NCBI RefSeq assembly: GCF_947305105.1
Contig: NZ_CAMZCS010000007.1
Location: 1 to 64,000, forward strand
Length of the DNA stretch: 64,000 nt
Direction of reading: 5' to 3'
DNA from: an uncultured Fibrobacter sp.
GTDB taxonomy: Bacteria; Fibrobacterota; Fibrobacteria; Fibrobacterales; Fibrobacteraceae
The notes under the pieces were generated by a model. The model was not told where the DNA came from. It worked only from the letters and a program-made list of their open reading frames with translations, and ran no database searches. Numbering within the stretch: the first letter of the stretch is position 1; each line of letters opens with the position of its first letter. A program made the position numbers and the translations under genes. Shown here piece after piece: positions 1 to 64,000 of the stretch.

Positions 1-42
1 ATGCTAATTTTTTTCACAAGAAGCCTTGTTTTTTAACATAGT

Positions 43-234
43 TCATTGCGAGGGGCGAAGCCCTGAAGCAATCTCCGTTAGAGAATCTAGAGGTTAGAAT
101 CTAGGGGCTAGGGAGAAATATCACGGCTTCGCCGTCTGTTACTAACGCACGAAGTGCGTGATTCTTTTCACTAGCCGCTAGTCTCTATTCTCTAGTCTCT
201 CGAATACTCACCGCTCACTGCTCACAGCCCACTG
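43..234. repeat. Composite dispersed repeat, copy A
   Basis: This gene-free stretch holds ordered modules: TTCATTGCGAGG...GAAGCAATCTCCG (43-78), CTAG-rich phrases (84-112), a CGGCTTCGCCG hairpin (124-134), a GCACGAAGTGC hairpin (147-157), more CTAG phrases (170-200) and a GCTCACTGCTCA phrase (213-224). The same modules occur in the same order, inverted, at 47421-47605. No open frame with coding character is visible. The first module resembles an extragenic repeat seen in many bacterial genomes. Confidence 0.8.
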
Positions 235-1770
235 CTATTTCCTCCACCCTTCCATGATTTTCATGCAGCCGGAGAGGAGTTCGGCGGAGCGGTCCTTCGA
301 CTCAGTTTCCACGTAGCAGCGGAATTCGGGAGCGTTGCCGCTCGGGCGCAGGTGCACGATATCGCCGGAATCGAATTCCATGCGATAGCCGTCCGTCTCG
401 TCGATGGAGACAACTTCACCGTGGAACGGCTGCGGCGCGGGGGCATCCTTGGGCTTGAACTTGGAAGGCACTGCGGTAAGCGCTCCGAACAACTTTGCGC
501 CGAGTTTCTGCTCGCGGATTTCGGCAAGTTTCGCTTTCGAGGTTTCGGTCGGGAATTCCTTGAGGCGGTCGCTGAGCGTAAAGCGCTTCGGGAGTTTCTT
601 GAGCAGGTCAACGACGCACATCTTCTGTTCGCGGACCATCACCATCACAGCGAGCATCGGGAGAAGCGCATCGCGGGTCGGGAGTGCCGGCAGCGTGCGG
701 GTGCCGTCTTCGAATTTGCGCGTGAGGTCGGTCTGCAGCAGGAATCCGCCGTTCGCTTCGTAACCGGCGACAGAAACACTCGGGTCGTTCGCGTCGACCA
801 GGCTTTCCATGCCAGCAATCACGTAGGGGCTGCCGATGCGGGTGCGACAAATCTTCTCGAAGCTGCCGGACTTTTCGAGCGACGTGTTGCAACTCACCGG
901 AGTTGCAATGCGCTTGACGCCAAGCGCCTGGGCAGCCAAGATGCCCAGCACGTCGCCACGCAGCCACATGCCAACATCGTCTGCCAAAAGCGGGCGGTCG
1001 CTGTCGCCGTCCGTGCTGAAAATCGCATCCACGAAATCCTTGTGCGCGAAGTCGCGGGCAAGGTCTTCGTCTTCCTTGCGAATCGCCTCGGTATCCACCG
1101 GGATAAACGTCTCGCTGCGCGCGAAGGGCTTCACCGTAGCACCCAGGCTTTCGAGCACCTTCACCACGATGTCGCGGCCCACGGCAGAATGCTGGTACAC
1201 GCCGATGGTGAGGCCCGAGAGCGCCTTCGTGCCGAAAAATTCCGGATAACGCTTGCAATAATTTTCTTCGGCTTCCGCTTCGACTGCCGGGAGCGCGGGC
1301 GCATTCTTCAACATGCCCTGCGCATCAAAAATGCCTTCGTCAAAATCCACCGCCTGCGAAACGATTCCCTGTTCGTCCTTCTTGGAAATCTCGCCCTTCG
1401 GGTGGTTGAACTTGATGCCGTTACGGTCTGCCGGGATATGGCTCCCCGTGACCATGATGGTCGGGAGCGCCTTGTCAATGCCATACAGCGCAATCGCTGG
1501 GCTCGGGATGCGACCGCAGTACACGACCTTCCATGCACTGTCCTCGCCAGCCTTCACAAGCGCCTTCAAGATGCGTTCGGTACTGGGGCGCAGGTCGCCC
1601 GCAATCGCGATCGTGTGCTCGCACTTGTAGCTTGCTTCGCAGTACTTGATAAAGCAACGCGCATACACATAGCAAACGCGGTCCGTCATCGCAGTCACCA
1701 AGCCACGGGCACCGCTCGTGCCAAACGCCACGCCGGATTGTTTCATCACCTCTTGCATCGAAACGCTCAT
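235..1770 (-). CDS. Phosphohexomutase (phosphomannomutase/phosphoglucomutase type)
   Basis: Predicted to interconvert hexose 1- and 6-phosphates for glycan precursor synthesis or glycogen turnover, in the cytoplasm. The 511-residue protein has the four-domain phosphohexomutase landmarks: GTSGARG near 17-23, the catalytic phosphoserine loop TGSHIP with Ser110, the metal-binding loop DGDSDR at 254-259, a sugar-specificity loop GYEANGG at 336-342, and a C-terminal phosphate-binding RPSGNAPE. The active loop reads TGSHIP rather than the common TASHNP. The start is supported by GAGGTTTAT directly before ATG. It is the last gene of the minus-strand block, and its 3' end abuts a dispersed repeat. 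Family is clear; the preferred sugar (Man, Glc or GlcN) cannot be read from the sequence. Confidence 0.88.
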   Translation of the reverse strand: MSVSMQEVMKQSGVAFGTSGARGLVTAMTDRVCYVYARCFIKYCEASYKCEHTIAIAGDLRPSTERILKALVKAGEDSAWKVVYCGRIPSPAIALYGIDKALPTIMVTGSHIPADRNGIKFNHPKGEISKKDEQGIVSQAVDFDEGIFDAQGMLKNAPALPAVEAEAEENYCKRYPEFFGTKALSGLTIGVYQHSAVGRDIVVKVLESLGATVKPFARSETFIPVDTEAIRKEDEDLARDFAHKDFVDAIFSTDGDSDRPLLADDVGMWLRGDVLGILAAQALGVKRIATPVSCNTSLEKSGSFEKICRTRIGSPYVIAGMESLVDANDPSVSVAGYEANGGFLLQTDLTRKFEDGTRTLPALPTRDALLPMLAVMVMVREQKMCVVDLLKKLPKRFTLSDRLKEFPTETSKAKLAEIREQKLGAKLFGALTAVPSKFKPKDAPAPQPFHGEVVSIDETDGYRMEFDSGDIVHLRPSGNAPEFRCYVETESKDRSAELLSGCMKIMEGWRK

Positions 1771-1872
1771 ATAAACCTCGAGATATAGTAGCTAGTTAGT
1801 GGCGTAAGTTCGGAAAACTGTGAGACTTTAAAACGCCGCTAGAGACAGCCTATTGTTTACGGGCTAAAAGAT

Positions 1873-1893
1873 AAAAAACGGCTTGTGGGGCCG
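1873..1893 (-). terminator. Weak terminator after mnmA
   Basis: On the minus strand a short CGGC/GCCG stem with a 7-base loop is followed by six T residues. It lies 27 bp past the mnmA stop. The stem is short, so this is tentative. Confidence 0.4.
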
Positions 1894-1919
1894 GAAAGGA
1901 TGGCAATGGGTTATGCGTT

Positions 1920-3014
1920 TTAATGGCTTATTATGGCCGAGGCGACGACGCCTGCATCGGCATAGAGCACGAGCACCTGGCCCGGGGCCGAGGCGAATTG
2001 CGGTTCGTCGAAGCGGACGCGGATAAGGCCCTTCTGCGTGTCGAGAGCCTCGATATGGGCGGGAGCGCCCTTGTGGCCGAGGCGGATATGCGCAGTCAGT
2101 TCGCCCTGGAGCAGCGGAGAATTTTCCGACACCATCAGGTTCAGGTCTACACCGGAAACTTCGGTACAGTTCAGCGCGCTGCGGGGCCCGAGAATCACCT
2201 GGTTCTTTTTCACGTCAATCGCCACCACAAAGAGAGGCTCGGGCTGGCCGCCAATGTTCAAGCCCTTGCGCTGGCCGATAGTGTAGTGGATGATACCCTT
2301 GTGCTGGCCGAGCACCTTGCCCTGCATATCCACGAAGTCGCCGGGAACATTATCGGATTCGTCGAAGAGTACGGAATAGTCCCCGCATTCGAGGAAGTCC
2401 ATGCTCTCCTTCTTGGTGGCGAAATCAATCCAGCCGATCTGCTTGGCGAGTTCCTTGACTTGCACCTTCGTCATGCCGCCCAACGGGAAGATGACTGTCG
2501 AAAGCTGTTCTGCGGTAAGGCGCGAGAGGAAGTACGTCTGGTCCTTGCCGTGGTCGAGCGCTGCGTACAAAAAGGGAACGTCGGGGTTCTTGAATTCGAG
2601 GCGGGCGTAGTGGCCGGTGGCGAAGTAGTCGAAATCAATTCCCATGCGACGGGCCGCCGTCTGGAGTGCACCGAACTTGATATACTGATTGCAGCGCACG
2701 CACGGATTGGGGGTGCGCCCGGCACGGTATTCCGCACGGAAGTAATCGAGCACCTGGCGCTTGTATTCCTCGGAAATGCGTACCACGTGATGCGGAATTC
2801 CGAGCCGGTCGGCAACCGTCTTCGCTTCGGCAATGCTCGCATCTTCGCCGGGGCCAAAACAGCCCTCGCGGCCTTCCACGTGCGGCATGTCGATGGAACC
2901 GTCCCACGTGGCCATCGTCATGCCGATGACCTCGTAACCCTGCTGTTTCAGTAGGAAAGCGGCGAGGGCGGAGTCCACTCCGCCGGAAAGTCCGACTGCT
3001 ACCTTCTTTGTCAT
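1920..3014 (-). CDS. mnmA: tRNA-specific 2-thiouridylase MnmA
   Basis: Predicted to thiolate U34 of tRNA-Lys, -Glu and -Gln at the wobble base, using ATP and sulfur from a relay or persulfide. The 364-residue protein has the PP-loop SGGVDS at 10-15, the tRNA-binding segment with RTPNPCVRC, ATGHYA near 132-137 and the conserved TIGQRKGLNIGG block. The cysteines are unusual: the usual DxxC is CxxC (Cys105, Cys108), and the usual GxCF catalytic site is replaced by SMDFLECGDY with Cys210 displaced. This three-Cys set resembles iron-sulfur-dependent thiolases such as TtuA more than the E. coli disulfide type. It starts 39 bp downstream of the nadA stop, so the two are probably co-transcribed; NadA also binds an Fe-S cluster. 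Confidence 0.93.
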   Translation of the reverse strand: MTKKVAVGLSGGVDSALAAFLLKQQGYEVIGMTMATWDGSIDMPHVEGREGCFGPGEDASIAEAKTVADRLGIPHHVVRISEEYKRQVLDYFRAEYRAGRTPNPCVRCNQYIKFGALQTAARRMGIDFDYFATGHYARLEFKNPDVPFLYAALDHGKDQTYFLSRLTAEQLSTVIFPLGGMTKVQVKELAKQIGWIDFATKKESMDFLECGDYSVLFDESDNVPGDFVDMQGKVLGQHKGIIHYTIGQRKGLNIGGQPEPLFVVAIDVKKNQVILGPRSALNCTEVSGVDLNLMVSENSPLLQGELTAHIRLGHKGAPAHIEALDTQKGLIRVRFDEPQFASAPGQVLVLYADAGVVASAIISH

Positions 3015-3053
3015 GCTCGTGCCTGCTTTCTTTCGCGGGTTGGAAATTTTCGC

Positions 3054-4070
3054 CTAGAGGTTTGCGTAATGGAACATCGCGTCGATGCACTTCTTGGCCT
3101 TCACGCGGATGTCCTCGTCGAGTTCCACGCGGTTCGCCTGTTCAGGGTGACGCAGCGTCTCGAGGATGTTTTCGAGAGAATTGGACTTCATGTACTTGCA
3201 CATGCTGCAGCTACCGATGAATTCCATGTCGGGATGCTCGTAGTGCATGCGGGCGTTGAGGCCGCATTCCGTAAGGAGAAGCACCTTGCTCTTGGGCGGG
3301 AGACCATCGATGTACTTGACCATCTGACCGGTACTGCCCACAAAATCGCTGTAGAATGCCGCAGACGGGTTGCATTCGGGGTGGCTCACCACCTTGAGGC
3401 CCGGATTTTGGCTGCGGAAGAACTGGATAAGTTCGGCATCGTAGGTTTCGTGTACGTAGCAGCTGCCCGTGTAAAGCACGATGTCCTTCTTCACGCCACG
3501 GCTTTCCATTTCACTGATGATGTTCTGGCCCATGAGCTTGTCGGGGACAAAGCAAATCTTGTCGTTCGGGTAGGCTTCCACGATTTTCATCACGTTGCCG
3601 CTAGTGACGCACACGTCGCAAGCCGCCTTCACGTCGGCGGTGGTGTTGATGTAGCAGATGAAGGCATGGTCCGGATACTTTTCGCGGAGCGCCATCACGT
3701 CTTTGCCGGTAATGGAATCGGCAAGGCTACAACCGGTAAGCTTGCCCGGGATGAGCACGTCCTTTTCGGGGCTCAAGATTTTGGCCGTTTCGCCCATGAA
3801 ACGCACCGCAGAGAACAAAATCGTCTTTTGCGGAACCTTCGTCGCATCTTCGCTGAGCTTGTAGCTGTCGCCCGTGTAGTCGGCGACGCCGAGTACGATT
3901 TCGGGAGCGCAATAGCTGTGTGCGAGGATGACAGTATCCTGGTCCTTCTTGCGCTCGTTGATTTCGTTGATCAGCGGGAGCATCTGGTCGACCTTTTCCC
4001 TAGTATAGTGGCAAAGGACAGCGCCTGGCTGGATCTTGTTCAGTCTGTTGAAGAGTTCGTCTGCGGTCAT
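3054..4070 (-). CDS. nadA: Quinolinate synthase NadA
   Basis: Condenses iminoaspartate with dihydroxyacetone phosphate to quinolinate in de novo NAD synthesis, using a [4Fe-4S] cluster. The protein shows family blocks such as ILAHSYCAPEI, GDSYKLSEDA, LFSAVRFMGETAKIL, a Cys-containing CDVCVTSGN and the C-terminal CSMCKYMK. I start at the ATG at 4070 (MTADELFNRL, 338 aa), because the longer frame to 4133 would run through the cysK terminator and begins at the cysK stop. No strong Shine-Dalgarno is visible. No nadB or nadC lies next to it; mnmA follows after 39 bp. Confidence 0.93.
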   Translation of the reverse strand: MTADELFNRLNKIQPGAVLCHYTREKVDQMLPLINEINERKKDQDTVILAHSYCAPEIVLGVADYTGDSYKLSEDATKVPQKTILFSAVRFMGETAKILSPEKDVLIPGKLTGCSLADSITGKDVMALREKYPDHAFICYINTTADVKAACDVCVTSGNVMKIVEAYPNDKICFVPDKLMGQNIISEMESRGVKKDIVLYTGSCYVHETYDAELIQFFRSQNPGLKVVSHPECNPSAAFYSDFVGSTGQMVKYIDGLPPKSKVLLLTECGLNARMHYEHPDMEFIGSCSMCKYMKSNSLENILETLRHPEQANRVELDEDIRVKAKKCIDAMFHYANL

Positions 4071-4084
4071 AATCCAAATATAAA

Positions 4085-4116
4085 AATTAGGGCCCCGAGC
4101 GTAAAGCCCGGAGCCC
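4085..4116 (-). terminator. Rho-independent terminator after cysK
   Basis: Minus-strand stem GGGCTCCGGGC / GCTCGGGGCCC with two G-U pairs and a short loop, followed by TAATTTTTATA. It lies between the cysK stop and the nadA start, so the two genes are likely separate transcripts, or cysK reads through partially. Confidence 0.75.
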
Positions 4117-4132
4117 TTGGAGATATATTCCA

Positions 4133-5059
4133 CTATTCGGCGAACAAGGCCGTAGAGAGGTAGCGGTCGCCGGTATCCGGGAGGAGCGCGACGATGGTCT
4201 TGCCCTTGTTTTCCGGACGCTTGGCGAGTTCCTTGGCGGCCCAGAGAGCGGCACCGGAGGAGATACCCACGAGAACGCCTTCCTTCTTGCCAATTTCGCG
4301 ACCGGCTTCGAAAGCGGCCTCGTTCTCGACAGCGATAATTTCGTCATAGACCTTGGTGTTCAAGGTGTCAGGAACAAAGCCTGCGCCAATACCCTGAATC
4401 TTGTGGGAGCCAGCAGTACCCTTGGAAAGCACCGGAGAGCTTGCCGGTTCAACAGCCACGACCTTCACGTTCGGGTTCTTTTCCTTGAGGTATTCACCCA
4501 CGCCAGAAACAGTACCACCCGTACCGACACCGGCCACGAAGATGTCCACCTTGCCGTCAGTGTCTTCCCAGATTTCGGGACCCGTGGTGGCCTTGTGAGC
4601 AGCCGGGTTGGCCGGGTTCACGAACTGGCCCGGGATGAAGCTGTTCGGGATTTCCTTAGCGAGCTCGTCGGCCTTGGCGATGGCACCCTTCATGCCCTTC
4701 GCGCCTTCGGTCAGCACGAGTTCGGCACCGTAGGCCTTCATCAGCTGGCGACGTTCCACGCTCATGGTCTCGGGCATCACGATGATGATGCGGTAACCGC
4801 GGGCGGCAGCGACAGAGGCAAGGCCAATGCCGGTGTTACCGGAAGTCGGCTCGATAATCACGGCGCCCTTCTTGAGCTTGCCGCTCTTTTCGGCATCGTC
4901 GAGCATCGCCTTCGCGATACGGTCCTTCACGGAACCGGCGGGGTTGAAGTATTCGAGCTTCGCGACGATCTTGGCGCCGAGACCTTCCTCGATGTGAGTG
5001 AGCTCGAGAAGCGGGGTGTGACCGATGAGCTGGTCGGCAGAGGTATAAATTTTAGACAT
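4133..5059 (-). CDS. cysK: Cysteine synthase A (O-acetylserine sulfhydrylase)
   Basis: PLP enzyme that makes cysteine from O-acetylserine and sulfide. The 308-residue protein has the PLP lysine in NPAGSVKDR (Lys45), the substrate loop PTSGNTG at 71-77, the glycine-rich phosphate cup VGTGGTVSG, and the C-terminal [10 protein letters not shown] block. Length and motifs match CysK rather than CysM, though the distinction is not absolute. A perfect 7-7-7 inverted repeat lies about 110 bp upstream and overlaps a possible -35 element, which suggests repression by a dimeric regulator. It has its own terminator. Confidence 0.95.
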
Positions 5060-5168
5060 GGCAGAAGTCCTTTTTTGCGCCTTCGGCGCTGTGGTTATTA
5101 AACAGAGGTTAATGGTTAGAATCGTTCTAAGCGGGATTTCCGCCTGACGAAGAATAAATTAGAAATTA

Positions 5169-5189
5169 TTCCTATCATTTCAATAGGAA
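5169..5189. promoter_or_regulatory. Inverted repeat, candidate operator upstream of cysK
   Basis: TTCCTAT and ATAGGAA form a perfect 7-bp inverted repeat around a 7-base spacer. On the minus strand a TTGAAA hexamer overlaps it, with an AT-rich TAATTT about 16 bp on, so it could cover a cysK promoter. The size suits an Rrf2-type or other dimeric repressor; the regulator is not identified. Confidence 0.5.
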
Positions 5190-5320
5190 ACAATAGGCAG
5201 AGTGGCAATTTCTTGCTTACATTTTGCTTACTAATAGTTTTTAACTATAGCCAATTCGCAAAAAAAACTATTTCTAGGCCATTTTGGGAAATTATTCCAT
5301 ACCTTGACTATATTTAGTAC

Positions 5321-5746
5321 ATGGAAAATCAATTCATCTATACCGCACGTATCGAAGTCCGCTATGCCGAAACGGACGCCATGGGAATCGTCCACCACGC
5401 CACCTACCCTATCTGGTTTGAGCAGGCGCGCACCGAATTTTTCCGCGTTGCAGGCGCCCCCTACGCCGAAATGGAAAAAGAAGGGTTCGCAAGCCCCGTC
5501 CTGGAACTTGGCGTAGAGTACAAGCGTCCCTGCCACTACGGCGACTTTGTCGATGTGGAAACCACGCTGGAAATCCTCGACAAGCTCCGTTGCCGCTTCA
5601 ACTACAAGGTGTTTGTCAACGGGGAACTCTGCACCTCGGGCCACACCGTCCACATTTTCACGAAAAACGGAAGGCCCACGCGCGAACGCCCGGCCACGTT
5701 CAGCGCCATCGAGGCAAAAATTTTCGGCAAGCCAGAAAATAGCTAG
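5321..5746 (+). CDS. Acyl-CoA thioesterase, YbgC/FadM family
   Basis: Small hotdog-fold thioesterase, 141 aa, usual length for the family. The N-terminal block VRYAETDAMGIVHHATYPIWFEQAR carries the catalytic Asp19 and the DxxGIVHHxxY pattern of 4-hydroxybenzoyl-CoA thioesterase-like enzymes. YbgC proteins often sit with Tol-Pal genes; here there is none, and rarA follows after 12 bp on the same strand. The natural acyl-CoA substrate is unknown. It is divergent from cysK across a 261-bp gap. Confidence 0.85.
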   Translation: MENQFIYTARIEVRYAETDAMGIVHHATYPIWFEQARTEFFRVAGAPYAEMEKEGFASPVLELGVEYKRPCHYGDFVDVETTLEILDKLRCRFNYKVFVNGELCTSGHTVHIFTKNGRPTRERPATFSAIEAKIFGKPENS

Positions 5747-5758
5747 ATTTTTTCCTGT

Positions 5759-7051
5759 ATGGACCAGCCCCTAGCAGAACGACTCCGCCCCCAGACTCTC
5801 GACGAGCTCCTCGGCCAGAACAAGATTCTGGGCGAACAGAGCATGTTACGCAAGAGCCTGGAAAAAGACTCCGTCCCCAGCATGATTTTCTGGGGCCCGC
5901 CCGGCTGTGGCAAGACGAGCCTTGCCCACATTATCCAGCAAAAGACGCGCAAACGTTTTGTCGCGCTTTCTGCGGTATCGAGCGGAGTCAAAGACGTGAA
6001 GGAAGTTCTCAGTGAAGCGCGCAAAATGAAAAACGCCTTCATGGACACTATCCTGTTCATCGACGAAATCCACCGGTTCAACAAGGGCCAGCAAGATGCG
6101 CTCCTCGGTGCCGTAGAAGACGGCACAGTGACGCTCATTGGCGCTACTACCGAAAATCCAGGATTCGAAGTGAACGGGGCACTCCTCAGCCGCTGCCAGC
6201 TTATTTTATTCGCACCCTTGAGCAAGGATGACTTGCGCACCCTTGTCTACAGCGCATTGCGCGACCACCCGCGGGGCCTGCAACTCAAGGATGTCGAAAT
6301 CGAAGATTCTGTTGTAGACAAACTGATTGCACAATCCGAAGGCGACGCGCGATTCCTGCTGAACCAAATCGAATGGATTGGCAATAGCCTTGGCGACCGC
6401 AAAAAAATCGACGAGAAACTGCTTGAAGAGTTCCAGTACAAAAAGCCTTTGCGCTACGACAAAAGCGGCGAGGAACACTACAACCTGATTTCGGCACTGC
6501 ACAAGTCCGTGCGAGGCTCGGACCCAGATGCTGCGCTCTACTGGCTGCACCGCATGATCCAGGGCGGCGAAGACCCGCGATTCATTTTGCGCCGTCTCAT
6601 GCGCATGAGCATGGAAGATATTGGCCTTGCCGACCCGAACGCCTTGCTGCTTGCAACCAGCGCCCGCGAAGCCTACGACTTCATGGGAATTCCCGAAGGG
6701 CTCATCGCGCTCGACGAACTGGCCATCTACCTTTCGCTTGCGCCCAAGAGCAACAGCGTGGAGCTCGCCGGCATGGCCGCCGACAGCATCGTCAAGCAAA
6801 CCGGGACACTGCCCGTGCCGCGCGCCTTCCGCAATTCCGTGACCCGTGTAGGCAAGCAACTCGGCTACGGCAACGACTACCAGTACGACCACGACAGCCC
6901 AGGTGCTTATTCCGCACAGGAACACTTGCCCAAACAACTGATTGGCACAGAAATTTACCACCCCAAGCCTTACGGCAAAGAAAAGCAACTCGGCGAGCGC
7001 CTTGCACAGCTAAAGCAAATAAAGAAAGAGCGGAACAACGCCGAAAAATAA
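5759..7051 (+). CDS. rarA: Replication-associated recombination protein RarA (MgsA)
   Basis: AAA+ ATPase related to clamp-loader subunits and RuvB, acting at stalled replication forks. The 430-residue protein has Walker A GPPGCGKT at 46-53, Walker B LFIDEIHR at 99-106, the sensor-1 region GATTENPGF, sensor-2 arginine region DARFLLNQIEW, and the C-terminal tetramerisation part with GCYWLHRM-like and PKPYGKE segments. ATG at 5759 follows the thioesterase stop by 12 bp, so the two form one transcript. A hairpin follows at 7064-7095. Confidence 0.95.
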   Translation: MDQPLAERLRPQTLDELLGQNKILGEQSMLRKSLEKDSVPSMIFWGPPGCGKTSLAHIIQQKTRKRFVALSAVSSGVKDVKEVLSEARKMKNAFMDTILFIDEIHRFNKGQQDALLGAVEDGTVTLIGATTENPGFEVNGALLSRCQLILFAPLSKDDLRTLVYSALRDHPRGLQLKDVEIEDSVVDKLIAQSEGDARFLLNQIEWIGNSLGDRKKIDEKLLEEFQYKKPLRYDKSGEEHYNLISALHKSVRGSDPDAALYWLHRMIQGGEDPRFILRRLMRMSMEDIGLADPNALLLATSAREAYDFMGIPEGLIALDELAIYLSLAPKSNSVELAGMAADSIVKQTGTLPVPRAFRNSVTRVGKQLGYGNDYQYDHDSPGAYSAQEHLPKQLIGTEIYHPKPYGKEKQLGERLAQLKQIKKERNNAEK

Positions 7052-7063
7052 ACCACACAATAA

Positions 7064-7095
7064 AACAACGGGCCAAGGTGAACTGGCCCGTTGTT
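7064..7095 (-). terminator. Terminator of the FISUMP operon (possibly bidirectional)
   Basis: AACAACGGGCCA and TGGCCCGTTGTT form a perfect 12-bp stem with an 8-base loop. On the minus strand it is followed by TTATTG after a short T-tract; on the plus strand TTGGAATTGTTTT follows. It sits between the convergent rarA and the first FISUMP gene and can serve both. Confidence 0.85.
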
Positions 7096-7117
7096 GGAAT
7101 TGTTTTAGGTGCAGATA

Positions 7118-8851
7118 TTAGTTCTTGTCCTTGATGCAGCGGACAGGGAAACCAAGATCAACACTATTAGCATTGTCTGAATAGCTTTCATTGTTATAAA
7201 TGACGTAATGCGCATCATTTCGGCTTATCTGTTGTTCTGTTCTTGGGGAGGAAGTCCAGAACAAAGCAGCCTTCATGCCGTCGGATTTAACCTCTGTTTG
7301 AGAAACATCCATCATATACGACGACTGCATCAACGAAAAACCATATTCATCCGTCCCAGCAGGACTCCAACCATAATTCACTTTTAATTTCAGAATCCTC
7401 TGGCCATCATCAACAGCATTATTTAACGCCGCAAATTCAGCCATTGTCGGCAAACGCCAACCATCAGGGCAGTAACTCATAGCAGCTGGCCATGTGTAGA
7501 AACGACCAATACTGTCACAGTCGATACAAGCAGACTCGTCCGCGCCCGTTCCCGCATAGTTCAAATTCTGAGCCATCCAGGTCTCGGAGTAGATAACATT
7601 TCCGGAATCACCCTTTACAGTAATCTCAGTGAACTTGTAGGGCTGACCGTCACGCGTGTCGCAGAACTGATTGCGGATATCATACAATGAATTTGGATGA
7701 CCTTCGCACCATTTATCGTTCTGTCCTTCCTTAACGCAGCAGGCGATACTAGATTCAATCTGGCCATCGACGCACCTCTGGGTCTTAGTCTCGTACGTCT
7801 GGCCACCGCACTTCGCAACGACCTGATGTTTCTCTTCACTCTTATCGCAGAACTGGAGATCCGGATCGTACGGGCTTCCAGCACACTTTTCATAAAGGAC
7901 ACCCTTCTCGCTGCAGAAGTAAATCATACCGTCATACGAGCCATCTTCTTTGAGGACGTTTTCAGCCAGGCCCTCGGCAATACTGCTGCAACGGCTGTAG
8001 ATTGAACGATTGGAGCAGAACTGCGTCGTGTAATCGTATGGTGAGGTAACGCACAACGAAACAAGGAGGTCCGACGAATCGCAGAAATACCCCTGCACGT
8101 TGTAAGTGCCATCAGGATTGAGATACGGTTCAAGCCCTCCAAGCGCTTTGTGACAGAGCGGGTAGACCTTCTTGTCGTTCGAGCAGAACTGGGTCGCCGG
8201 GTCATAAGTGGCGACACCGCACGAGGCCTTGAACAGCGTCACGGATTCTTCGCCACACTTCACGACGATTTGACCATTTTCGCCTTCCGTAAGCGTGCAG
8301 TCATCGCCGTCTTCACCATCTTCACCGTTCTTGATGGTGCCAACGGTTTTTCCACCGCAAAGAATATCGAATCCGGTCTTGTCCTTGTTGGCCTTGGCGG
8401 AGCAACTCGTGCCGTTTTCACCATCGGCACCCTTTTCGCCCTTTTCGCCCTCTTTACCATCCTCGCCATTCTTGACAGTACCGACGGTCTTGCCATCGCA
8501 AACGATATCAAAGCCGGTCTTGTCCTTGGTCTGTTTGGCAGTGCAGCTTGCGCCATCATCGCCGGCAGCGCCATTGGCGCCCTTGTCGCCCTTGTCGCCC
8601 CTTTCACCGTCTTTACCGTTCATACGGGTCCAACCGTCACCGGTACAGACATACACTTTCGCAGAATCCTTCACGTACATGACCGAGCCTTCGGTCTCTT
8701 CTTCGCACTTCGGGAGTTCCTTGAATTTCTTGACGGTATCAAGAGATACCATTTCGCTCACATTGGTCACTTCGGTGACTTCATCACCGCACGCAACCAA
8801 TAATGCGAAGCTGGCAGCAATACCTGATGCTACAATTACATTCTTTTTCAT
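7118..8851 (-). CDS. FISUMP-domain lipoprotein 1 with collagen-like stalk
   Basis: Predicted surface or periplasmic lipoprotein, 577 aa, last gene of a four-member array. The signal peptide ends in a LVAC lipobox (Cys21). Gly-X-Y runs at about 79-100, 129-147 and 175-184 alternate with modules of the form SCTAKxxKDKTGF(D)I.C.GKTVGT. Next come about five Cys modules of the form C...YDxxxQFC, and a C-terminal FISUMP domain (about 410-577) with WMAQNLNYA and SYCPDGWRLPT. The function of FISUMP domains is unknown; the build suggests a rod holding a small C-terminal domain away from the membrane. Its first 200 residues are nearly identical to lipoprotein 3, with 407 bp of uninterrupted DNA identity (8352-8758). 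Confidence 0.9.
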   Translation of the reverse strand: MKKNVIVASGIAASFALLVACGDEVTEVTNVSEMVSLDTVKKFKELPKCEEETEGSVMYVKDSAKVYVCTGDGWTRMNGKDGERGDKGDKGANGAAGDDGASCTAKQTKDKTGFDIVCDGKTVGTVKNGEDGKEGEKGEKGADGENGTSCSAKANKDKTGFDILCGGKTVGTIKNGEDGEDGDDCTLTEGENGQIVVKCGEESVTLFKASCGVATYDPATQFCSNDKKVYPLCHKALGGLEPYLNPDGTYNVQGYFCDSSDLLVSLCVTSPYDYTTQFCSNRSIYSRCSSIAEGLAENVLKEDGSYDGMIYFCSEKGVLYEKCAGSPYDPDLQFCDKSEEKHQVVAKCGGQTYETKTQRCVDGQIESSIACCVKEGQNDKWCEGHPNSLYDIRNQFCDTRDGQPYKFTEITVKGDSGNVIYSETWMAQNLNYAGTGADESACIDCDSIGRFYTWPAAMSYCPDGWRLPTMAEFAALNNAVDDGQRILKLKVNYGWSPAGTDEYGFSLMQSSYMMDVSQTEVKSDGMKAALFWTSSPRTEQQISRNDAHYVIYNNESYSDNANSVDLGFPVRCIKDKN

Positions 8852-8874
8852 GTTTTATAATTCAACCTATGAAA

Positions 8875-10614
8875 TTATTCGGCATTTCTCTTGATGCAGC
8901 GGACAAACATATATTGAGTCTTCGCCGTAATGCCTGTGTAATGCACACGGCCACGGACGCTGGCGCCATCAACATAGAAACGGTTCGCAGAAACAGATTC
9001 TAGTTCACCCTCCTGAGGAGCGCGTTCTGTTTTAGACCAATAATAAGCACTACTGGTGCTTGTAAAACTAGTCCCGTCATAAATGCCGCCCGAAGTTGGA
9101 GAAGAGAAGCCGCTTGTATTCGAACCACCTACACGATAATCTGTGGCGTATGAGCCAAAAGCATTCATCAAAGCACGATAGTCAGCATTTTCTGGCAAAT
9201 CCCAGCCTTCCGGGCAGTAACTGTTCGCTGCGAGCCATGTATAGTAACATCCATACGTTAAGCACTTATCATCGTTAGAGATAGTCACATGTTCGCCTTC
9301 CTGCGTTTTTGTGTATTTCAAATTTTCCGTCATCCAGGTCTCGGAATAAACAACTTCACCATTTCCATTTGCCTTAGTAATCGTCTTGAACTCGTAGGGG
9401 TGACCATCGCGCGTATCGCAGAACTGCTTGCGGACATCGTATAAAGAATTTGGATGGCCGTCGCACCATTTGTTGTTCTGTCCTTTGGGAATGCAGCAGG
9501 CGATAGCTTCTTCAACTTGGCCATCGACGCACATATGGGTTTCAAGGACATACGTCTGTTCACCACACTTTGTAACGACCTGGGGTTTTTCTGGATCAGT
9601 TGTTCTGTCGCAGAACTGAAGATCCGGGTCATACGGACTTCCACTACATTTTTCATAAAGGACTCCCTTCTCGCTGCAGAAGTAATCCGAACTGTTATAC
9701 TGACCTTCATCGTCGATGAGGTCTTCAGACAAGCCTTCGGCAACACTGCTGCAACGACTGTAGATTGAAGCACGGGAGCAGAACTGCGTCGTGTAATCGT
9801 ATGGTACGGTAACGCACAACGAAACAAGAAGGTCCGACGCATCGCAGAAATACCCCTGCACGTTGTAAGTGCCATCAGGATTGAGATACGGTTCAAGCCC
9901 GGCAAGCGTATTATGACAGAGCGGGTAGACCTTCATGTCGTTCGCACAGAACTGGGTCGCCGGATCATAAGAACCGACACCGCACGAAGCCTTGAACAAC
10001 GTCGCAGATTCTTCACCGCACTTCACGACGACTTGGCCATTTTCAATTTCCGTAAGCGAGCAATCGTCACCATCCTTGCCATTTTCACCGTTCTTGATGG
10101 TACCTACGGTCTTGCCGTCGCATACGAGGTCGAAACCGGTCTTGTCCTTGGTCTGCTTGGCGGTGCAGCTCGTACCGTTTTCGCCATCTTCGCCCTTGTC
10201 GCCCTGGGCACCCTTTTTACCATCCTCGCCATTTTCACCATTCTTAATGGTGCCCACGGTCTTGTCACCGCAAACGATGTCAAAGCCGGTCTTGTCCTTG
10301 GTCTGTTTGGCAGTGCAGCTCGTACCCTTATCACCGGCAGCACCCTTGTCGCCTTTTTCGCCCTTTTCACCAACGGCGCCATCAAAACTTTCCCAGCCAT
10401 CGCCAGTGCAGACAAACACCTTGGCGGAATCCTTTACGTACATGAGGGAGCCTTCGATATCTTCCTCGCACTTCGGGAGTTCCTTGAATTTCTTGACCTG
10501 GTCAAGCGAAGCCTTTTCGGTCACGTTAGTCACTTCGGTGACTTCGTCGCCACAAGCAACCAAAAGGGCCAAGCTAGCGGCAATGCCTGATGCTACAATT
10601 ACATTCTTTTTCAT
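8875..10614 (-). CDS. FISUMP-domain lipoprotein 2 with collagen-like stalk
   Basis: 579-residue paralogue with the same plan: lipoprotein signal (LVAC, Cys21), two full stalk modules with Gly-X-Y runs, Cys modules of the C...YDxxxQFC type, and a FISUMP C-terminus with WMTENLKY and SYCPEGWDLPE. The ATG at 10614 is preferred over an in-frame ATG 21 bp upstream because AAAAAGGA lies about 11 bases before it. The middle of the protein is closest to lipoprotein 1 (YLNPDGTYNVQGYFCD and following), whereas the C-terminal 130 residues are its own. The stop is 23 bp before gene 1, so the two are co-transcribed. Function is unknown beyond family. Confidence 0.9.
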   Translation of the reverse strand: MKKNVIVASGIAASLALLVACGDEVTEVTNVTEKASLDQVKKFKELPKCEEDIEGSLMYVKDSAKVFVCTGDGWESFDGAVGEKGEKGDKGAAGDKGTSCTAKQTKDKTGFDIVCGDKTVGTIKNGENGEDGKKGAQGDKGEDGENGTSCTAKQTKDKTGFDLVCDGKTVGTIKNGENGKDGDDCSLTEIENGQVVVKCGEESATLFKASCGVGSYDPATQFCANDMKVYPLCHNTLAGLEPYLNPDGTYNVQGYFCDASDLLVSLCVTVPYDYTTQFCSRASIYSRCSSVAEGLSEDLIDDEGQYNSSDYFCSEKGVLYEKCSGSPYDPDLQFCDRTTDPEKPQVVTKCGEQTYVLETHMCVDGQVEEAIACCIPKGQNNKWCDGHPNSLYDVRKQFCDTRDGHPYEFKTITKANGNGEVVYSETWMTENLKYTKTQEGEHVTISNDDKCLTYGCYYTWLAANSYCPEGWDLPENADYRALMNAFGSYATDYRVGGSNTSGFSSPTSGGIYDGTSFTSTSSAYYWSKTERAPQEGELESVSANRFYVDGASVRGRVHYTGITAKTQYMFVRCIKRNAE

Positions 10615-10659
10615 AGGAATTATTCCTTTTTTCATATTATAAATTTTTGGGTGTACATG

Positions 10660-12342
10660 CTATTTGTGTTTGATACAAATAACAGATTCAAGATTTACCT
10701 TATTATTAGTACCTATATTATTGAACCTACTATCCCTTATGGATACACGCCATGCTTCATCAGTATAAGTCGTATCTCCATCAGCCGTCCATAACAACGA
10801 ACTTCTCCCGCGACTAGCCCAACCATCTCTTACTCCCTTGTAGCCTGCTTTTTGGTCAAGGAAGCTATAGCTAATCCCATATTTATTAACAGCATCAAAC
10901 AAAACAGTATATTGCTGCTTTGTAGGCAAGTCCCAACCATCCGGGCAATAGCTTAAAGCAGCATTCCAAGTATAAAGACGGCCATCGGCATCACAGTTAG
11001 AAGAAATGCCGCCATAACAATCAGACTCACCTTCTTCCGTATTTGCATAGTTCAAGTTCTCAGCCATCCAGGTTTCGGAGTAAACAACGTTCCCGGAATC
11101 ATTTTTTGCGATGACATCAACATACTTGTAAGGACGGCCATCGCGCGTGTCGCAGAACTGCTTGCGGATATCGTAGCGTGAACTTGCATGACCGTTACAC
11201 CAGTTGCTGTTCTGTCCTTCGGGGATGCAGCAGGCGATAGCTTCTTTAATCTGGCCATCGACGCACATATGAGTCTCAAGTTCGTACGATTGACCGGAGC
11301 ACAATGCAACGACCCTCGGTTTAGTTCCACTCGAATCGCAGTACTGAAGTTCCGTATCGTACGTGTCATCCCCGCAAAGGGCAACGAGCGAGTCATTCGC
11401 ATCACAGAAATAACTAGTTCTGGTATAGACCCCATCCTCACTAAGTTGACCAAGGCCTTCGGGTTCCTTGTGACAACGTGGTTCGGCCCCAAAGTCGTCA
11501 CCAGCACAGAACTGAGTCGTGAAGTCATAGGTTTTTGCATTGCACAAAGGCACAAGGAGGTCCGTCACATCGCAGAAATAGGATTCCACGTCATAGGTAC
11601 CATCGGCATTAAGGCTTTGTTCAAAGCCTTCCAATGCTTTGTGGCAGAGCGGGTAGACATTCATGTCGTTCGCGCAGAACTGGGTCGCCGGATCATAAGA
11701 ACCGGTACCGCAAGAGGCCTTGAACAGCGTCACGGATTCTTCGCCACACTTCACGACGACTTGGCCATTTTCGTCTTCCGTAAGCGTGCAGGCATCACCA
11801 TCTTCACCATCTTCACCGTTCTTGATGGTGCCAACGGTTTTGCCACCGCAAAGAATATCGAATCCGGTCTTGTCCTTGTTGGCCTTGGCGGAGCAACTCG
11901 TGCCGTTTTCACCATCGGCACCCTTTTCGCCCTTTTCGCCCTCTTTACCATCCTCGCCATTCTTGACAGTACCGACGGTCTTGCCATCGCAAACGATATC
12001 AAAGCCGGTCTTGTCCTTGGTCTGTTTGGCAGTGCAGCTTGCGCCATCATCGCCGGCAGCGCCATTGGCGCCCTTGTCGCCCTTGTCGCCCCTTTCACCG
12101 TCTTTACCGTTCATACGGGTCCAACCGTCACCGGTACAGACATACACTTTCGCAGAATCCTTCACGTACATGACCGAGCCTTCGGTCTCTTCTTCGCACT
12201 TCGGGAGTTCCTTGAATTTCTTGACGGTATCAAGAGATACCATTTCGCTTACATTGGTCACTTCGGTGACTTCATCACCGCACGCAACCAATAATGCGAA
12301 GCTAGCGGCAATACCTGATGCTACAATTACATTCTTCTTCAT
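10660..12342 (-). CDS. FISUMP-domain lipoprotein 3, mosaic of its neighbours
   Basis: 560-residue paralogue. The signal and stalk (residues 1-about 200) match lipoprotein 1 almost exactly, while the Cys-module part and the first half of the FISUMP domain match lipoprotein 4: DNA 10920-11622 is identical to 12645-13347. The last 75 residues, after SYCPDGWDLPT, are specific. The lipobox is LVAC, and the Cys modules include YDPATQFC, YDFTTQFC, YDTELQYC and YDIRKQFC. The 45-bp gap to gene 2 and the matching 3' flanks of genes 3 and 4 point to past duplication. It is intact, with no frameshift. Confidence 0.9.
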   Translation of the reverse strand: MKKNVIVASGIAASFALLVACGDEVTEVTNVSEMVSLDTVKKFKELPKCEEETEGSVMYVKDSAKVYVCTGDGWTRMNGKDGERGDKGDKGANGAAGDDGASCTAKQTKDKTGFDIVCDGKTVGTVKNGEDGKEGEKGEKGADGENGTSCSAKANKDKTGFDILCGGKTVGTIKNGEDGEDGDACTLTEDENGQVVVKCGEESVTLFKASCGTGSYDPATQFCANDMNVYPLCHKALEGFEQSLNADGTYDVESYFCDVTDLLVPLCNAKTYDFTTQFCAGDDFGAEPRCHKEPEGLGQLSEDGVYTRTSYFCDANDSLVALCGDDTYDTELQYCDSSGTKPRVVALCSGQSYELETHMCVDGQIKEAIACCIPEGQNSNWCNGHASSRYDIRKQFCDTRDGRPYKYVDVIAKNDSGNVVYSETWMAENLNYANTEEGESDCYGGISSNCDADGRLYTWNAALSYCPDGWDLPTKQQYTVLFDAVNKYGISYSFLDQKAGYKGVRDGWASRGRSSLLWTADGDTTYTDEAWRVSIRDSRFNNIGTNNKVNLESVICIKHK

Positions 12343-12387
12343 GGGAATTATCTTCTTCTCATATTATAAAGTTTTGGGGTATAGATG

Positions 12388-14076
12388 CTATTTGTGTTTG
12401 ATACAAATAACAGATTTAAAATGGTCCTTTAGATTAGTACTCGTATTACGGTATTCATCACCCGAGAAGTATATACGATATGCTTTATCTGCTTCTTCCT
12501 TACTTTCTTCAGACGTCCACATCATTGAAGCTCTTCCTCTACCAGTCCAACCAGCTGATGCTATGTATCCTGCTTTTTGGGCAAGGAAGCTATAGCTAAT
12601 TCCATATTTCTCACCAGCCTTAAACAAAGCAGCATATTGCTGAGTTGTAGGCAAGTCCCAACCATCCGGGCAATAGCTTAAAGCAGCATTCCAAGTATAA
12701 AGACGGCCATCGGCATCACAGTTAGAAGAAATGCCGCCATAACAATCAGACTCACCTTCTTCCGTATTTGCATAGTTCAAGTTCTCAGCCATCCAGGTTT
12801 CGGAGTAAACAACGTTCCCGGAATCATTTTTTGCGATGACATCAACATACTTGTAAGGACGGCCATCGCGCGTGTCGCAGAACTGCTTGCGGATATCGTA
12901 GCGTGAACTTGCATGACCGTTACACCAGTTGCTGTTCTGTCCTTCGGGGATGCAGCAGGCGATAGCTTCTTTAATCTGGCCATCGACGCACATATGAGTC
13001 TCAAGTTCGTACGATTGACCGGAGCACAATGCAACGACCCTCGGTTTAGTTCCACTCGAATCGCAGTACTGAAGTTCCGTATCGTACGTGTCATCCCCGC
13101 AAAGGGCAACGAGCGAGTCATTCGCATCACAGAAATAACTAGTTCTGGTATAGACCCCATCCTCACTAAGTTGACCAAGGCCTTCGGGTTCCTTGTGACA
13201 ACGTGGTTCGGCCCCAAAGTCGTCACCAGCACAGAACTGAGTCGTGAAGTCATAGGTTTTTGCATTGCACAAAGGCACAAGGAGGTCCGTCACATCGCAG
13301 AAATAGGATTCCACGTCATAGGTACCATCGGCATTAAGGCTTTGTTCGAAACCTTCCAATGCTTTGTGGCAGAGCGGGTAGACATTCAGGTCGAACGCAC
13401 AGAACTGGGTCGCCGGGTCGTAAGAACCAGTACCGCAAGAGGCCTTGAACTGCGTTACAAACTTTTCACCACAGGTTACAACGACCTGGCCATTTTCGCC
13501 TTCCGTAAGCGTGCAGCCTTCACCGGCTTCACCTTTTTCTCCGTTCTTGATGGTTCCTACGGACTTGCCATCGCAAGTAATCTCAAATCCGGTCTTGTCC
13601 TTGTTGGCCTTGGCAGTGCAACCTGTACCGTTTTCGCCATCTTCGCCCTTGTCGCCCTGGGCACCCTTTTTGCCATCCTCGCCATCTTCACCATTCTTGA
13701 CAGTTCCTACAGTCTTGCCAGCGCAAACGATATCAAAACCGGTCTTGTCCTTGGTCTGCTTGGCAGTGCAGCTCGTGCCGCTATCGCCATCGGCACCCTT
13801 GGCACCCTTGTCGCCCTTGGCACCTTTGTCGCCATCCTTACCATTGACCTGAATCCAGCCGTCGCTGGAGCAACCGTACACCTTTGCGGAATCTTTCACG
13901 TATATGAGAGTGCCTTCAATATCTTCTTCGCACTTCGGGAGTTCCTTGAATTTCTTGACAGTGTCGACAGAAGCGTTCTCACTCACATTGGTCACCTTGG
14001 TGACTTCGTCGCTGCAAGCAACCATAAGTGCTAGGCCCGCAACAAAACCAGATGTAACAAGTATGCTTTTTCTCAT
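12388..14076 (-). CDS. FISUMP-domain lipoprotein 4, promoter-proximal
   Basis: 562-residue paralogue and first gene of the array. The signal peptide ends in LMVAC. The stalk is more diverged (GDKGAKGDKGAKGADGDSG and a GEKGEAGEG run), but the central Cys-rich half is identical at DNA level to lipoprotein 3 over 703 bp. The FISUMP tip has WMAENLNYA and SYCPDGWDLPT, then a variable tail ending SVICIKHK as in gene 3. AAAGGA lies about 9 bases before the ATG. The 189-bp AT-rich upstream gap is the likely promoter region for the whole array. Confidence 0.9.
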   Translation of the reverse strand: MRKSILVTSGFVAGLALMVACSDEVTKVTNVSENASVDTVKKFKELPKCEEDIEGTLIYVKDSAKVYGCSSDGWIQVNGKDGDKGAKGDKGAKGADGDSGTSCTAKQTKDKTGFDIVCAGKTVGTVKNGEDGEDGKKGAQGDKGEDGENGTGCTAKANKDKTGFEITCDGKSVGTIKNGEKGEAGEGCTLTEGENGQVVVTCGEKFVTQFKASCGTGSYDPATQFCAFDLNVYPLCHKALEGFEQSLNADGTYDVESYFCDVTDLLVPLCNAKTYDFTTQFCAGDDFGAEPRCHKEPEGLGQLSEDGVYTRTSYFCDANDSLVALCGDDTYDTELQYCDSSGTKPRVVALCSGQSYELETHMCVDGQIKEAIACCIPEGQNSNWCNGHASSRYDIRKQFCDTRDGRPYKYVDVIAKNDSGNVVYSETWMAENLNYANTEEGESDCYGGISSNCDADGRLYTWNAALSYCPDGWDLPTTQQYAALFKAGEKYGISYSFLAQKAGYIASAGWTGRGRASMMWTSEESKEEADKAYRIYFSGDEYRNTSTNLKDHFKSVICIKHK

Positions 14077-14265
14077 AGAGAGTTCCTTTTTTTATTCATA
14101 AAAAAAATGTATCAATTTTGTATCCAAATGTATGTTTTTTTTAAACATCTGTAAAACGATTACCTTTATGTTACAATTAATTTACATTGCATGTAGGGTT
14201 AATCAGGCTTTCGTTCGCCAAAATTTAAAAAAAAACCAATTTCTTGTTGATTTCGGCAGTAACAG

Positions 14266-15309
14266 TTAAAACTGCTCCAGCAGTCTGATGCGTTCGGGAG
14301 TGTCCGGGTGTGTACAGAACACCAGGTTCACCTTCGCGACAAGGCCCGTAAGCCCGCCATCGTCTTCTTCGTCGGGATGGACTATATAGAGTTGCGCCAC
14401 GTCTTCGCGCCTTACCTGGCCAAGGCCCGGCGCAGAAGATATCTTCCGCAAGGCAGAGGCAAGTGCCACGGGATTGCCACAGAGTTCCGCCCCACCGGCG
14501 TCGGCCACATATTCACGGCGGCGAGAAATGGCAAGCCTCGTGAGCGTGCCAAAGAAGAACGCGACAGATGAACATATGAGCAAAAGCAGCGCGGCAGCGA
14601 CAACAATCAAGATGCCGCCACCCCCCTTGTTGCGACGACCGCGACCCACAGCCACCACACGCCCTATATTCGCAAGTATCTTCACAGAAATGGTCATGAG
14701 CGTCGAGAATATCCCGACAAACACAATGCACACCACCAGCAAGCGCGTATCGCGGTTCTTTATGTGGGTGAGCTCGTGAGCGACTACGGCAGCGAGTTCA
14801 TCGTCGTCCAGAGCATCGATAATCCCCGTCGTGAGCGTAACCGTATAAGACTTGTCATCGATTCCGCTCGCAAAGGCGTTCATGCCCGGATCGTCGATGA
14901 TGTTGATTTTGGGCATGTAGATATTGCCCGCTATGCAAAGGTTCTCGACAATATTATAGACACGCAAGTTCTCCTTGCGTTCCAAGGGGCGGGCACCCGT
15001 GGCTTTGCGGATAATCGCCGTATTCGCAAAATACGCGATAATAAACCACACGGCAGTCACGCCAAGCGCATAAGGCAGCGCATCCACAAAAAACGCCCAA
15101 ATCAGCGGCCAATGCAACACATCGGTCGAGAGATTGTCGACACACAGGTGGGAATACGGATTCTCCGAATAACAAAATACACCACAGAGATCAAGCCCCG
15201 CAATGACCATCAACACCATCGCAAGTAAAATGACCGGGAACAGGAACAACAAAATGACCGTGTTCCGGTTGTTTCGCCAAATCTGGGTCTGGATACCGAC
15301 GTATTTCAT
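14266..15309 (-). CDS. htpX: Membrane zinc metalloprotease, HtpX/M48 family
   Basis: 347-residue inner-membrane peptidase predicted to degrade misfolded membrane proteins. There are two N-terminal membrane segments (about 18-42 and 76-98), the zinc motif HELTH at 178-182 (VVAHELTHIKNRD), and two further membrane segments after it, followed by the third zinc ligand region RREYVADAGGAELCG. I start at MKYVGIQ (15309), not the longer frame to 15342, because the extra residues come from the repeat-like upstream DNA. lemA lies upstream on the same strand, the usual LemA-HtpX pairing. Confidence 0.88.
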   Translation of the reverse strand: MKYVGIQTQIWRNNRNTVILLFLFPVILLAMVLMVIAGLDLCGVFCYSENPYSHLCVDNLSTDVLHWPLIWAFFVDALPYALGVTAVWFIIAYFANTAIIRKATGARPLERKENLRVYNIVENLCIAGNIYMPKINIIDDPGMNAFASGIDDKSYTVTLTTGIIDALDDDELAAVVAHELTHIKNRDTRLLVVCIVFVGIFSTLMTISVKILANIGRVVAVGRGRRNKGGGGILIVVAAALLLLICSSVAFFFGTLTRLAISRRREYVADAGGAELCGNPVALASALRKISSAPGLGQVRREDVAQLYIVHPDEEDDGGLTGLVAKVNLVFCTHPDTPERIRLLEQF

Positions 15310-15342
15310 TACAGGTCGCTCGCGCCGCTCGCTTCGAGGCAC

Positions 15343-15500
15343 GGGCTCGATTGCTTACGCAATCTTCGAGGTATGAGGTAGATAGTGGTTAGTAAACAGT
15401 GGTTAGTGGTTAGGAGCAATCTCCGAGCTTGTCCTTTAACTGCTTACTAATCGCCTTAATCCTCACCGCTCGTGCCTCGTGCCCCGAGCCTCGCGCCTCG
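15343..15500. repeat. Dispersed repeat phrases between lemA and htpX
   Basis: The spacer holds phrases such as GAGGTATGAGGTAGAT (15368-15383), GTGGTTAGTAAACAGTGGTTAG, AGCAATCTCCGAG and CCTCACCGCTCGTGCCTCGTG. Relatives occur at 43-234, 21776-21920, 47421-47605 and inside the gene at 30020-31381. No gene is visible. Confidence 0.6.
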
Positions 15501-15505
15501 TAGCT

Positions 15506-16066
15506 CTAAAACTTCACCTCGGGGGCTTTGTTCAGGGTCTCGCGGCCTTCGCTGGCCTCGTACATGGGAGCGCGGCTGAAATGGAACATCCCGGCGATAA
15601 TGTTGGAGGGGAACACTTCGCAGGCGTTGTTGAATTCGCGCGTCGCGGAATTGAAGAAGCGGCGGGCAGCGGAAAGCTTGTTCTCAATGTCGGCAAGTTC
15701 TGTCTGCAACTGCAAGAAGCCTTGGTTCGCCTTGAGTTCCGGGTAAGCCTCCAGCGAGACCTTGAGCCCGGCAAGCGCACCGGTCAGCGCCTTGTCGGCA
15801 GCGACCTTTTCGTCGACCGTTCTTGCCCCCATCGCGGCGGCACGGGCAGCAGTCACCCTTTCAAGAGTTTCCTTTTCGTGGGTCGCGTAACCCTGGACCG
15901 TATTCACCAGCTGCGGCACCAGGTCGTAACGCTGTTTGAGCTGCACTTCGATGTTCGAAAACGCGTTCTCGCGGTTGTTGCGGAGCTTCACGAGACCATT
16001 GTACATAGAAATGGCCAATACAATCAGAATGACTACAACGACAGCGACAACAATTCCTACTGTCAT
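15506..16066 (-). CDS. lemA: LemA family protein
   Basis: 186-residue membrane-anchored protein with one N-terminal membrane helix (about 3-22) and a long helical body. The diagnostic stretch is KLRNNRENAFSNIEVQLKQR followed by YDLVPQLVNTVQGYA. LemA proteins have no settled biochemical role and are often paired with M48 proteases, as here with htpX 196 bp downstream, the gap being filled by repeat DNA. Its stop codon lies at the edge of that repeat region. Confidence 0.92.
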   Translation of the reverse strand: MTVGIVVAVVVVILIVLAISMYNGLVKLRNNRENAFSNIEVQLKQRYDLVPQLVNTVQGYATHEKETLERVTAARAAAMGARTVDEKVAADKALTGALAGLKVSLEAYPELKANQGFLQLQTELADIENKLSAARRFFNSATREFNNACEVFPSNIIAGMFHFSRAPMYEASEGRETLNKAPEVKF

Positions 16067-16116
16067 AAGGACTCCTCTGCTAAAGTTTACTTGACGTACA
16101 TTATAGAAAATAGAAG

Positions 16117-16688
16117 TTACAAAACAAAGAACGAGACAGAAATATTAGTCTGCCAAAGCGGCTCGTCCGAATGAATCGTGTAATAGACCATCTCTCCGGC
16201 CCGCAACTGAACACGGTTAAGCAGGGTCAGAGTCGCTCCGGCATACTGTGAGAAGATAAAGGGGCCGGCCTCTAACATTGCGTCGTAATCTCCCGGTTCT
16301 TCAACATTTCCTAAGTAGACCTCATCCCACACAAACGGCAGATAGAGTCCCGTTGAAAAATTTAGGGACCATTTACTTGTAATAAATATACTCGAATATG
16401 TAAACAGGCTAAGGTTTATGTTTTTCTGGTAATGCCCCTCCTCAAAATCGCCTTCCGATTTTCTATCTAACCAGTTATCATCCATGGATACGTAATGACC
16501 GGAATAAATGGCTTTTGACCTTAAAAAATGTAGGTCCCCGCACCTAAAAAAGGTTCAGGGAGGTTGGTTTCGAACGAACCCTTTGTCACGTTGGCCAAGC
16601 GACCACTGCATCCACACAAAAAAATGGATACAACCAAAAAGAATACAACTCGCCAACCGAGAACTATTTCAATCTTCGGATATTTCAC
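16117..16688 (-). pseudogene. Small lipoprotein gene split by one-base frameshift in a T6 run
   Basis: Two overlapping minus-strand frames form one protein. Upstream, a frame from GTG at 16688 encodes a signal peptide with VVFFLVVSIF then the lipobox LCGC, and runs to a TAA at 16521. The frame of the downstream part (16117-16554) encodes a likely beta-strand-rich domain ending ISVSFFVL. Adding one T to the T6 run (A6 on plus, 16523-16528) joins them into about 190 residues. It may be a pseudogene, a slippage-switched gene or an assembly error. No homologue recognised. It lies between lemA and a BatD-like gene. Confidence 0.6.
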
Positions 16689-16731
16689 TATACTAATATA
16701 TAATTAATATAGTGATATACAAATAAATTTC

Positions 16732-17724
16732 TTATTTCTTCTTTTTCTTGCGGGCGGCCTTGACACTTTGAACGGCAGCCTTCAGGGCCTCCTTCTTGGC
16801 CTGTTCCTCTTCGGGCGTGGGCTTGGTGTCTTCGAGCAGGCGGTCGGCCCATTCGTCCCAGAACTTGCAGCGCTCGCCCTCGAGCTTCATCTTGGCGAAC
16901 TTCACCGGTTCGGTTTCGACAGCGAGGTTCACCATAGATTCCTTGTAAGCCTGCGGAAGGCCTGCCACATGCGACATACGCTGTTTGAGCTCGGCGACGG
17001 TCGCATCCAGAATGTCCACCTCGAAACGGCGTTCCACGTAACGGCGGGTAATGAACCCGAGCCCCATGAAGTAGTCGCCCTGGTTGCCTTCGGCCAAGTA
17101 GTTCTTGCCGCGCAGTTCCTTGAGCGCGAGCACGGCCTCTTCGTAAGGCGGGAGCCTGGGGGCGGCCCCCTTCTTTGCAAATTTCTTGTGCAAGAACCAG
17201 CCGAGGAACACAAGCAATACCACGCCCACGACAATCAGCACGATATAGAACCATTGCGGCAGCCGCGGGTCGTCCATGGGGTCTTCCGCTTCCAAAATGT
17301 CCGTCTCTTCGCCGGTAGTACGCGGCGAGACCTTCACGGCCACGGGGTCGGTACGGGTCTTTACGGTATCGGAACCGACAATGGCAGAAACCTCCTGCGG
17401 GGCAATCATGAAGTCACCACTCACGAAGGTGTTGAGCGTCGCGAGCCAGACGAACTTTGCCATACCCTTGGGCATGCCATCAGTCAACTTCTCGTTCTTC
17501 ATCTCCTTGACTTCGAAACTACCCAAGTTGCCGACAAAGCTCGGCAGGTCCACGGTGGCGCTCTCAGGAGCCACCACCTGAATTTCGTAGTTGAACATGT
17601 CGCCCACGAACACCTGGGCATTATCGACATTCGCCTTCACGGAAACATCGAAGGCAAAGGCGGAAGTTGCAAAAAAGACTGTTAATGCAGCAATAAAGGC
17701 AAGGCGATTCGATACTCGAGACAT
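16732..17724 (-). CDS. BatD-like membrane protein with N-terminal signal
   Basis: 330 residues: a signal peptide ending ATSAFAFD, a beta-rich extracytoplasmic part (about 20-160; VSVKANVDNAQVFVGDMFNYEIQVV resembles the start of BatD/oxygen-tolerance proteins), one membrane helix (WFYIVLIVVGVVLLVFLGWF), and a cytoplasmic helical tail rich in Lys ending KAARKKKKK. I start at 17724, where TGAGGTTTAT precedes ATG. Adjacent BatA/BatB or MoxR genes are absent, so the assignment is from the fold-like pattern only. Function unknown. Confidence 0.6.
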   Translation of the reverse strand: MSRVSNRLAFIAALTVFFATSAFAFDVSVKANVDNAQVFVGDMFNYEIQVVAPESATVDLPSFVGNLGSFEVKEMKNEKLTDGMPKGMAKFVWLATLNTFVSGDFMIAPQEVSAIVGSDTVKTRTDPVAVKVSPRTTGEETDILEAEDPMDDPRLPQWFYIVLIVVGVVLLVFLGWFLHKKFAKKGAAPRLPPYEEAVLALKELRGKNYLAEGNQGDYFMGLGFITRRYVERRFEVDILDATVAELKQRMSHVAGLPQAYKESMVNLAVETEPVKFAKMKLEGERCKFWDEWADRLLEDTKPTPEEEQAKKEALKAAVQSVKAARKKKKK

Positions 17725-17808
17725 ATAAACCTCAGTACACAAGAATATACAAAAATTGGGATTTGGCGACCAAGCGACACTAGAGTCCTTTACTATATTC
17801 GAAAAACT

Positions 17809-18825
17809 ATGGTTTCACGAAGAGTCTGCAGGTCGGCGTTGATATCGGTGCTATTTTGCGCTGCGTTTTCGTTTGCGGACGGTTCCACCGCCAAACAGGA
17901 TTCTCTTTCCGCCGACAGTTCCACGGTCAGTCCCGACACCGCCTCGCTAAAGATTACAAGCGAGAACGTCTTATCCATCATGTCGATTATATTGCCACAC
18001 AACTCGCTCCGGAATTCCGAAACGCTCCACAACTGGCCCTTCTTTGCGTTCGACTCTCCTTCGTGGGCGTACAATTTCAATATACGGCGGGATTTCGGTA
18101 AACTCCTCGGCCTAAAAGGGAATGCATCGGGCGATGCGAGCTTTGCAGGAATCGGAATCAAGACAGGAATTGCCATGGAACTTATCCACCTGCTTGAACT
18201 CGGCGTGGAGGCTAACACAAAAACATCGCTGAACTACGGCAAGACGGCGACATTCATGGGCGTTTATGATCCCGAAAAAAGGAACTACCGGCAGGATGCC
18301 ATGTTTACGGAATATGGTTACGGGCTGCGCTACCATTCCGCATTGACCTTCCCCCTACTTGCACTGCTGCCCAAATCCGACTGGACAAAAATTATTTTGA
18401 AGGGGACCGCCGAACTCACCTATTCGGGCTATACCGGTGCCGAGGATAAAGAAGTGTGGAAAGCCGGAAACGAGAACTGCGTGAACGGTTTCAAATACAG
18501 ATACGGCGGGACGTTGATTTACATGATGCCCTTCAGGCGCGTGCCCATGGCCATGGTATCGGTCAACGCAAGCGGGTTCAAGCACGAATACGACTTCGAC
18601 AAAACATACGAAGACTACAATCCGGGATTCGTGACTGTGAGCGTTACGCCCATGGCAACCGTTAAAATAAGCGAAAAGTGGAACGGGATGCTGATGACCG
18701 TCATTTCGCGCGACCGCGTGTTCGAAAACCGGCGCTACCCGACTACCGAAGAACTGCTGCAGAAACAAGTCGGGAGCGAATGGGACTTGCGCGTGGTGAT
18801 GTTCGTTCTCAGCCGCAAATTCTAA
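17809..18825 (+). CDS. Predicted outer-membrane beta-barrel protein
   Basis: 338 residues, not recognised by name. A signal peptide ends about FCAAFSFADG; then a Ser/Thr-rich stretch, then alternating polar/nonpolar strands (for example LGVEANTKTSLNYG and WTKIILKGTAELTYSG) and a C-terminal Phe (VMFVLSRKF), the usual signature of an outer-membrane barrel. It is divergent from the BatD-like gene by 84 bp. The thiC riboswitch follows 48 bp after its stop. Confidence 0.55.
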   Translation: MVSRRVCRSALISVLFCAAFSFADGSTAKQDSLSADSSTVSPDTASLKITSENVLSIMSIILPHNSLRNSETLHNWPFFAFDSPSWAYNFNIRRDFGKLLGLKGNASGDASFAGIGIKTGIAMELIHLLELGVEANTKTSLNYGKTATFMGVYDPEKRNYRQDAMFTEYGYGLRYHSALTFPLLALLPKSDWTKIILKGTAELTYSGYTGAEDKEVWKAGNENCVNGFKYRYGGTLIYMMPFRRVPMAMVSVNASGFKHEYDFDKTYEDYNPGFVTVSVTPMATVKISEKWNGMLMTVISRDRVFENRRYPTTEELLQKQVGSEWDLRVVMFVLSRKF

Positions 18826-18872
18826 ATCCCGAGGGATTTCTATATTTTAACCGAACCGATCCGGCAATAGCC

Positions 18873-20678
<1,806 letters not shown>

Positions 20679-20699
20679 TTAAGACCATTCAAAAAAATT

Positions 20700-20730
20700 C
20701 GGCAACAGGTACTCACCTGTTGCCGTTTTT
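20700..20730 (+). terminator. Rho-independent terminator after thiC
   Basis: CGGCAACAGGT, a 4-base loop, and ACCTGTTGCCG form a perfect 11-bp stem followed by TTTTT. An A-run precedes it, so it can also serve the convergent gene at 20751. Confidence 0.93.
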
Positions 20731-20750
20731 AATGTCAATCTACGAAAGTA

Positions 20751-21752
20751 TTAGTAGTTGATGGCTATGTAACCGCTTCCTGCACCGAAGCGGCGATCAA
20801 AGCTATCAAAGCCGTCCCAAAGGGCATCCCAGGCAAAGCCGATTTCAAGCTGGACCGCAGAATTGCGGAAGAAGATGATGCCCAGTTCAGCACCACAGGC
20901 AAGGCCTATCGCAAATCCTTCGTTGTCGTTGTAGTAATGTTCGTCCGACTGGATGCCGAGACCGACTCCCGCACCGATGAACGGGGTGACAACGCCCGTG
21001 CTCGGGAAGAAACGGCCACCCAACAGGAAGGCTTCGTGCCACTGCCATTTGTCGCCGAACGAGATGTTCATATTATTCACGATAGTAATGGCGGCCTGCG
21101 GGATAACCTCGAAAATACGCGCATAATGGAAGACAAACGCCTGCTCCCAGGAACGATCGGTATCGCGGACCTTATGGCAGTCTTCACTCACGCAATTATC
21201 GTCAACAAAATCATAGTTGTGCCACATGGCCATACCCAAACCGTAGCTCACGTAGTTGCGGGTGGGGCGCTTGCGGGCGAAGTTTTCACTCGGATCTTCA
21301 CCGGAATCGCGGGAACGTTCGACCGGCACCACATACACCACCTGCGGTTCGCTCATGGAACTCGGCTCAGGAGCATACGCCTGCGAAGAAGCGGATTCAT
21401 CTTCGACATTGGCGAGTGCCTGCTTTGTCGCATTTTCAATAGCCACATCCAAGTCATCGACAGAAGAAGCCTTTTCCTTGCCCGTACCGACAACTGTACC
21501 ATTTTTCACCTGCTCGCTGACCACCACAATGGAAGAACCCATCGTCATCAAGGACGTGCGGAGCTGGATTTCGGCACCGGATTCCACAGGGGTGTTACCC
21601 GTCTGGCCGACAGCGGCACGAACAATCGATTGTACCATGTCGGGGGCGTCGGGCGCAAAATCCGCACCCGAAGGAGAAAGAACTTGGACATTCGCGGCAA
21701 GCGAAAGACTCGCCAAGGAAAAAATAGCGGCAATAAAATTTTTCTTCTTCAT
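20751..21752 (-). CDS. Predicted outer-membrane protein with N-terminal exported domain
   Basis: 333 residues, unnamed. A signal peptide (MKKKNFIAAIFSLASLSLAA) is followed by a first domain (about 22-120) resembling a nucleoside/penicillin-binding-activator-like fold only loosely, a Ser/Pro/Glu linker (about 118-150), then barrel-like repeats: NYVSYGLGMAMWHNY, PFIGAGVGLGIQ, FAIGLACGAELGIIF, and a C-terminal aromatic end AGSGYIAINY. This pattern fits an 8-stranded outer-membrane barrel. Convergent with thiC. Function unknown. Confidence 0.6.
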   Translation of the reverse strand: MKKKNFIAAIFSLASLSLAANVQVLSPSGADFAPDAPDMVQSIVRAAVGQTGNTPVESGAEIQLRTSLMTMGSSIVVVSEQVKNGTVVGTGKEKASSVDDLDVAIENATKQALANVEDESASSQAYAPEPSSMSEPQVVYVVPVERSRDSGEDPSENFARKRPTRNYVSYGLGMAMWHNYDFVDDNCVSEDCHKVRDTDRSWEQAFVFHYARIFEVIPQAAITIVNNMNISFGDKWQWHEAFLLGGRFFPSTGVVTPFIGAGVGLGIQSDEHYYNDNEGFAIGLACGAELGIIFFRNSAVQLEIGFAWDALWDGFDSFDRRFGAGSGYIAINY

Positions 21753-21775
21753 GCCATAAAGATATAAAAAAGGGG

Positions 21776-21920
21776 ATAGAGGTTAGGATCTAGGGGCTAG
21801 GGGAAATGCCTCTTTTACATATTACTACTTTTTAGAGGCTCGAGGAGGCAGCAACGAGCTGTGAGCGATGAGCAATGTACCCCTAACCACTGTCTACTTC
21901 CTACTGTCTACTTCCTACTA
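21776..21920. repeat. Dispersed repeat phrases upstream of murJ
   Basis: Contains GAGGTTAGGATCTAGGGGCTAGGGG (close to 90-113 of copy A), GCGATGAGCAATG, and a 14-bp tandem unit TTCCTACTGTCTAC at 21898-21911 with a second, partial copy to 21921. The same 14-bp unit occurs at 47690-47717. The repeat reaches to within a few bases of the murJ start. Confidence 0.65.
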
Positions 21921-21924
21921 ACCT

Positions 21925-23517
21925 ATGAACAAAGCCGCCATTATCGTTGCCGTATCCATGCTCCTGAGCCGCGTACTCGGGATTTTCCGCGAAATGTTGC
22001 TCGCCCATGCAGCGGGCGTGTCGCTCGAAAAGAACGCTCTCGACCTTGCGTTCATGATTCCCGACATCTTGAACCATGTTGTCAGTACCGGATTCCTCTC
22101 GATTATCTTCATCCCGATTTTCACGGGCTACAAGGTGGCTGGCGACGAGAAGGGCGGATGGAAGTTCTTCAGCAACGTACTGAACACCTTCGGCATCGCG
22201 CTTTTGATTCTGGTGGTGCCCGCGTTCATCTGGATGAAGGAACTTTTGCAGCTGTTGACGGTTGATGGAGCCACGCCGGAACTTATCGAGCGCGCCGCAT
22301 ATTACGGCCGCATCATCTTGCCCGGCCAGGTATTCATCTTTGTGGGGAGCATCCTTGTGGCCGTGCAGCACACCCGCAAACAGTTCCTGATTCCCTCGCT
22401 CACTGGCCTTATCTACAACGTGGCAATTGTCGGCGGTGGCGCGGCCGGGCTCGCGCTCGGTAAGTACACCGGCACGGACTTCGGCCTCGAAGGCTTCGCC
22501 TGGGGCGTGCCGGTGGGCGCCTTCATCGGGTTCTTCGCCCTCCAGATTTTCGGCGCCCGGCGTGGCGGCGTGCACTACGAATTCATTGTCCAGCCCAAGC
22601 ATCCCGATATCGCGCGCTACTTCAAGATGATGCTCCCGATGTCGTTGGGTGTGGGTTCCATGTTCGGGCTGGAATTCATCATCCGTAGTTTTGGCGCGAA
22701 CTTCGGCACTGGCGGTATTTCGAGCCTCAACTACGCCTACCGCGTGATGTACACGCTTGTCGCAGTCTTCGGGTTCTCAGTCAGCGTCACGAGCTACCCC
22801 GATATGGCCCGCCTTGTCAAAGAAGGCGACTTCCCGCAGCTCAACCGCAAAATCTGGAAGAGCCTCTCGCGCATGTTCTGCATCTTGATTCCGGCTGTCG
22901 TCGCCGTATGGGCGCTCAGTTTCCCTGCCGTGCGCATCCTCTTTGAACGCGGTGCCTTCCAGCGCGAAACCACCGAAGCCATTTCCGAAATCCTCCGCTG
23001 GTACTTGCCTGTAAGCCTCGGGCTCTGCCTGCAAGCCGTACTCGTGCGCAGTTTCTACGCTTGCGAGCGCATGTGGGTGCCCACGCTCCTCAACACCGGC
23101 ATTTTCGCCGCGACCATCCCCGCATACATTTTGCTCGGCGCTCCCGAAGTGGGGCTCGGTATCAAGAGCGTACCCATTATCGGTGCAACAGGCGCCATCC
23201 TCCAAGTGCTCTCGATGATATTCATGTGGGCAAGGAAGAACGGCACCGATGGCATGAAGGAAGCTCTCCTGAACATGTTCCGCGCACTTGTCGCCTTCGG
23301 CATCATGATTGCAGCCGCCATCGGGCTCGACCATGTATCGGGAGAATTCGTGCGCAATACAAGCCTTGTCGTTCTCATCATCTACGCCTGTGCCGCGGGC
23401 ATTGCGCTGTTCACGCTCACGCTGATTATCCAGCGTTATTTAGGCAGCAAGGACGCAAAAGATATATTGAACGAACTGCTCGGAAAAGTGCTGCGCAAAC
23501 TGCACCTCGCAAAATAA
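21925..23517 (+). CDS. murJ: Lipid II flippase MurJ (MviN)
   Basis: 530-residue polytopic membrane protein of the MOP superfamily that moves lipid II across the inner membrane for peptidoglycan synthesis. The N-terminus has the family block SMLLSRVLGIFREMLLAHA, and about 14 hydrophobic segments follow; NYAYRVMYTLVAVFGFSVS and VRSFYACERMWVPT match MviN positions. The translation start directly abuts repeat DNA and has no clear Shine-Dalgarno, so its exact position is less sure than its identity. Convergent with the phosphoesterase gene, 11 bp apart. Confidence 0.93.
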   Translation: MNKAAIIVAVSMLLSRVLGIFREMLLAHAAGVSLEKNALDLAFMIPDILNHVVSTGFLSIIFIPIFTGYKVAGDEKGGWKFFSNVLNTFGIALLILVVPAFIWMKELLQLLTVDGATPELIERAAYYGRIILPGQVFIFVGSILVAVQHTRKQFLIPSLTGLIYNVAIVGGGAAGLALGKYTGTDFGLEGFAWGVPVGAFIGFFALQIFGARRGGVHYEFIVQPKHPDIARYFKMMLPMSLGVGSMFGLEFIIRSFGANFGTGGISSLNYAYRVMYTLVAVFGFSVSVTSYPDMARLVKEGDFPQLNRKIWKSLSRMFCILIPAVVAVWALSFPAVRILFERGAFQRETTEAISEILRWYLPVSLGLCLQAVLVRSFYACERMWVPTLLNTGIFAATIPAYILLGAPEVGLGIKSVPIIGATGAILQVLSMIFMWARKNGTDGMKEALLNMFRALVAFGIMIAAAIGLDHVSGEFVRNTSLVVLIIYACAAGIALFTLTLIIQRYLGSKDAKDILNELLGKVLRKLHLAK

Positions 23518-23528
23518 GCACTAAAGCA

Positions 23529-24644
23529 CTACTTCACTATAAAATGCACGACCCACATGTCGGCATCTGTGCCGACGCGTACGGGTGGGCCCCAGCAATC
23601 GACACCGGCGCTCACGAGCCAGGGCACTCCGTCGAGTACACCTTCTCCGTAAACAAGGCGCCACATAAGATGGATAACGAAGTTCCCTGGGAAGAACTGG
23701 CCGTTATGCGTATGGCCAGAGAATGCAAAGTCGGGCAAGCGCCCCGAATAACCGTCCTCGATTCCCTTGGGCTGATGGTCGAGCAGAATCCACGGGCGGC
23801 TAGAATCTGTAGGCGAAAGTTCTGCAAGCGGGCGGCGTTCCATGTCGCGGCGGCGGGCCACCTGGAAGTCGGTGCGGCCGGTAAAACATACGGGGCCGAT
23901 ACATTCCGTCGCGTCATCAAGGAAAACGAATCCGACCTTGCGCATCCAGGCGCCAGGATCCGAACCGGGGTGTTCCTGCATTCCTTCGTGGTTCCCGTTT
24001 ATGGCAACGGCGGCCACCTTCGCCCCCGCCGTGAGCTTCTTGAATAAGCTGTCGTAACCCCACTCGTCGAGCGTTCCTGTAGGCACGTCGGCCAGGTCGC
24101 CGCCAAACAGCAAATAATCGGGCTTTATGGAATCCACGTCGGCAATCATGCGTTCGAGTTTCGCGCGGTCGAATAACGGGTCCACATGGACATCGCTGAA
24201 GAACACCGCCGTAAAATTCGCGGGAGCAGCCGAATCCCCGGCGACCGTCGCGGGCAACTCCACCGTTGTCTCGTGCAACACGTAACGTGCATTATGCGGC
24301 ACACCGTACGCAATCAACGAGAGCGTCACCGCGACCGTCGCCGCGAGCAGCACACGACTTGCCACCAACACCGTATTTGCGCGCATCGGGCGACGGATGA
24401 CGCTCCGCCGGACTAGGCGGAAAATACCCCAAGGAATATAGAACAGGAGCGCTTGGCACAGCCACACCGAAAAGAACGAAACTACGATGCTCCCCGCCAG
24501 CGTCCCGCGAAGCGACATCCCCGCAAAAATCGCGACAAGCACACCAAGCGCCACAAGCTTGCCCTTGCGTCCAGGCGCAACGGCACTCACATTGATATAA
24601 ATCAGGACAAGGCCCGACAACAACAGAAAAAGGAAAATCGGCAT
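23529..24644 (-). CDS. Membrane-anchored calcineurin-like phosphoesterase (YkuE type)
   Basis: 371 residues. Four N-terminal hydrophobic segments (to about residue 120) precede a metallophosphoesterase domain with the metal motifs FFSDVHVDP (D, H), GGDLADVP, NGNHEG, LLDHQP and FSGHTHNGQ. YkuE-type enzymes act outside the cytoplasmic membrane, some on lipid-linked or wall substrates; the substrate here is unknown. It has no close co-directional partner; the GH45 genes lie 88 bp upstream behind a terminator. Confidence 0.85.
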   Translation of the reverse strand: MPIFLFLLLSGLVLIYINVSAVAPGRKGKLVALGVLVAIFAGMSLRGTLAGSIVVSFFSVWLCQALLFYIPWGIFRLVRRSVIRRPMRANTVLVASRVLLAATVAVTLSLIAYGVPHNARYVLHETTVELPATVAGDSAAPANFTAVFFSDVHVDPLFDRAKLERMIADVDSIKPDYLLFGGDLADVPTGTLDEWGYDSLFKKLTAGAKVAAVAINGNHEGMQEHPGSDPGAWMRKVGFVFLDDATECIGPVCFTGRTDFQVARRRDMERRPLAELSPTDSSRPWILLDHQPKGIEDGYSGRLPDFAFSGHTHNGQFFPGNFVIHLMWRLVYGEGVLDGVPWLVSAGVDCWGPPVRVGTDADMWVVHFIVK

Positions 24645-24683
24645 AACCGAAATTTAGAACAATTGTCAACACGCCATAAACAA

Positions 24684-24707
24684 CAACCCCCGCTTACGCG
24701 GAGGTTG
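24684..24707 (-). terminator. Terminator after the GH45 pair
   Basis: Minus-strand CAACCTCCGC, a 4-base loop and GCGGGGGTTG form a 10-bp stem with one mismatch, then TTGTTTAT. It lies 25 bp past the stop of the downstream cellulase gene. Confidence 0.7.
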
Positions 24708-24731
24708 AAACTCGCTAACGGCTTTTCGAGG

Positions 24732-26189
24732 TTAGTTCTCGCAACCGGCACTCGGATTCGTCCAGCCGTTTTCCGGGGGAGCCTCGCCCGCCTTCCAGCA
24801 ATGGAGCGTATCGAGCACGTCGCCTTCCTTGAATGTGGACCAGTCCGTCACCTTCTTGTAGTTGTTTTCCAGAGTAGTGTTGAATCGGGTCATGTAATGG
24901 TCAATCAAGTACTGCGGGCATTCCACTTCCTCGATGTAGTAGGTCGGATTGTCCGCAGCCATGTACCAGTCGGCAAACCAGTGGCAACCGCGCAAAAGAT
25001 TCGGGAGGCCACCGTCAGCGAAAGCCGCGTCGCACATGTCCTTCACGCACGTCTGGTAACATTCCAAGGAGCCCTCGGTGCCGCAGTTCGTGTTTTTCTG
25101 GCATTCCGTAAGGAACCCGCCAAAGCCCGCGCCCCAGTTAAAGCCGGCACCCTTGTTCACCTGGGTAGAGAGAGCGTCAAAGGCGCCCACGCCACCGCCC
25201 GGGACCATCAAGTCAAACTGGCCCGCAGGCAACTTGGCGTCACCACCCGCCACATCGTTACCGATATTGGAGGCCATCACCACCAGGTGTTTTCCCTTGA
25301 GCGCCTTATGGGTCGCCTTGGGCGGGTTATTCTCGAACTCATCCTTAAAGTGACCGTCGTACTGCAAGTGATAGCACTTGCCGCACTTGCTATCGGCAGT
25401 TCCCGCAACGTATGCATAAGAAAGGGTGTCGTTCACGGCAATAGGCGCCATGTCGGTGCAGGTGAACACGCCCTTTTCCTTTTCGTCGCCGCAAGCGCTT
25501 CTGGTCCCGTTGTAACCGAACCAGGACTTCGTCACATCCCCCAGGGTAAAGGTGGGGACTTCAACATCGTGAATGTTGCAGTTACGCGCAGTGGCAAAGT
25601 CGGCAAGGTACGCCTCGTTGGAAGACGTGTCCGCACGGGTTATATCGTTAGCGCTTTCCCTAAGCCAGGAGCAGTGCGGCTTGCAGGCGTCCCAGTAGCG
25701 GGTATTCCAGCCGCGTTTTGCCGTAGCGCTGATGTCCTTGGTGTATTCGGCCGGAGGCGGGCCATAAGATTCAAGAGTCGGGAATCCGCTCGCGTCGAGT
25801 TCCGGTTCCGTATTCACGGAACTGCTGGAGCTTCCAGGAACCACATTGGTACTGGAACCCGGAACGACAGAGCCGCTGGAGCCAAGAGCTGCGCTGCTGG
25901 ATGTCGGGTTGTTCGGATTTTGATTGATGCCACCGGCACTAGAGGCCGGATTATCCGGATTCTGGTTGTTGCTGCCAAAGCTAGAACTCGAATTGTTCGG
26001 GTTATTCAGATTGCCCGCATCGCTGGAGCCAATCATTCCGGACGAAGAATTCGGGTTATCAATGACGCCTGCACCCGGGTCATTGCCCATCGGATCAGTG
26101 GCTTTGTTCGAAGTTGCATCGTCGCCGCAAGCGCAAATCATGGCGACCGCACCGGCCGCAACTATCGACTTGAACAATTTACGTTTCAT
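24732..26189 (-). CDS. GH45 endoglucanase lipoprotein, downstream copy
   Basis: Endo-beta-1,4-glucanase of glycoside hydrolase family 45, 485 aa. Lipoprotein signal with CAC at residues 19-21 (Cys21), a Ser/Asn/Pro-rich linker (about 22-130), then the catalytic domain with the family signature TRYWDACKPHCSW at 163-175 (nucleophile-side Asp167) and QFDLMVPGGGVGAF carrying the expected second catalytic Asp. Many Cys residues suggest a disulfide-rich fold exposed outside the inner membrane. The lipid anchor suggests retention on the cell surface rather than release. It starts 9 bp after the upstream GH45 gene and ACGAGGTTTT precedes its ATG. Confidence 0.92.
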   Translation of the reverse strand: MKRKLFKSIVAAGAVAMICACGDDATSNKATDPMGNDPGAGVIDNPNSSSGMIGSSDAGNLNNPNNSSSSFGSNNQNPDNPASSAGGINQNPNNPTSSSAALGSSGSVVPGSSTNVVPGSSSSSVNTEPELDASGFPTLESYGPPPAEYTKDISATAKRGWNTRYWDACKPHCSWLRESANDITRADTSSNEAYLADFATARNCNIHDVEVPTFTLGDVTKSWFGYNGTRSACGDEKEKGVFTCTDMAPIAVNDTLSYAYVAGTADSKCGKCYHLQYDGHFKDEFENNPPKATHKALKGKHLVVMASNIGNDVAGGDAKLPAGQFDLMVPGGGVGAFDALSTQVNKGAGFNWGAGFGGFLTECQKNTNCGTEGSLECYQTCVKDMCDAAFADGGLPNLLRGCHWFADWYMAADNPTYYIEEVECPQYLIDHYMTRFNTTLENNYKKVTDWSTFKEGDVLDTLHCWKAGEAPPENGWTNPSAGCEN

Positions 26190-26198
26190 AAAACCTCG

Positions 26199-27803
26199 TT
26201 ACGGAGCGCAGCCAGCACCCTTGCCGTTGGGGTCTTTCGGATTTTCGCCGTCCTTCCAGCAATAGACCGTATCGAGCACGTCGCCCTTCTTGTAATCAGA
26301 CCAGTCGTCATGCCAACGCCAACGGTTTTCCAAAGTCGTATTGAAGGTCGTCAAGTAGTGGTCGACCAAGTACTGCGGGCATTCCACCTCTTCCCAGTTG
26401 TATGTCGGGTTGTCGGCGGTCATGTACCACTCGGCATACCAGCGGCAGCCGCGCAACAGGTTCGGCCAGTCCTTGAACACTTCGTCGCACTTCTTGAGCA
26501 CACATTCCTGGTAGGCTTCCACAGTATTGTCCCAACCGAGGCTCTGCTGGCATTCGGTCATGAATCCGCCACCGTTTGCACCGAGACCACTTGCGGGCAC
26601 GCCAATCTGCGTAGAGAGCGCGTTGAATGCGCCCACACCACCGCCCGGCACGAGCATGTCGTACTGGCCCGCTTCCACATCGTAACCGATGTTGGAGGCC
26701 ATCACGACCATGTGCTTGCCCTTGAGCGCCAAATGCGTTTCCTTCACGTCGTTCGCATGGTTGCCACCATTGAACTGCAAGTGGAAGCACTTGCCGCAAC
26801 CACCGCCAAACTGCGCACCCGGAGCAGCGACATAACCATAAGAAAGATTATCTGTCACCTGAATCGGAGCCATGTCGGTACAAGTGTAAGTGCCACCAGC
26901 GTTATTGTTAACACAAGCACTATTCGTGCCCTCGTACCCCATCCAGTATTCCTGAACAGAATGGCCAAGCGTAAATGCAGGAACTTCCACATCGTGAATA
27001 TTGCAGTTACGGGCGACCGTCCCACCCGCCTCGTACGCGGCCTCGCTCGTAGTATCGACGCTGCTGAGCCAAGAACAGTGCGGCTTGCAAGCATCCCAAT
27101 AGCGGCTGCTCCATCCAGTCTTTCCGTTGCTCAAAATGTCCTTTGTATAAGCCTCGGGAGGCGGGCCATAAGATTCAAGAGTCGGGAACCCGTTCGCATC
27201 ACGGGGAACATCGCTAGAGGAGGATTCCGCAGGAATGCCGCTCGAACTCGAAGCAGTCGGATTCGAAGGGCCCTGCGGATTGCCCGAAGAGCTGGAATTT
27301 GTAGGATTGCCGCTAGAATTGGCCGGATTGTTGCTGGAACTAGATGCACCGACAACGCCCGAACTTCCATTCACGGGATTGGAACCGGAAGTCGGCTGCG
27401 AAGTATTGGCCGGATCAGCAGAAGAGGAGCTTTCCACGACCAGTTCACCCGAAAGCGGGTCGTACACGGCATTCGCCTCACAAACCGGGAGCAAGGTCGT
27501 CTGCACGCCAGTTTCGTAAACGGAGCCATCACCCAACGTGATTGTACCGTCGACTTCAGTATATATGCCGAAATTTTGTCCGTCCGCAGTCCTGACAATA
27601 TTGTCCGTACTGCCGATGAAAAGCTTCACCTCATCCTTGATGAACACACGGGACGAGACAGGAATCACGGCACCTTGGCAAATAAAATCGCTCGTGTTGC
27701 CCTGCTGACCACCGTTCGGCGAAGATTCGGATTCATCGGTACATGCCGAGACCAGCGCTAACGTGGCCACGGCAGCCGTCATCCTGAAACAAAACATCCT
27801 CAT
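26199..27803 (-). CDS. GH45 endoglucanase lipoprotein, upstream copy with extra N-terminal domain
   Basis: 534-residue paralogue of the downstream cellulase. The lipobox is VSAC (Cys21). An additional domain of about 100 residues (22-122, with SRVFIKDEVKLFIGSTDNIV and ITLGDGSVYETGV) precedes a Ser/Asn/Pro linker (about 124-200). The catalytic domain carries SRYWDACKPHCSW at 233-245 (Asp237) and QYDMLVPGGGVGAF. The linker boundary text FPTLESYGPPP is shared with the other copy, so they arose by duplication. The start at 27803 has AGGAG six bases before it; a second ATG lies two codons on. First gene of the pair. Confidence 0.92.
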   Translation of the reverse strand: MRMFCFRMTAAVATLALVSACTDESESSPNGGQQGNTSDFICQGAVIPVSSRVFIKDEVKLFIGSTDNIVRTADGQNFGIYTEVDGTITLGDGSVYETGVQTTLLPVCEANAVYDPLSGELVVESSSSADPANTSQPTSGSNPVNGSSGVVGASSSSNNPANSSGNPTNSSSSGNPQGPSNPTASSSSGIPAESSSSDVPRDANGFPTLESYGPPPEAYTKDILSNGKTGWSSRYWDACKPHCSWLSSVDTTSEAAYEAGGTVARNCNIHDVEVPAFTLGHSVQEYWMGYEGTNSACVNNNAGGTYTCTDMAPIQVTDNLSYGYVAAPGAQFGGGCGKCFHLQFNGGNHANDVKETHLALKGKHMVVMASNIGYDVEAGQYDMLVPGGGVGAFNALSTQIGVPASGLGANGGGFMTECQQSLGWDNTVEAYQECVLKKCDEVFKDWPNLLRGCRWYAEWYMTADNPTYNWEEVECPQYLVDHYLTTFNTTLENRWRWHDDWSDYKKGDVLDTVYCWKDGENPKDPNGKGAGCAP

Positions 27804-28090
27804 AAAAACTCCTAAAATCCGTCCAATTCAGCTTATTCTATCTTTTGTAAAATAAACTAAATATCCCATATAAGACACAGAAAGCTCCATTTTGTGTTCA
27901 CAAACTGTTCCAATGTCGCTTTCGTGTGACTTAAATCGCAAAATAACAAAATATTTTTTCGCTCTTTTGTTACGAAAAACTTACGTAATAGTCATATCAG
28001 GAGTGACGCCCGTCACATTCAAAACTTGGCCAGGCGCAGTTCGGCGAACCGCCCTACGCGGTCCACGCTCTGCAAGAAAAACCCGCTCTG
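27804..28090. other. Long intergenic region between GH45 and purM genes
   Basis: This 287-bp stretch holds the GH45 promoter on the minus strand and no convincing gene. It includes a 14-bp palindrome at 27891-27904 and a GC-rich part (28010-28085) with CGGTTCGCC-like inverted phrases. A short plus-strand frame here has no ribosome binding site and ends in repeat DNA. Confidence 0.5.
27891..27904. promoter_or_regulatory. Palindrome upstream of the GH45 operon
   Basis: TTTGTGTTCACAAA is a 6-2-6 inverted repeat about 90 bp before the first cellulase start. Size and position suit a dimeric regulator. It is not the spacing of a classical CRP site, and no regulator gene is adjacent. Confidence 0.4.
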
Positions 28091-28121
28091 AAAAAAAAGA
28101 AGGCGGACCCTTCGGCCCGCC
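28091..28121 (-). terminator. Rho-independent terminator after purM
   Basis: On the minus strand GGCGGGCC, a 4-base loop and GGTCCGCC (one G-U pair) are followed by TTCTTTTTTTT. It lies 53 bp past the purM stop, beyond the 14-bp repeats. Confidence 0.88.
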
Positions 28122-28131
28122 AAACTTCTCC

Positions 28132-28183
28132 CTAGATCCTAGTCTCTAGATCCTAGTCTCTAGATCCTAATCTCTAGTCCCTA
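28132..28183. repeat. 14-bp tandem repeat at the purM stop codon
   Basis: CTAGATCCTAGTCT occurs at 28132-28145 and 28146-28159, a one-base variant at 28160-28173, and a partial copy to 28183. The partial copy contains the purM stop codon (TAG at 28176-28174) and its last codons. Confidence 0.85.
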
Positions 28184-29199
28184 AACTTCACCTGCTTGGA
28201 ACCAGCGACGACTTCGCCGACCTGCACCCACTTTTCGCCCTTGGCTTCGAGGTGAGCGACCACTTCGGCCTTGTCGGCCGGGTCGATGAAGACGAGCATG
28301 CCCATGCCCATGTTGAAGGTGTTGTACATCTCGTCCTTCTCCACGGAGCCGGCCTGCTGGATGAGCTTGAAGATCATCGGCGGGTCCCACGTGGTGCGGT
28401 CGATAATCACGTCAACGTTGTCCGGAAGGATACGCGGGATGTTGCCCTGGTAGCCCGAACCCGTGATGTGGGCAAGGCCCTGGATAATCTTCTTGTTGCA
28501 GAGATCGATGAGGCTCGGATAGTAGCTACGGTGCGGCATCGCGAGCGCTTCGCCAATCGTCTTGTCCATGCCGTCCACCAGCGTGTCCACCTTGTAACCG
28601 GCCACGTCGAACAGCACCTTGCGGGCAAGCGAGTAACCGTTTGTATGGAGACCTGTAGAAGGCAGACCGAGGATGATGGTACCCGGCTTGATCGACTTCC
28701 CGTCAATGATGTTTTCGCGTTCCACGACACCGACGATAGTGCCGGAAATGTCGTAGTCACCCGGACCGTAGAAGCCCGGCATTTCGGCCGTTTCGCCACC
28801 GATCAGGACAAGGTCGTTTTCGCGGCAGGCCTTGGCCATACCGGCAACAAGTTTGTCCATAACACCCGGTTCCAGGCGGCCCGTGGCCACGTAGTCGAGG
28901 AAGAACAGCGGGCGAGCACCCTGCACGAGGATGTCGTCGCAGCAGTGGTTCACGATATCCTGGCCCGGCAGTTCGTGCGTGCCCATCTCGATATCGACTT
29001 TGAGCTTCGTGCCCACGCCGTCGACAGAGCTGACCAGCACCGGGTCCTTCATGCCCAGGTGGTTCAGCGTGAAGAGGCCGCCGAAGTTGCCGACGTCACC
29101 GAGGACGCCTTGGTTGAATGTAGTACGTACGGATTTCTTGACACCGACCATCGCCTCGTCGGCCCTGGCCAGAGAAACTCCTGCGTCTGCGTAGTTCAT
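28174..29199 (-). CDS. purM: Phosphoribosylformylglycinamidine cyclo-ligase (AIR synthase)
   Basis: Fifth step of purine synthesis, closing the imidazole ring with ATP. 341 residues, normal length. The N-terminal MNYADAGVSLARADEAM, the SSVDGVGTKLKVD block, the GQDIVNHCCDDILVQGARPLFFLDY segment and GGETAEMPGFY are diagnostic. The C-terminus (VKFRD) and stop are encoded by a copy of the 14-bp CTAG repeat, so the repeat has replaced or overwritten the native end. It follows the cyclic-nucleotide-binding gene by 15 bp in a minus-strand operon. Confidence 0.96.
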   Translation of the reverse strand: MNYADAGVSLARADEAMVGVKKSVRTTFNQGVLGDVGNFGGLFTLNHLGMKDPVLVSSVDGVGTKLKVDIEMGTHELPGQDIVNHCCDDILVQGARPLFFLDYVATGRLEPGVMDKLVAGMAKACRENDLVLIGGETAEMPGFYGPGDYDISGTIVGVVERENIIDGKSIKPGTIILGLPSTGLHTNGYSLARKVLFDVAGYKVDTLVDGMDKTIGEALAMPHRSYYPSLIDLCNKKIIQGLAHITGSGYQGNIPRILPDNVDVIIDRTTWDPPMIFKLIQQAGSVEKDEMYNTFNMGMGMLVFIDPADKAEVVAHLEAKGEKWVQVGEVVAGSKQVKFRD

Positions 29200-29214
29200 C
29201 TTTTTTCCTTTGCC

Positions 29215-30015
29215 CTAGTATTGGGCACCTTGTTTTTCATCAATATTTCTCAATGCATCCAGAATGAGGCTCGTCGTATCGGACATCTGGTTGATGTTTA
29301 CCGTCGTCGGCATCAGGTGCGTATCTAATTTGAAATAGGTCTCGTCGCCCCACGACAAAAGCTTCTCAAGGGCATCCGGCCCTGTCTGCTTGCCGCACTT
29401 GGCACAGCAGATGCGCCCGTCCCGGAATGCGATAAATCCGCTCTCGCCGTTGCACTCGAACATCACGGTGCCGGTCACGCGGCTCTTCTCGAGCGTCTGC
29501 GCGAAGTCGATAAACGGCAGCACCTTCGCAGAAGCAAGCAGCGACAGGCGTTCGAACTCATCAAAAGCGAGGTTCTTCGCACGGAGGCGGTCCGCGACCA
29601 CCTTGTACAAGTAGACCATGATGTTCGGGTTCTTGTCGAGGAACTTCACGAACTCTTCGCGGGATACATGGAGCACAGTGCAACCGTCTTCGGCCGCTAT
29701 CACCGTATTGCTCGTGGGCTCGTTGCAAATAATGGACATTTCACCAAAGCAGGCGCCTGTCTCGATGTAGGCAATCACGCTGTAGTGGCCGTCCGGCAAA
29801 ATCTGCCCACACACCTGAGCACGACCGCTCTGCAACACGCAGAACGATTCGCCAACGGAATTCCCGTTGATAATCACCTCTCCGGCATCATACTCGCGAA
29901 TTTGCGCATTCAAGAGCAAATAGTCTGCACACTCGCGGGGAACCTGCTGTAAAAAGGGGAGGCCCTGTTCATAAGTTGCGGCTATCCAATCGCCAATACC
30001 TGTATGTGGTTTCAT
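29215..30015 (-). CDS. Cyclic-nucleotide-binding domain protein with C-terminal DUF4388-like domain
   Basis: 266 residues from the ATG at 30015 (MKPHTGIGDW). The N-terminal half is a cNMP-binding fold: an effector loop-like GESFCVLQSGRAQVCG, then GACFGEMSIICNEPTSNTVIA in the phosphate-binding-cassette position, which lacks the strict RxA(S/T) arginine of cAMP receptors. A helix links to a C-terminal domain (about 165-266; VTGTVMFECNGESGFIAFRDGRICCAKCGKQTGPDAL) typical of DUF4388/PATAN modules in gliding and signalling proteins. There is no DNA-binding HTH, so a signalling scaffold is more likely than a transcription factor. It starts 4 bp after the binding-protein stop. Confidence 0.75.
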   Translation of the reverse strand: MKPHTGIGDWIAATYEQGLPFLQQVPRECADYLLLNAQIREYDAGEVIINGNSVGESFCVLQSGRAQVCGQILPDGHYSVIAYIETGACFGEMSIICNEPTSNTVIAAEDGCTVLHVSREEFVKFLDKNPNIMVYLYKVVADRLRAKNLAFDEFERLSLLASAKVLPFIDFAQTLEKSRVTGTVMFECNGESGFIAFRDGRICCAKCGKQTGPDALEKLLSWGDETYFKLDTHLMPTTVNINQMSDTTSLILDALRNIDEKQGAQY

Positions 30016-30019
30016 ATAC

Positions 30020-31381
30020 TCAAAATTTAAAAATATTCCTGTACCATCCGTAGGGGGGATTGCCCAAATCCGCCGTTTTCGACGACACGGAATCGGGATA
30101 CATGTTCCCAATCACATTCGCAAGCAACTCGACCGGATGCGCCACGGCACTTTCGTAAAAGTCGTTGCCGCCGCCGGGGCCCTTGATGCCGTCGTTCTGG
30201 TAAACGCGACCGTCGCGGAACGCCCTGATATTCTTTACCCGCGGCTCGGCGGCGAGGATTTCGTCGGGGCTCGAGAATGCTCCGGGATTGATCCAGATGT
30301 CGGCGCTGTCCGCTATGGCAAAGACTTCCTCGAGCGAAAGCCTCATCTCGCGGGTCGTATCGGATTCCCACAGGTAGCAGCCGCCCGCATCCCGTATCAG
30401 CTGCGCCGTGTAGCTATGCCCGCCCGGGGCGTACCATACGCCGCCATAGGACATGCCTACAAGTACGCGGGGACATTTTGAGCCATGAGCGGTGAGGTCG
30501 CTCCCTGCGGTCGCTTTGAGGTTTGAGGTAGATGATTCAAGACTGGAATCAGTAACCTGATGGTTCACAACAGATAAGTGATAGTCTTTATTATTTTGTT
30601 CAAAAATTGTATCGGGATTGACAGTGCATGCCAAGTCTGCCGAATGCCCACAGAACAATGCCCCGAACAACTTAATCCATTCAAATTTTGCAAGGGGGCT
30701 GTCCTCCTGCCATTCCGAGGTGAGCATCATGGGGATGCCCAGCGCCTGCAAGCGCTCGTAGTCGTCGTAACCGCCGCCCGTAGCAAACGTCATCACGAGC
30801 TCGGGCTTCTGGTCCAGCACCTTCTCGAGTACAAGTTCGTGCCCGTTGCCGACAGTCGCCACCTCGCCCGCAGCCGTCTTTGCATACAAAGCGCTGTCCA
30901 CGATATATTTCCCGTCGCCGACTCCCACGATCCGCCCGGCCACGCCGAGACGCAGCATATAACCTATCTGCGCCGACGAGAGGATTACCGCACGGCGGAG
31001 CGGCACGTGCAACACCGCGGCACCCTTCCATGCTGCGCCACGGCTCACCTGCCCAAGATCGAGCCCTTGCCGGGCCAAGGCCGAATCGTCCACCAGCGCG
31101 AAGCTCTGTACCAGGGTGTCCCGCCCAATAACAGAACGGATTTCGGCTATTCCCTGGCCGCACGACCTGCCCATCCGGAGCATCGCGCTATACTGCATCT
31201 CGTCAAAAACGACCTGATTAGCGCATTCGGGCACAGTTCCACCCGCCGTTTTTCCGCGAGAATCGCCACCGTCGCCACAGGCGCACAATGCGGCAATAAT
31301 GGAACAGAAGAGGGCTCCACGGCCCAACCGCACCCCTAGGACCGAGCTATTAGACCTTCGTAAATGGTTGATTTTTAACAT
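30020..31381 (-). CDS. Periplasmic Fe-siderophore/cobalamin-type binding lipoprotein, repeat-bearing
   Basis: About 453 residues. Signal peptide with lipobox LCAC, then a class III solute-binding fold (BtuF/FepB type): RAVILSSAQIGYMLRLGVAGRIVGVGDG, then ELVLEKVLDQKPELVMTF, the long helix FEWIKLFGALF, and after it RVLVGMSYGGVWYAPGGHSY. Between helix and second lobe there is an extra stretch (SSLESSTSNLKATAGSDLT region, DNA about 30478-30560) rich in intergenic repeat phrases. Start taken at 31381 (MLKINHL); an in-frame ATG at 31405 is possible. No permease or ATPase gene is adjacent, so its partner is elsewhere or it acts as a receptor. Confidence 0.75.
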   Translation of the reverse strand: MLKINHLRRSNSSVLGVRLGRGALFCSIIAALCACGDGGDSRGKTAGGTVPECANQVVFDEMQYSAMLRMGRSCGQGIAEIRSVIGRDTLVQSFALVDDSALARQGLDLGQVSRGAAWKGAAVLHVPLRRAVILSSAQIGYMLRLGVAGRIVGVGDGKYIVDSALYAKTAAGEVATVGNGHELVLEKVLDQKPELVMTFATGGGYDDYERLQALGIPMMLTSEWQEDSPLAKFEWIKLFGALFCGHSADLACTVNPDTIFEQNNKDYHLSVVNHQVTDSSLESSTSNLKATAGSDLTAHGSKCPRVLVGMSYGGVWYAPGGHSYTAQLIRDAGGCYLWESDTTREMRLSLEEVFAIADSADIWINPGAFSSPDEILAAEPRVKNIRAFRDGRVYQNDGIKGPGGGNDFYESAVAHPVELLANVIGNMYPDSVSSKTADLGNPPYGWYRNIFKF

Positions 31382-31458
31382 CTTATGAAAAAATTCCCTG
31401 CACAAGTCGCAAACATAATGTATTTTATATTGCGAAATCCTTTTTTGGAGTTCTTTTT

Positions 31459-32382
31459 ATGAAGACAAAAATAACCTCTTTTATCACATTTGCCGTCGCG
31501 AGCTTGCTGGCCTTTTCGGCAAGCGCCTTCGCCGAAGCCGAGGCCGGCTTCTACGAAAGTGACCATGTACGCGGGTTCATCTCCATAGGTGCAGACTACC
31601 GCGGCATGCGTTCCGAATTCCGTGACTACGTAAACAATACCGCATTCCGCAACGGCGTCCACATGGAAGAGGGCTACGTCCCTGCCGACGACTCCACCTC
31701 AGCCACCAAGCTCGACACGCTGGCATTCTTGGGGACCTTCAAGTATTCCAAGTTCAACGACTACTATCTGGGATTGCATGTGAACTTCGGTGCCCAGTAC
31801 AAGCAGTTCCTCACCTGGTTCGACGTCAACTTCATGCCGCCCCAGGTTTCCGAGCGCCCGTCCAAGACATATTCCGCAACGGCCGGCGTCGAAGGGGAAG
31901 ACGGAAGTATTGTCGAAGTCCGCTCCAAGAAATACCCTCTGTACGACATCAAATGGTATTCCTACGGTGTTGACTGGATGTTCGGCTGGAAGCTCTTCGG
32001 TGAAAATACGATTATCAACTTGATTCCGGCCGTGGGTTTCGGTCTAAACCTCATCAACTTCCACTTCGCCTCGAACTTCGACCTCGTGTACATGGAAAAC
32101 CCGAACAAGTGGGACACCATGAGAGACCGTTACTACAGCACGCTTGCCACCACGTTCAACTCCGAAATGGAACTCAGGATTGAATTCAGCCGCTTCGCCA
32201 TCGGTGGTTATGGCGGATACCGCTTTATCCGTTATAACGAACTCAAGGTCGAATCGCGCACGATGAACAACACCGTCCCCTACCAGAACACCGACGCCAA
32301 TGGCGACACCTGGTTCGCAGGCTTGCGCATCACCTGGCTGTTCCTCAGCGACTGGCAAAAGAAGCAGCGCGACAGGCTATAA
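31459..32382 (+). CDS. Predicted outer-membrane beta-barrel protein
   Basis: 307 residues, not named. Signal peptide to SASAFAEAEAG, then strands with alternating hydrophobicity and many aromatic residues: RGFISIGADYRGM, YYLGLHVNFGAQYKQF, WYSYGVDWMFGWKLFG, FAIGGYGGYRFIRYNEL, WFAGLRITWLFLSDW. This is the pattern of a 10-12-stranded barrel. GGAGTTCTTTTT precedes the ATG. It is divergent from the binding-protein gene and has its own terminator. Confidence 0.6.
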   Translation: MKTKITSFITFAVASLLAFSASAFAEAEAGFYESDHVRGFISIGADYRGMRSEFRDYVNNTAFRNGVHMEEGYVPADDSTSATKLDTLAFLGTFKYSKFNDYYLGLHVNFGAQYKQFLTWFDVNFMPPQVSERPSKTYSATAGVEGEDGSIVEVRSKKYPLYDIKWYSYGVDWMFGWKLFGENTIINLIPAVGFGLNLINFHFASNFDLVYMENPNKWDTMRDRYYSTLATTFNSEMELRIEFSRFAIGGYGGYRFIRYNELKVESRTMNNTVPYQNTDANGDTWFAGLRITWLFLSDWQKKQRDRL

Positions 32383-32407
32383 TACGGCCATTTTGCACAA
32401 ATTTCCG

Positions 32408-32434
32408 GAAGGTTCCACGGGAACCTTCTTTTTT
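32408..32434 (+). terminator. Rho-independent terminator after the barrel gene
   Basis: GAAGGTTCC, a 3-base loop and GGAACCTTC form a perfect 9-bp stem followed by TTTTTTTA. Confidence 0.9.
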
Positions 32435-32468
32435 ATCCTCAAAAATCGGCAAGTTATAGACAACTTCG

Positions 32469-33146
32469 TTACGAAACATCCCACATGGTTACTTTATCCG
32501 CAACTTTCCCGCGGAGGTAGCTCTTGACAAGGTACCTTTCTTTCTGGAATATGCCGAACCGGAGAGGGTCGCGTTCCGTCATCTCGTCAACAATTTCTTC
32601 CATCGGCACGTAATACGACGCCCTGTCCTTGAGAGTCGAGTCCGTTTTCCAGGTAACTATCGAATTGTTCTTCACATAAGAGAAGTTCCAACCGAGCAGG
32701 AGCACAGGAACCTTGAACGGAGCCACGCGCTGCGGCAACGTGGAATACTGCCCCTGCGTAGTGAGCAGGACTATCGCATCGACCTTGTGGTAGCTCGCAA
32801 ACACGACCGCGTCGTCCATCAGCGACATGTTCGGGTTGAACTGGCTTTCAAGATAGTTCTCGCTGTAGTGGATCTCCATCCCGGCTTCTGCAATCTGTTG
32901 CTCGAACCGCAATATCCCGGGCGTATGCCAGCCCCGAGTTTTCGGGTCTTTGTAAGGGTGGTAATAATGCGCCTCCATCGACACGCTCCCCCGAGCACGG
33001 AACACTTGGGCCGCCTCGGCCCTGACCCAGCTCTTCAATCCCTTGAAATCAATCCGCGACCTGTAGGGATGGTGGTATCGGTAATATTCGTTGACCCTCT
33101 TGAGTGTAAACCCGTCTATAAAGAATCCAATGCGATATTCTTCCAT
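32469..33146 (-). CDS. NYN-domain (LabA/DUF88-like) protein
   Basis: 225 residues from the ATG at 33146, with AAAGGAG about 12 bases upstream. The N-terminus IGFFIDGFTLKRVNEYYRYH has the first acidic residue of the PIN-like NYN fold; NPNMSLMDDAVVFASYHKVDAIVLLTTQGQYSTLPQRV supplies the second acidic pair and the usual DxxG position (here TTQGQ in place of SgDgD). NYN proteins are presumed metal-dependent RNases, and the altered last motif may weaken catalysis. No neighbour explains its role. Confidence 0.75.
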   Translation of the reverse strand: MEEYRIGFFIDGFTLKRVNEYYRYHHPYRSRIDFKGLKSWVRAEAAQVFRARGSVSMEAHYYHPYKDPKTRGWHTPGILRFEQQIAEAGMEIHYSENYLESQFNPNMSLMDDAVVFASYHKVDAIVLLTTQGQYSTLPQRVAPFKVPVLLLGWNFSYVKNNSIVTWKTDSTLKDRASYYVPMEEIVDEMTERDPLRFGIFQKERYLVKSYLRGKVADKVTMWDVS

Positions 33147-33278
33147 TGAATGTTGCCGCTCCTTTTGTAGCATCCAGAGTATGACAACTTTATAGACGAA
33201 ATTGCGGCGATTTTTGTCCACCCCAACGCGAAAAAAATCGTAAAATCGAAGAAACAATCCACCAAGCAGGGGATTGGA

Positions 33279-34214
33279 TTAGTAAAGGTTACGATTCTTG
33301 AGATCGTCCACCAGCGAACCCGGCATCCATTCCTTCTGGGATTCGTAGGCAGGGTCCTTCAACTTGGCACGCCATTCGGCCGCATGGGCCTTGTCGCCTG
33401 CGTCGTGGTAAATGCGGATAAGGTTCAGCACCGAGCACCAGTAGCGGATAGACTTGCCCGTGCGCTTCAGGTAGTCGGCAGCGCTCGCCTCGTAAAGCTG
33501 GGCAGCCTCGCCGTAGCGTTTAAGGCTATAGAGCATGTCGGCCTTGATCTGCAACATCACCGGGTGTGCAGGCGCCTTCGCCAGGCCACGTTCGGCAAGC
33601 TTGAGGCCCGTCGCGAAGTCCCCCTTGTCGTAATGCATCCAAATGAGCGGAGTGAGGAACAAGGGCCAGAACCGTGCCGAATTTTTTGAAGTGCTGTCGA
33701 GCACGGCAAGGTATTCCTTGCGGTGGTCCGACTTGAAGGGCACCCAGCTGAAACTCTTGTCGACATAGTAAGCGTATATGGCGTAGAAGGCGCGAGCTTC
33801 CTGGTCTTCGGAATTTTCGAAGATCTTCGCGGCGGAGCGCGTCTGCATGGCACCCTTGATAGAATGCCCGGATTCGCTCTGCACGTAACCCAGCTCGAAC
33901 TTGCGGAGAGCGTCCCACATGCCGACGCTCCGGCAACTCTCGAGTTCCCGGCCGGCGCGCTGCAGCGCCGCCGTGTCGCCGCAGTCGTCGTACATGCTGA
34001 TACGCACAACGTTTTCGAGCACGCAGCCCACACCCTCGTCGGCCCCGCGGACACGCTTGGCCGCGGCGAGAGCGTCGTCATAGCGCAACGCCATCGTCTG
34101 GCGCGTCACGTCCTCTGAAAGTGCCATGAGGGAATCCGGAAGTGCAAGGGAAACAGGCCCGGCAAATGCCGAAAGCGAAAACAAAATTACAATGAGCAGG
34201 GCCCTAAAAAACAT
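33279..34214 (-). CDS. Exported TPR-like repeat protein
   Basis: 311 residues from the ATG at 34214 (MFFRALLIVILFSLSAFAG gives a clear signal peptide). The rest is all-helical with TPR-like pairs, for example DFATGLKLAERGLAKAPAHPVMLQIKADMLYSLKRYGEAAQLYEASAADYL. Probably periplasmic and involved in protein-protein contacts; no specific role can be read. No Shine-Dalgarno was found. It is separated from the NYN gene by 132 bp and from the next upstream gene by 442 bp. Confidence 0.6.
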   Translation of the reverse strand: MFFRALLIVILFSLSAFAGPVSLALPDSLMALSEDVTRQTMALRYDDALAAAKRVRGADEGVGCVLENVVRISMYDDCGDTAALQRAGRELESCRSVGMWDALRKFELGYVQSESGHSIKGAMQTRSAAKIFENSEDQEARAFYAIYAYYVDKSFSWVPFKSDHRKEYLAVLDSTSKNSARFWPLFLTPLIWMHYDKGDFATGLKLAERGLAKAPAHPVMLQIKADMLYSLKRYGEAAQLYEASAADYLKRTGKSIRYWCSVLNLIRIYHDAGDKAHAAEWRAKLKDPAYESQKEWMPGSLVDDLKNRNLY

Positions 34215-34259
34215 ATTGCGCAAATATAGCATTTGCACCAATCCACAATGTATGCGCAA

Positions 34260-34656
34260 CCCTTATTCACAATCCTTCCACGGCATGGTTGCCCCTGTGA
34301 AAAATTACAAAAAACTTGCAAATCAGCGCAAAAAGGGCAATTGTGTAGTCCAACATGGAATAAAAAATGCGTGACAGGCGTACACCCGCAAAACAGGCAC
34401 CTTGGCACGTTCTATTCCCTTATACGACAACGACTTAAGGCCCGCCAAGCACCCCCTTTTTGGCGATGTTTGGTACAAACTAACGAAACAAAAAAAAGAG
34501 ACCCCCGTCACATGTCATTTTCTTACGCACTTGTCTTGCATTTTTCAAATTTCTATAACTCTCCCTAGAGGCCGAGATTCTTTCCACAATCTATCCACCA
34601 AGCCTTTCGGGACTTGTCGACAATTGTGGAAAAAAATTAGGCCGGACGGAGGTTCC
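34260..34656. other. Gene-poor AT-rich region with DnaA-box-like sites
   Basis: No convincing gene in 397 bp. TTATTCACA (34263-34271) and, on the minus strand, TTTTCCACA (34626-34634) both fit TTWTNCACA; CTTTCCACA (34580-34588) and CTATCCACC (34591-34599) are near matches. Such sites arise by chance in AT-rich DNA. It also holds the ribosome binding site of the 71-residue gene that follows. Confidence 0.4.
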
Positions 34657-34872
34657 ATGAAGCTGCTGCATAAAACATCTTCCATCCCGTTCTACATGAT
34701 ACACTCCGGATTCGTCGCGTTCAAGAGGCGCATCCGCGAGGAACTGGGAACTACGACCAGCGAAATCAACCTGGACGACGTCCTCAACGACGACGATCTT
34801 TACTCCTACTACAGAAACGGCGACTCGCCTGATTACGTCGTCGCCGCTATCGCTGGGTGCATGGCCGACTAA
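34657..34872 (+). CDS. Hypothetical small acidic protein, 71 aa
   Basis: A short gene supported by a strong GGAGG five bases before ATG (34657). The protein begins MKLLHKTSSIPFYMIHSGF and is acidic in the second half (EINLDDVLNDDDLYSYY). It has no signal peptide or clear membrane segment and no recognised family. The stop lies 5 bp from the stop of the convergent binding-protein gene, the tight packing expected of a real gene. Confidence 0.6.
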   Translation: MKLLHKTSSIPFYMIHSGFVAFKRRIREELGTTTSEINLDDVLNDDDLYSYYRNGDSPDYVVAAIAGCMAD

Positions 34873-34877
34873 CCGGC

Positions 34878-36695
34878 CTACTTCTTCGACTTCTTTTCGG
34901 GGGCCGCCGGCTCCGGACAGCCGTTCAGCGTCTCGAACTTGCCCTTCTGGACAGTCACAATCTTGCTATTGACATTCACGCCGCGGCGGAACTTGATTTC
35001 GCCGTACACGCCCTGGAACGACCCCGTGTTGTTGATGGCGTTCGTCATGCTGTTCGGGGATTTCGCAAGCGTGCTGAATACGATGTTCGCGGCATCGTAG
35101 CTGAGGCCGCTCACCTTGTCTTCGCCCGGTTCGGAGCCCCACCTATCCTGGAACGCCTTCGCGAACTTCGCATAAGTTTCGCTCTTGCCCATATCGAGGC
35201 CGGGCACGCTGAAGTACGAGCTGTCTACCAGGCGCTTGCCCTGCACCAGAAGTTCGCGGCCATACCAGCCGGAGGTGCCGAGGAGCGTACCGGAAAGCTT
35301 GTTGAATGCAATCTGGCCAGCCATGAGGCCTGCATCGGAGGGGTTCGTGGCCGCAACAAAAATACCGGGGATGCGGAACGTGGAATCCTGCATGTAGAAA
35401 CGGCGGTCCTTCGCATTCACGGCATCGAGGTTCTCGGCGCCGCGGGCGATGTTCCTGCGGCGGTTTTCCTGCTTGAAACGCACGTCGCGGATAAGGTCGA
35501 ATTCCGTCTTGTAGTCGGGGCGGCCTTCTTCGTAGTTGCGGAAGGCGACAACCGTACCACCACGGCGTTCGACAGCCATGGTGAAGCTCTGCGACATGGA
35601 GCTGCCGTAGTCGCCCAGCGGGCTAAGCACGGCAAATTCGCGGATATTCAGGCACTTGATGGCAAAGTCGGCAATCTTGTTCGCGAGATTTTCCATCGTG
35701 ATGTTCACCTGGAAGATGTTCGGGCCCATGCGCGCGATACCGTCGTCGGTCGCGGTCGGGGTAATCATCGGGATATGCTGGAAGTTGCTGCCCATCCAGG
35801 CGCCGACCGTTGCTGCCGGACCGCTCATGATGGGGCCCACGACGGCGATGATGCTGTCCTGGTTGATAGCCTGCTGCGTACGCAAAAGCGCGATGGAGGC
35901 ATCGGCACGGGTATCGGCGGTGCGGATATTCACCTTGCCCTTGAGGCCGGCCTGTTCGAAAGCGAGAATCACGCCCTGCACGGCGGCAGCGCCGAACTCG
36001 GCGAAATCACCGGAAAGCGGGGCAAGCACGAGAACCGTCGGCATGCCGGCACCGTAATCTTCAAGCGATTGGAGCCCCTTTTCGGCGGTATTGAGCAATT
36101 TTTCCGAGGCCCCGGAGTTCTGGACCTTCTTGTACCAATAGCGAGCGGCCTTGTAACGGCCAGCATTCTGGCACTCGCGGCCAATCTGCAACTGCATCCA
36201 GCCGACCAGGTCCTTGTCCACCGGGTACTTTTCCAGGAGCGCCTGGAGCTGGTCCGCCGTCATGAGGGAGGCGGCAATCGTCTGCACGGCGACTTCCTTG
36301 GTACGGGCGCGGGCGGCAGGGTTCTTGGAATAGGCGAGGATGCGCAACATGTCCTCGACACCTTCGTACACAGCACCGCGTTCAATCAAGACGATGGCAT
36401 GTGCCAGTTCCATACGTTCGCGGTACGGCGTCGATATGTAGTATTCGAGGAAGCGGCTGGAGACCTTGTCGGCCTCGTCGCGCTTGTGTTCGCGCAGGTA
36501 ACATTCCGTGAGCATCACGGCGGCCTTCTCGCCGTTGCTGTTGCGGAAGCTGGACTTGTACACCTTGACCAGCGGGCCGATGGCGTCTGCGCAACGGCCG
36601 TCCTGAATCAGGGACATAGCCTGCGACAGGTCGCCCTGGGCGAAAATCATCGAAGAGAAGAAAGAAACAAAAAGGAAGGGAAGAAGACGTTTCAT
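34878..36695 (-). CDS. Branched-chain-amino-acid-type periplasmic binding protein with N-terminal helical repeats
   Basis: 605 residues: signal peptide (MKRLLPFLFVSFFSSMIFAQG), a helical TPR-like region (about 20-215), then a Peripla_BP_6/LpoA-like binding fold starting TVLVLAPLSGDFAEFGAAAVQGVILAFEQAG, with SIIAVVGPIMSGPAATVGAWM and FAVLSPLGDYGSSMSQSF. The TPR-plus-binding-fold arrangement recalls LpoA, an activator of penicillin-binding proteins, although LpoA is a lipoprotein and this has no lipobox. A basic tail ends PEKKSKK. It is last in a minus-strand run with the nucleotidyltransferase, tmk and dcuB (gaps 18-33 bp). Confidence 0.7.
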   Translation of the reverse strand: MKRLLPFLFVSFFSSMIFAQGDLSQAMSLIQDGRCADAIGPLVKVYKSSFRNSNGEKAAVMLTECYLREHKRDEADKVSSRFLEYYISTPYRERMELAHAIVLIERGAVYEGVEDMLRILAYSKNPAARARTKEVAVQTIAASLMTADQLQALLEKYPVDKDLVGWMQLQIGRECQNAGRYKAARYWYKKVQNSGASEKLLNTAEKGLQSLEDYGAGMPTVLVLAPLSGDFAEFGAAAVQGVILAFEQAGLKGKVNIRTADTRADASIALLRTQQAINQDSIIAVVGPIMSGPAATVGAWMGSNFQHIPMITPTATDDGIARMGPNIFQVNITMENLANKIADFAIKCLNIREFAVLSPLGDYGSSMSQSFTMAVERRGGTVVAFRNYEEGRPDYKTEFDLIRDVRFKQENRRRNIARGAENLDAVNAKDRRFYMQDSTFRIPGIFVAATNPSDAGLMAGQIAFNKLSGTLLGTSGWYGRELLVQGKRLVDSSYFSVPGLDMGKSETYAKFAKAFQDRWGSEPGEDKVSGLSYDAANIVFSTLAKSPNSMTNAINNTGSFQGVYGEIKFRRGVNVNSKIVTVQKGKFETLNGCPEPAAPEKKSKK

Positions 36696-36713
36696 AGTAA
36701 CCCTTTCTCGACG

Positions 36714-37031
36714 CTAGGCTTCCGCATTGGCCGCCTGGACGACGTCGTGATCTTTTTTGATTTGCTTTTGCAGAGATTCAGGCAACTTGGCCCAGTCGAT
36801 GATGTCGACGCGGAACGGGAGCTCGCTTTCGACAAATGCCTTCTCGACGGCCGTCATGTCCTCGAAGGAAATCGGCTTTTCCGAAATGACGACAAGTTCA
36901 AGGTCCATATCGGGCGGGCAATCCGTGCCGTTGACCCTCGGACCGTACGCCCAGACTTCGACACCTTCAAAATGGAGATTCAAAATCCGCTGTACAGTTT
37001 CCAGCTGTTCTGTATCTAAGCAAAGAGCCAT
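36714..37031 (-). CDS. Minimal nucleotidyltransferase-like protein
   Basis: 105 residues, similar to MNT-type nucleotidyltransferases: WAYGPRVNGTDCPPDMDLELVV stands where the family has GSxxxGxxxxxSDxDL, and a third acidic position occurs in FRVDIIDW. The GS pair is changed to GP, while both aspartates of the DxD-like motif (Asp41, Asp43) remain. MNT proteins usually pair with a HEPN partner as toxin-antitoxin systems; none is next to this gene, which lies between tmk and a binding protein. Confidence 0.65.
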   Translation of the reverse strand: MALCLDTEQLETVQRILNLHFEGVEVWAYGPRVNGTDCPPDMDLELVVISEKPISFEDMTAVEKAFVESELPFRVDIIDWAKLPESLQKQIKKDHDVVQAANAEA

Positions 37032-37051
37032 AGTCCGTCAAATATAGATAA

Positions 37052-37684
37052 TTAAACGAGCCGCTCCTTCACGAGCCTGTACAAATCGGCGAAAACAGCC
37101 TCCGGGCTGCGGTCGGCATCGATAGCCGCAACGCAATCCGGGTAGTCGCGGGCCGCGGCCAGGTAACCCTGGCGCACCCTCTCGAAAAAGTCGGCCTTTT
37201 CCTGCTCCAGTCGGTCGGGTGCCTCGCCCCGCTTCGCGGTGCGCGCGCGTCCCCGCATCACGTCGATATCGAGCACCACCGTGAGTTCCGGGAAGCAACC
37301 GTCGCAGGTGAGTTCTGTCAGGCGTTGAACCATATCGGCACCGAGCCCGCGGGCATAGCCCTGGTAAGCAAAAGTGCTCCACGCGAAACGGTCGGCAATC
37401 ACCACCTTGCCCGCATCAAGCGCCGGCTGGATAATTTCGGCAATCACCTGGGCACGTGCCGCATTGTACAGCAAAAGTTCTGTCTTGTCGGCCATGACGC
37501 CCTTGAACGAGGGGTCCAGCAGAATCTCGCGGATGCGCTCCGAAATCTTCGCACCGCCCGGCTCGCGGAGCTTCACCACAGAATAACCCTCGCTTTCGAG
37601 AGCCGAAATAAGCATGTCAATCTGGGTCGACTTTCCCGAGCCGTCGATCCCTTCGAGGCTAAAAAAACGCTTTGCCGTATTCAT
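37052..37684 (-). CDS. tmk: Thymidylate kinase
   Basis: Phosphorylates dTMP to dTDP. 210 residues with P-loop GIDGSGKST at 12-20, the DRFAWSTFAYQGYARGL substrate block (DRY/DRF motif), and a lid region with arginines (RGRARTAKRGEAPDRLEQEK). Length and motifs are standard for bacterial Tmk. It starts 33 bp after dcuB and is followed by the nucleotidyltransferase gene after 20 bp, so probably in the same transcript. Confidence 0.95.
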   Translation of the reverse strand: MNTAKRFFSLEGIDGSGKSTQIDMLISALESEGYSVVKLREPGGAKISERIREILLDPSFKGVMADKTELLLYNAARAQVIAEIIQPALDAGKVVIADRFAWSTFAYQGYARGLGADMVQRLTELTCDGCFPELTVVLDIDVMRGRARTAKRGEAPDRLEQEKADFFERVRQGYLAAARDYPDCVAAIDADRSPEAVFADLYRLVKERLV

Positions 37685-37717
37685 GGGTACAAATATGCAA
37701 AATTTCCAGGAAACCGC

Positions 37718-39088
37718 CTAATAGAACAGTTTCACAAGCACCGTCCCGACGATAGTCGAAACGATGACGCTCACCAAACCCGGCCGCATGAAACTGTGGT
37801 TCAGGAGGTATTTGCCAATGACGGTGGTGCCCGAGCGGTCGAAGTTCACGGTCGCGATATCGGAGGGGTAGTTCGGGATGAAGAAGTACCCGTACACACT
37901 CGGCAGCACACCCAAAAGCACCGGGCCCTCGATACCGAGGCTGTAAGCGAGCGGCAACATCGCCACCACCACAGCGCCCTGCGAGTTGATGAGCACGCTC
38001 ACCGCAAAGAACGCAAACGCGATGGCCCACGGGTAATGCTGCACAATATCCTTGAGGCCGCCCTGCATCACGTCCATGTAGTTCGCGAAGTACGTGTCGG
38101 CAAGCCAGGCGATTCCGTAAATCGCGACGACAGCCACCATGCCGCTCTGCCACACCGCACCCGCCACAGCCTTCTTGGGGCTCGCCTTGCAGAAGATAAT
38201 CATGAACGCGGCAGCCGAAATCATCACAATCTGGATGATAATGTTCATGGCGAGCGGCTTCACCTGCGCCACGCCGTCAATGACTTTACCTGTAGGGAAC
38301 TTGGGACGGATGTCGTGCCCGATAATCTGGAAGACGGAGAACAGCACAATCACCGCGATGGCCGCAAGGAAGATGTACACCGCGCGCTTCGCCTCCTTGG
38401 GCACTTCCTTGTCGAGCACGGAAGCGGAACTGCCGTACATGTATTCCTTCATCTGCGGGTCCTTGAGTCGCGCCTGGAAGGCGGGATCCTTGTCGAGGTC
38501 GAGCCCGCGCCTGTAAGAGACAAGCGCCGCCGCCATGAGCCCACAAAGGCAAGCAGGAATCGTAATCGCGATGACCTGCAAATTGTTCACCTCGAAACCA
38601 TTCGCATTCGAAATGATCACGAACGACGCGACCGCGGCGGCGATGGGCGAGCAAGTGATGCCTACCTGCGATGCGACAGAAGCCACGCCACACGGGCGTT
38701 CCGGACGGATGCCCTTCTTAAGGGAAATATCGCAAATAATCGGCATCAAGGTGTAGACCACGTGGCCCGTACCCACAAGCACCGTAAGGAAGAACGTGCA
38801 GAGCGGAGCAAGAATCGTGATGTGGTTCGGGTGCTTGCGCAACAGCCGCTCCGCAATCTGGATAAGCCAATCCATGCCGCCGGAGGCCTGCATAATGCCC
38901 GCACAAGTCACCGCAGCAATGATGATGTAGATGACATCGGTAGGGGGCTTGCCCGGCTGCATGCCGAACCCGAGCACGAGAATCGCAAGCCCGATACCCG
39001 AAATCGCGCCCAGCGCAAGACTCCCGTAACGTGAACCCACGTATAACGCGAGCAGAACAATCAGCAGCTGGATAATCATCAAAGTCAT
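37718..39088 (-). CDS. dcuB: Anaerobic C4-dicarboxylate transporter, DcuA/DcuB family
   Basis: 456-residue inner-membrane carrier with about 10-12 membrane segments. Family blocks include YVGSRYGSLALGAISGIGLAILV at the N-terminus, QASGGMDWLIQIAERLLRKHP, and VGTGHVVYTLMPII with ICDISLKKGIRPERP. Dcu carriers exchange or export succinate and fumarate under anaerobic conditions, which fits a succinate fermenter. DcuA and DcuB cannot be separated with certainty from sequence alone; the symbol is a best guess. It lies 40 bp after the GLUG lipoprotein gene. Confidence 0.9.
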   Translation of the reverse strand: MTLMIIQLLIVLLALYVGSRYGSLALGAISGIGLAILVLGFGMQPGKPPTDVIYIIIAAVTCAGIMQASGGMDWLIQIAERLLRKHPNHITILAPLCTFFLTVLVGTGHVVYTLMPIICDISLKKGIRPERPCGVASVASQVGITCSPIAAAVASFVIISNANGFEVNNLQVIAITIPACLCGLMAAALVSYRRGLDLDKDPAFQARLKDPQMKEYMYGSSASVLDKEVPKEAKRAVYIFLAAIAVIVLFSVFQIIGHDIRPKFPTGKVIDGVAQVKPLAMNIIIQIVMISAAAFMIIFCKASPKKAVAGAVWQSGMVAVVAIYGIAWLADTYFANYMDVMQGGLKDIVQHYPWAIAFAFFAVSVLINSQGAVVVAMLPLAYSLGIEGPVLLGVLPSVYGYFFIPNYPSDIATVNFDRSGTTVIGKYLLNHSFMRPGLVSVIVSTIVGTVLVKLFY

Positions 39089-39128
39089 AAGGACCTCCCT
39101 ATGAATTCTAAACTATCAAAGATTTTCC

Positions 39129-40664
39129 TCATTCTTCCCAGTTGAAAACGGGAAACCCGTCATTAAGATTGGAATCATAAACGAATTCTTCACCCAGGAG
39201 TTCGGCAAAATCTTCTGATTTCATTTCTTTTGAGGTTTTAGGTGTCGCTACACCGCCGCCGTTGTTGAGGCCGAAGGGTTCCTGTTCGCCTCGCTTTAAA
39301 TAATAATAGTCAGCCATGGTGGTGTTGAAGTTGTAACCAATCATCAAACCCACCAAGGAATCCCCGTCAACCTTGCCCGTGGAATAAGCAGAACTAGTAA
39401 CGCCTTCTTCGTTATCACCCGCAATGCCACCGACATAAACAGAGCCAAAAATGTCACCCGTATTGTATGCAGATTCGGTAGTTGATTTTTTTGCATAAGC
39501 AATCAAACCAGCAGTATAATCCGTTCCAACAACATTTCCATCATTAGCAAGATTATTGTTTACGGTTCCTCCATCTATTCCAATAATACCCGCTGTATAT
39601 TTTTCACCCTCCACTGCGCCCCAATTTTTTACGTTTTTCATTTTTCCATAATCAGAATTCGTTGCATATAAATATCCAAAAAATCCCACAATTCCTGCCG
39701 TTCGATCTTTTCCGATAATTTTTCCAAAATTTTCCGCATTCGTTATTATTGAATTTATTTCTAAATTACCTGCTATTCCGCCAATCCTAGAGTTTCCCGA
39801 AATTTCTGCACTATTTTTTACATCAGAAATCTCGATATAGCAAGCACTACCTATAATTCCACCCACATAGTTTACCGCTGTTACAACTCCTTGATTTTCT
39901 ACATTTTCAATTTTGCCTGAATTTCTATAGCATCCTTGGTAGTTACCGATAGCACCACCCACGGCATCTTCCACACCTACAATGCTAGCTTTATTCACGG
40001 CATTCCTTAAAACAGCGGCATCAGAAATATTTCCAATAAACCCTCCCGTAAATTTTCCTCCCTTTACCCACGAATTCTCAATCGTCACATTCTGTACTGT
40101 TCCGCTAGAGTTGCCAAACAACCCATTATGCGAGCTTGTCGTATTGATAAACATTCCGCTTATAGTGTATCCGTCACCATCAAAATTTCCCGTAAATGGG
40201 ACGCTTGAATTTCCAATCGGAGTCCACTTGTGGAGCTTGGCGGAATCCCCGACCAAAGCGCCTTTCTTATCAATGACATTGCCCTTGTTCAACTTGATAT
40301 CGGCACCGAGCTTATAATACTTGCCCTGATATTCCTTTTCATTTGCATTCACGATAAATGAAAGATGCGCCAACTGCTCTGCCGTCTTTATAATGTAAGG
40401 GCTCAACTTGGTTCCCGCGCCACAAGCGAAATCCTTTGCCGTGGTTCCATCCCAAGGCTCACCCGACTCGCCCTCGCACTCCTCTTCAGATTCCTCATCC
40501 GAATGGCTTGACTGCTTTTTCTTGTCATTCTTACTTTTGGAGTTGTCCTCTTCGGAATCGCTTGTAGCCGAAGATTCGTCGTCCTGAGATGGGGGTGAAA
40601 CCGTACACGAGCAGACGGCGAATACCACTGCAAACCCTAATATCCCAAATAACGGATAGCGCAT
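39129..40664 (-). CDS. GLUG-repeat surface lipoprotein
   Basis: 511 residues. Lipoprotein signal (AVCSC, Cys20 likely), a very acidic Ser/Glu/Asp/Lys linker (about 21-75), then a beta-helix-like region: a start module (YIIKTAEQLAHLSFIVNANEKEYQGKYYKLGADI, FTGNFDGDGYTISGMFI) and about ten GLUG-type repeats with the pattern (V)GGIxG, for example NYVGGIIGSACY and VYVGGIAGDNEEGV. GLUG repeats occur in bacterial adhesins and extracellular proteins. CTTGAGGTTTTT precedes ATG. Base composition is lower in GC than its neighbours in the repeat part. A surface adhesion role is inferred only. Confidence 0.8.
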   Translation of the reverse strand: MRYPLFGILGFAVVFAVCSCTVSPPSQDDESSATSDSEEDNSKSKNDKKKQSSHSDEESEEECEGESGEPWDGTTAKDFACGAGTKLSPYIIKTAEQLAHLSFIVNANEKEYQGKYYKLGADIKLNKGNVIDKKGALVGDSAKLHKWTPIGNSSVPFTGNFDGDGYTISGMFINTTSSHNGLFGNSSGTVQNVTIENSWVKGGKFTGGFIGNISDAAVLRNAVNKASIVGVEDAVGGAIGNYQGCYRNSGKIENVENQGVVTAVNYVGGIIGSACYIEISDVKNSAEISGNSRIGGIAGNLEINSIITNAENFGKIIGKDRTAGIVGFFGYLYATNSDYGKMKNVKNWGAVEGEKYTAGIIGIDGGTVNNNLANDGNVVGTDYTAGLIAYAKKSTTESAYNTGDIFGSVYVGGIAGDNEEGVTSSAYSTGKVDGDSLVGLMIGYNFNTTMADYYYLKRGEQEPFGLNNGGGVATPKTSKEMKSEDFAELLGEEFVYDSNLNDGFPVFNWEE

Positions 40665-40763
40665 AAAAACCTCAAGAAGTCTCTGTCAAATATATATCAT
40701 ACTAAATTAAACAACAAAATAGGAACAATAAAAAATATGCAATTTTTTATTCCATCCCTTTCG

Positions 40764-42167
40764 CTACGCCGAAAATATCTCTTCCAATGTAATGTTTCTC
40801 TGGACCCATCGGGCAGAATAGGCATTTTGCTTTATAGGAGATGTCGTTACCAAAACGTTTGCGATGTTCTGCTTCTTCTTGAGTTTCGACTGCAAGAGAA
40901 GCATCTTATTTTCCATGCTTTCGGCATCCTTTTTGTCTAGCGAATAGGGAAGGGCTGTATACTTCATTTCGAACAAGTTGACAACCCTGTCTCCGCGCTC
41001 AATGACCATGTCAATTTGCGCCTCAGAAGAATACACGCTGTAAGTCTTTGTCGCAATCCCGCTAATTCCCAAAATATTCTTGATTTTTTCGGCATTGGCA
41101 ATGCAGAACCTTTCGAAACCGAGCCCACACCAGGTCTTGTGCGTACTCGTATTTTGCAAGTGCATCCATGTTTCACTATCGTAGTTGTCGCCTTTTTCAA
41201 GGAAGGTGAAATAGAACAGGCTAAAGAAATCAGCAAGTTGGTAAAGGTACGGAACACGCCCCAGTGCCTTGTATTTCCGGATAAACCCGCACTGTTCCAA
41301 TTCCGTCAATTTACGTGTAACGCCACCACCATCCGATACAGAAAGGGCTGCGATGATTTCGTCGCGAGTGAACCCGATTTTCTTTTCGGCAAGGACCTTG
41401 ATAATCGAAACATATTCTTCGCTATGCAAGAACAGAGAAGAATACAGACTCCGAAATTCCCCTTCGAGGAGGGCCGATTCGCTAAAGAATAATTTGTCTA
41501 TGTTTTGCGCTAAGCTAAGGCCCGGCATAAGAAGGTTCAAGTAATAGGGAATGCCTCCGAGAACCATATAACATTCTGTCACCATCTGGTAATCCCAGTA
41601 GATGTTTTTTGATTCCAGGAATTCCTTGACCTCGCCCACGTTGAACGGATTGAGTTTTAACTTATATGTAAGTCTATTGTGCAAGCCACCATGGTTTTCA
41701 ACAATCTTCTTCACCATCCACGAAGCCGCAGAACCGCAAACGACTAGCTTTATCGCTGGATCCGTAGAGGCGTAACTGTTCCAAAAATGCTCCAGCGCCG
41801 GTATGAATTTCGAACCTTTCGTGTCCATCCAAGGGACTTCATCCAAAAAGACAACTTTTTTTGCAGCGTTGTTCTGTTGCAGGAATGTTCGCAATTGTTC
41901 AAACGCGTCAAACCATGTCTGTGGAGCGGGAATGTCGACATTACCGGATGCAGTCGCCAACGCCGTCCTGAAATTGACCAGTTGGTCAGACAATTCCACA
42001 TTGTTCAAACCCGTCATGTAAAAGACAAGATTGTCTTTGAAAGTTTCGCGCACCAAATACGTCTTGCCAACACGGCGGCGGCCATAGACCATGATAAATT
42101 CGGGTTGCTCGGAAGCCATCAAGCGTAAAAGTTCCCTTTGTTCCTCTTTTCTACCGATTATGGGCAT
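40764..42167 (-). CDS. AAA ATPase with winged-helix and DUF234 nuclease-like domain
   Basis: 467 residues, family of archaeal-type ATPases with C-terminal DUF234. Walker A YGRRRVGKT at 28-36, Walker B VVFLDEVPW, a sensor-like LVVCGSAASWM, a winged-helix middle (IKVLAEKKIGFTRDEIIAALS, LTELEQCGFIRKY), and a C-terminal PD-(D/E)XK-like end (AQIDMVIERGDRVVNLFEMKY with D, E and K). The biological role of these ATPases is unknown; some are linked to mobile DNA or defence. Directly upstream lies a 52-bp tandem repeat. Codon use appears more AT-rich than its neighbours. Confidence 0.8.
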   Translation of the reverse strand: MPIIGRKEEQRELLRLMASEQPEFIMVYGRRRVGKTYLVRETFKDNLVFYMTGLNNVELSDQLVNFRTALATASGNVDIPAPQTWFDAFEQLRTFLQQNNAAKKVVFLDEVPWMDTKGSKFIPALEHFWNSYASTDPAIKLVVCGSAASWMVKKIVENHGGLHNRLTYKLKLNPFNVGEVKEFLESKNIYWDYQMVTECYMVLGGIPYYLNLLMPGLSLAQNIDKLFFSESALLEGEFRSLYSSLFLHSEEYVSIIKVLAEKKIGFTRDEIIAALSVSDGGGVTRKLTELEQCGFIRKYKALGRVPYLYQLADFFSLFYFTFLEKGDNYDSETWMHLQNTSTHKTWCGLGFERFCIANAEKIKNILGISGIATKTYSVYSSEAQIDMVIERGDRVVNLFEMKYTALPYSLDKKDAESMENKMLLLQSKLKKKQNIANVLVTTSPIKQNAYSARWVQRNITLEEIFSA

Positions 42168-42169
42168 AT

Positions 42170-42320
42170 TGACCTCGTTTTTGGCGCTTTTTACTAAAAA
42201 TAATCAAATTCCGCCAAAATTCCAACAGAAAAGTGGCGCTTTTTGAAGATTTTAGTCAAATTCCGCCAAAATTACGCCGCAAAAGTGGCGCTTTTTGCAT
42301 TTTTTTGTTGAATTCCGCCA
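42170..42320. repeat. 52-bp direct repeats upstream of the AAA ATPase gene
   Basis: CAAATTCCGCCAAAATT starts at 42205 and again at 42257, and a close variant begins at 42309: period 52 bp. Each copy is followed by AAAGTGGCGCTTTTT; a further partial copy (TTTTTGGCGCTTTTT) lies at 42177-42191, just before the ATPase start. The array is between the divergently placed 3' end of secA and the ATPase promoter, so it most likely serves the ATPase gene. Confidence 0.85.
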
Positions 42321-42323
42321 AAA

Positions 42324-42349
42324 AATCCCCGACCACCAGGTCGGGGATT
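42324..42349 (-). terminator. Rho-independent terminator after secA
   Basis: On the minus strand AATCCCCGACC, a 4-base loop and GGTCGGGGATT form a perfect 11-bp stem followed by TTTT. It lies 30 bp past the secA stop and adjoins the 52-bp repeats. Confidence 0.92.
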
Positions 42350-42378
42350 CTGTGTTAAGATTTGTTACAAAGTAGCGC

Positions 42379-45300
42379 TTATTCCACGTCCTTGCCGTGG
42401 CACTTCTTGTACTTGAGGCCGGAACCGCACCAGCACGGGTCGTTGCGGCCGAGCTTGGGGCCGGCCTGCTGAGCACGGCGGGCTGCTGCGACAACGTTGG
42501 GGTTCGTGTACGTGCGGCGAACAGCTGCCGGGCGAGTCCCCGGGAGTGCGGACTGCGGCATCGGCTGCGGTGCGCGCTGCTCCTCAGAAAGGGCGTTCGT
42601 CTTGGACGTTGCGGCCTGGCCCGCGAGGCCTGCGGCCTTGGCGCCTTCGGCGCTCAGCTGTTCAGATGCTTCTTGGGACGGCAATGCTTCAGCGGATGTC
42701 CCTTCGGCAGGCTCAGGGACCTTATCGGTTGGTGAGCCGGTTGATGAGCCTGTCGAATTAGTCGAACCATCGGCAGCCTTGCGTTCGGCGTCGATCTGTT
42801 CCTGGCTCTTGAGCTGGAGCTGGTCCGGCGAGACGGTCATGCCGTTCGGGAGCGTGATGCGGATGTTCAAGATGCGCAGCGCGGTGAGCGTCGCAATCTT
42901 CTCGAGGCAACCTTCGAACAGCTTGTAGCCTTCGCTCTTGTAGACCATCAGCGGATCCTTCTGAGCGTAGCCGTGGAAGCGGATGGCGTCCTTCAGCTGG
43001 TCCATTGCATACAAGTGTTCTTTCCACACCTGGTCGATGGTCATGAGCAAGAAGCGGCGTTCGATGTTGCGGAAGTCCGTATCCGGGATAATCTTCGTGA
43101 GCTTGTCGTAACGCACCTTGCAGAGGTTGATCACGTCTTCGAGCACCTGTTCCGGAGTCTTCTTCGTCGCGTCTTCGAAGCTCAGGTTGTATTCCATGCC
43201 GAGCGTACGCTGCAAGTCGGTATGCAGGCCTTCGAGGTTCCAGCTCTCGGGGTAGGTCTTGGCCGGAACATAGGCGGACACCTTGATATCGCAGGCGTCT
43301 TCGATGCGGTTCATGATTTCTTCGCGGATGTCTTCGCCGTTCAGGATGCGGCGACGGAGGCCGTAAATCACCTTGCGCTGCTCGTTCATCACGTTATCGT
43401 AGTCGAGCAAGTGCTTACGGATATCGAAGCTCTGGCCTTCCACGCGGCGCTGTGCACCACGGATACTGCGTGAAACGATCGGGTGCGTAATCACTTCGTC
43501 TTCGCCCACGCCAAAGCGGCTCATCAAGTTCTTCACGTTGCTGCCGCCGAAGATGCGCATCAGGTTATCGTCGAGGCTGAGGAAGTACTGGCTAGAACCC
43601 GGGTCGCCCTGACGGCCGGAACGGCCGCGCAGCTGGTTGTCGATACGGCGGGATTCGTGGCGTTCCGTGCCGAGCACGTGCAAGCCGCCCAGCGCCGTGA
43701 CTCCGGGGCCAAGAGCGATGTCAGTACCACGACCGGCCATGTTGGTCGCAATCGTCACCTTGCCTTCGTGACCCGCGTACTGGATGATTTCAGCTTCGCG
43801 GCTGTGGTTCTTCGCGTTCAAGACTTCGTGCGGGATGCCTTCCTTTTCCAAGAGGCCGTGCAGGTGCTCGGACTTTTCGATAGAAGCCGTACCCACGAGG
43901 AGCGGCTGGCCCTTGGCGTGGCGGTCCTTGATGTCGGCCACGATGGCGCGCCACTTCGCGTCTTCGCTCTTGTACACCATGTCCTGCATGTCCTTGCGGA
44001 TGCAGGGCTTGTTGGTCGGGATGACCCAGGTGTTCATGTTGTAAATCTTGATGAATTCCGTCGCTTCGGTTTCAGCCGTACCGGTCATGCCCGAAAGCTT
44101 CTTGTACATGCGGAAGTAGTTCTGGAACGTGATGGTCGCAAGCGTCTGGTTCTCGCGGCGGATAGGCACGTTCTCCTTGGCTTCGATGGCCTGGTGCATG
44201 CCGTTAGAATAACGACGGCCTTCCATGAGACGGCCCGTGTTCTCGTCGACGATGACGATTTCGCTGTCGCGCACGATGTAGTCCACGTCCTTCTCGTACA
44301 GGTACCAAGCACGCAGGGCGTTGTCAAAGAAGTGGACCCAGTCGGCATGTTCGCCGTACAGGTTCGTAATGCCCATCATCTCCTGGATGTGGTTCACGCC
44401 CTTCTCGGTCAACTGGATGTTCTTGTCCTTCTCGTCCACGGAGAAGTCCTTGTTCTTCACGAGCTTCTTCGATATCTCGTTCGCCTTCGCATACTTCTCG
44501 GTCGCGTCTTCGGCCGGGCCGCTGATGATAAGCGGAGTACGCGCTTCGTCGATAAGGATGGAGTCCACTTCGTCGACAATGCAGAAGTTGAGTTCGCGCT
44601 GCACCAGCTGGCTCGGTTCCACGGCCATGTTGTCGCGCAAGTAGTCGAAGCCGAACTCGTTGTTGGTACCGTAGGTCACGTCGCTGTTGTAGCTTTCGCG
44701 GCGCTGTTCGGAATCAAGACCGTTCACGATGAGGCCCACCGTGAGTCCGAGGAACTTATACACGAGGCCCATCTGCTTCGCGTCACGGCCGGCGAGGTAG
44801 TCGTTCACCGTCACCACATGTACACCGTGGCCTCCGAGGCCGTTCAAGTAAACCGGGAGAGCAGCGGCAAGCGTCTTACCTTCACCGGTGGCCATTTCGG
44901 CGATGGCGCCTTCGTGGAGCACGAGGCCACCGATCATCTGCACGTCGAACGGCATCATGCGGAACGGCTTCACCGAATCCGGATAGAGCTCGCGGACCTT
45001 CGCATAGACGGCGGCCGGCATGTAGACTTCCCATTCATTCTTGCCAGCGGCAAGTTCAGCCTTGGCGGCATCGGTGTACTGCTGCAAGTCACCAAGCTTG
45101 CTGAAGTCAAAATTGTTTTCGGGCTTGAAAATGTTGAAAATACCCAGACGGCGGTCGCAAGCTTCTTGGCAAACTGCGAAGGCTTCGACCTTGATGTCTT
45201 CGAGCGTGGCCCCGTTCTTGAGCTTTTCGCGGAACTCGGCGCTCTTCGCGGCGAGGGCGGCGTCATCCAAAGATTCCAGGGCCTTGCGGGCTTCATGGAT

Positions 45301-45387
45301 CTTGGCGATGACCGGGCGAAGTTTCTTCACCTTGCGTTCATGTGGGGTACCAAATGCCTTGTGGAGGATGGTATCGATAAGACTCAT
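42379..45387 (-). CDS. secA: Preprotein translocase ATPase SecA
   Basis: ATP-driven motor of Sec export, 1002 aa, about 100 longer than E. coli SecA. Helicase motifs are clear: MATGEGKTLAAALP (Walker A), VDEVDSILIDEARTPLIISG (DEAD-like), the preprotein-binding region, VTIATNMAGRGTDIALGPGV and the helical scaffold. The C-terminus carries the SEC-C zinc motif CWCGSGLKYKKCH. Extra length is mainly in the C-terminal linker (about residues 850-970), a low-complexity Ser/Thr/Ala/Glu stretch containing the peptide KVPEPAEG, encoded by a 19-bp repeat also found in parB. GGATTACTATG fits the start. Confidence 0.98.
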   Translation of the reverse strand: MSLIDTILHKAFGTPHERKVKKLRPVIAKIHEARKALESLDDAALAAKSAEFREKLKNGATLEDIKVEAFAVCQEACDRRLGIFNIFKPENNFDFSKLGDLQQYTDAAKAELAAGKNEWEVYMPAAVYAKVRELYPDSVKPFRMMPFDVQMIGGLVLHEGAIAEMATGEGKTLAAALPVYLNGLGGHGVHVVTVNDYLAGRDAKQMGLVYKFLGLTVGLIVNGLDSEQRRESYNSDVTYGTNNEFGFDYLRDNMAVEPSQLVQRELNFCIVDEVDSILIDEARTPLIISGPAEDATEKYAKANEISKKLVKNKDFSVDEKDKNIQLTEKGVNHIQEMMGITNLYGEHADWVHFFDNALRAWYLYEKDVDYIVRDSEIVIVDENTGRLMEGRRYSNGMHQAIEAKENVPIRRENQTLATITFQNYFRMYKKLSGMTGTAETEATEFIKIYNMNTWVIPTNKPCIRKDMQDMVYKSEDAKWRAIVADIKDRHAKGQPLLVGTASIEKSEHLHGLLEKEGIPHEVLNAKNHSREAEIIQYAGHEGKVTIATNMAGRGTDIALGPGVTALGGLHVLGTERHESRRIDNQLRGRSGRQGDPGSSQYFLSLDDNLMRIFGGSNVKNLMSRFGVGEDEVITHPIVSRSIRGAQRRVEGQSFDIRKHLLDYDNVMNEQRKVIYGLRRRILNGEDIREEIMNRIEDACDIKVSAYVPAKTYPESWNLEGLHTDLQRTLGMEYNLSFEDATKKTPEQVLEDVINLCKVRYDKLTKIIPDTDFRNIERRFLLMTIDQVWKEHLYAMDQLKDAIRFHGYAQKDPLMVYKSEGYKLFEGCLEKIATLTALRILNIRITLPNGMTVSPDQLQLKSQEQIDAERKAADGSTNSTGSSTGSPTDKVPEPAEGTSAEALPSQEASEQLSAEGAKAAGLAGQAATSKTNALSEEQRAPQPMPQSALPGTRPAAVRRTYTNPNVVAAARRAQQAGPKLGRNDPCWCGSGLKYKKCHGKDVE
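42698..42768. repeat. Repeat element inside the secA linker
   Basis: CCCTTCGGCAGGCTCAGGG (42700-42718) is the exact reverse complement of 54943-54961 in parB. It is followed by GGTTGGTGAGCC and GAGCCTGTCGAA phrases to 42768. Read on the secA strand it encodes KVPEPAEG and adjacent linker residues in frame. Confidence 0.8.
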
Positions 45388-45501
45388 AGTAATCCTTTAT
45401 AATAGCCGAGGGAAAACCCGCGGACTTGGCGTAGCAAAATTACGGGCTAAATTTAGCAAAAACTATGCCACGTCAAGGTCTGTCTTACATTGAAACATAC
45501 C

Positions 45502-45527
45502 AAAAAATCCCGCGGATTTCCGCGGGA
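45502..45527 (-). terminator. Rho-independent terminator after the patatin gene
   Basis: Minus-strand TCCCGCGG, a 4-base loop and CCGCGGGA, then TTTTTTGG. It separates the patatin gene from secA. Confidence 0.9.
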
Positions 45528-45557
45528 CTAAGAGGGAGATAATGTCAAATTCTGCGA

Positions 45558-46460
45558 CTACATTGTCGATTTCACGAACTTGACAACTTTCTGCTTGACG
45601 GAGTCGTAGTACTTGTCCCAAATATTGGAAACTTCCTTCGTCTTCTTCAAGTTGTCCATTTCGTAGGCACTTTCGACTTCCGGTGCGCAGCGGAAGATAT
45701 TATCCTTGCCGATATTGGCGCAGGCTTCAAAATAGTTGGAATTTCCGGTACGGGCAACCCACTCGTCCATGATGTAGGTGAGCCAGCCGAGAGCATTCTT
45801 CTTTTTCGGTGCGTTATTCGGGTGAATCATGCCCGTGTTGAAGGAGAGAATCTTGAACCCTTCATCCACAATAGCCTTGCAATCCTTCTTATCCGGCTTG
45901 CACGGATTCTTGATACCCGATTCCAAAGTCATAATGGGATCGTTTGCCCACATGCCACCATCGCAGAAAATCTTGCCATCGAGATTCAGCGTATCGAAAT
46001 AGGTCGGAGCGGAGCAGCTGGAGAGGATGGCGTAGGCGCGGTCCATCCAGTTGTCTTCACGGTTCCACACCTTCTCGACGCTTGCACCGTTCATGTAGGT
46101 GGTGGGGATGAAAATGGGCTTGCCGAATTCATCCATCTTGCCCGGGAAATACTTATACAGCAGTTTTTTCAGGTTGGCACTGTCGTAACGGTAGTAGTTC
46201 GATGCGAGTTCAGGAACCAACGTCCCCTTTCTTTTCGTGAAAATGGCCGCCAAGTTGTCATTATACATATTGTACAATTCATCGGCCGACAATTCAGCAC
46301 ATAGACCAGAAGCGATGATGGAACCTGTAGACGTACCGGCAAAAGCTGCACAAACATCGCCAAGCTTTTCTACGCCAAGATCCTTTTCGAGTCTACGCAT
46401 GAATTGGAGAGGGCCGATGCCGAGCGCACCGCCACCCGAGACAGAGATAACTAGTTTCAT
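45558..46460 (-). CDS. Patatin-like phospholipase
   Basis: 300-residue acyl hydrolase of the patatin/RssA type. Oxyanion-hole loop GGGALG at 9-14, nucleophile elbow GTSTGS at 42-47 (Ser45), and the catalytic Asp in CDGGMWAND. No signal peptide, so it is likely cytoplasmic or a secreted effector by another route. The C-terminal 100 residues are basic and hydrophilic. AAAGGAT precedes the start. It is followed by its own terminator and preceded by a 528-bp gene-poor region. Confidence 0.9.
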   Translation of the reverse strand: MKLVISVSGGGALGIGPLQFMRRLEKDLGVEKLGDVCAAFAGTSTGSIIASGLCAELSADELYNMYNDNLAAIFTKRKGTLVPELASNYYRYDSANLKKLLYKYFPGKMDEFGKPIFIPTTYMNGASVEKVWNREDNWMDRAYAILSSCSAPTYFDTLNLDGKIFCDGGMWANDPIMTLESGIKNPCKPDKKDCKAIVDEGFKILSFNTGMIHPNNAPKKKNALGWLTYIMDEWVARTGNSNYFEACANIGKDNIFRCAPEVESAYEMDNLKKTKEVSNIWDKYYDSVKQKVVKFVKSTM

Positions 46461-46780
46461 TTTTTATCCTTCCTTTGTATGGATTTCTCACTACAAGATA
46501 AACTAATTTCTTCTGAAAGATATATTTTTTTTGTAAAAAAATCTTACAATTTCAAGTCAATTTAAACCCGTTTTTCTTCGTTTTCTGTGGAGCTCCTTCC
46601 ATGTTATTTGTTGATAAATTGTTTATATACATCTTCTATGCATAAAAATTCAATTTTCAAATTTCACATCATATCCACAAGTGCACTTTGATGTAATGGA
46701 GTATTCCCCTTCAAAGGTAGCAACCTGATTTCGCTTTTTCCTATTGAAATTAAAGGCTTTTTTTGGCGTTTTTTCCAAAA

Positions 46781-46796
46781 AGTTTCACGTGAAACA
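46781..46796. promoter_or_regulatory. parS site 1
   Basis: AGTTTCACGTGAAACA: the full GTTTCACGTGAAAC palindrome, as bound by chromosomal ParB. Intergenic. Confidence 0.93.
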
Positions 46797-46873
46797 CTGG
46801 AATCACGTCTTGAACCCGTATGTCAGATGTTGATACGTTATCCTGTTTTATCCCAAATCTATCCACTAACGAA

Positions 46874-46898
46874 CATGGTCCAGAGGACCTGGACCATG
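46874..46898. other. Perfect 10-bp inverted repeat of unknown role
   Basis: CATGGTCCAG, a 5-base loop AGGAC, CTGGACCATG. There is no T-run on either side, so it is not a standard terminator. It lies 90 bp past the stop of the flavin-binding gene and 78 bp from parS 1. Confidence 0.7.
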
Positions 46899-46988
46899 AT
46901 ACAGTTAATATAGTGTTTACAAATATATCCACATAGGCGGGATACTCTACGACCAATCGGAGCGGGTCAAGTCCGGCCGAACAAGCTC

Positions 46989-47387
46989 TTAAAACTTGAT
47001 GACGCGGGGTGCTTCCGTGAAACAATAGAACGTCGCGGTCGCATCCTTGAAGTACAGGACCTCGGTATTGTCATCATCGGGGGAGTACATCGACTTGAGC
47101 TCGGGGTAATTTTCGAGCATGTGGACCTTCGGCTCGCGGCGGTCGTCGCGGACGAGAGTGCCGGCCAGGCGCAACCACTTGGAGCCGGTCTTGTCCATGG
47201 CGCAGATTTCGACCTTGCCGTTTTTCTGGATCTGCTTGGAGCAGTCCTTGGACTTGCCGGTCTGGATGTAGAGCTTGCCCTCGAAAATTTCGATGGTGCC
47301 GAACGGGCGCACGCGCGGCTGGTCACCGTCGACCGTCGCGAGAAAATAAGCGCCGCAATCCTTGATGAAGTTCTTGATTTCTTCCAT
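46989..47387 (-). CDS. Pyridoxamine 5'-phosphate oxidase-like flavin-binding protein
   Basis: 132 residues of the PNPOx-like split-barrel family: YFLATVDGDQPRVRPFGTIEIFEGKLYIQTGKSKDCSKQI is the typical FMN-binding N-terminal half. Such small proteins reduce or bind flavin and F420-type substrates; they rarely act in B6 synthesis. AGGAG lies 7 bases before ATG. Monocistronic; repeat DNA lies upstream. Confidence 0.85.
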   Translation of the reverse strand: MEEIKNFIKDCGAYFLATVDGDQPRVRPFGTIEIFEGKLYIQTGKSKDCSKQIQKNGKVEICAMDKTGSKWLRLAGTLVRDDRREPKVHMLENYPELKSMYSPDDDNTEVLYFKDATATFYCFTEAPRVIKF

Positions 47388-47420
47388 GTGATTTCTCCTA
47401 TTAGTAATGATTAATGTATA

Positions 47421-47605
47421 GGCTCGGGGCTCGAGAATAGAGACTAGAGATAAGAGGCTAGAGACTAGTGAAAAGGATCACGCACTTCGTGCGTCAATAT
47501 AAGACGGCGAAGCCGTGATATTTTTCCCTAACCCCTAGATCCTAGCCTCTAAACCCTTATACCTCCTAACTGACGGAGATTGCTTCGCCTTCGGCTCGCA
47601 ATGAC
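47421..47605. repeat. Composite dispersed repeat, copy B (inverted relative to copy A)
   Basis: Aligns module by module with the reverse complement of 43-200: CTAG phrases, ACTAGTGAAAAGGATCACGC, ACGCACTTCGTGCGT hairpin, GACGGCGAAGCCGTGATA, CCCTAACCCCTAGATCCTA, and CGGAGATTGCTTC...CTCGCAATGA. The two copies lie 47 kb apart. Confidence 0.85.
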
Positions 47606-47731
47606 AAGCAAGGCGAATGCCACGCCAAAACGCTTGCGTTTCGGCATGGCTGAGCCGACGAGTCATGCGCCTGCGAATGACACACCCACTTCCTACCGTC
47701 TACTTCCTACTGTCTACTTCCTACTACTCCT
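47606..47731. repeat. Further repeat DNA and 14-bp tandem units
   Basis: After copy B, this region holds CGCCAAAACGCTTGCGTTTCGG-type short palindromes (47635-47650) and two full 14-bp units TTCCTAC(C/T)GTCTAC at 47690-47703 and 47704-47717, plus a partial copy. The macro-domain gene's stop codon (47709-47707) lies inside the second unit. Confidence 0.75.
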
Positions 47732-48213
47732 CTATAAATCCTCTCCATCTCTGTGCCGAAGCAGCAGAAGATGACTTTCTTGATTTTCTGTGCGGGAAAG
47801 TTCCGGACTGTCCTCACGGCAATCTCGGTAGCCTCCTCCCAGGGGTAGCCGTACACGCCGGTCGAGATGGCAGGGAAGGCGACCGTCTCGCAATCGTTCT
47901 CTTCGGCAAGGGCGAGGCAACTTTTGTAGCAAGATTCCAAAAGCGCAGGTTCGCCATGCTGCCCGTCCCGATAGACTGGTCCCGGAGTATGAATCACGAA
48001 CTTCGCCGGAAGCTTGAACCCCGGAGTAATTTTGGCCTTACCTGTCTCGCAACCGTTCAGGGGGATGCACGCCCTCAACAAATCAGGACCCGCCGCCCGG
48101 TGAATCGCACCGTCGACACCGCCGCCACCCAGCAGAGAACAATTCGCCGCATTCACGATGGCATCCACCGCAAGCTTCGTGATGTCTCCCTGGACAACTT
48201 CAATTTCTATCAT
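47707..48213 (-). CDS. Macro-domain protein (O-acetyl-ADP-ribose deacetylase type)
   Basis: 168 residues from the ATG at 48213, preceded by GGAGGTGTC. The macro-domain ADP-ribose site is complete: [34 protein letters not shown], then GPVYRDG and [14 protein letters not shown]. Similar to E. coli YmdB and TM-type MacroD hydrolases that remove ADP-ribose or deacetylate O-acetyl-ADP-ribose. Its last residues (VVGSRQ) and stop are encoded by the intergenic 14-bp repeat. No ADP-ribosyltransferase or sirtuin gene is adjacent. Confidence 0.92.
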
Positions 48214-48264
48214 GACACCTCCATTAGACCCAAATTCCCAACCCGGTAGTAAATATATCAATAA

Positions 48265-48280
48265 AGTTTCACGTGAAACA
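48265..48280. promoter_or_regulatory. parS site 2
   Basis: AGTTTCACGTGAAACA, between the macro-domain and thioesterase genes. Confidence 0.93.
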
Positions 48281-48301
48281 TGATAGTGTTCGACAATCCA
48301 C

Positions 48302-49093
48302 CTACGGTTTGAATTGTTCAAGACGCAATGCCAGAGGCATCCCCTCGATAGGTTCACGCGAGGCCCTCTTCTCGAATTCCAAGATTACCTGGCAGACTGG
48401 GGAACCATCCCTTTCCAGACTGTAGCCGAAACAGTTATCTTCCAGTCCGTATTCATGACACTTCAAAACATCCCCGACAAAACATTCCTGCATGAACTTC
48501 ACCCGGATTCTCCGTACGGCATCTTCGAAACCGGAACTCTCCATATGGCAGGCCACTGCCAAATCCAGGTACGTCCTGTTGTTCATGTGGTGGTTAAAGT
48601 CGATATCGTTCATGCCCACACGATGCTCGAGTGTGTTCATCAATTTTTCAGATGCCTGCCATTCGAACTTCCGATGTTCTCCGACGGCAAGTTCCTCGAT
48701 GATGTCAACCTTACCGTCAAGGATCCGGGTATCGGCAGGGCGCTTTCTGTTCTTGTCCAAGACAATCCAGCAACAATTCCCCCTGGCAAAAACCCGGCCA
48801 CCGTAACTCATGGTGAAGTCGCAATAAATCTTTATCCTGGACTTTTCCGAAATCCAAAGTTCAACATCAAAGCGTTCGGACCATGGGGGGAGTTCTCCAT
48901 CTATCCGCATATCAATTTCGGAAATGACCCAGTACAAACCCTGAGCCCGAATATCGAAAGCAGCAAGAAATCGACTACCCAGGTAACGGGCGAAACTGTC
49001 CTCGTAATATGCCAAAGCGGCCATCGGCAACATCCGGTAATCTAGGTCCATATCGCGACCGGCCACCATATAGCTATGTGAAAACTTCTGCAT
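48302..49093 (-). CDS. Acyl-ACP thioesterase
   Basis: 263 residues from the ATG at 49093 (CAGGATATTTTT before it). Double-hotdog protein of the bacterial acyl-ACP thioesterase family: the second hotdog holds [18 protein letters not shown], matching the Asn/His of FatA/FatB enzymes (DxNxHVNN), and [13 protein letters not shown] sits in the first. Predicted to release free fatty acids from acyl-ACP. ATGs further upstream (49120, 49135, 49144) lack binding sites. Confidence 0.85.
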
Positions 49094-49162
49094 AAAAATA
49101 TCCTGCCCATAATTTAACATTTTTTTTGAGGACATAACAAACAAATTATCTATATTGAGGGT

Positions 49163-49480
49163 ATGAAATATCGTATTTTCATACCTATTATATTACTTGC
49201 TTTTGAATTGCCATTTGCGCAACTCGTGCCCCAGAAATCAGAAAACTCTTCCGTAAAAATTGACCGTGCCCTGATATTCAAGGTGGATTACACAGACGAG
49301 GCCATAGCAGCGGATTCCATTTCAAAAAAATCCAACCCGCCCTTGAACGAAACGAAGAAAAAGGAAGACCCCCTGGTTCATTCAATGATCGAAACCGGAG
49401 CCTGCATCACGGTAGCTACGCTCTTAGGAATATTCAACAACAACATCCCCGTTGGGTGCATACCGCTACCCAGTCCTTAG
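49163..49480 (+). CDS. Small exported protein of unknown function
   Basis: 105 residues: signal peptide (MKYRIFIPIILLAFELPFAQ), a hydrophilic middle with KSENSSVKIDRALIFKVDYTDEA, and a hydrophobic stretch near the C-terminus (ITVATLLGIFNNNIPVGCI). Not recognised. It is divergent from the thioesterase gene (69 bp). Confidence 0.5.
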   Translation: MKYRIFIPIILLAFELPFAQLVPQKSENSSVKIDRALIFKVDYTDEAIAADSISKKSNPPLNETKKKEDPLVHSMIETGACITVATLLGIFNNNIPVGCIPLPSP

Positions 49481-49531
49481 CTCTAGTCGGCACCTTGCTC
49501 ACTGAAAAAAGTGAATTAATGTTGAAAGTTT

Positions 49532-49921
49532 ATGAGAATCGAACACGTAGCCATCTGGGTCAATGACATTGACAAGGTCTGCGAGTTCTACCGGAAGTAT
49601 TTCGGCGGGACCATTCATCAAGTTTATCACAATCCGGCAAAACAATTCACGAGCCGGTTCGTCACCTTCGAAGGTGGAGCACGCTTGGAAATCATGCACC
49701 GCCCCGACATAACTCCAACGTTTCACGTGGAACATTCGGAACATCTCGGTTTTGCCCATCTTTGCTTTTCCGTCGGATCCAAAGAAGATGTGGACCGACT
49801 CACCCGGCAAATGTCCAAAGAAGGAATCCAGGTCGTGGGGCAACCCCGGACTACCGGCGATGGATATTACGAAAGTGTCGTCCTGGACCCCGAAGGCAAT
49901 CGGGTAGAGATTACAATTTAA
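49532..49921 (+). CDS. Glyoxalase/VOC-superfamily protein
   Basis: 129 residues with two beta-alpha-beta-beta-beta repeats: RIEHVAIWVNDIDKVCEFYRKYFGG, ARLEIMHRP, GFAHLCFSV and ESVVLDPEGNRVEIT, with His and Glu metal ligands of the VOC fold. Length and motifs fit a lactoylglutathione-lyase-like or methylmalonyl-CoA-epimerase-like protein; the substrate is unknown. The codons for TFHVEH are a parS-type site. A paralogous secreted-protein gene starts 14 bp after its stop. Confidence 0.85.
   Translation: MRIEHVAIWVNDIDKVCEFYRKYFGGTIHQVYHNPAKQFTSRFVTFEGGARLEIMHRPDITPTFHVEHSEHLGFAHLCFSVGSKEDVDRLTRQMSKEGIQVVGQPRTTGDGYYESVVLDPEGNRVEITI
49719..49734. promoter_or_regulatory. parS site 3, inside the VOC gene
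   Basis: CGTTTCACGTGGAACA, one change from the perfect palindrome, read in frame as TFHVEH. Confidence 0.85.
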
Positions 49922-49935
49922 TTTTAAAGTAGGGA

Positions 49936-50649
49936 GTGTTTCACGTGAAACCTTTTTTCATTATCGCGCTTGTTGCGATGAACGTTCACGCGGTCGATTG
50001 TATCCGGATGACATTTGACTACCTTGCCTCGGAATATATGACGGAGAATCTGAACATGTATATACTTCCCGGCAAACTGAAACCGGACAGTCTCCACCAG
50101 CAGCAGAAATCCCTAGTCAGCACCATCAAGTACCACTGGACCCAAAACCGATTGGACAGCATGACCATCTCCCACACCTGCCAGGATGATGTACATAAGG
50201 GGACCATGAAGGTCAACTGGAAAATTGATTCCACCAAGGTCGGCAAGCTCATGAAATACGACTGGATTTTCCCGGACAAGAGTGACAACTTCACGGTTTT
50301 CCGCGGGAAGGATTCCGTCGCCATCGTCATTGACAAAGAACAGACCCACTCCTTCTACATCAAGAACGACACCATCCACGAAGTCAACGATTGGCTCCCC
50401 AGACATTGGATTATCACTCGGGACCCTGCCAACGAGAGCAAGTGTTACAGGAAGAACAGAGTGAAAAATCTGTTGGATGATAAAAGCTATCCCGAGAGGG
50501 GCAATAATCTCCACTTCACTTACGAATACAAAAAAAGGGGTAATTTCATTGTCCAAGAAATAATGAATCACGACGAGATGGTATTCGTTAAAATACCTGG
50601 TCCTTGCGAAGGAGGCAAGGAGCACACCACCATATTTTTCAAACAATAA
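49936..50649 (+). CDS. Secreted protein, paralogue 1 of three
   Basis: 237 residues from a GTG at 49936 or 229 from the internal GTG at 49945. The signal peptide is PFFIIALVAMNVHAVD, then a Cys soon after. The family pattern is D-C-x-x-T-x-(F/D), with (Y/W)x(T/G)xxLDS and IxKNDTI(H). A parS overlaps the start codons. It lacks the GRP-type tail of paralogues 2 and 3. Not recognised in any named family. Confidence 0.65.
   Translation: MFHVKPFFIIALVAMNVHAVDCIRMTFDYLASEYMTENLNMYILPGKLKPDSLHQQQKSLVSTIKYHWTQNRLDSMTISHTCQDDVHKGTMKVNWKIDSTKVGKLMKYDWIFPDKSDNFTVFRGKDSVAIVIDKEQTHSFYIKNDTIHEVNDWLPRHWIITRDPANESKCYRKNRVKNLLDDKSYPERGNNLHFTYEYKKRGNFIVQEIMNHDEMVFVKIPGPCEGGKEHTTIFFKQ
49937..49952. promoter_or_regulatory. 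parS site 4, overlapping a start codon
   Basis: TGTTTCACGTGAAACC; the GTG start codons at 49936 and 49945 of the secreted protein fall within or at the edge of the site. Confidence 0.93.
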
Positions 50650-50701
50650 ATATTGTTGGGCCCCTTCGGAGCCAACATGAAACTTTATTATATTTCCGAC
50701 C

Positions 50702-51481
50702 ATGAAAAAACTCATCCTTACTTTTGCACTAGCATTATTCTCCCAGTCCTTTGCCGACTGCATCCATACAGTTTTTGAATATGAACAGGCGACAATCGCT
50801 GGTTACGACAAGAGCTTTGACGGCCTACTATTTGACAGTATGTATGTAGACAAAGGCACTGCCAACACCAGGGGGAACTCCATCTATATCCTGAAATACT
50901 ATTGGACCGGCGATAAAGTCGACAGCGCCTACGAAGCAAATCTCCGCAACGGGGAATGGCAATACAAGACTACCGTAAATCCTGACTCGGTAGTTTTCAA
51001 TGTTGACCATGTAGAAAATAATTGGTCAATTATAGGATCGGCAAACGGAGTGAGCGACACAATAAGTATCTACTTTGACGGGGACTCCTTGGCCATTACC
51101 AGCACTGACGAAGACGGTAAATACACTAATATATATGTCATGAGAAACGACACTCTCTTCAGGCGTTCTGAAAACGAAATTATCGTCAACGACGAGAAAG
51201 ATACCAACACCTGCTATGTGAAGGATGGTCGCGACGACTACGTGACCACCTGGTACCGCTACGATACCGAAGTTAAAAATGACAGGGTCATTGTGAGCAA
51301 GACTTATATCGAAGATGGACTAGACAACAAGGTGATGACTTACTTCATGTTCCGTCGCAAAGGTGGAACCACTGCAATCCACCGCAATATCCGCCCGGCA
51401 ATCATTCTCGAAAAATCGAAACAATTCGACCTCCTCGGCCGCCCGGCCAAAAGCGAACATATTATAAAAGTGAATCACTAA
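50702..51481 (+). CDS. Secreted protein, paralogue 2, with conserved GRP-type tail
   Basis: 259 residues. Signal peptide MKKLILTFALALFSQSFADC, then a Cys at the mature start as in the neighbours. Body is beta-rich and hydrophilic, sharing the D-S-M/L-Y-x-D, ILKYYWTGDKVDSA and Y(I)M/V-N-D-T-L/I pattern. The C-terminus KSKQFDLLGRPAKSEHIIKV matches paralogue 3. A strong terminator follows its stop. Function unknown. Confidence 0.7.
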   Translation: MKKLILTFALALFSQSFADCIHTVFEYEQATIAGYDKSFDGLLFDSMYVDKGTANTRGNSIYILKYYWTGDKVDSAYEANLRNGEWQYKTTVNPDSVVFNVDHVENNWSIIGSANGVSDTISIYFDGDSLAITSTDEDGKYTNIYVMRNDTLFRRSENEIIVNDEKDTNTCYVKDGRDDYVTTWYRYDTEVKNDRVIVSKTYIEDGLDNKVMTYFMFRRKGGTTAIHRNIRPAIILEKSKQFDLLGRPAKSEHIIKVNH

Positions 51482-51492
51482 AGCTTAACAAG

Positions 51493-51518
51493 AGTCTCCT
51501 CTGAAGGAGACTTTTTTT
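51493..51518 (+). terminator. Rho-independent terminator after paralogue 2
   Basis: AGTCTCCT, a 4-base loop, AGGAGACT, then TTTTTTT. Confidence 0.92.
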
Positions 51519-51543
51519 CATATACATTATTATATTTCCTGAT

Positions 51544-52335
51544 ATGAGAAGAATACTAATTATACTAGGATTAATGGCATTGAATTCATTTGCTTTCGAT
51601 TGCCTGCGGACTACATTTGACCTTTACGTCGCAAGTCAATACGACATGTACGAGAAGGATTACGAAGGATACATCCTCGATAGCCTTTATACTGACCAAG
51701 GCGAAGGGCAATCCTTATCCATTAAATATTACAGGACCGGCAACTATCTGGATAGTGCCGTAGAATATAAAACCACTCCAGATACTACTACGCAGCGCGT
51801 GATTGTCTACAACGAAACCGTAAAAGTCGATAAAGAAGAAAACTCCAAGACTGTCCATTTATATAAAGACGGGGAAGAATATCAAAAGATGGAATTCTAT
51901 TTCAAAGACGATTCTCTATATTACAGAACATTAAATATTCAAGGCAAAATAGAAAACCTGTATGAAGAATATTCGTTCTACATCGTCAACGACACCATCT
52001 TCGAAAACGACGGAAGTCCTATAACTGTCCATGATCCCGAAAATGAAAACAGATGTTCCGTCAACCACCAAATGCAAGCGGCAACCCCCTGGACAACCTT
52101 GATGACCTACGAATACGAAACAAGGGGAGATACTCTTATCCAAACAAAGCGTAATCCTGCGAATAATCAAAGCGTCGACGGTACTAAAGAATTCTATGTT
52201 CCGGTTGTCCTGCAGCAAACCACACCCATTGTCCCTAGAAAAATTTACCCCGTTGCGGACTGGAAAAAATCCAAGCCATTCGACATCCTCGGCCGCCCCA
52301 CCAAGAGCAAACATATTATAAAAGTGAACCGATAA
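51544..52335 (+). CDS. Secreted protein, paralogue 3, with conserved GRP-type tail
   Basis: 263 residues. Signal peptide MRRILIILGLMALNSFAFDC, the same Cys position, SIKYYRTGNYLDSAVEY as the counterpart of paralogue 2, FYIVNDTIF, and a C-terminus KSKPFDILGRPTKSKHIIKV. Ends in Asn-Arg. Probable envelope or secreted protein. parS site 5 starts one base after its stop codon. Function unknown. Confidence 0.7.
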   Translation: MRRILIILGLMALNSFAFDCLRTTFDLYVASQYDMYEKDYEGYILDSLYTDQGEGQSLSIKYYRTGNYLDSAVEYKTTPDTTTQRVIVYNETVKVDKEENSKTVHLYKDGEEYQKMEFYFKDDSLYYRTLNIQGKIENLYEEYSFYIVNDTIFENDGSPITVHDPENENRCSVNHQMQAATPWTTLMTYEYETRGDTLIQTKRNPANNQSVDGTKEFYVPVVLQQTTPIVPRKIYPVADWKKSKPFDILGRPTKSKHIIKVNR

Positions 52336-52351
52336 AGTTTCACGTGAAACA
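52336..52351. promoter_or_regulatory. parS site 5
   Basis: AGTTTCACGTGAAACA, directly after the stop of paralogue 3. Confidence 0.93.
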
Positions 52352-52537
52352 CAGTTGGGCCTATTTTTCAATGTCGGCGGTGTTGATAGATGAATCACAA
52401 GATTCAACATTTTCTCAACATTTACTAAAATATTATCCACAAATATTTTTAAAATTTTCGGTCTGCCGGATTTCCGGCGGCCTTTTTGTTAGTAAGATAT
52501 TCTAAATTAGGAAACGTTACGTCAGATATCCACAAGA
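52352..52537. other. Intergenic region with DnaA box between parS sites 5 and 6
   Basis: AT-rich DNA with an exact DnaA box TTATCCACA (52433-52441), an ATATCCACA (52526-52534), and a GCCGGA/TCCGGC hairpin followed by CCTTTTTG (52465-52487), which can terminate the upstream gene. No gene is seen. Confidence 0.6.
52465..52488 (+). terminator. Probable terminator after paralogue 3
   Basis: GCCGGA, a 2-base loop and TCCGGC, followed within 4 bases by a T-run. It is 130 bp past the stop, so the transcript would cover parS 5 and the DnaA box. Confidence 0.6.
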
Positions 52538-52553
52538 CGTTTCACGTGGAACA
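52538..52553. promoter_or_regulatory. parS site 6, upstream of rsmG
   Basis: CGTTTCACGTGGAACA; the same one-base variant as site 3. The rsmG ATG is 6 bp downstream. Confidence 0.85.
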
Positions 52554-52559
52554 TACTTA

Positions 52560-53336
52560 ATGAGACCATCGGAAGATACCAGGCAACAGGAAATATTCTG
52601 TCAATTTTTGTCAGAGAAAGGTGTGCAGCTGTCCAAGGAGACGACTGAGCGACTCTACCTGTATGCCGATTTGGTAGTAGAGACCAAGCAGTTCGGCAAC
52701 CTGATTTCGCCAAAGGATTCCGAAAAAATCCTCAGCCGCCACATCGCCGACTCGCTGCTTCCCTATATATATATAGACGAAAGACGAAAGACGAAAGACG
52801 AAAGAGGCGAGTGCAATGAAACCGTCCACGAGTTCATTGCCAAGCCGAACAGTCTTGGCGCAAGGCGCAAAGACGAAGGAACTAAGGAATCTCTTTCGTC
52901 TATCGTCTACCAGCGAAGCGATCTTTCGTCTAAAACCTGGGCTGATATGGGTGCGGGTGCGGGTTGTCCGGTTTTCCCGCTCGCCATCGTGATGCCTGAA
53001 ATCCAGTTTTATGCGGTCGAGCCCCGCAACATGCGCGTGCAGTTCATGAACTACGCCAAGGAAAAGCTCCAACTCCAGAACCTGACTGTCGTGGGCAAGC
53101 GCTTCGAGACTTCCGGCCTTTCGGACTTGGACTTTATCAGCTGCCGCGCCCTCTCGACTTTCGAAAACGACTGGGAACGTGCCCAACCCGGACTCAAGAA
53201 GGGCGGGATGTTCCTCACTCTAAAAAGTTTCAACAATATCGTTCACTTGGAAAACGACCCGGCGGTACACATATATAAATATGCTCTGCCCCAGGAAGAA
53301 CAAGTTTACGCCTTAGTCACTCGAGGTAACGAATGA
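52560..53336 (+). CDS. rsmG: 16S rRNA m7G527 methyltransferase RsmG with repeat insertion
   Basis: SAM-dependent methyltransferase acting on the 530 loop of 16S rRNA. 258 residues versus about 210-240 usual. Landmarks: TKQFGNLISPKDSEKILSRHIADSL, the SAM loop ADMGAGAGCPVFPLAIVMPE, RMRVQFMN-like and ISCRALSTFE. Between HIADSLLPY and TWADMGAG lies an extra stretch of about 55 residues (72-125), rich in Arg/Lys/Glu, encoded by repeat DNA (7-bp tandem units and their inverse). No Shine-Dalgarno precedes the ATG. The stop overlaps the parA start (ATGA). Confidence 0.93.
   Translation: MRPSEDTRQQEIFCQFLSEKGVQLSKETTERLYLYADLVVETKQFGNLISPKDSEKILSRHIADSLLPYIYIDERRKTKDERGECNETVHEFIAKPNSLGARRKDEGTKESLSSIVYQRSDLSSKTWADMGAGAGCPVFPLAIVMPEIQFYAVEPRNMRVQFMNYAKEKLQLQNLTVVGKRFETSGLSDLDFISCRALSTFENDWERAQPGLKKGGMFLTLKSFNNIVHLENDPAVHIYKYALPQEEQVYALVTRGNE
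52775..52932. repeat. Repeat element inserted in frame in rsmG
   Basis: Four tandem AGACGAA units (52775-52802) at the left; TCTTTCGTCT at 52892-52901 and 52922-52931 at the right, the inverse of AGACGAAAGA. Together they can fold into a long hairpin. The middle includes GGCGCAAGGCGC-type and AAGACGAAGGAA phrases. Confidence 0.85.
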
Positions 53337-54118
53337 GTAAAGTAATAGCAATCTGTAACCAGAAGGGCGGCGTGGGCAAGACCACGACGGCCGTGAACCT
53401 GGCCGCAAGTTTTGCCGCTCTCGAAAAGAAGACACTCCTTATCGACATGGACCCGCAGGGCAACGCTTCCCAGGGTCTCGGTTTCAACGAGGCGCAGGAC
53501 GAAGATATCCACGAAGTCCTCAACTTGGCCGGTAACCCCGACAACCTCAGCTACGAAACCATCAAGCCGGCAATTCTCGACACGCCTCTAGATTTCCTGA
53601 AGCTCATCCCGTCTGGCCCGGACTTGGCCGTGATGGAAATCGAGCTCGTGAACGCCATGAGCCGCGAACGCCGTCTCGAAAGAGTTATCAACATCCTCAA
53701 GCAGGCATTCGAGTTCATCATCATCGACGCACCCCCGAGCCTGAACCTTCTCACGCTCAACGTGCTGACCGCCGCCACGAGCGTGCTCATCCCGGTGCAG
53801 TGCGAATACTACGCCCTGCAGGGTATGACCGAACTTTTCAAGACAATCCGCGAAGTGCAGAAAAACCTGAACAGCGATCTCAAAATCGAAGGTACGCTGC
53901 TCACCATGTACGACGCCCGCCTGAGTCTCTGCAAGCAGGTCGCCGAAGAAGTCCGCGAGAACCTTTCCGATACGGTGTTCCAGTCGGTCATCCCGCGCAA
54001 CGTCAAGTTGAGCGAAGCTCCGTCTCACGGGAAGCCGGTCATCTTGTACGACGTGCAGAGCAGCGGCTCGCAGGCCTACATGAAACTCGCCGAAGAAATC
54101 CTGAACAAGGAAAAATAA
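53333..54118 (+). CDS. parA: Chromosome-partition ATPase ParA (Soj)
   Basis: 261-residue deviant Walker ATPase that drives chromosome segregation with ParB. Deviant Walker A KGGVGKTT at 11-18 with the signature lysine, DMDPQGNASQGLG, IIIDAPPSLNLLTLN and the conserved QCEYYALQGMTEL. Short, without an N-terminal HTH, as in chromosomal Soj proteins. Overlaps rsmG by 4 bp. Confidence 0.97.
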   Translation: MSKVIAICNQKGGVGKTTTAVNLAASFAALEKKTLLIDMDPQGNASQGLGFNEAQDEDIHEVLNLAGNPDNLSYETIKPAILDTPLDFLKLIPSGPDLAVMEIELVNAMSRERRLERVINILKQAFEFIIIDAPPSLNLLTLNVLTAATSVLIPVQCEYYALQGMTELFKTIREVQKNLNSDLKIEGTLLTMYDARLSLCKQVAEEVRENLSDTVFQSVIPRNVKLSEAPSHGKPVILYDVQSSGSQAYMKLAEEILNKEK

Positions 54119-54181
54119 AATATACCATCGGTATTACATACGCAGGAACCAGAAATTATATATTAATCAAGGATTTCAAAA

Positions 54182-55180
54182 ATGGGAAAAAAGTCTCTTG
54201 CTCTCGGCCGCGGCCTCTCCGACATTCTCAAGGACCACTCCTTGAATAGTGGCATCGTGATTGGCGAATCCGAAAACCAGCCGGCCCAGGACAACGATAA
54301 CAGCAGAATCGTAGAAATCGACGTCAACCTCATCGACCCGAACCCGTTCCAGCCGCGCAAGGTTTTTAGCGACGACGAACTGGTGGAACTTGCCGAAACT
54401 ATCGAGCAGCACGGGTTGATCCAGCCGATTATCGTGCGCAAGGTGGGCGACCGTTACCAGATTATCAGCGGTGAACGCCGTACCCGTGCAACAAAGCTCG
54501 CCGGCCTCCCGGTCATCAAGGCGCAAGTTTACGAAAATCTCGACGACAAGACGATGGCCGAATGGGCCCTCATCGAGAACATCCAGCGCGTGGACCTGAA
54601 CCCGGTCGAAGTTTCAAGGTCTTATCAACAGTTGATCGATAATCATGGCTATACCCACGAAGATTTGGCCAAGATTGTTGGCAAGTCCCGCTCCGCCATT
54701 ACCAACTCGCTCCGCCTGCTCAAGCTCCCCGAACAAGTGCTCACTTGGATAGTAGAAGGCAAGTTAAACAGCGGTGCCGCCCGTGCCCTCTGCAGCGACA
54801 AGGTCGAAGATCCCGAAAGCCTCGCCAAGAGGATTATCGACGAAGGCCTGAACGTCCGCCAGATCGAAGCTGTCATCCGTGGGGAAGATATCAACCAGCC
54901 GAGAGAAGAACGGTTCGACAAGCTCACCGACCTTGGCAAGGACCCTGAGCCTGCCGAAGGGGCCGACGCTTCAACAACCTCGGCGAGCCCGGCTGTAAAG
55001 AAGCCGAAGCAGGAACTCAGCGCCGACCTCAAGAATTTCGAATCCAAGCTCGAAGGCTATTTCGGCACCAAGGTTGAACTCAACCCGAGTGCTTCTGACC
55101 AGTCCAAGGGCACCATCGTCATCAGTTACTATTCCATGGACGACTTGACACGCATCCAGGAACTTTTGGAGAACCGGTAA
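54182..55180 (+). CDS. parB: Chromosome-partition protein ParB (Spo0J), repeat-bearing linker
   Basis: 332-residue CTPase clamp that loads at parS. N-terminal ParA-interaction peptide (LGRGLSDIL), the CTP/GERR motif GERRTRA at 97-103, HTH at about 159-180 (HEDLAKIVGKSRSAITNSLRLL, contacts parS), and a C-terminal dimer domain (about 275-332). The linker between HTH and dimer domain contains KDPEPAEGA (255-260 core), encoded by the 19-bp element shared with secA. AAGGATTTC precedes the start. Six matching parS sites lie 0.2-7.4 kb upstream of the operon. Confidence 0.97.
   Translation: MGKKSLALGRGLSDILKDHSLNSGIVIGESENQPAQDNDNSRIVEIDVNLIDPNPFQPRKVFSDDELVELAETIEQHGLIQPIIVRKVGDRYQIISGERRTRATKLAGLPVIKAQVYENLDDKTMAEWALIENIQRVDLNPVEVSRSYQQLIDNHGYTHEDLAKIVGKSRSAITNSLRLLKLPEQVLTWIVEGKLNSGAARALCSDKVEDPESLAKRIIDEGLNVRQIEAVIRGEDINQPREERFDKLTDLGKDPEPAEGADASTTSASPAVKKPKQELSADLKNFESKLEGYFGTKVELNPSASDQSKGTIVISYYSMDDLTRIQELLENR
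54912..54963. repeat. Repeat element inside the parB linker
   Basis: GGTTCGACAAGCTCACCGACC (54912-54932) followed by CCCTGAGCCTGCCGAAGGG (54943-54961). The second is identical, inverted, to 42700-42718 in secA; the first resembles the GGTTGGTGAGCC phrase there. Confidence 0.8.
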
Positions 55181-55183
55181 AAA

Positions 55184-55999
55184 GTGAAATTCCTTAAGCT
55201 AAAGTTCAAGTCGTACACCATCCAGGTCATCCCGGACGATTCGCGGCAAATCAAGCAATACCACGTCTCAGCGACGATGCTTATGGTTATCCGCGTCGTG
55301 CTCGCCGTGTTCATTGTACTTTCTATCGTGTTCATAGCGCATATCGGCAAGATGACTGCAAAGATTGCCCGTTACGAAACCTTGAAAAAGACAGATGCCC
55401 AGCTCGTCAAGGTGAACGCCAACTACGAAGAAGTGCTTACCCACCTGGATTCCCTCTGGTTATTCGAAGAAAGAATACAGAACATTCTCGGCACGTTCCT
55501 CGAGAACGATTCCAACAAGGTCAACAGCCTTATTGACAAGAGCAAATTCGTGCATACGCCTCCCGAAAAGATTGAAGTCGACTTTGAAGGCCTCCACGGC
55601 TGGAAAAGCTACGAAGAAAGGCAGAGAATCGAAAGGCTCCCGAACATATTGCCGGTCGTGGGCATGATCAGCAAAACGTTCAACGAAGAAACCGGACATA
55701 ACGGCACAGACTTTGCGGCAAAGGTCGGAAACCCCGTTTTTGCCACTGGAACGGGTACAGTTGAGTTCGCCGCCGAAAAAGATGAGCTCGGGAATACTAT
55801 AATTGTTAATCACGGGAACGGTTATGTAACGAGCTATTCCCACTTGAAGGATATGAGGACACGAAAAGGGCGCCAAGTCAAGAAGGGTGATATCATCGGT
55901 ACCATCGGCACCACTGGCAACGCATCTGGACCGCATCTTCATTACACGATCACGAAGGACGGAGTTCCCCAAAATCCCGAATCCTTCTTCAACTACTAG
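55184..55999 (+). CDS. Membrane-anchored M23 peptidoglycan endopeptidase
   Basis: 271 residues from GTG at 55184, 3 bp after the parB stop. One membrane helix (about 31-53), a coiled region (55-120), and a C-terminal LytM domain with GHNGTDFAA (His172, Asp176) and HLHY (His251, His253), all four residues present, so it should be active. Predicted to cut or remodel peptidoglycan in the periplasm. Next to the bactofilin gene, as in several bacteria where the pair shapes the cell. Confidence 0.9.
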   Translation: MKFLKLKFKSYTIQVIPDDSRQIKQYHVSATMLMVIRVVLAVFIVLSIVFIAHIGKMTAKIARYETLKKTDAQLVKVNANYEEVLTHLDSLWLFEERIQNILGTFLENDSNKVNSLIDKSKFVHTPPEKIEVDFEGLHGWKSYEERQRIERLPNILPVVGMISKTFNEETGHNGTDFAAKVGNPVFATGTGTVEFAAEKDELGNTIIVNHGNGYVTSYSHLKDMRTRKGRQVKKGDIIGTIGTTGNASGPHLHYTITKDGVPQNPESFFNY

Positions 56000-56007
56000 G
56001 AGAAACT

Positions 56008-56406
56008 ATGCCAAATAAAGAACAGGAAATCACACAGATCGGCAACAGCATCACCATCAAGGGCGACATCCTCGGCAAGAGCGACGTCCGCGTGGCTGGT
56101 AACGTCCAGGGTAGCGTGAATATCGAGGGCGACCTCGTCGTGGAACGCACGGGCCGTATTGAAGGCGAAATCAAGGTCACCTCTTCCGTCATTGCTGGCA
56201 CTGTTAGAGGCAACATCGATTGCACGGGCAAGCTTGTCCTCGAGAACTCTTCCAAGTTCGTGGGCAACATCAAGACGAAGCAGCTCATCATCCAGGAAGG
56301 CGCTATCTTCCAGGGTAACTGCAACATGGGCTCTTCCGAAGTTCCGCCCGTCAAGGAAGTTCCGGCTGCTGCCAACGGAAAGGAAAAAGGTCAACAGCCT
56401 TTCTAA
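56008..56406 (+). CDS. bacA: Bactofilin
   Basis: 132-residue cytoskeletal beta-helix polymer. The repeated GDILGKSDVRVAGNVQGSVNIEG, GRIEGEIKVTSSVIAGTVRG and GKLVLENSSKFVGNIK segments are diagnostic (DUF583). Short tails on both sides, with a basic C-terminus. It starts 8 bp after the M23 gene with AGGAG before ATG. Last gene of the rsmG-parA-parB-M23-bactofilin block. The symbol is by analogy. Confidence 0.93.
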   Translation: MPNKEQEITQIGNSITIKGDILGKSDVRVAGNVQGSVNIEGDLVVERTGRIEGEIKVTSSVIAGTVRGNIDCTGKLVLENSSKFVGNIKTKQLIIQEGAIFQGNCNMGSSEVPPVKEVPAAANGKEKGQQPF

Positions 56407-56728
56407 TATCACCTATCTATTTATATAAATAGAAATGATATTGGAAATGTTGATTGTGGATAGAAAAATCGAGTTTTCTCAATATTCACTTGAATATCAT
56501 AGAGATATGAAACTAAAGTGTGATGGCGGTTACATTGAAAACTCGAATTCTATTCACGAACTTCAACATGAATAGATGTTGAAAGCTGATCTTTGACAGC
56601 TATCAACAGAAAAGGCACAAAAGGACGTTGAAAACAGAAGGTAAATAGCGCAGAATATTTACAAAAGGGATACATAAGAAAAATAATATAAGGCCCACTG
56701 CGCTGTATTATCTATATTCTTTACGCGT
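56407..56728. other. Gene-free AT-rich region downstream of bactofilin
   Basis: 322 bp without a gene. It contains TGTGGATAG (56455-56463, a near match to a DnaA box on the minus strand) and AT-rich tracts but no clear terminator, repeat or parS site. It also holds the promoter of the phosphoesterase gene at 56729. Confidence 0.4.
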
Positions 56729-57475
56729 ATGATTTCGAAAGTGATCAGAATCGGTCAGGTATCCGATATCCATATCGGAGAAGACGAAGGATTTGTGCAG
56801 GGCATCGATGTCCGCGCAAATTTTGAGTCCGCCCTGAAGTCGAAGTCCATGAAGGACATCGACTTGCTGGTGCTGTCCGGCGATCTGGCTAACGAGGACG
56901 GAGAAGAAGGCGCCTACAAATATGTGGCCGACCTGCTCAAGGATTACCGCGTTCCCGTATGCGTGATTCCAGGGAACCACGATCGCCTCGATGTCATGCA
57001 GAAGTATTTCGATCTAGAGGGCAAGGTCAGGGACGGAAAGTGCTACTACCGTTACGACATTTGCGGCCGCACTCTGCTCTTTTTGGATAGCGGGTGTGGT
57101 ACAGTTTCCAAGGACCAGCTGGACTGGTTGAAGGTCGAAGCGGCAAAGGTAAACGATGAAATCCTCTTGTTCATGCACCATCCGCCGTGCCTCTGCAACC
57201 ACAGGTTCATGGACCTGAAGTACTCGCTCAAGAACATAGACGAAGTCCAAGAAACTTTGTCTTCAATAAAGAACATCAAGCATATTTTCACGGGTCATTA
57301 CCATTTCAACTTCCACCTGCAGTTGCCTTCGCAGCAAGAAGTGCATGTCGCGCCCTCGACACAGATGCAAATTGACCCGCAGGCACCCATTTTTAACTTG
57401 ATGAGTTCCGCGCCGGGCTGGCAGGTTATCGAATGGGGAGAAAATTTTGTAGAAACTGGAGTTTATTTCAATTAA
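56729..57475 (+). CDS. Calcineurin-like phosphoesterase (CpdA type)
   Basis: 248 residues, all cytoplasmic. Metal-binding motifs in order: GQVSDIHIG, LVLSGDLANED, IPGNHDR, LFMHHPP and FTGHYHFNF. The layout matches class III cyclic nucleotide phosphodiesterases such as CpdA, although a cAMP substrate is not proven here. There is a cyclic-nucleotide-binding protein at 29.2 kb. Separate transcript; tRNA-Met follows. Confidence 0.85.
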   Translation: MISKVIRIGQVSDIHIGEDEGFVQGIDVRANFESALKSKSMKDIDLLVLSGDLANEDGEEGAYKYVADLLKDYRVPVCVIPGNHDRLDVMQKYFDLEGKVRDGKCYYRYDICGRTLLFLDSGCGTVSKDQLDWLKVEAAKVNDEILLFMHHPPCLCNHRFMDLKYSLKNIDEVQETLSSIKNIKHIFTGHYHFNFHLQLPSQQEVHVAPSTQMQIDPQAPIFNLMSSAPGWQVIEWGENFVETGVYFN

Positions 57476-57519
57476 CCCCTTGAAATATTTATCCATTTAA
57501 CTAAATTTGGGGAAAATTT

Positions 57520-57592
57520 GGCGGCTTAGCTCAGTTGGTAGAGCGTCGGAATCATAATCCGCAGGTCTGTGGTTCGAGCCCACAAGCCGCTA
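57520..57592 (+). tRNA. tRNA-Met (CAT anticodon)
   Basis: Acceptor GGCGGCT pairs with AGCCGCT, the D arm has GCTCAGTTGGTAGAGC, the anticodon loop ATCATAA contains CAT (57553-57555), and the T arm is TGTGGTTCGAGCCCACA. CCA is not encoded. The first acceptor pair is G-U and the outer anticodon-stem pair is mismatched. Lacking the initiator pattern of GGG/CCC pairs, it is probably the elongator, though lysidine-modified tRNA-Ile cannot be excluded. Confidence 0.93.
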
Positions 57593-57615
57593 TTACTTAA
57601 GAAGAAGAGGTGCGT

Positions 57616-58044
57616 ATGTCAAAACGAATTCTCATGATATCGGTCTTGATACTCACCTCTTTTTTTGTATCCTGTTCTAAGGATAAAGCCGAAAAACAGG
57701 CACAGCAGCAGGCTGTCGTAACCGTTCCCAAGGTCGAAGCGATAGTCAAGGTTGAACCTTTCAATGTGCCGGAATCGCCTGTCATTAGCGAAGAAAAAGC
57801 TAAGTTGTACGTAAAGGCAAGTGCCGCTCTCCTTGAGTTGGGCGTAAGCTGGACAGACCGTATCGAAAAGGCTCAGGACAACGAGAAGGTCCAGATTCTC
57901 AATGCTTACAACGTTGCTCGTGATCAGCTCTGTGCTCGCGTCGGGCTCGCTGGCATTGCCGAATACAACTGGATTACCGAAGTCGCCTTGAAGGCCGACG
58001 ACAACAAGCTGACGTTTGAATCGGCCGGAATGAAAATCCAGTAA
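57616..58044 (+). CDS. Small lipoprotein of unknown function
   Basis: 142 residues from ATG at 57616, five to six bases after GAGG (a GTG two codons earlier is also in frame). The signal peptide ends in FFVSC, with the lipobox Cys at about 20. The mature part has a Lys/Gln-rich start (KDKAEKQAQQQ) and a helical domain (ALLELGVSWTDRIEKAQDNEK). No family recognised. A weak hairpin at 58069-58096 follows. Confidence 0.65.
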   Translation: MSKRILMISVLILTSFFVSCSKDKAEKQAQQQAVVTVPKVEAIVKVEPFNVPESPVISEEKAKLYVKASAALLELGVSWTDRIEKAQDNEKVQILNAYNVARDQLCARVGLAGIAEYNWITEVALKADDNKLTFESAGMKIQ

Positions 58045-58068
58045 TCCTGGGTACGTTTTTAAGGAAGG

Positions 58069-58096
58069 GCTCCGCGCTTTAAGGCACGGGGCCTAT
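58069..58096 (+). terminator. Weak terminator after the small lipoprotein gene
   Basis: GGCTCCGCGC and GCACGGGGCC pair over 10 positions with one mismatch and one G-U pair, then TATGTTTTATC. Tentative. Confidence 0.5.
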
Positions 58097-58187
58097 GTTT
58101 TATCTTCTTTGGCGCCGTAGGTTTCTTTTGACATTTTTTGTCGGCCGGACGAAACTATATTTTAACCGTGAAAGACGAGGTTATTGA

Positions 58188-59402
58188 ATGAAGTTCCTGC
58201 ATCTGGCTGATTTGCATATAGGCAAGCGCGTGTGCGAGCATAATATGCTCGACGAGCAGGTGCATATTTTGGGCGAGGTGTTGGATATTGCCCGCAAAGA
58301 AAGCCCGGATGCCGTGCTTATTGCGGGTGATGTTTACGACAAGTCGGTGCCGAGCGCCGAGGCTGTGGCCGTGCTCGACGATTTTTTGGTGAAGCTTGCT
58401 GCGACGGGCACCAAGGTGTTCGTGCTGAGCGGGAACCACGATTCCGCGGAACGCATCGCGTTTGGCGGGCGCCTGATGCAAGGTATGGGCGTGTACATGT
58501 CACCCGTGTACAACGGCGAATTTGCGCCGGTGACACTCAAAGATGAAATGGGCGAGGTGGATTTGTGGATGCTCCCGTTCGTGCGCCCCGCCGATGTTCG
58601 CGCTCATCTCGAAAGCGACGAGGAATGCGCCGCAGTAACGGACTATACTTCTGCTATGCGCATGGCGATTGCGCAAATGAAATTTACGGAAGGCCGCAGG
58701 AATGTGCTCGTGGCGCACCAGTTTGTGACGGGTGCGGAACGCAGCGAATCTGAGGAAAATGTGGGCGGCCTCGACAACGTGGACGCTTCGGTGTTCGAAA
58801 AGTTTGACTACGTGGCGCTCGGGCATATACACAAGTCACAGAACGTGGCGAAAGATGGTGATGGCACTGTGCGCGTCCGTTACAGCGGCACGCCGCTCAA
58901 GTACTCGCTTTCAGAAGCGACACATGCAAAATCCGTGACTGTTGTGGAACTGGGCGGAAATGCGGGCAACGCTACCGGTGACTTGTTTGCGGGAATGCGC
59001 GCGGCCTTGCAGGTGCGCGAGGTTCCGCTGAAACCGTTGCATGATGTGCGCGAAATTCGCGGGACGTTTGCAGAAGTTGTCTCGCCGGAATGCCGTACAG
59101 CGCAAGTGGCGGCAGGCAATAAGCTTGACGATTTTGTGTACGTAAAGCTCACCGACGAAAATGACGTGCCCGACGCAGCCCAGAAACTGCGCGGGATTTA
59201 CCCGAACTTGATGATGCTCGATTACGACAACGAGCGCACGCGCAACCAGCAGATTGCGGTGGGCGTGGAAGCCGTCGAGAAAAAATCGCCGATGCAATTG
59301 TTCGGGGAATTTTTCAGCGAGATGACGCGCCGCGAAATGAATTCCGAAGAGTGTGAGTTTGTACAAAGTATTGTTGACGGAATCTGGGAGGGTGAAAGAT
59401 GA
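58188..59402 (+). CDS. sbcD: Nuclease SbcCD subunit D (Mre11 homologue)
   Basis: 404-residue metallophosphoesterase nuclease that with SbcC processes hairpins and DNA ends. Motifs: HLADLHIGKRV, LIAGDVYDKSVP, LSGNHDSAERI, and the later VAHQFV and YVALGHIHKSQ blocks. Its 3' end overlaps the SbcC start (ATGA), as is usual for this pair. Confidence 0.96.
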   Translation: MKFLHLADLHIGKRVCEHNMLDEQVHILGEVLDIARKESPDAVLIAGDVYDKSVPSAEAVAVLDDFLVKLAATGTKVFVLSGNHDSAERIAFGGRLMQGMGVYMSPVYNGEFAPVTLKDEMGEVDLWMLPFVRPADVRAHLESDEECAAVTDYTSAMRMAIAQMKFTEGRRNVLVAHQFVTGAERSESEENVGGLDNVDASVFEKFDYVALGHIHKSQNVAKDGDGTVRVRYSGTPLKYSLSEATHAKSVTVVELGGNAGNATGDLFAGMRAALQVREVPLKPLHDVREIRGTFAEVVSPECRTAQVAAGNKLDDFVYVKLTDENDVPDAAQKLRGIYPNLMMLDYDNERTRNQQIAVGVEAVEKKSPMQLFGEFFSEMTRREMNSEECEFVQSIVDGIWEGER

Positions 59403-62206
59403 GACCGACCAGGCTGATTATTTCTGCATTCGGGCCGTACGCGGAGCGCACCATCATTGATTTGGATAAGCTCGGCAAGAGCGGACTCTACCTGATTTCG
59501 GGCGATACGGGCGCCGGCAAGACGACGATTTTCGATGCGATTACGTATGCGCTGTTCGGGCGCGCGAGTGGCGACAACCGCGACGATGCGAAGTTGTTCC
59601 GCTGCACGAATGCGACTCCCGAGACAAAGACCGAAGTGGATTTGACGTTTGAATACGTGGGCAAGGAATACCGCGTGGTGCGCAATCCTGAATACATGCG
59701 CCCCAAGGCGCGCGGCGAAGGACTCACGAAGGAAGCGGCCTCGGTCACGTTCTACTATCCCGAAGCGAGCGGCAAGCAGGGCCCCACAAGCCGCCCGGTA
59801 AGCAAGGAAAAAGACGTTGCGGCGGCAGTGCAGGCAGTTATCGGCATCGACCGCGATCAGTTTACGCAAATCGCGATGATTGCGCAGGGCGATTTCATGA
59901 AGCTCCTGCTTTCGACAACGGATGAGCGCAAAAAGATTTTCCGCAAGATTTTCAAGACGGACAAATTTGGCGCATTGCAAGAAGAACTCAAGAGGCGCGC
60001 CTCGGAAATAGAAAGGCAATGTGGCGATAGCGAAAGTGCGGCATGCACGATGGTGGCGCAGTTGCAGTGCGGTGAGGAATCGGCGCAAGCGCAGAATCTG
60101 GAACAGGCGAAGAACTTGGCCGCAGCAAGGCAGGTCGCCGACTGGCAGGGCGTTTGCAGCACTGCGGAATCTGTAATTGCAGAAGATGAAGAATCGCAAG
60201 TAAAAATGAAGGCGGAACTTTCCGGATTTGAAGGCCGCCTTGCCGCGATGGACAAGGAATTGGGACAGGCGCAGAATATCGAAAAGACTCGCGGCGCTCT
60301 CAAGAAGGCTACGGAAGATTTTGAAAAAATTTTGCCGACCTTGGCTCCATTGAAAGAGGCGAAAGTTGCGGCCGAAGCCAAGCAGCCGGAACGCGACAGT
60401 TTGCAAGAACGCATCACGACGCTCAGGAATTCTTTACCGGAATACGACCAACTGGAATTGCGCCGGGCCGATATTGCGAAGAAGGAAAAAGATGCCAAGA
60501 ACATTGCTGCGGATTTGGAAAAAAATCGCAAGGCCGTAGAAGCGCTCAAGACGACGATTGCGACGCTCGAAGAGGAATTGGCGTCGCTCAGCGATGCGGG
60601 TTCCAAGAAGCAGGAACTGATTGCGCAGCTGGATAAGCTTAAGACAAGGCAAGATGATTTGCTGAAGGTAGGCAAGAGCGTCAAGGAATTGACCGCAATA
60701 CGCGATGCGTTTGAAAAGGCGAAACAGGCCTACATTACAGCCGACGCGGATTACCAAAAGAAGAATGCGGAATACGAGGCGATGAATCGGGCCTTCTTGA
60801 ACGAACAGGCGGGAATCATTGCCGAGACCTTGGTAGAAAACGAACCTTGCCCGGTTTGTGGTTCTACGGATCATCCGCACAAGGCTTGTAAATCGGTGGA
60901 GGCGCCGAGTCAGGCCGAATTGGAGCAGTTCAAGGAATTGGCTTCCAAGGCGGAATCGGTACGCAGCACCAAGAGTGCAGAGGCTGCGCAAGCGAAGGGT
61001 GCCTACGACGAAAAGCAGGCTAGCGTCGATACGCTGGTGCATGAACTTTTTGGCGAGTGCAGTTTGGAAAATGCCCGCGAGCGCGGCAATACGGAATATG
61101 CAGAAAACCGCGACAAGATGGCATCGCTGACTTTAGCTGTATCCAAGGAAGAAGAACGCGAAAAACGCAAGATATTCCTTGAGAAGAACATTCCGGAAAA
61201 GCGCCGCGAATTGGATGGTTTGCAGGCCACTGCGACAGAGTTCGAAAAACAGATTTCTGGCCTCAAGGCCGATGTGGAATCGGGCAAGATTGCAGTGGAA
61301 GAACTTACGAAGAAGCTCTCGTTTGCAAGCAAGGCCGATACTGAAAAGCAGATTGCTGAAACGCAACGGCAGCTCGATAGCTCCAAGCGCGAACTTGAAG
61401 ACGCGACAAACGCATTTACCGAATGCGAAAAGCAGGTAAACGAGTTGAATGCAAGCAAGGGCACGCTGGCATCGCAGCTGGAGGGCGCTCCGGAATACGA
61501 CTTGGCTGCATTGCAGGCAAAGCGCGACGAGGCCGCCGCTGTCCGCGATGTGCTTGTACAGCGGCTGAACAGCGTTACGGCACGGCAATCGCAGAACAGC
61601 AATGCGCTTTCGCAAATCCGCAAGACGGTGGATTCCCTGGGAGAACTCCTCCGCAAGCGCGGCTGGATGCGCAACCTTTCGGATACGGCGAACGGCATGC
61701 TTTCGGGCACGAGCAAGGTGATGCTCGAGACTTACGTGCAGGCTTCGTACTTTGACCGCATCGTGAGCCGTGCGAATACGCGCTTCCGTATTCTTTCGAA
61801 CGGGCAGTACGAACTGGTGCGCCGTATGGACGCTTCCAATAACAGGAGCCAGAGCGGGCTCGACTTGAACGTACTCGACCATGCGAGCGGTAGGCAGCGT
61901 GAGGTAAAGACGCTCAGCGGTGGCGAAAGTTTCTTGGCGTCGTTGTCGCTGGCGCTCGGGCTTGCCGACGAGGTGCAGAGTTCGGCGGGCGGCATCCAGC
62001 TCGACACGATGTTCGTGGACGAGGGTTTCGGCTCGCTCGACGACGAGAGTTTACGGCTTGCTATCAACACGTTGCAGACACTTGCGGGCGACAACCGCTT
62101 GGTGGGCATCATCAGCCACGTGAACGAACTCGAGCGCAAGATTGAAAAAATCGTCCGTGTGAAAAAGGACGACAACAAAATCAGTCGCGTGACGATTGAG
62201 GTATAA
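59399..62206 (+). CDS. sbcC: Nuclease SbcCD subunit C (Rad50 homologue)
   Basis: 935-residue SMC-like ATPase. Walker A GDTGAGKTT near residue 35-43, Q-loop IAQGDFMKLLLS, long coiled coils on both sides of a zinc-hook CPVC (about residue 483), the ABC signature TLSGGESFLASLSLAL, Walker B MFVDEGFGSLDD. Works with SbcD to open and trim hairpins and double-strand ends. Terminator-like hairpin lies just beyond the stop. Confidence 0.96.
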   Translation: MRPTRLIISAFGPYAERTIIDLDKLGKSGLYLISGDTGAGKTTIFDAITYALFGRASGDNRDDAKLFRCTNATPETKTEVDLTFEYVGKEYRVVRNPEYMRPKARGEGLTKEAASVTFYYPEASGKQGPTSRPVSKEKDVAAAVQAVIGIDRDQFTQIAMIAQGDFMKLLLSTTDERKKIFRKIFKTDKFGALQEELKRRASEIERQCGDSESAACTMVAQLQCGEESAQAQNLEQAKNLAAARQVADWQGVCSTAESVIAEDEESQVKMKAELSGFEGRLAAMDKELGQAQNIEKTRGALKKATEDFEKILPTLAPLKEAKVAAEAKQPERDSLQERITTLRNSLPEYDQLELRRADIAKKEKDAKNIAADLEKNRKAVEALKTTIATLEEELASLSDAGSKKQELIAQLDKLKTRQDDLLKVGKSVKELTAIRDAFEKAKQAYITADADYQKKNAEYEAMNRAFLNEQAGIIAETLVENEPCPVCGSTDHPHKACKSVEAPSQAELEQFKELASKAESVRSTKSAEAAQAKGAYDEKQASVDTLVHELFGECSLENARERGNTEYAENRDKMASLTLAVSKEEEREKRKIFLEKNIPEKRRELDGLQATATEFEKQISGLKADVESGKIAVEELTKKLSFASKADTEKQIAETQRQLDSSKRELEDATNAFTECEKQVNELNASKGTLASQLEGAPEYDLAALQAKRDEAAAVRDVLVQRLNSVTARQSQNSNALSQIRKTVDSLGELLRKRGWMRNLSDTANGMLSGTSKVMLETYVQASYFDRIVSRANTRFRILSNGQYELVRRMDASNNRSQSGLDLNVLDHASGRQREVKTLSGGESFLASLSLALGLADEVQSSAGGIQLDTMFVDEGFGSLDDESLRLAINTLQTLAGDNRLVGIISHVNELERKIEKIVRVKKDDNKISRVTIEV

Positions 62207-62211
62207 AAAAT

Positions 62212-62228
62212 GGCCCCTTCAAGGGGCC
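62212..62228 (-). terminator. Terminator for the transglutaminase-like gene (bidirectional)
   Basis: GGCCCC/GGGGCC stem with a 5-base loop, with an A-run on the plus strand upstream, hence a T-run on the minus strand. It lies between the convergent sbcC and the lipoprotein gene. Confidence 0.8.
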
Positions 62229-62248
62229 GTTCTTATAAGATACCGTTT

Positions 62249-63646
62249 TTACGGAATGTCGTTGGGCATGATGCCAAATTCGCGGATACTGGGCAGCATG
62301 ATTATTTCTGCATCTCCAGATTCCAAAGCTTCTTGCGTCACTTCTTCATTGAATTCTTCGTGCCCTTTGTCGTTTGCATCTTCGAAGGTGGCATCCTTGT
62401 TACTGAGGAATGTCGTTTCGATCAGGTCGACGGTACTTGAACCCTTTTTGACAGTCCATCCAACGAACATGTGGTTCGGGATGGTAATTATGGCGACTTC
62501 GAAACCAATGGCTTCGAGGACCGATGCGAACAAGAAGGAAAATTCGTTACACACAGCCTGCTTTGATCTCAGGATTTCTATAGGGTAGTTGATTTTCTGC
62601 CCGTTGCTCCCGATACCGTCGTTTTCGACGTACTTGATATTGCGCTTCTGCAGAACTTCAAATACCGCTTTGGCTACACGTGCGGCACTTTCTGTGTCTG
62701 TAGAGTCGTCGCTGTATTTCTGGTAAGCTTTGAGGCTTTCACTGGGGAGCTTTTTGCTGACTTCGGCCAAGATGGTGGAGATGGAATCCATGTTCGGCGT
62801 AATCCAGACACCGACCCACCAGTTCCTGTTTACGACGCCGGCGAGCTCTGCGCCATTGACCTGTACAGGGTGGATTGTCGTGGGTTTGGATGTCGAGTAG
62901 AAGAGAATCTCTCGGTCGTTTTCAAGGGCATAGGCGCGGATTTGGTATTGTTCCTGCTTCGGTGCCGAGAGGTCGAGCAGATAGTCCATATCGAATTTCA
63001 GCGATGACCCGATGATTATGGATGTATCGGGATTTACGAATTCCGTTGTCGTGCTCGTATCCGTGACACCTTCTATCCATACTTTGAGGGCAATCTTTTT
63101 CCAGCGGCAAGGAACTTTGCTCTTGCTCTCGCAAGTGTTGCGGACGGTTATGGAAACAGGCATCGGAGCCTTTTGTTTGTTTTTGTCCTTGAAGTCCTTG
63201 TACATGAGCGGATACTGGTTTGCAAAAGCTCCGTAGATGTCGTCTTTGCTCGACCATACAGAAGCGTCCAGCGTCCGGATGACATTCTGCGTGTAGATGT
63301 CGTTGTAGATGCTGTCGTAAAGTTGCTTGTAGAGCGTGTCGTAGTCGGCCTCTTTGAGGCTATCGAGTAACGCTTCGCGAATGGAGTCCATCCACTTCTC
63401 GGAGTAAGTGTTATCGAAGAGAATCTTGTAAACGGTATCCACGTAGGGTTCCGCATAGAGGCTGTCCCAGAGAGTTCCCGTGACATCTTCGCGGATTGCT
63501 GTGGCAAGAGAATCGACATCGACCTCTTCGGCGTCTTTGCCTGCGATACCGTCTTTACCATCTTCGCCGGAACAAGCGGTAAAGGCAATCGTGAATGCCG
63601 TGAACGCTGTAATTGCAAAAAATGAAAGTCTAGAATGAGTGTTCAT
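62249..63646 (-). CDS. Transglutaminase-like lipoprotein
   Basis: 465 residues from the ATG at 63646 (AAGGGAAACCT before it). Lipoprotein signal with FTAC (Cys25), a short Gly-X-Y run (GEDGKDGIAGKD), an acidic coiled middle, and a transglutaminase-core domain near the C-terminus: SKQAVCNEFSFLFASVLEAIGFEVAII with the catalytic Cys, NHMFVGW with His, and VDLIETT in the usual aspartate strand, where the residue in the D(P)T place is Glu. Related domains act as peptidases or peptide transferases in the periplasm. It follows the glycosyltransferase by 34 bp. Confidence 0.75.
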   Translation of the reverse strand: MNTHSRLSFFAITAFTAFTIAFTACSGEDGKDGIAGKDAEEVDVDSLATAIREDVTGTLWDSLYAEPYVDTVYKILFDNTYSEKWMDSIREALLDSLKEADYDTLYKQLYDSIYNDIYTQNVIRTLDASVWSSKDDIYGAFANQYPLMYKDFKDKNKQKAPMPVSITVRNTCESKSKVPCRWKKIALKVWIEGVTDTSTTTEFVNPDTSIIIGSSLKFDMDYLLDLSAPKQEQYQIRAYALENDREILFYSTSKPTTIHPVQVNGAELAGVVNRNWWVGVWITPNMDSISTILAEVSKKLPSESLKAYQKYSDDSTDTESAARVAKAVFEVLQKRNIKYVENDGIGSNGQKINYPIEILRSKQAVCNEFSFLFASVLEAIGFEVAIITIPNHMFVGWTVKKGSSTVDLIETTFLSNKDATFEDANDKGHEEFNEEVTQEALESGDAEIIMLPSIREFGIMPNDIP

Positions 63647-63680
63647 AGGTTTCCCTTCTTGTTTTCGCTTCTGGGTATGT

Positions 63681-64000
63681 TCAGCGTGTTTTGCGTTTGT
63701 TGACAAGTCTTGTGTAGGTTTCCACCTGCCGCTGGATGATGCCGTCCCATGTGAAGCAATCGGCGATGCGCTTGCGGGCGCCTGCGAGCAGGTTCTCGAG
63801 GAGCGAGCGGTCGCTGGCGATGCGCTTGAAGGCGTTTGCCAAGGCTTCGGGGTCTTTTTCGGGGACAAGGATTCCCGACTCGCCGTCTACGACGACATCC
63901 GGGATACCGCCCACGTTACTCGCGACAATCGGGAGGCCAAGTTCCATCGCTTCGATGAGCACGACGCCCAGACCTTCGGTGTCGCCCTTGTGGTCGACGA
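63681..64000 (-). CDS. Glycosyltransferase family 4 (group 1), C-terminal part
   Basis: Only the 3' end is in the window; the frame stays open to the edge, so the N-terminus lies beyond 64000. DTEGLGVVLIEAMELGLPIVA and VGGIPDVVVDGESGILVPEKDPEALANAF match the GT-B fold nucleotide-sugar domain of GT4 enzymes (ExxGxxxxE motif). Acceptor and donor cannot be read. It is upstream of and probably co-transcribed with the transglutaminase-like gene. Confidence 0.88.
   Translation of the reverse strand, partial: VDHKGDTEGLGVVLIEAMELGLPIVASNVGGIPDVVVDGESGILVPEKDPEALANAFKRIASDRSLLENLLAGARKRIADCFTWDGIIQRQVETYTRLVNKRKTR

Follow-up and report, generated by a model that had tools for sequence, protein, structure and literature searches.

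Tandem paralogues are known to undergo gene conversion; the instance reported here is new. The process has been described, for example, in Mycobacterium tuberculosis (PMC12046097), where, as at the present locus, it is recognized by a long exact tract with abrupt ends, a mosaic recipient gene and trees that conflict from one segment to the next. Surface protein families can likewise be altered by recombination among homologous copies, as in the variation of the mgpC adhesin of Mycoplasma genitalium (PMC2169797; reviewed in PMC4534519). The family considered here, FISUMP or Fib_succ_major (TIGR02145, PF09603), is typically present in high copy number in the Fibrobacteres: their genomes carry 17-119 copies, C. 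alkaliphilus excepted (PMC4704652), and the Fibrobacter genome studied here (G000) has 122 matches. The role of FISUMP proteins is still guesswork, with cellulose binding or a function as cohesin analogues having been proposed (PMC4704652). Fib_succ_major is also a known target domain of diversity-generating retroelements (DGRs; PMC4159848, PMC8143477). Our literature search brought up no paper that was evidently about gene conversion in Fibrobacter, as judged by titles and word counts, and none that contained the word FISUMP.

Here we describe 703 bp of exact identity between two neighbouring FISUMP genes, g3 and g4. This identity is very probably the footprint of a recent g4 to g3 gene conversion within a four-gene array, with a second conversion, probably from g1, having supplied the stalk of g3.

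The FISUMP array and its two exact tracts

The window, meaning the whole 64,000-nucleotide stretch of G000 that was analysed, contains four FISUMP lipoprotein genes (g1-g4) in tandem, all on the minus strand. The array was compared with those of two sister species, each represented by one genome: G021 (L059), with the gene order a4-a2-a1, and G013 (L060), with the order b4-bX-b2. The genes a4 and b4 are the slot-4 orthologues of g4, and bX is the G013 gene in the g3 position. The features referred to below are as follows, in window coordinates.

12388-14076, minus strand: g4, FISUMP lipoprotein, array gene no. 1, donor of the 703-bp tract (ORF; TIGR02145 over cut-off; slot-4 orthologues a4 and b4)
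10660-12342, minus strand: g3, FISUMP lipoprotein, recipient; a mosaic with a stalk of g1 type, a middle of g4 type and a tip of its own
8875-10635, minus strand: g2, FISUMP lipoprotein that takes no part in the long tracts (ORF; TIGR02145)
7118-8851, minus strand: g1, FISUMP lipoprotein that probably donated the stalk tract
12645-13347, minus strand: 703-bp exact tract, g4 copy (donor; base comparison, sister comparison)
10920-11622, minus strand: 703-bp exact tract, g3 copy (recipient; base comparison, permutation, sister comparison)
11843-12249, minus strand: 407-bp exact tract, g3 copy, in the signal peptide/stalk region (string search, permutation)
8352-8758, minus strand: 407-bp exact tract, g1 copy (probable donor; string search, with the direction taken from the sisters)
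11623-11842, minus strand: g3 linker between both tracts, of mixed affinities and partly bX-like (site counts and tree)
10660-10919, minus strand: g3 C-terminal tip, unconverted (not in the slot-4 clade; bX-like codons next to the tract)
12388-12644, minus strand: g4 C-terminal tip, diverged between orthologues
7067-14186, minus strand: array unit with short flanks on both sides, aligning to the G021 array while the surrounding genes differ (blastn of L059 against window 7067-12326 and 11542-14186)

All four genes pass the curated TIGR02145 (FISUMP) cut-off of 41.65 bits, with scores of 116.5, 77.4, 85.9 and 83.0 bits for g1 to g4, respectively. In g3 and g4 the profile match is confined to positions 1-83 of 176, suggesting that the tip of these proteins has left the family consensus. 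An apparent lipobox (LLVACG or LMVACS, read by eye) is located near residue 20. Gly-X-Y runs are visible in the stalks, with PF01391 collagen scores of 20.8-24.5 that lie below the gathering score of 27.2. Elsewhere in the window, two tandem GH45-domain proteins (24732-26189 and 26199-27803) form diverged repeats without a long identical tract.

A preliminary description of this DNA had reported that positions 10920-11622 equal 12645-13347, that the identity stops abruptly at both ends, and that the flanking stalk and tip are diverged. Base-by-base comparison bears this out, with 703 of 703 bases identical and 0 further identical bases on either side, while codon-aligned g3 and g4 agree at 80% of the positions upstream (577/720) and at 73% in the tip (183/252). 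The coverage given there was also accurate: the tract takes in the Cys modules together with the first ~95 residues of the FISUMP region as modelled. Its edges are sharp, but the neighbouring sequence is still related, with 86-95% g3/g4 identity in the two adjoining 25-codon bins on the tip side. At the identity rate of the flanks, 703 consecutive matches would have a probability near 1e-75. The identity also held up in a GENECONV-type permutation test on the 703 polymorphic columns of g1-g4 (10,000 permutations, p floor 1e-4), in which the g3/g4 run comprised 300 concordant polymorphic sites against a permuted maximum, for any pair, of 38 (p = 1e-4). The absence of any difference in 703 bp places the divergence since the event at no more than 0.4% (95% upper bound).

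Purifying selection alone might be thought to preserve the identity of this segment, as the middle of the gene is conserved in the slot-4 orthologues (g4/a4 core pN 0.015). Those orthologues do, however, carry synonymous differences in the middle, and g3 and g4 are identical at 59 consecutive silent polymorphic codons. The permutation test restricted to silent codons (p = 1e-4 for this run) excludes such a reading, to which we attach a negligible probability.

An exhaustive shared-string search yielded a second exact tract, of 407 bp, which joins g1 (8352-8758) to g3 (11843-12249) and which the earlier description had overlooked. It forms a run of 118 polymorphic sites (p = 1e-4 by permutation), and within the first ~185 aligned codons g1 and g3 encode the same protein sequence and differ in only a few synonymous codons. 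Here the sequence common to g3 and g1 sides with a1 at 34 sites and with bX at 0, part of the stretch being non-discriminating. This makes g1 the probable donor, and g1 to g3 probably the direction of the stalk conversion.

Direction, timing and array dynamics from sister species

Comparison of the locus with that of the sister species gave different histories for the different parts of g3. The tract tree, (b4,(a4,(g4=g3))), nests g3 among the slot-4 genes; 148 tract sites join g3 to the slot-4 type, on which g4, a4 and b4 agree, against bX, and 0 do the opposite. The tip tree, (b4,(g4,a4)), leaves g3 out (support 86/90), with g3 and bX on an unresolved fork beside it. At the tip-side edge of the tract, g3 has bX-like codons at columns 484, 488, 494 (where bX agrees), 495 and 504. 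Judged by these affinities, the combination of a slot-4-type tract with a bX-like edge and a tip outside the slot-4 clade shows that g4 donated the 703-bp tract and g3 received it. The stalk tree groups g3 with g1 and so conflicts with both the tract and the tip trees, as conversion predicts. Site counts and trees together show g3 as a two-donor mosaic in which mainly the tip and a short linker would be original.

Identity by itself gives no direction, and on that ground alone g3 could have been the donor and g4 the recipient. The common sequence is nevertheless of slot-4 type (identities: a4 98%, b4 96%, bX 76%), which makes the reversed direction highly improbable. Four tract sites that are common to g3 and g4 alone suggest that the 703-bp conversion took place after the lineage had separated from G021.

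Alternatively, g3 could have arisen by tandem duplication of g4, later taking over a g1 stalk and acquiring a different tip by divergence or replacement. The adjacency of g3 and g4, their exactly shared middle and the lack of a gene between a4 and a2 in G021 would all fit such a history. A plain g4 duplicate, however, would show near-zero synonymous divergence in the tip, and the observed tip pS is 0.21, against zero differences in the tract, which argues for conversion and not duplication. In addition, the slot-4 clade excludes the g3 tip, and the edge codons are common to bX, which occupies the same array position in G013, while a g3-type spacer downstream of a4 (L059:10273-12006) suggests that slot 3 was lost in G021. 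The duplication history also needs more events, and we consider it improbable. The preliminary description had interpreted the identity as very recent gene conversion in preference to simple duplication; the trees and sites of the sister species support that interpretation, although it had named neither donor nor recipient and did not include the g1 tract.

The sister arrays contain further traces of recombination. In G013, b2 (L060:9779-11569) has g1-type codons at its 3' end, followed by g1-type downstream sequence. From their sequence, the ends of b2 and a4 look like scars left by deletion of slot 1 and slot 3, respectively, which may have occurred via recombination near the gene ends. Between-species synonymous divergence varies several-fold along single genes in g1/a1, g2/a2 and g4/a4, and this unevenness suggests that recombination has taken place between species too.

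The array (window 7067-14186) lies at a different chromosomal site from those of G021 and G013, its short flanks having moved along with it (L059, L060, L070). In both sister genomes it is found beside a putative oxaloacetate decarboxylase gene, identified by sequence reading, and the G000 region with the putative oxaloacetate decarboxylase gene has no similarity to the window array. In G000 the array sits between rarA and an htpX-like gene; beside htpX, the relatives carry distant FISUMP genes, ~36-52% identical, or none at all (window 7052-14265; L064, L065, L066, L067).

Among the FISUMP loci examined in G000, a tandem pair on contig C5 shares 1,235 bp exactly (L054:6778-8012 = 8372-9606). 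All 27 coding differences between these two genes fall within the last 310 bases, corresponding to the C-terminal tip, and 21 residues differ. Both the 1,235-bp and the 703-bp tract terminate no more than 14 codons from the CPDGW motif. The longest tract found in 259 kb of G013 FISUMP loci measures 104 bp, and the longest in 163 kb of G047 FISUMP loci 201 bp, the latter outside the motif-bearing ORFs. With no long tract found in these G013 and G047 loci, two cases make no rule, and draft assemblies may under-report such repeats. A 467-bp candidate tract on contig C14 was disregarded, as it is apparently one DNA stretch counted twice.

The main remaining doubt about the 703-bp tract is assembly error, in which an assembler or gap filling would have overwritten one repeat copy with the other and the identity would be absent from the cell. 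G000 is a draft of 72 contigs, and the lack of comparably long tracts in the G013 and G047 FISUMP loci also speaks for this explanation. Against it, both copies are located on a single contig, with different flanks on each side; the second tract links another gene pair; and g3 retains its bX-like edge sites. Copies that had diverged like bX and b4 (58-95% identity per window here) are not normally merged, and a consensus of nearly identical copies is possible, yet would still imply conversion. We therefore assign assembly error a small probability and retain conversion from g4 to g3 as our explanation.

Fold and variation of the C-terminal tip

AlphaFold gave a confident model of the FISUMP domain of g4 (pLDDT 92, pTM 0.87). 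By position, the tract would end at about model residue 96, at the start of a helix, so that the tip is predicted to consist of this helix and the C-terminal beta strands. Among the slot-4 orthologues the first 95 residues are near-invariant, the next ~78 are highly variable and the last few are constant. In a fold search with the g4 model, the best PDB match was the C-terminal domain of Legionella Lcl (8q4e), which is weak (E 0.012), and the further top PDB matches were mostly C-type lectins, every E value being above 0.001. Searching PDB sequences for relatives of the FISUMP domain gave no match. The model suggests that the FISUMP domain is C-type-lectin-like and that the tip forms the C-terminal sheet; as the fold matches are all weak, we treat this assignment as a lead. 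Since the scaffold is identical while the C-terminal half varies, this half is the likely ligand-binding face, and the tip the likely ligand-binding part of the protein.

Positive selection on the tips was not established, as pN/pS ranges from 0.74 to 1.74 by pair, around 1. A ratio of 1.50 (one-sided p = 0.04) was obtained from a pool of three pairs, g3/bX having been omitted after its value was known; with g3/bX included, the pooled value is about 1.2 by arithmetic. The differences between the g3 and g4 tips are strongly adenine-centred, with an A/G:C/T ratio of 29:3, compared with 42:52 elsewhere in the gene (p = 3e-6). The same trend is seen in the tips of g4/a4 and g4/b4 and is absent in g2/b2 and g3/bX. 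It could be either an old DGR imprint or the result of selection for polar residues.

A DGR acting on a FISUMP half-domain is present on contig C51 of G022, where a 195-bp template (L200:9047-9241) corresponds to a variable repeat (L200:7856-8050). Template adenines account for 18 of the 19 mismatches, and the template reads into the reverse transcriptase (RT) ORF. The variable repeat belongs to a 306-aa FISUMP protein whose start appears phage-tail-like by sequence reading, and an RT ORF similar to that of G022 occurs in L196 (G070). The action of this DGR on the C-terminal half-domain indicates that this half tolerates massive variation. An active DGR in G000 was rejected, with neither RT nor template found there: G000 has no PF00078 match, and the g4 tip DNA matches array genes only, other matches in that genome being 26 bases or shorter. 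In the sister genomes, G013 has a defence RT of the Drt8 type and G021 an unclassified one, and no template resembling the tip turned up in the vicinity of these two RTs. It is conceivable, if rather unlikely, that the array works as a two-speed display, in which conversion keeps anchor, stalk and scaffold identical while a DGR, either past or acting in trans, diversifies the tip in an adenine-directed manner, giving an operon of adhesins with the same body and different tips.

Proposed mechanism and comparison with known systems

In our proposed mechanism, non-reciprocal homologous recombination would have copied the Cys modules of g4, together with the N-terminal FISUMP half-domain, into g3, halting just beyond the CPDGW motif. 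As the conversion ended there, g3 would have retained its own C-terminal tip. A separate conversion, probably g1-derived, would have provided the g3 signal peptide and collagen-like stalk. The likely pathway is RecA-type recombination of tandem copies, perhaps with alleles from other cells; a g4 allele imported from another cell would leave the identical pattern. The tips may have been spared either because they were too different for recombination or because converted tips were selected against. We infer that a lipid-anchored stalk displays a C-type-lectin-like domain, whose C-terminal sheet would vary to bind different ligands, and that conversion may hold the scaffold uniform while the tips differ.

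The aspect most worth following is that an identical scaffold carries a variable tip, and pairs that combine one scaffold with two tips, such as g3/g4 and the two C5 genes, offer a direct test of the role of the tip. As parts of one FISUMP gene have different histories, whole-gene orthology and dating will mislead.

In DGRs acting on Fib_succ_major domains the same C-terminal half is variable as here, where the tip differences of slots 3 and 4 are adenine-centred; unlike those systems, G000 has no detected RT or template copy of the g4 tip. The architecture resembles that of the Legionella collagen-like adhesin Lcl (PMC11162425), with its collagen-like stalk and C-terminal binding domain, although the fold match to Lcl is weak and the present proteins have an apparent lipobox and Cys modules. 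In mgpC-type systems recombination varies the exposed part of the protein, whereas here the long tracts unify the scaffold and the tips stay different; neither an expression site nor silent cassettes of the mgpC kind were seen at this locus. Compared with conversion of the M. tuberculosis type, the array described here is distinguished by two donors to one recipient and by the sparing of the C-terminal tip.
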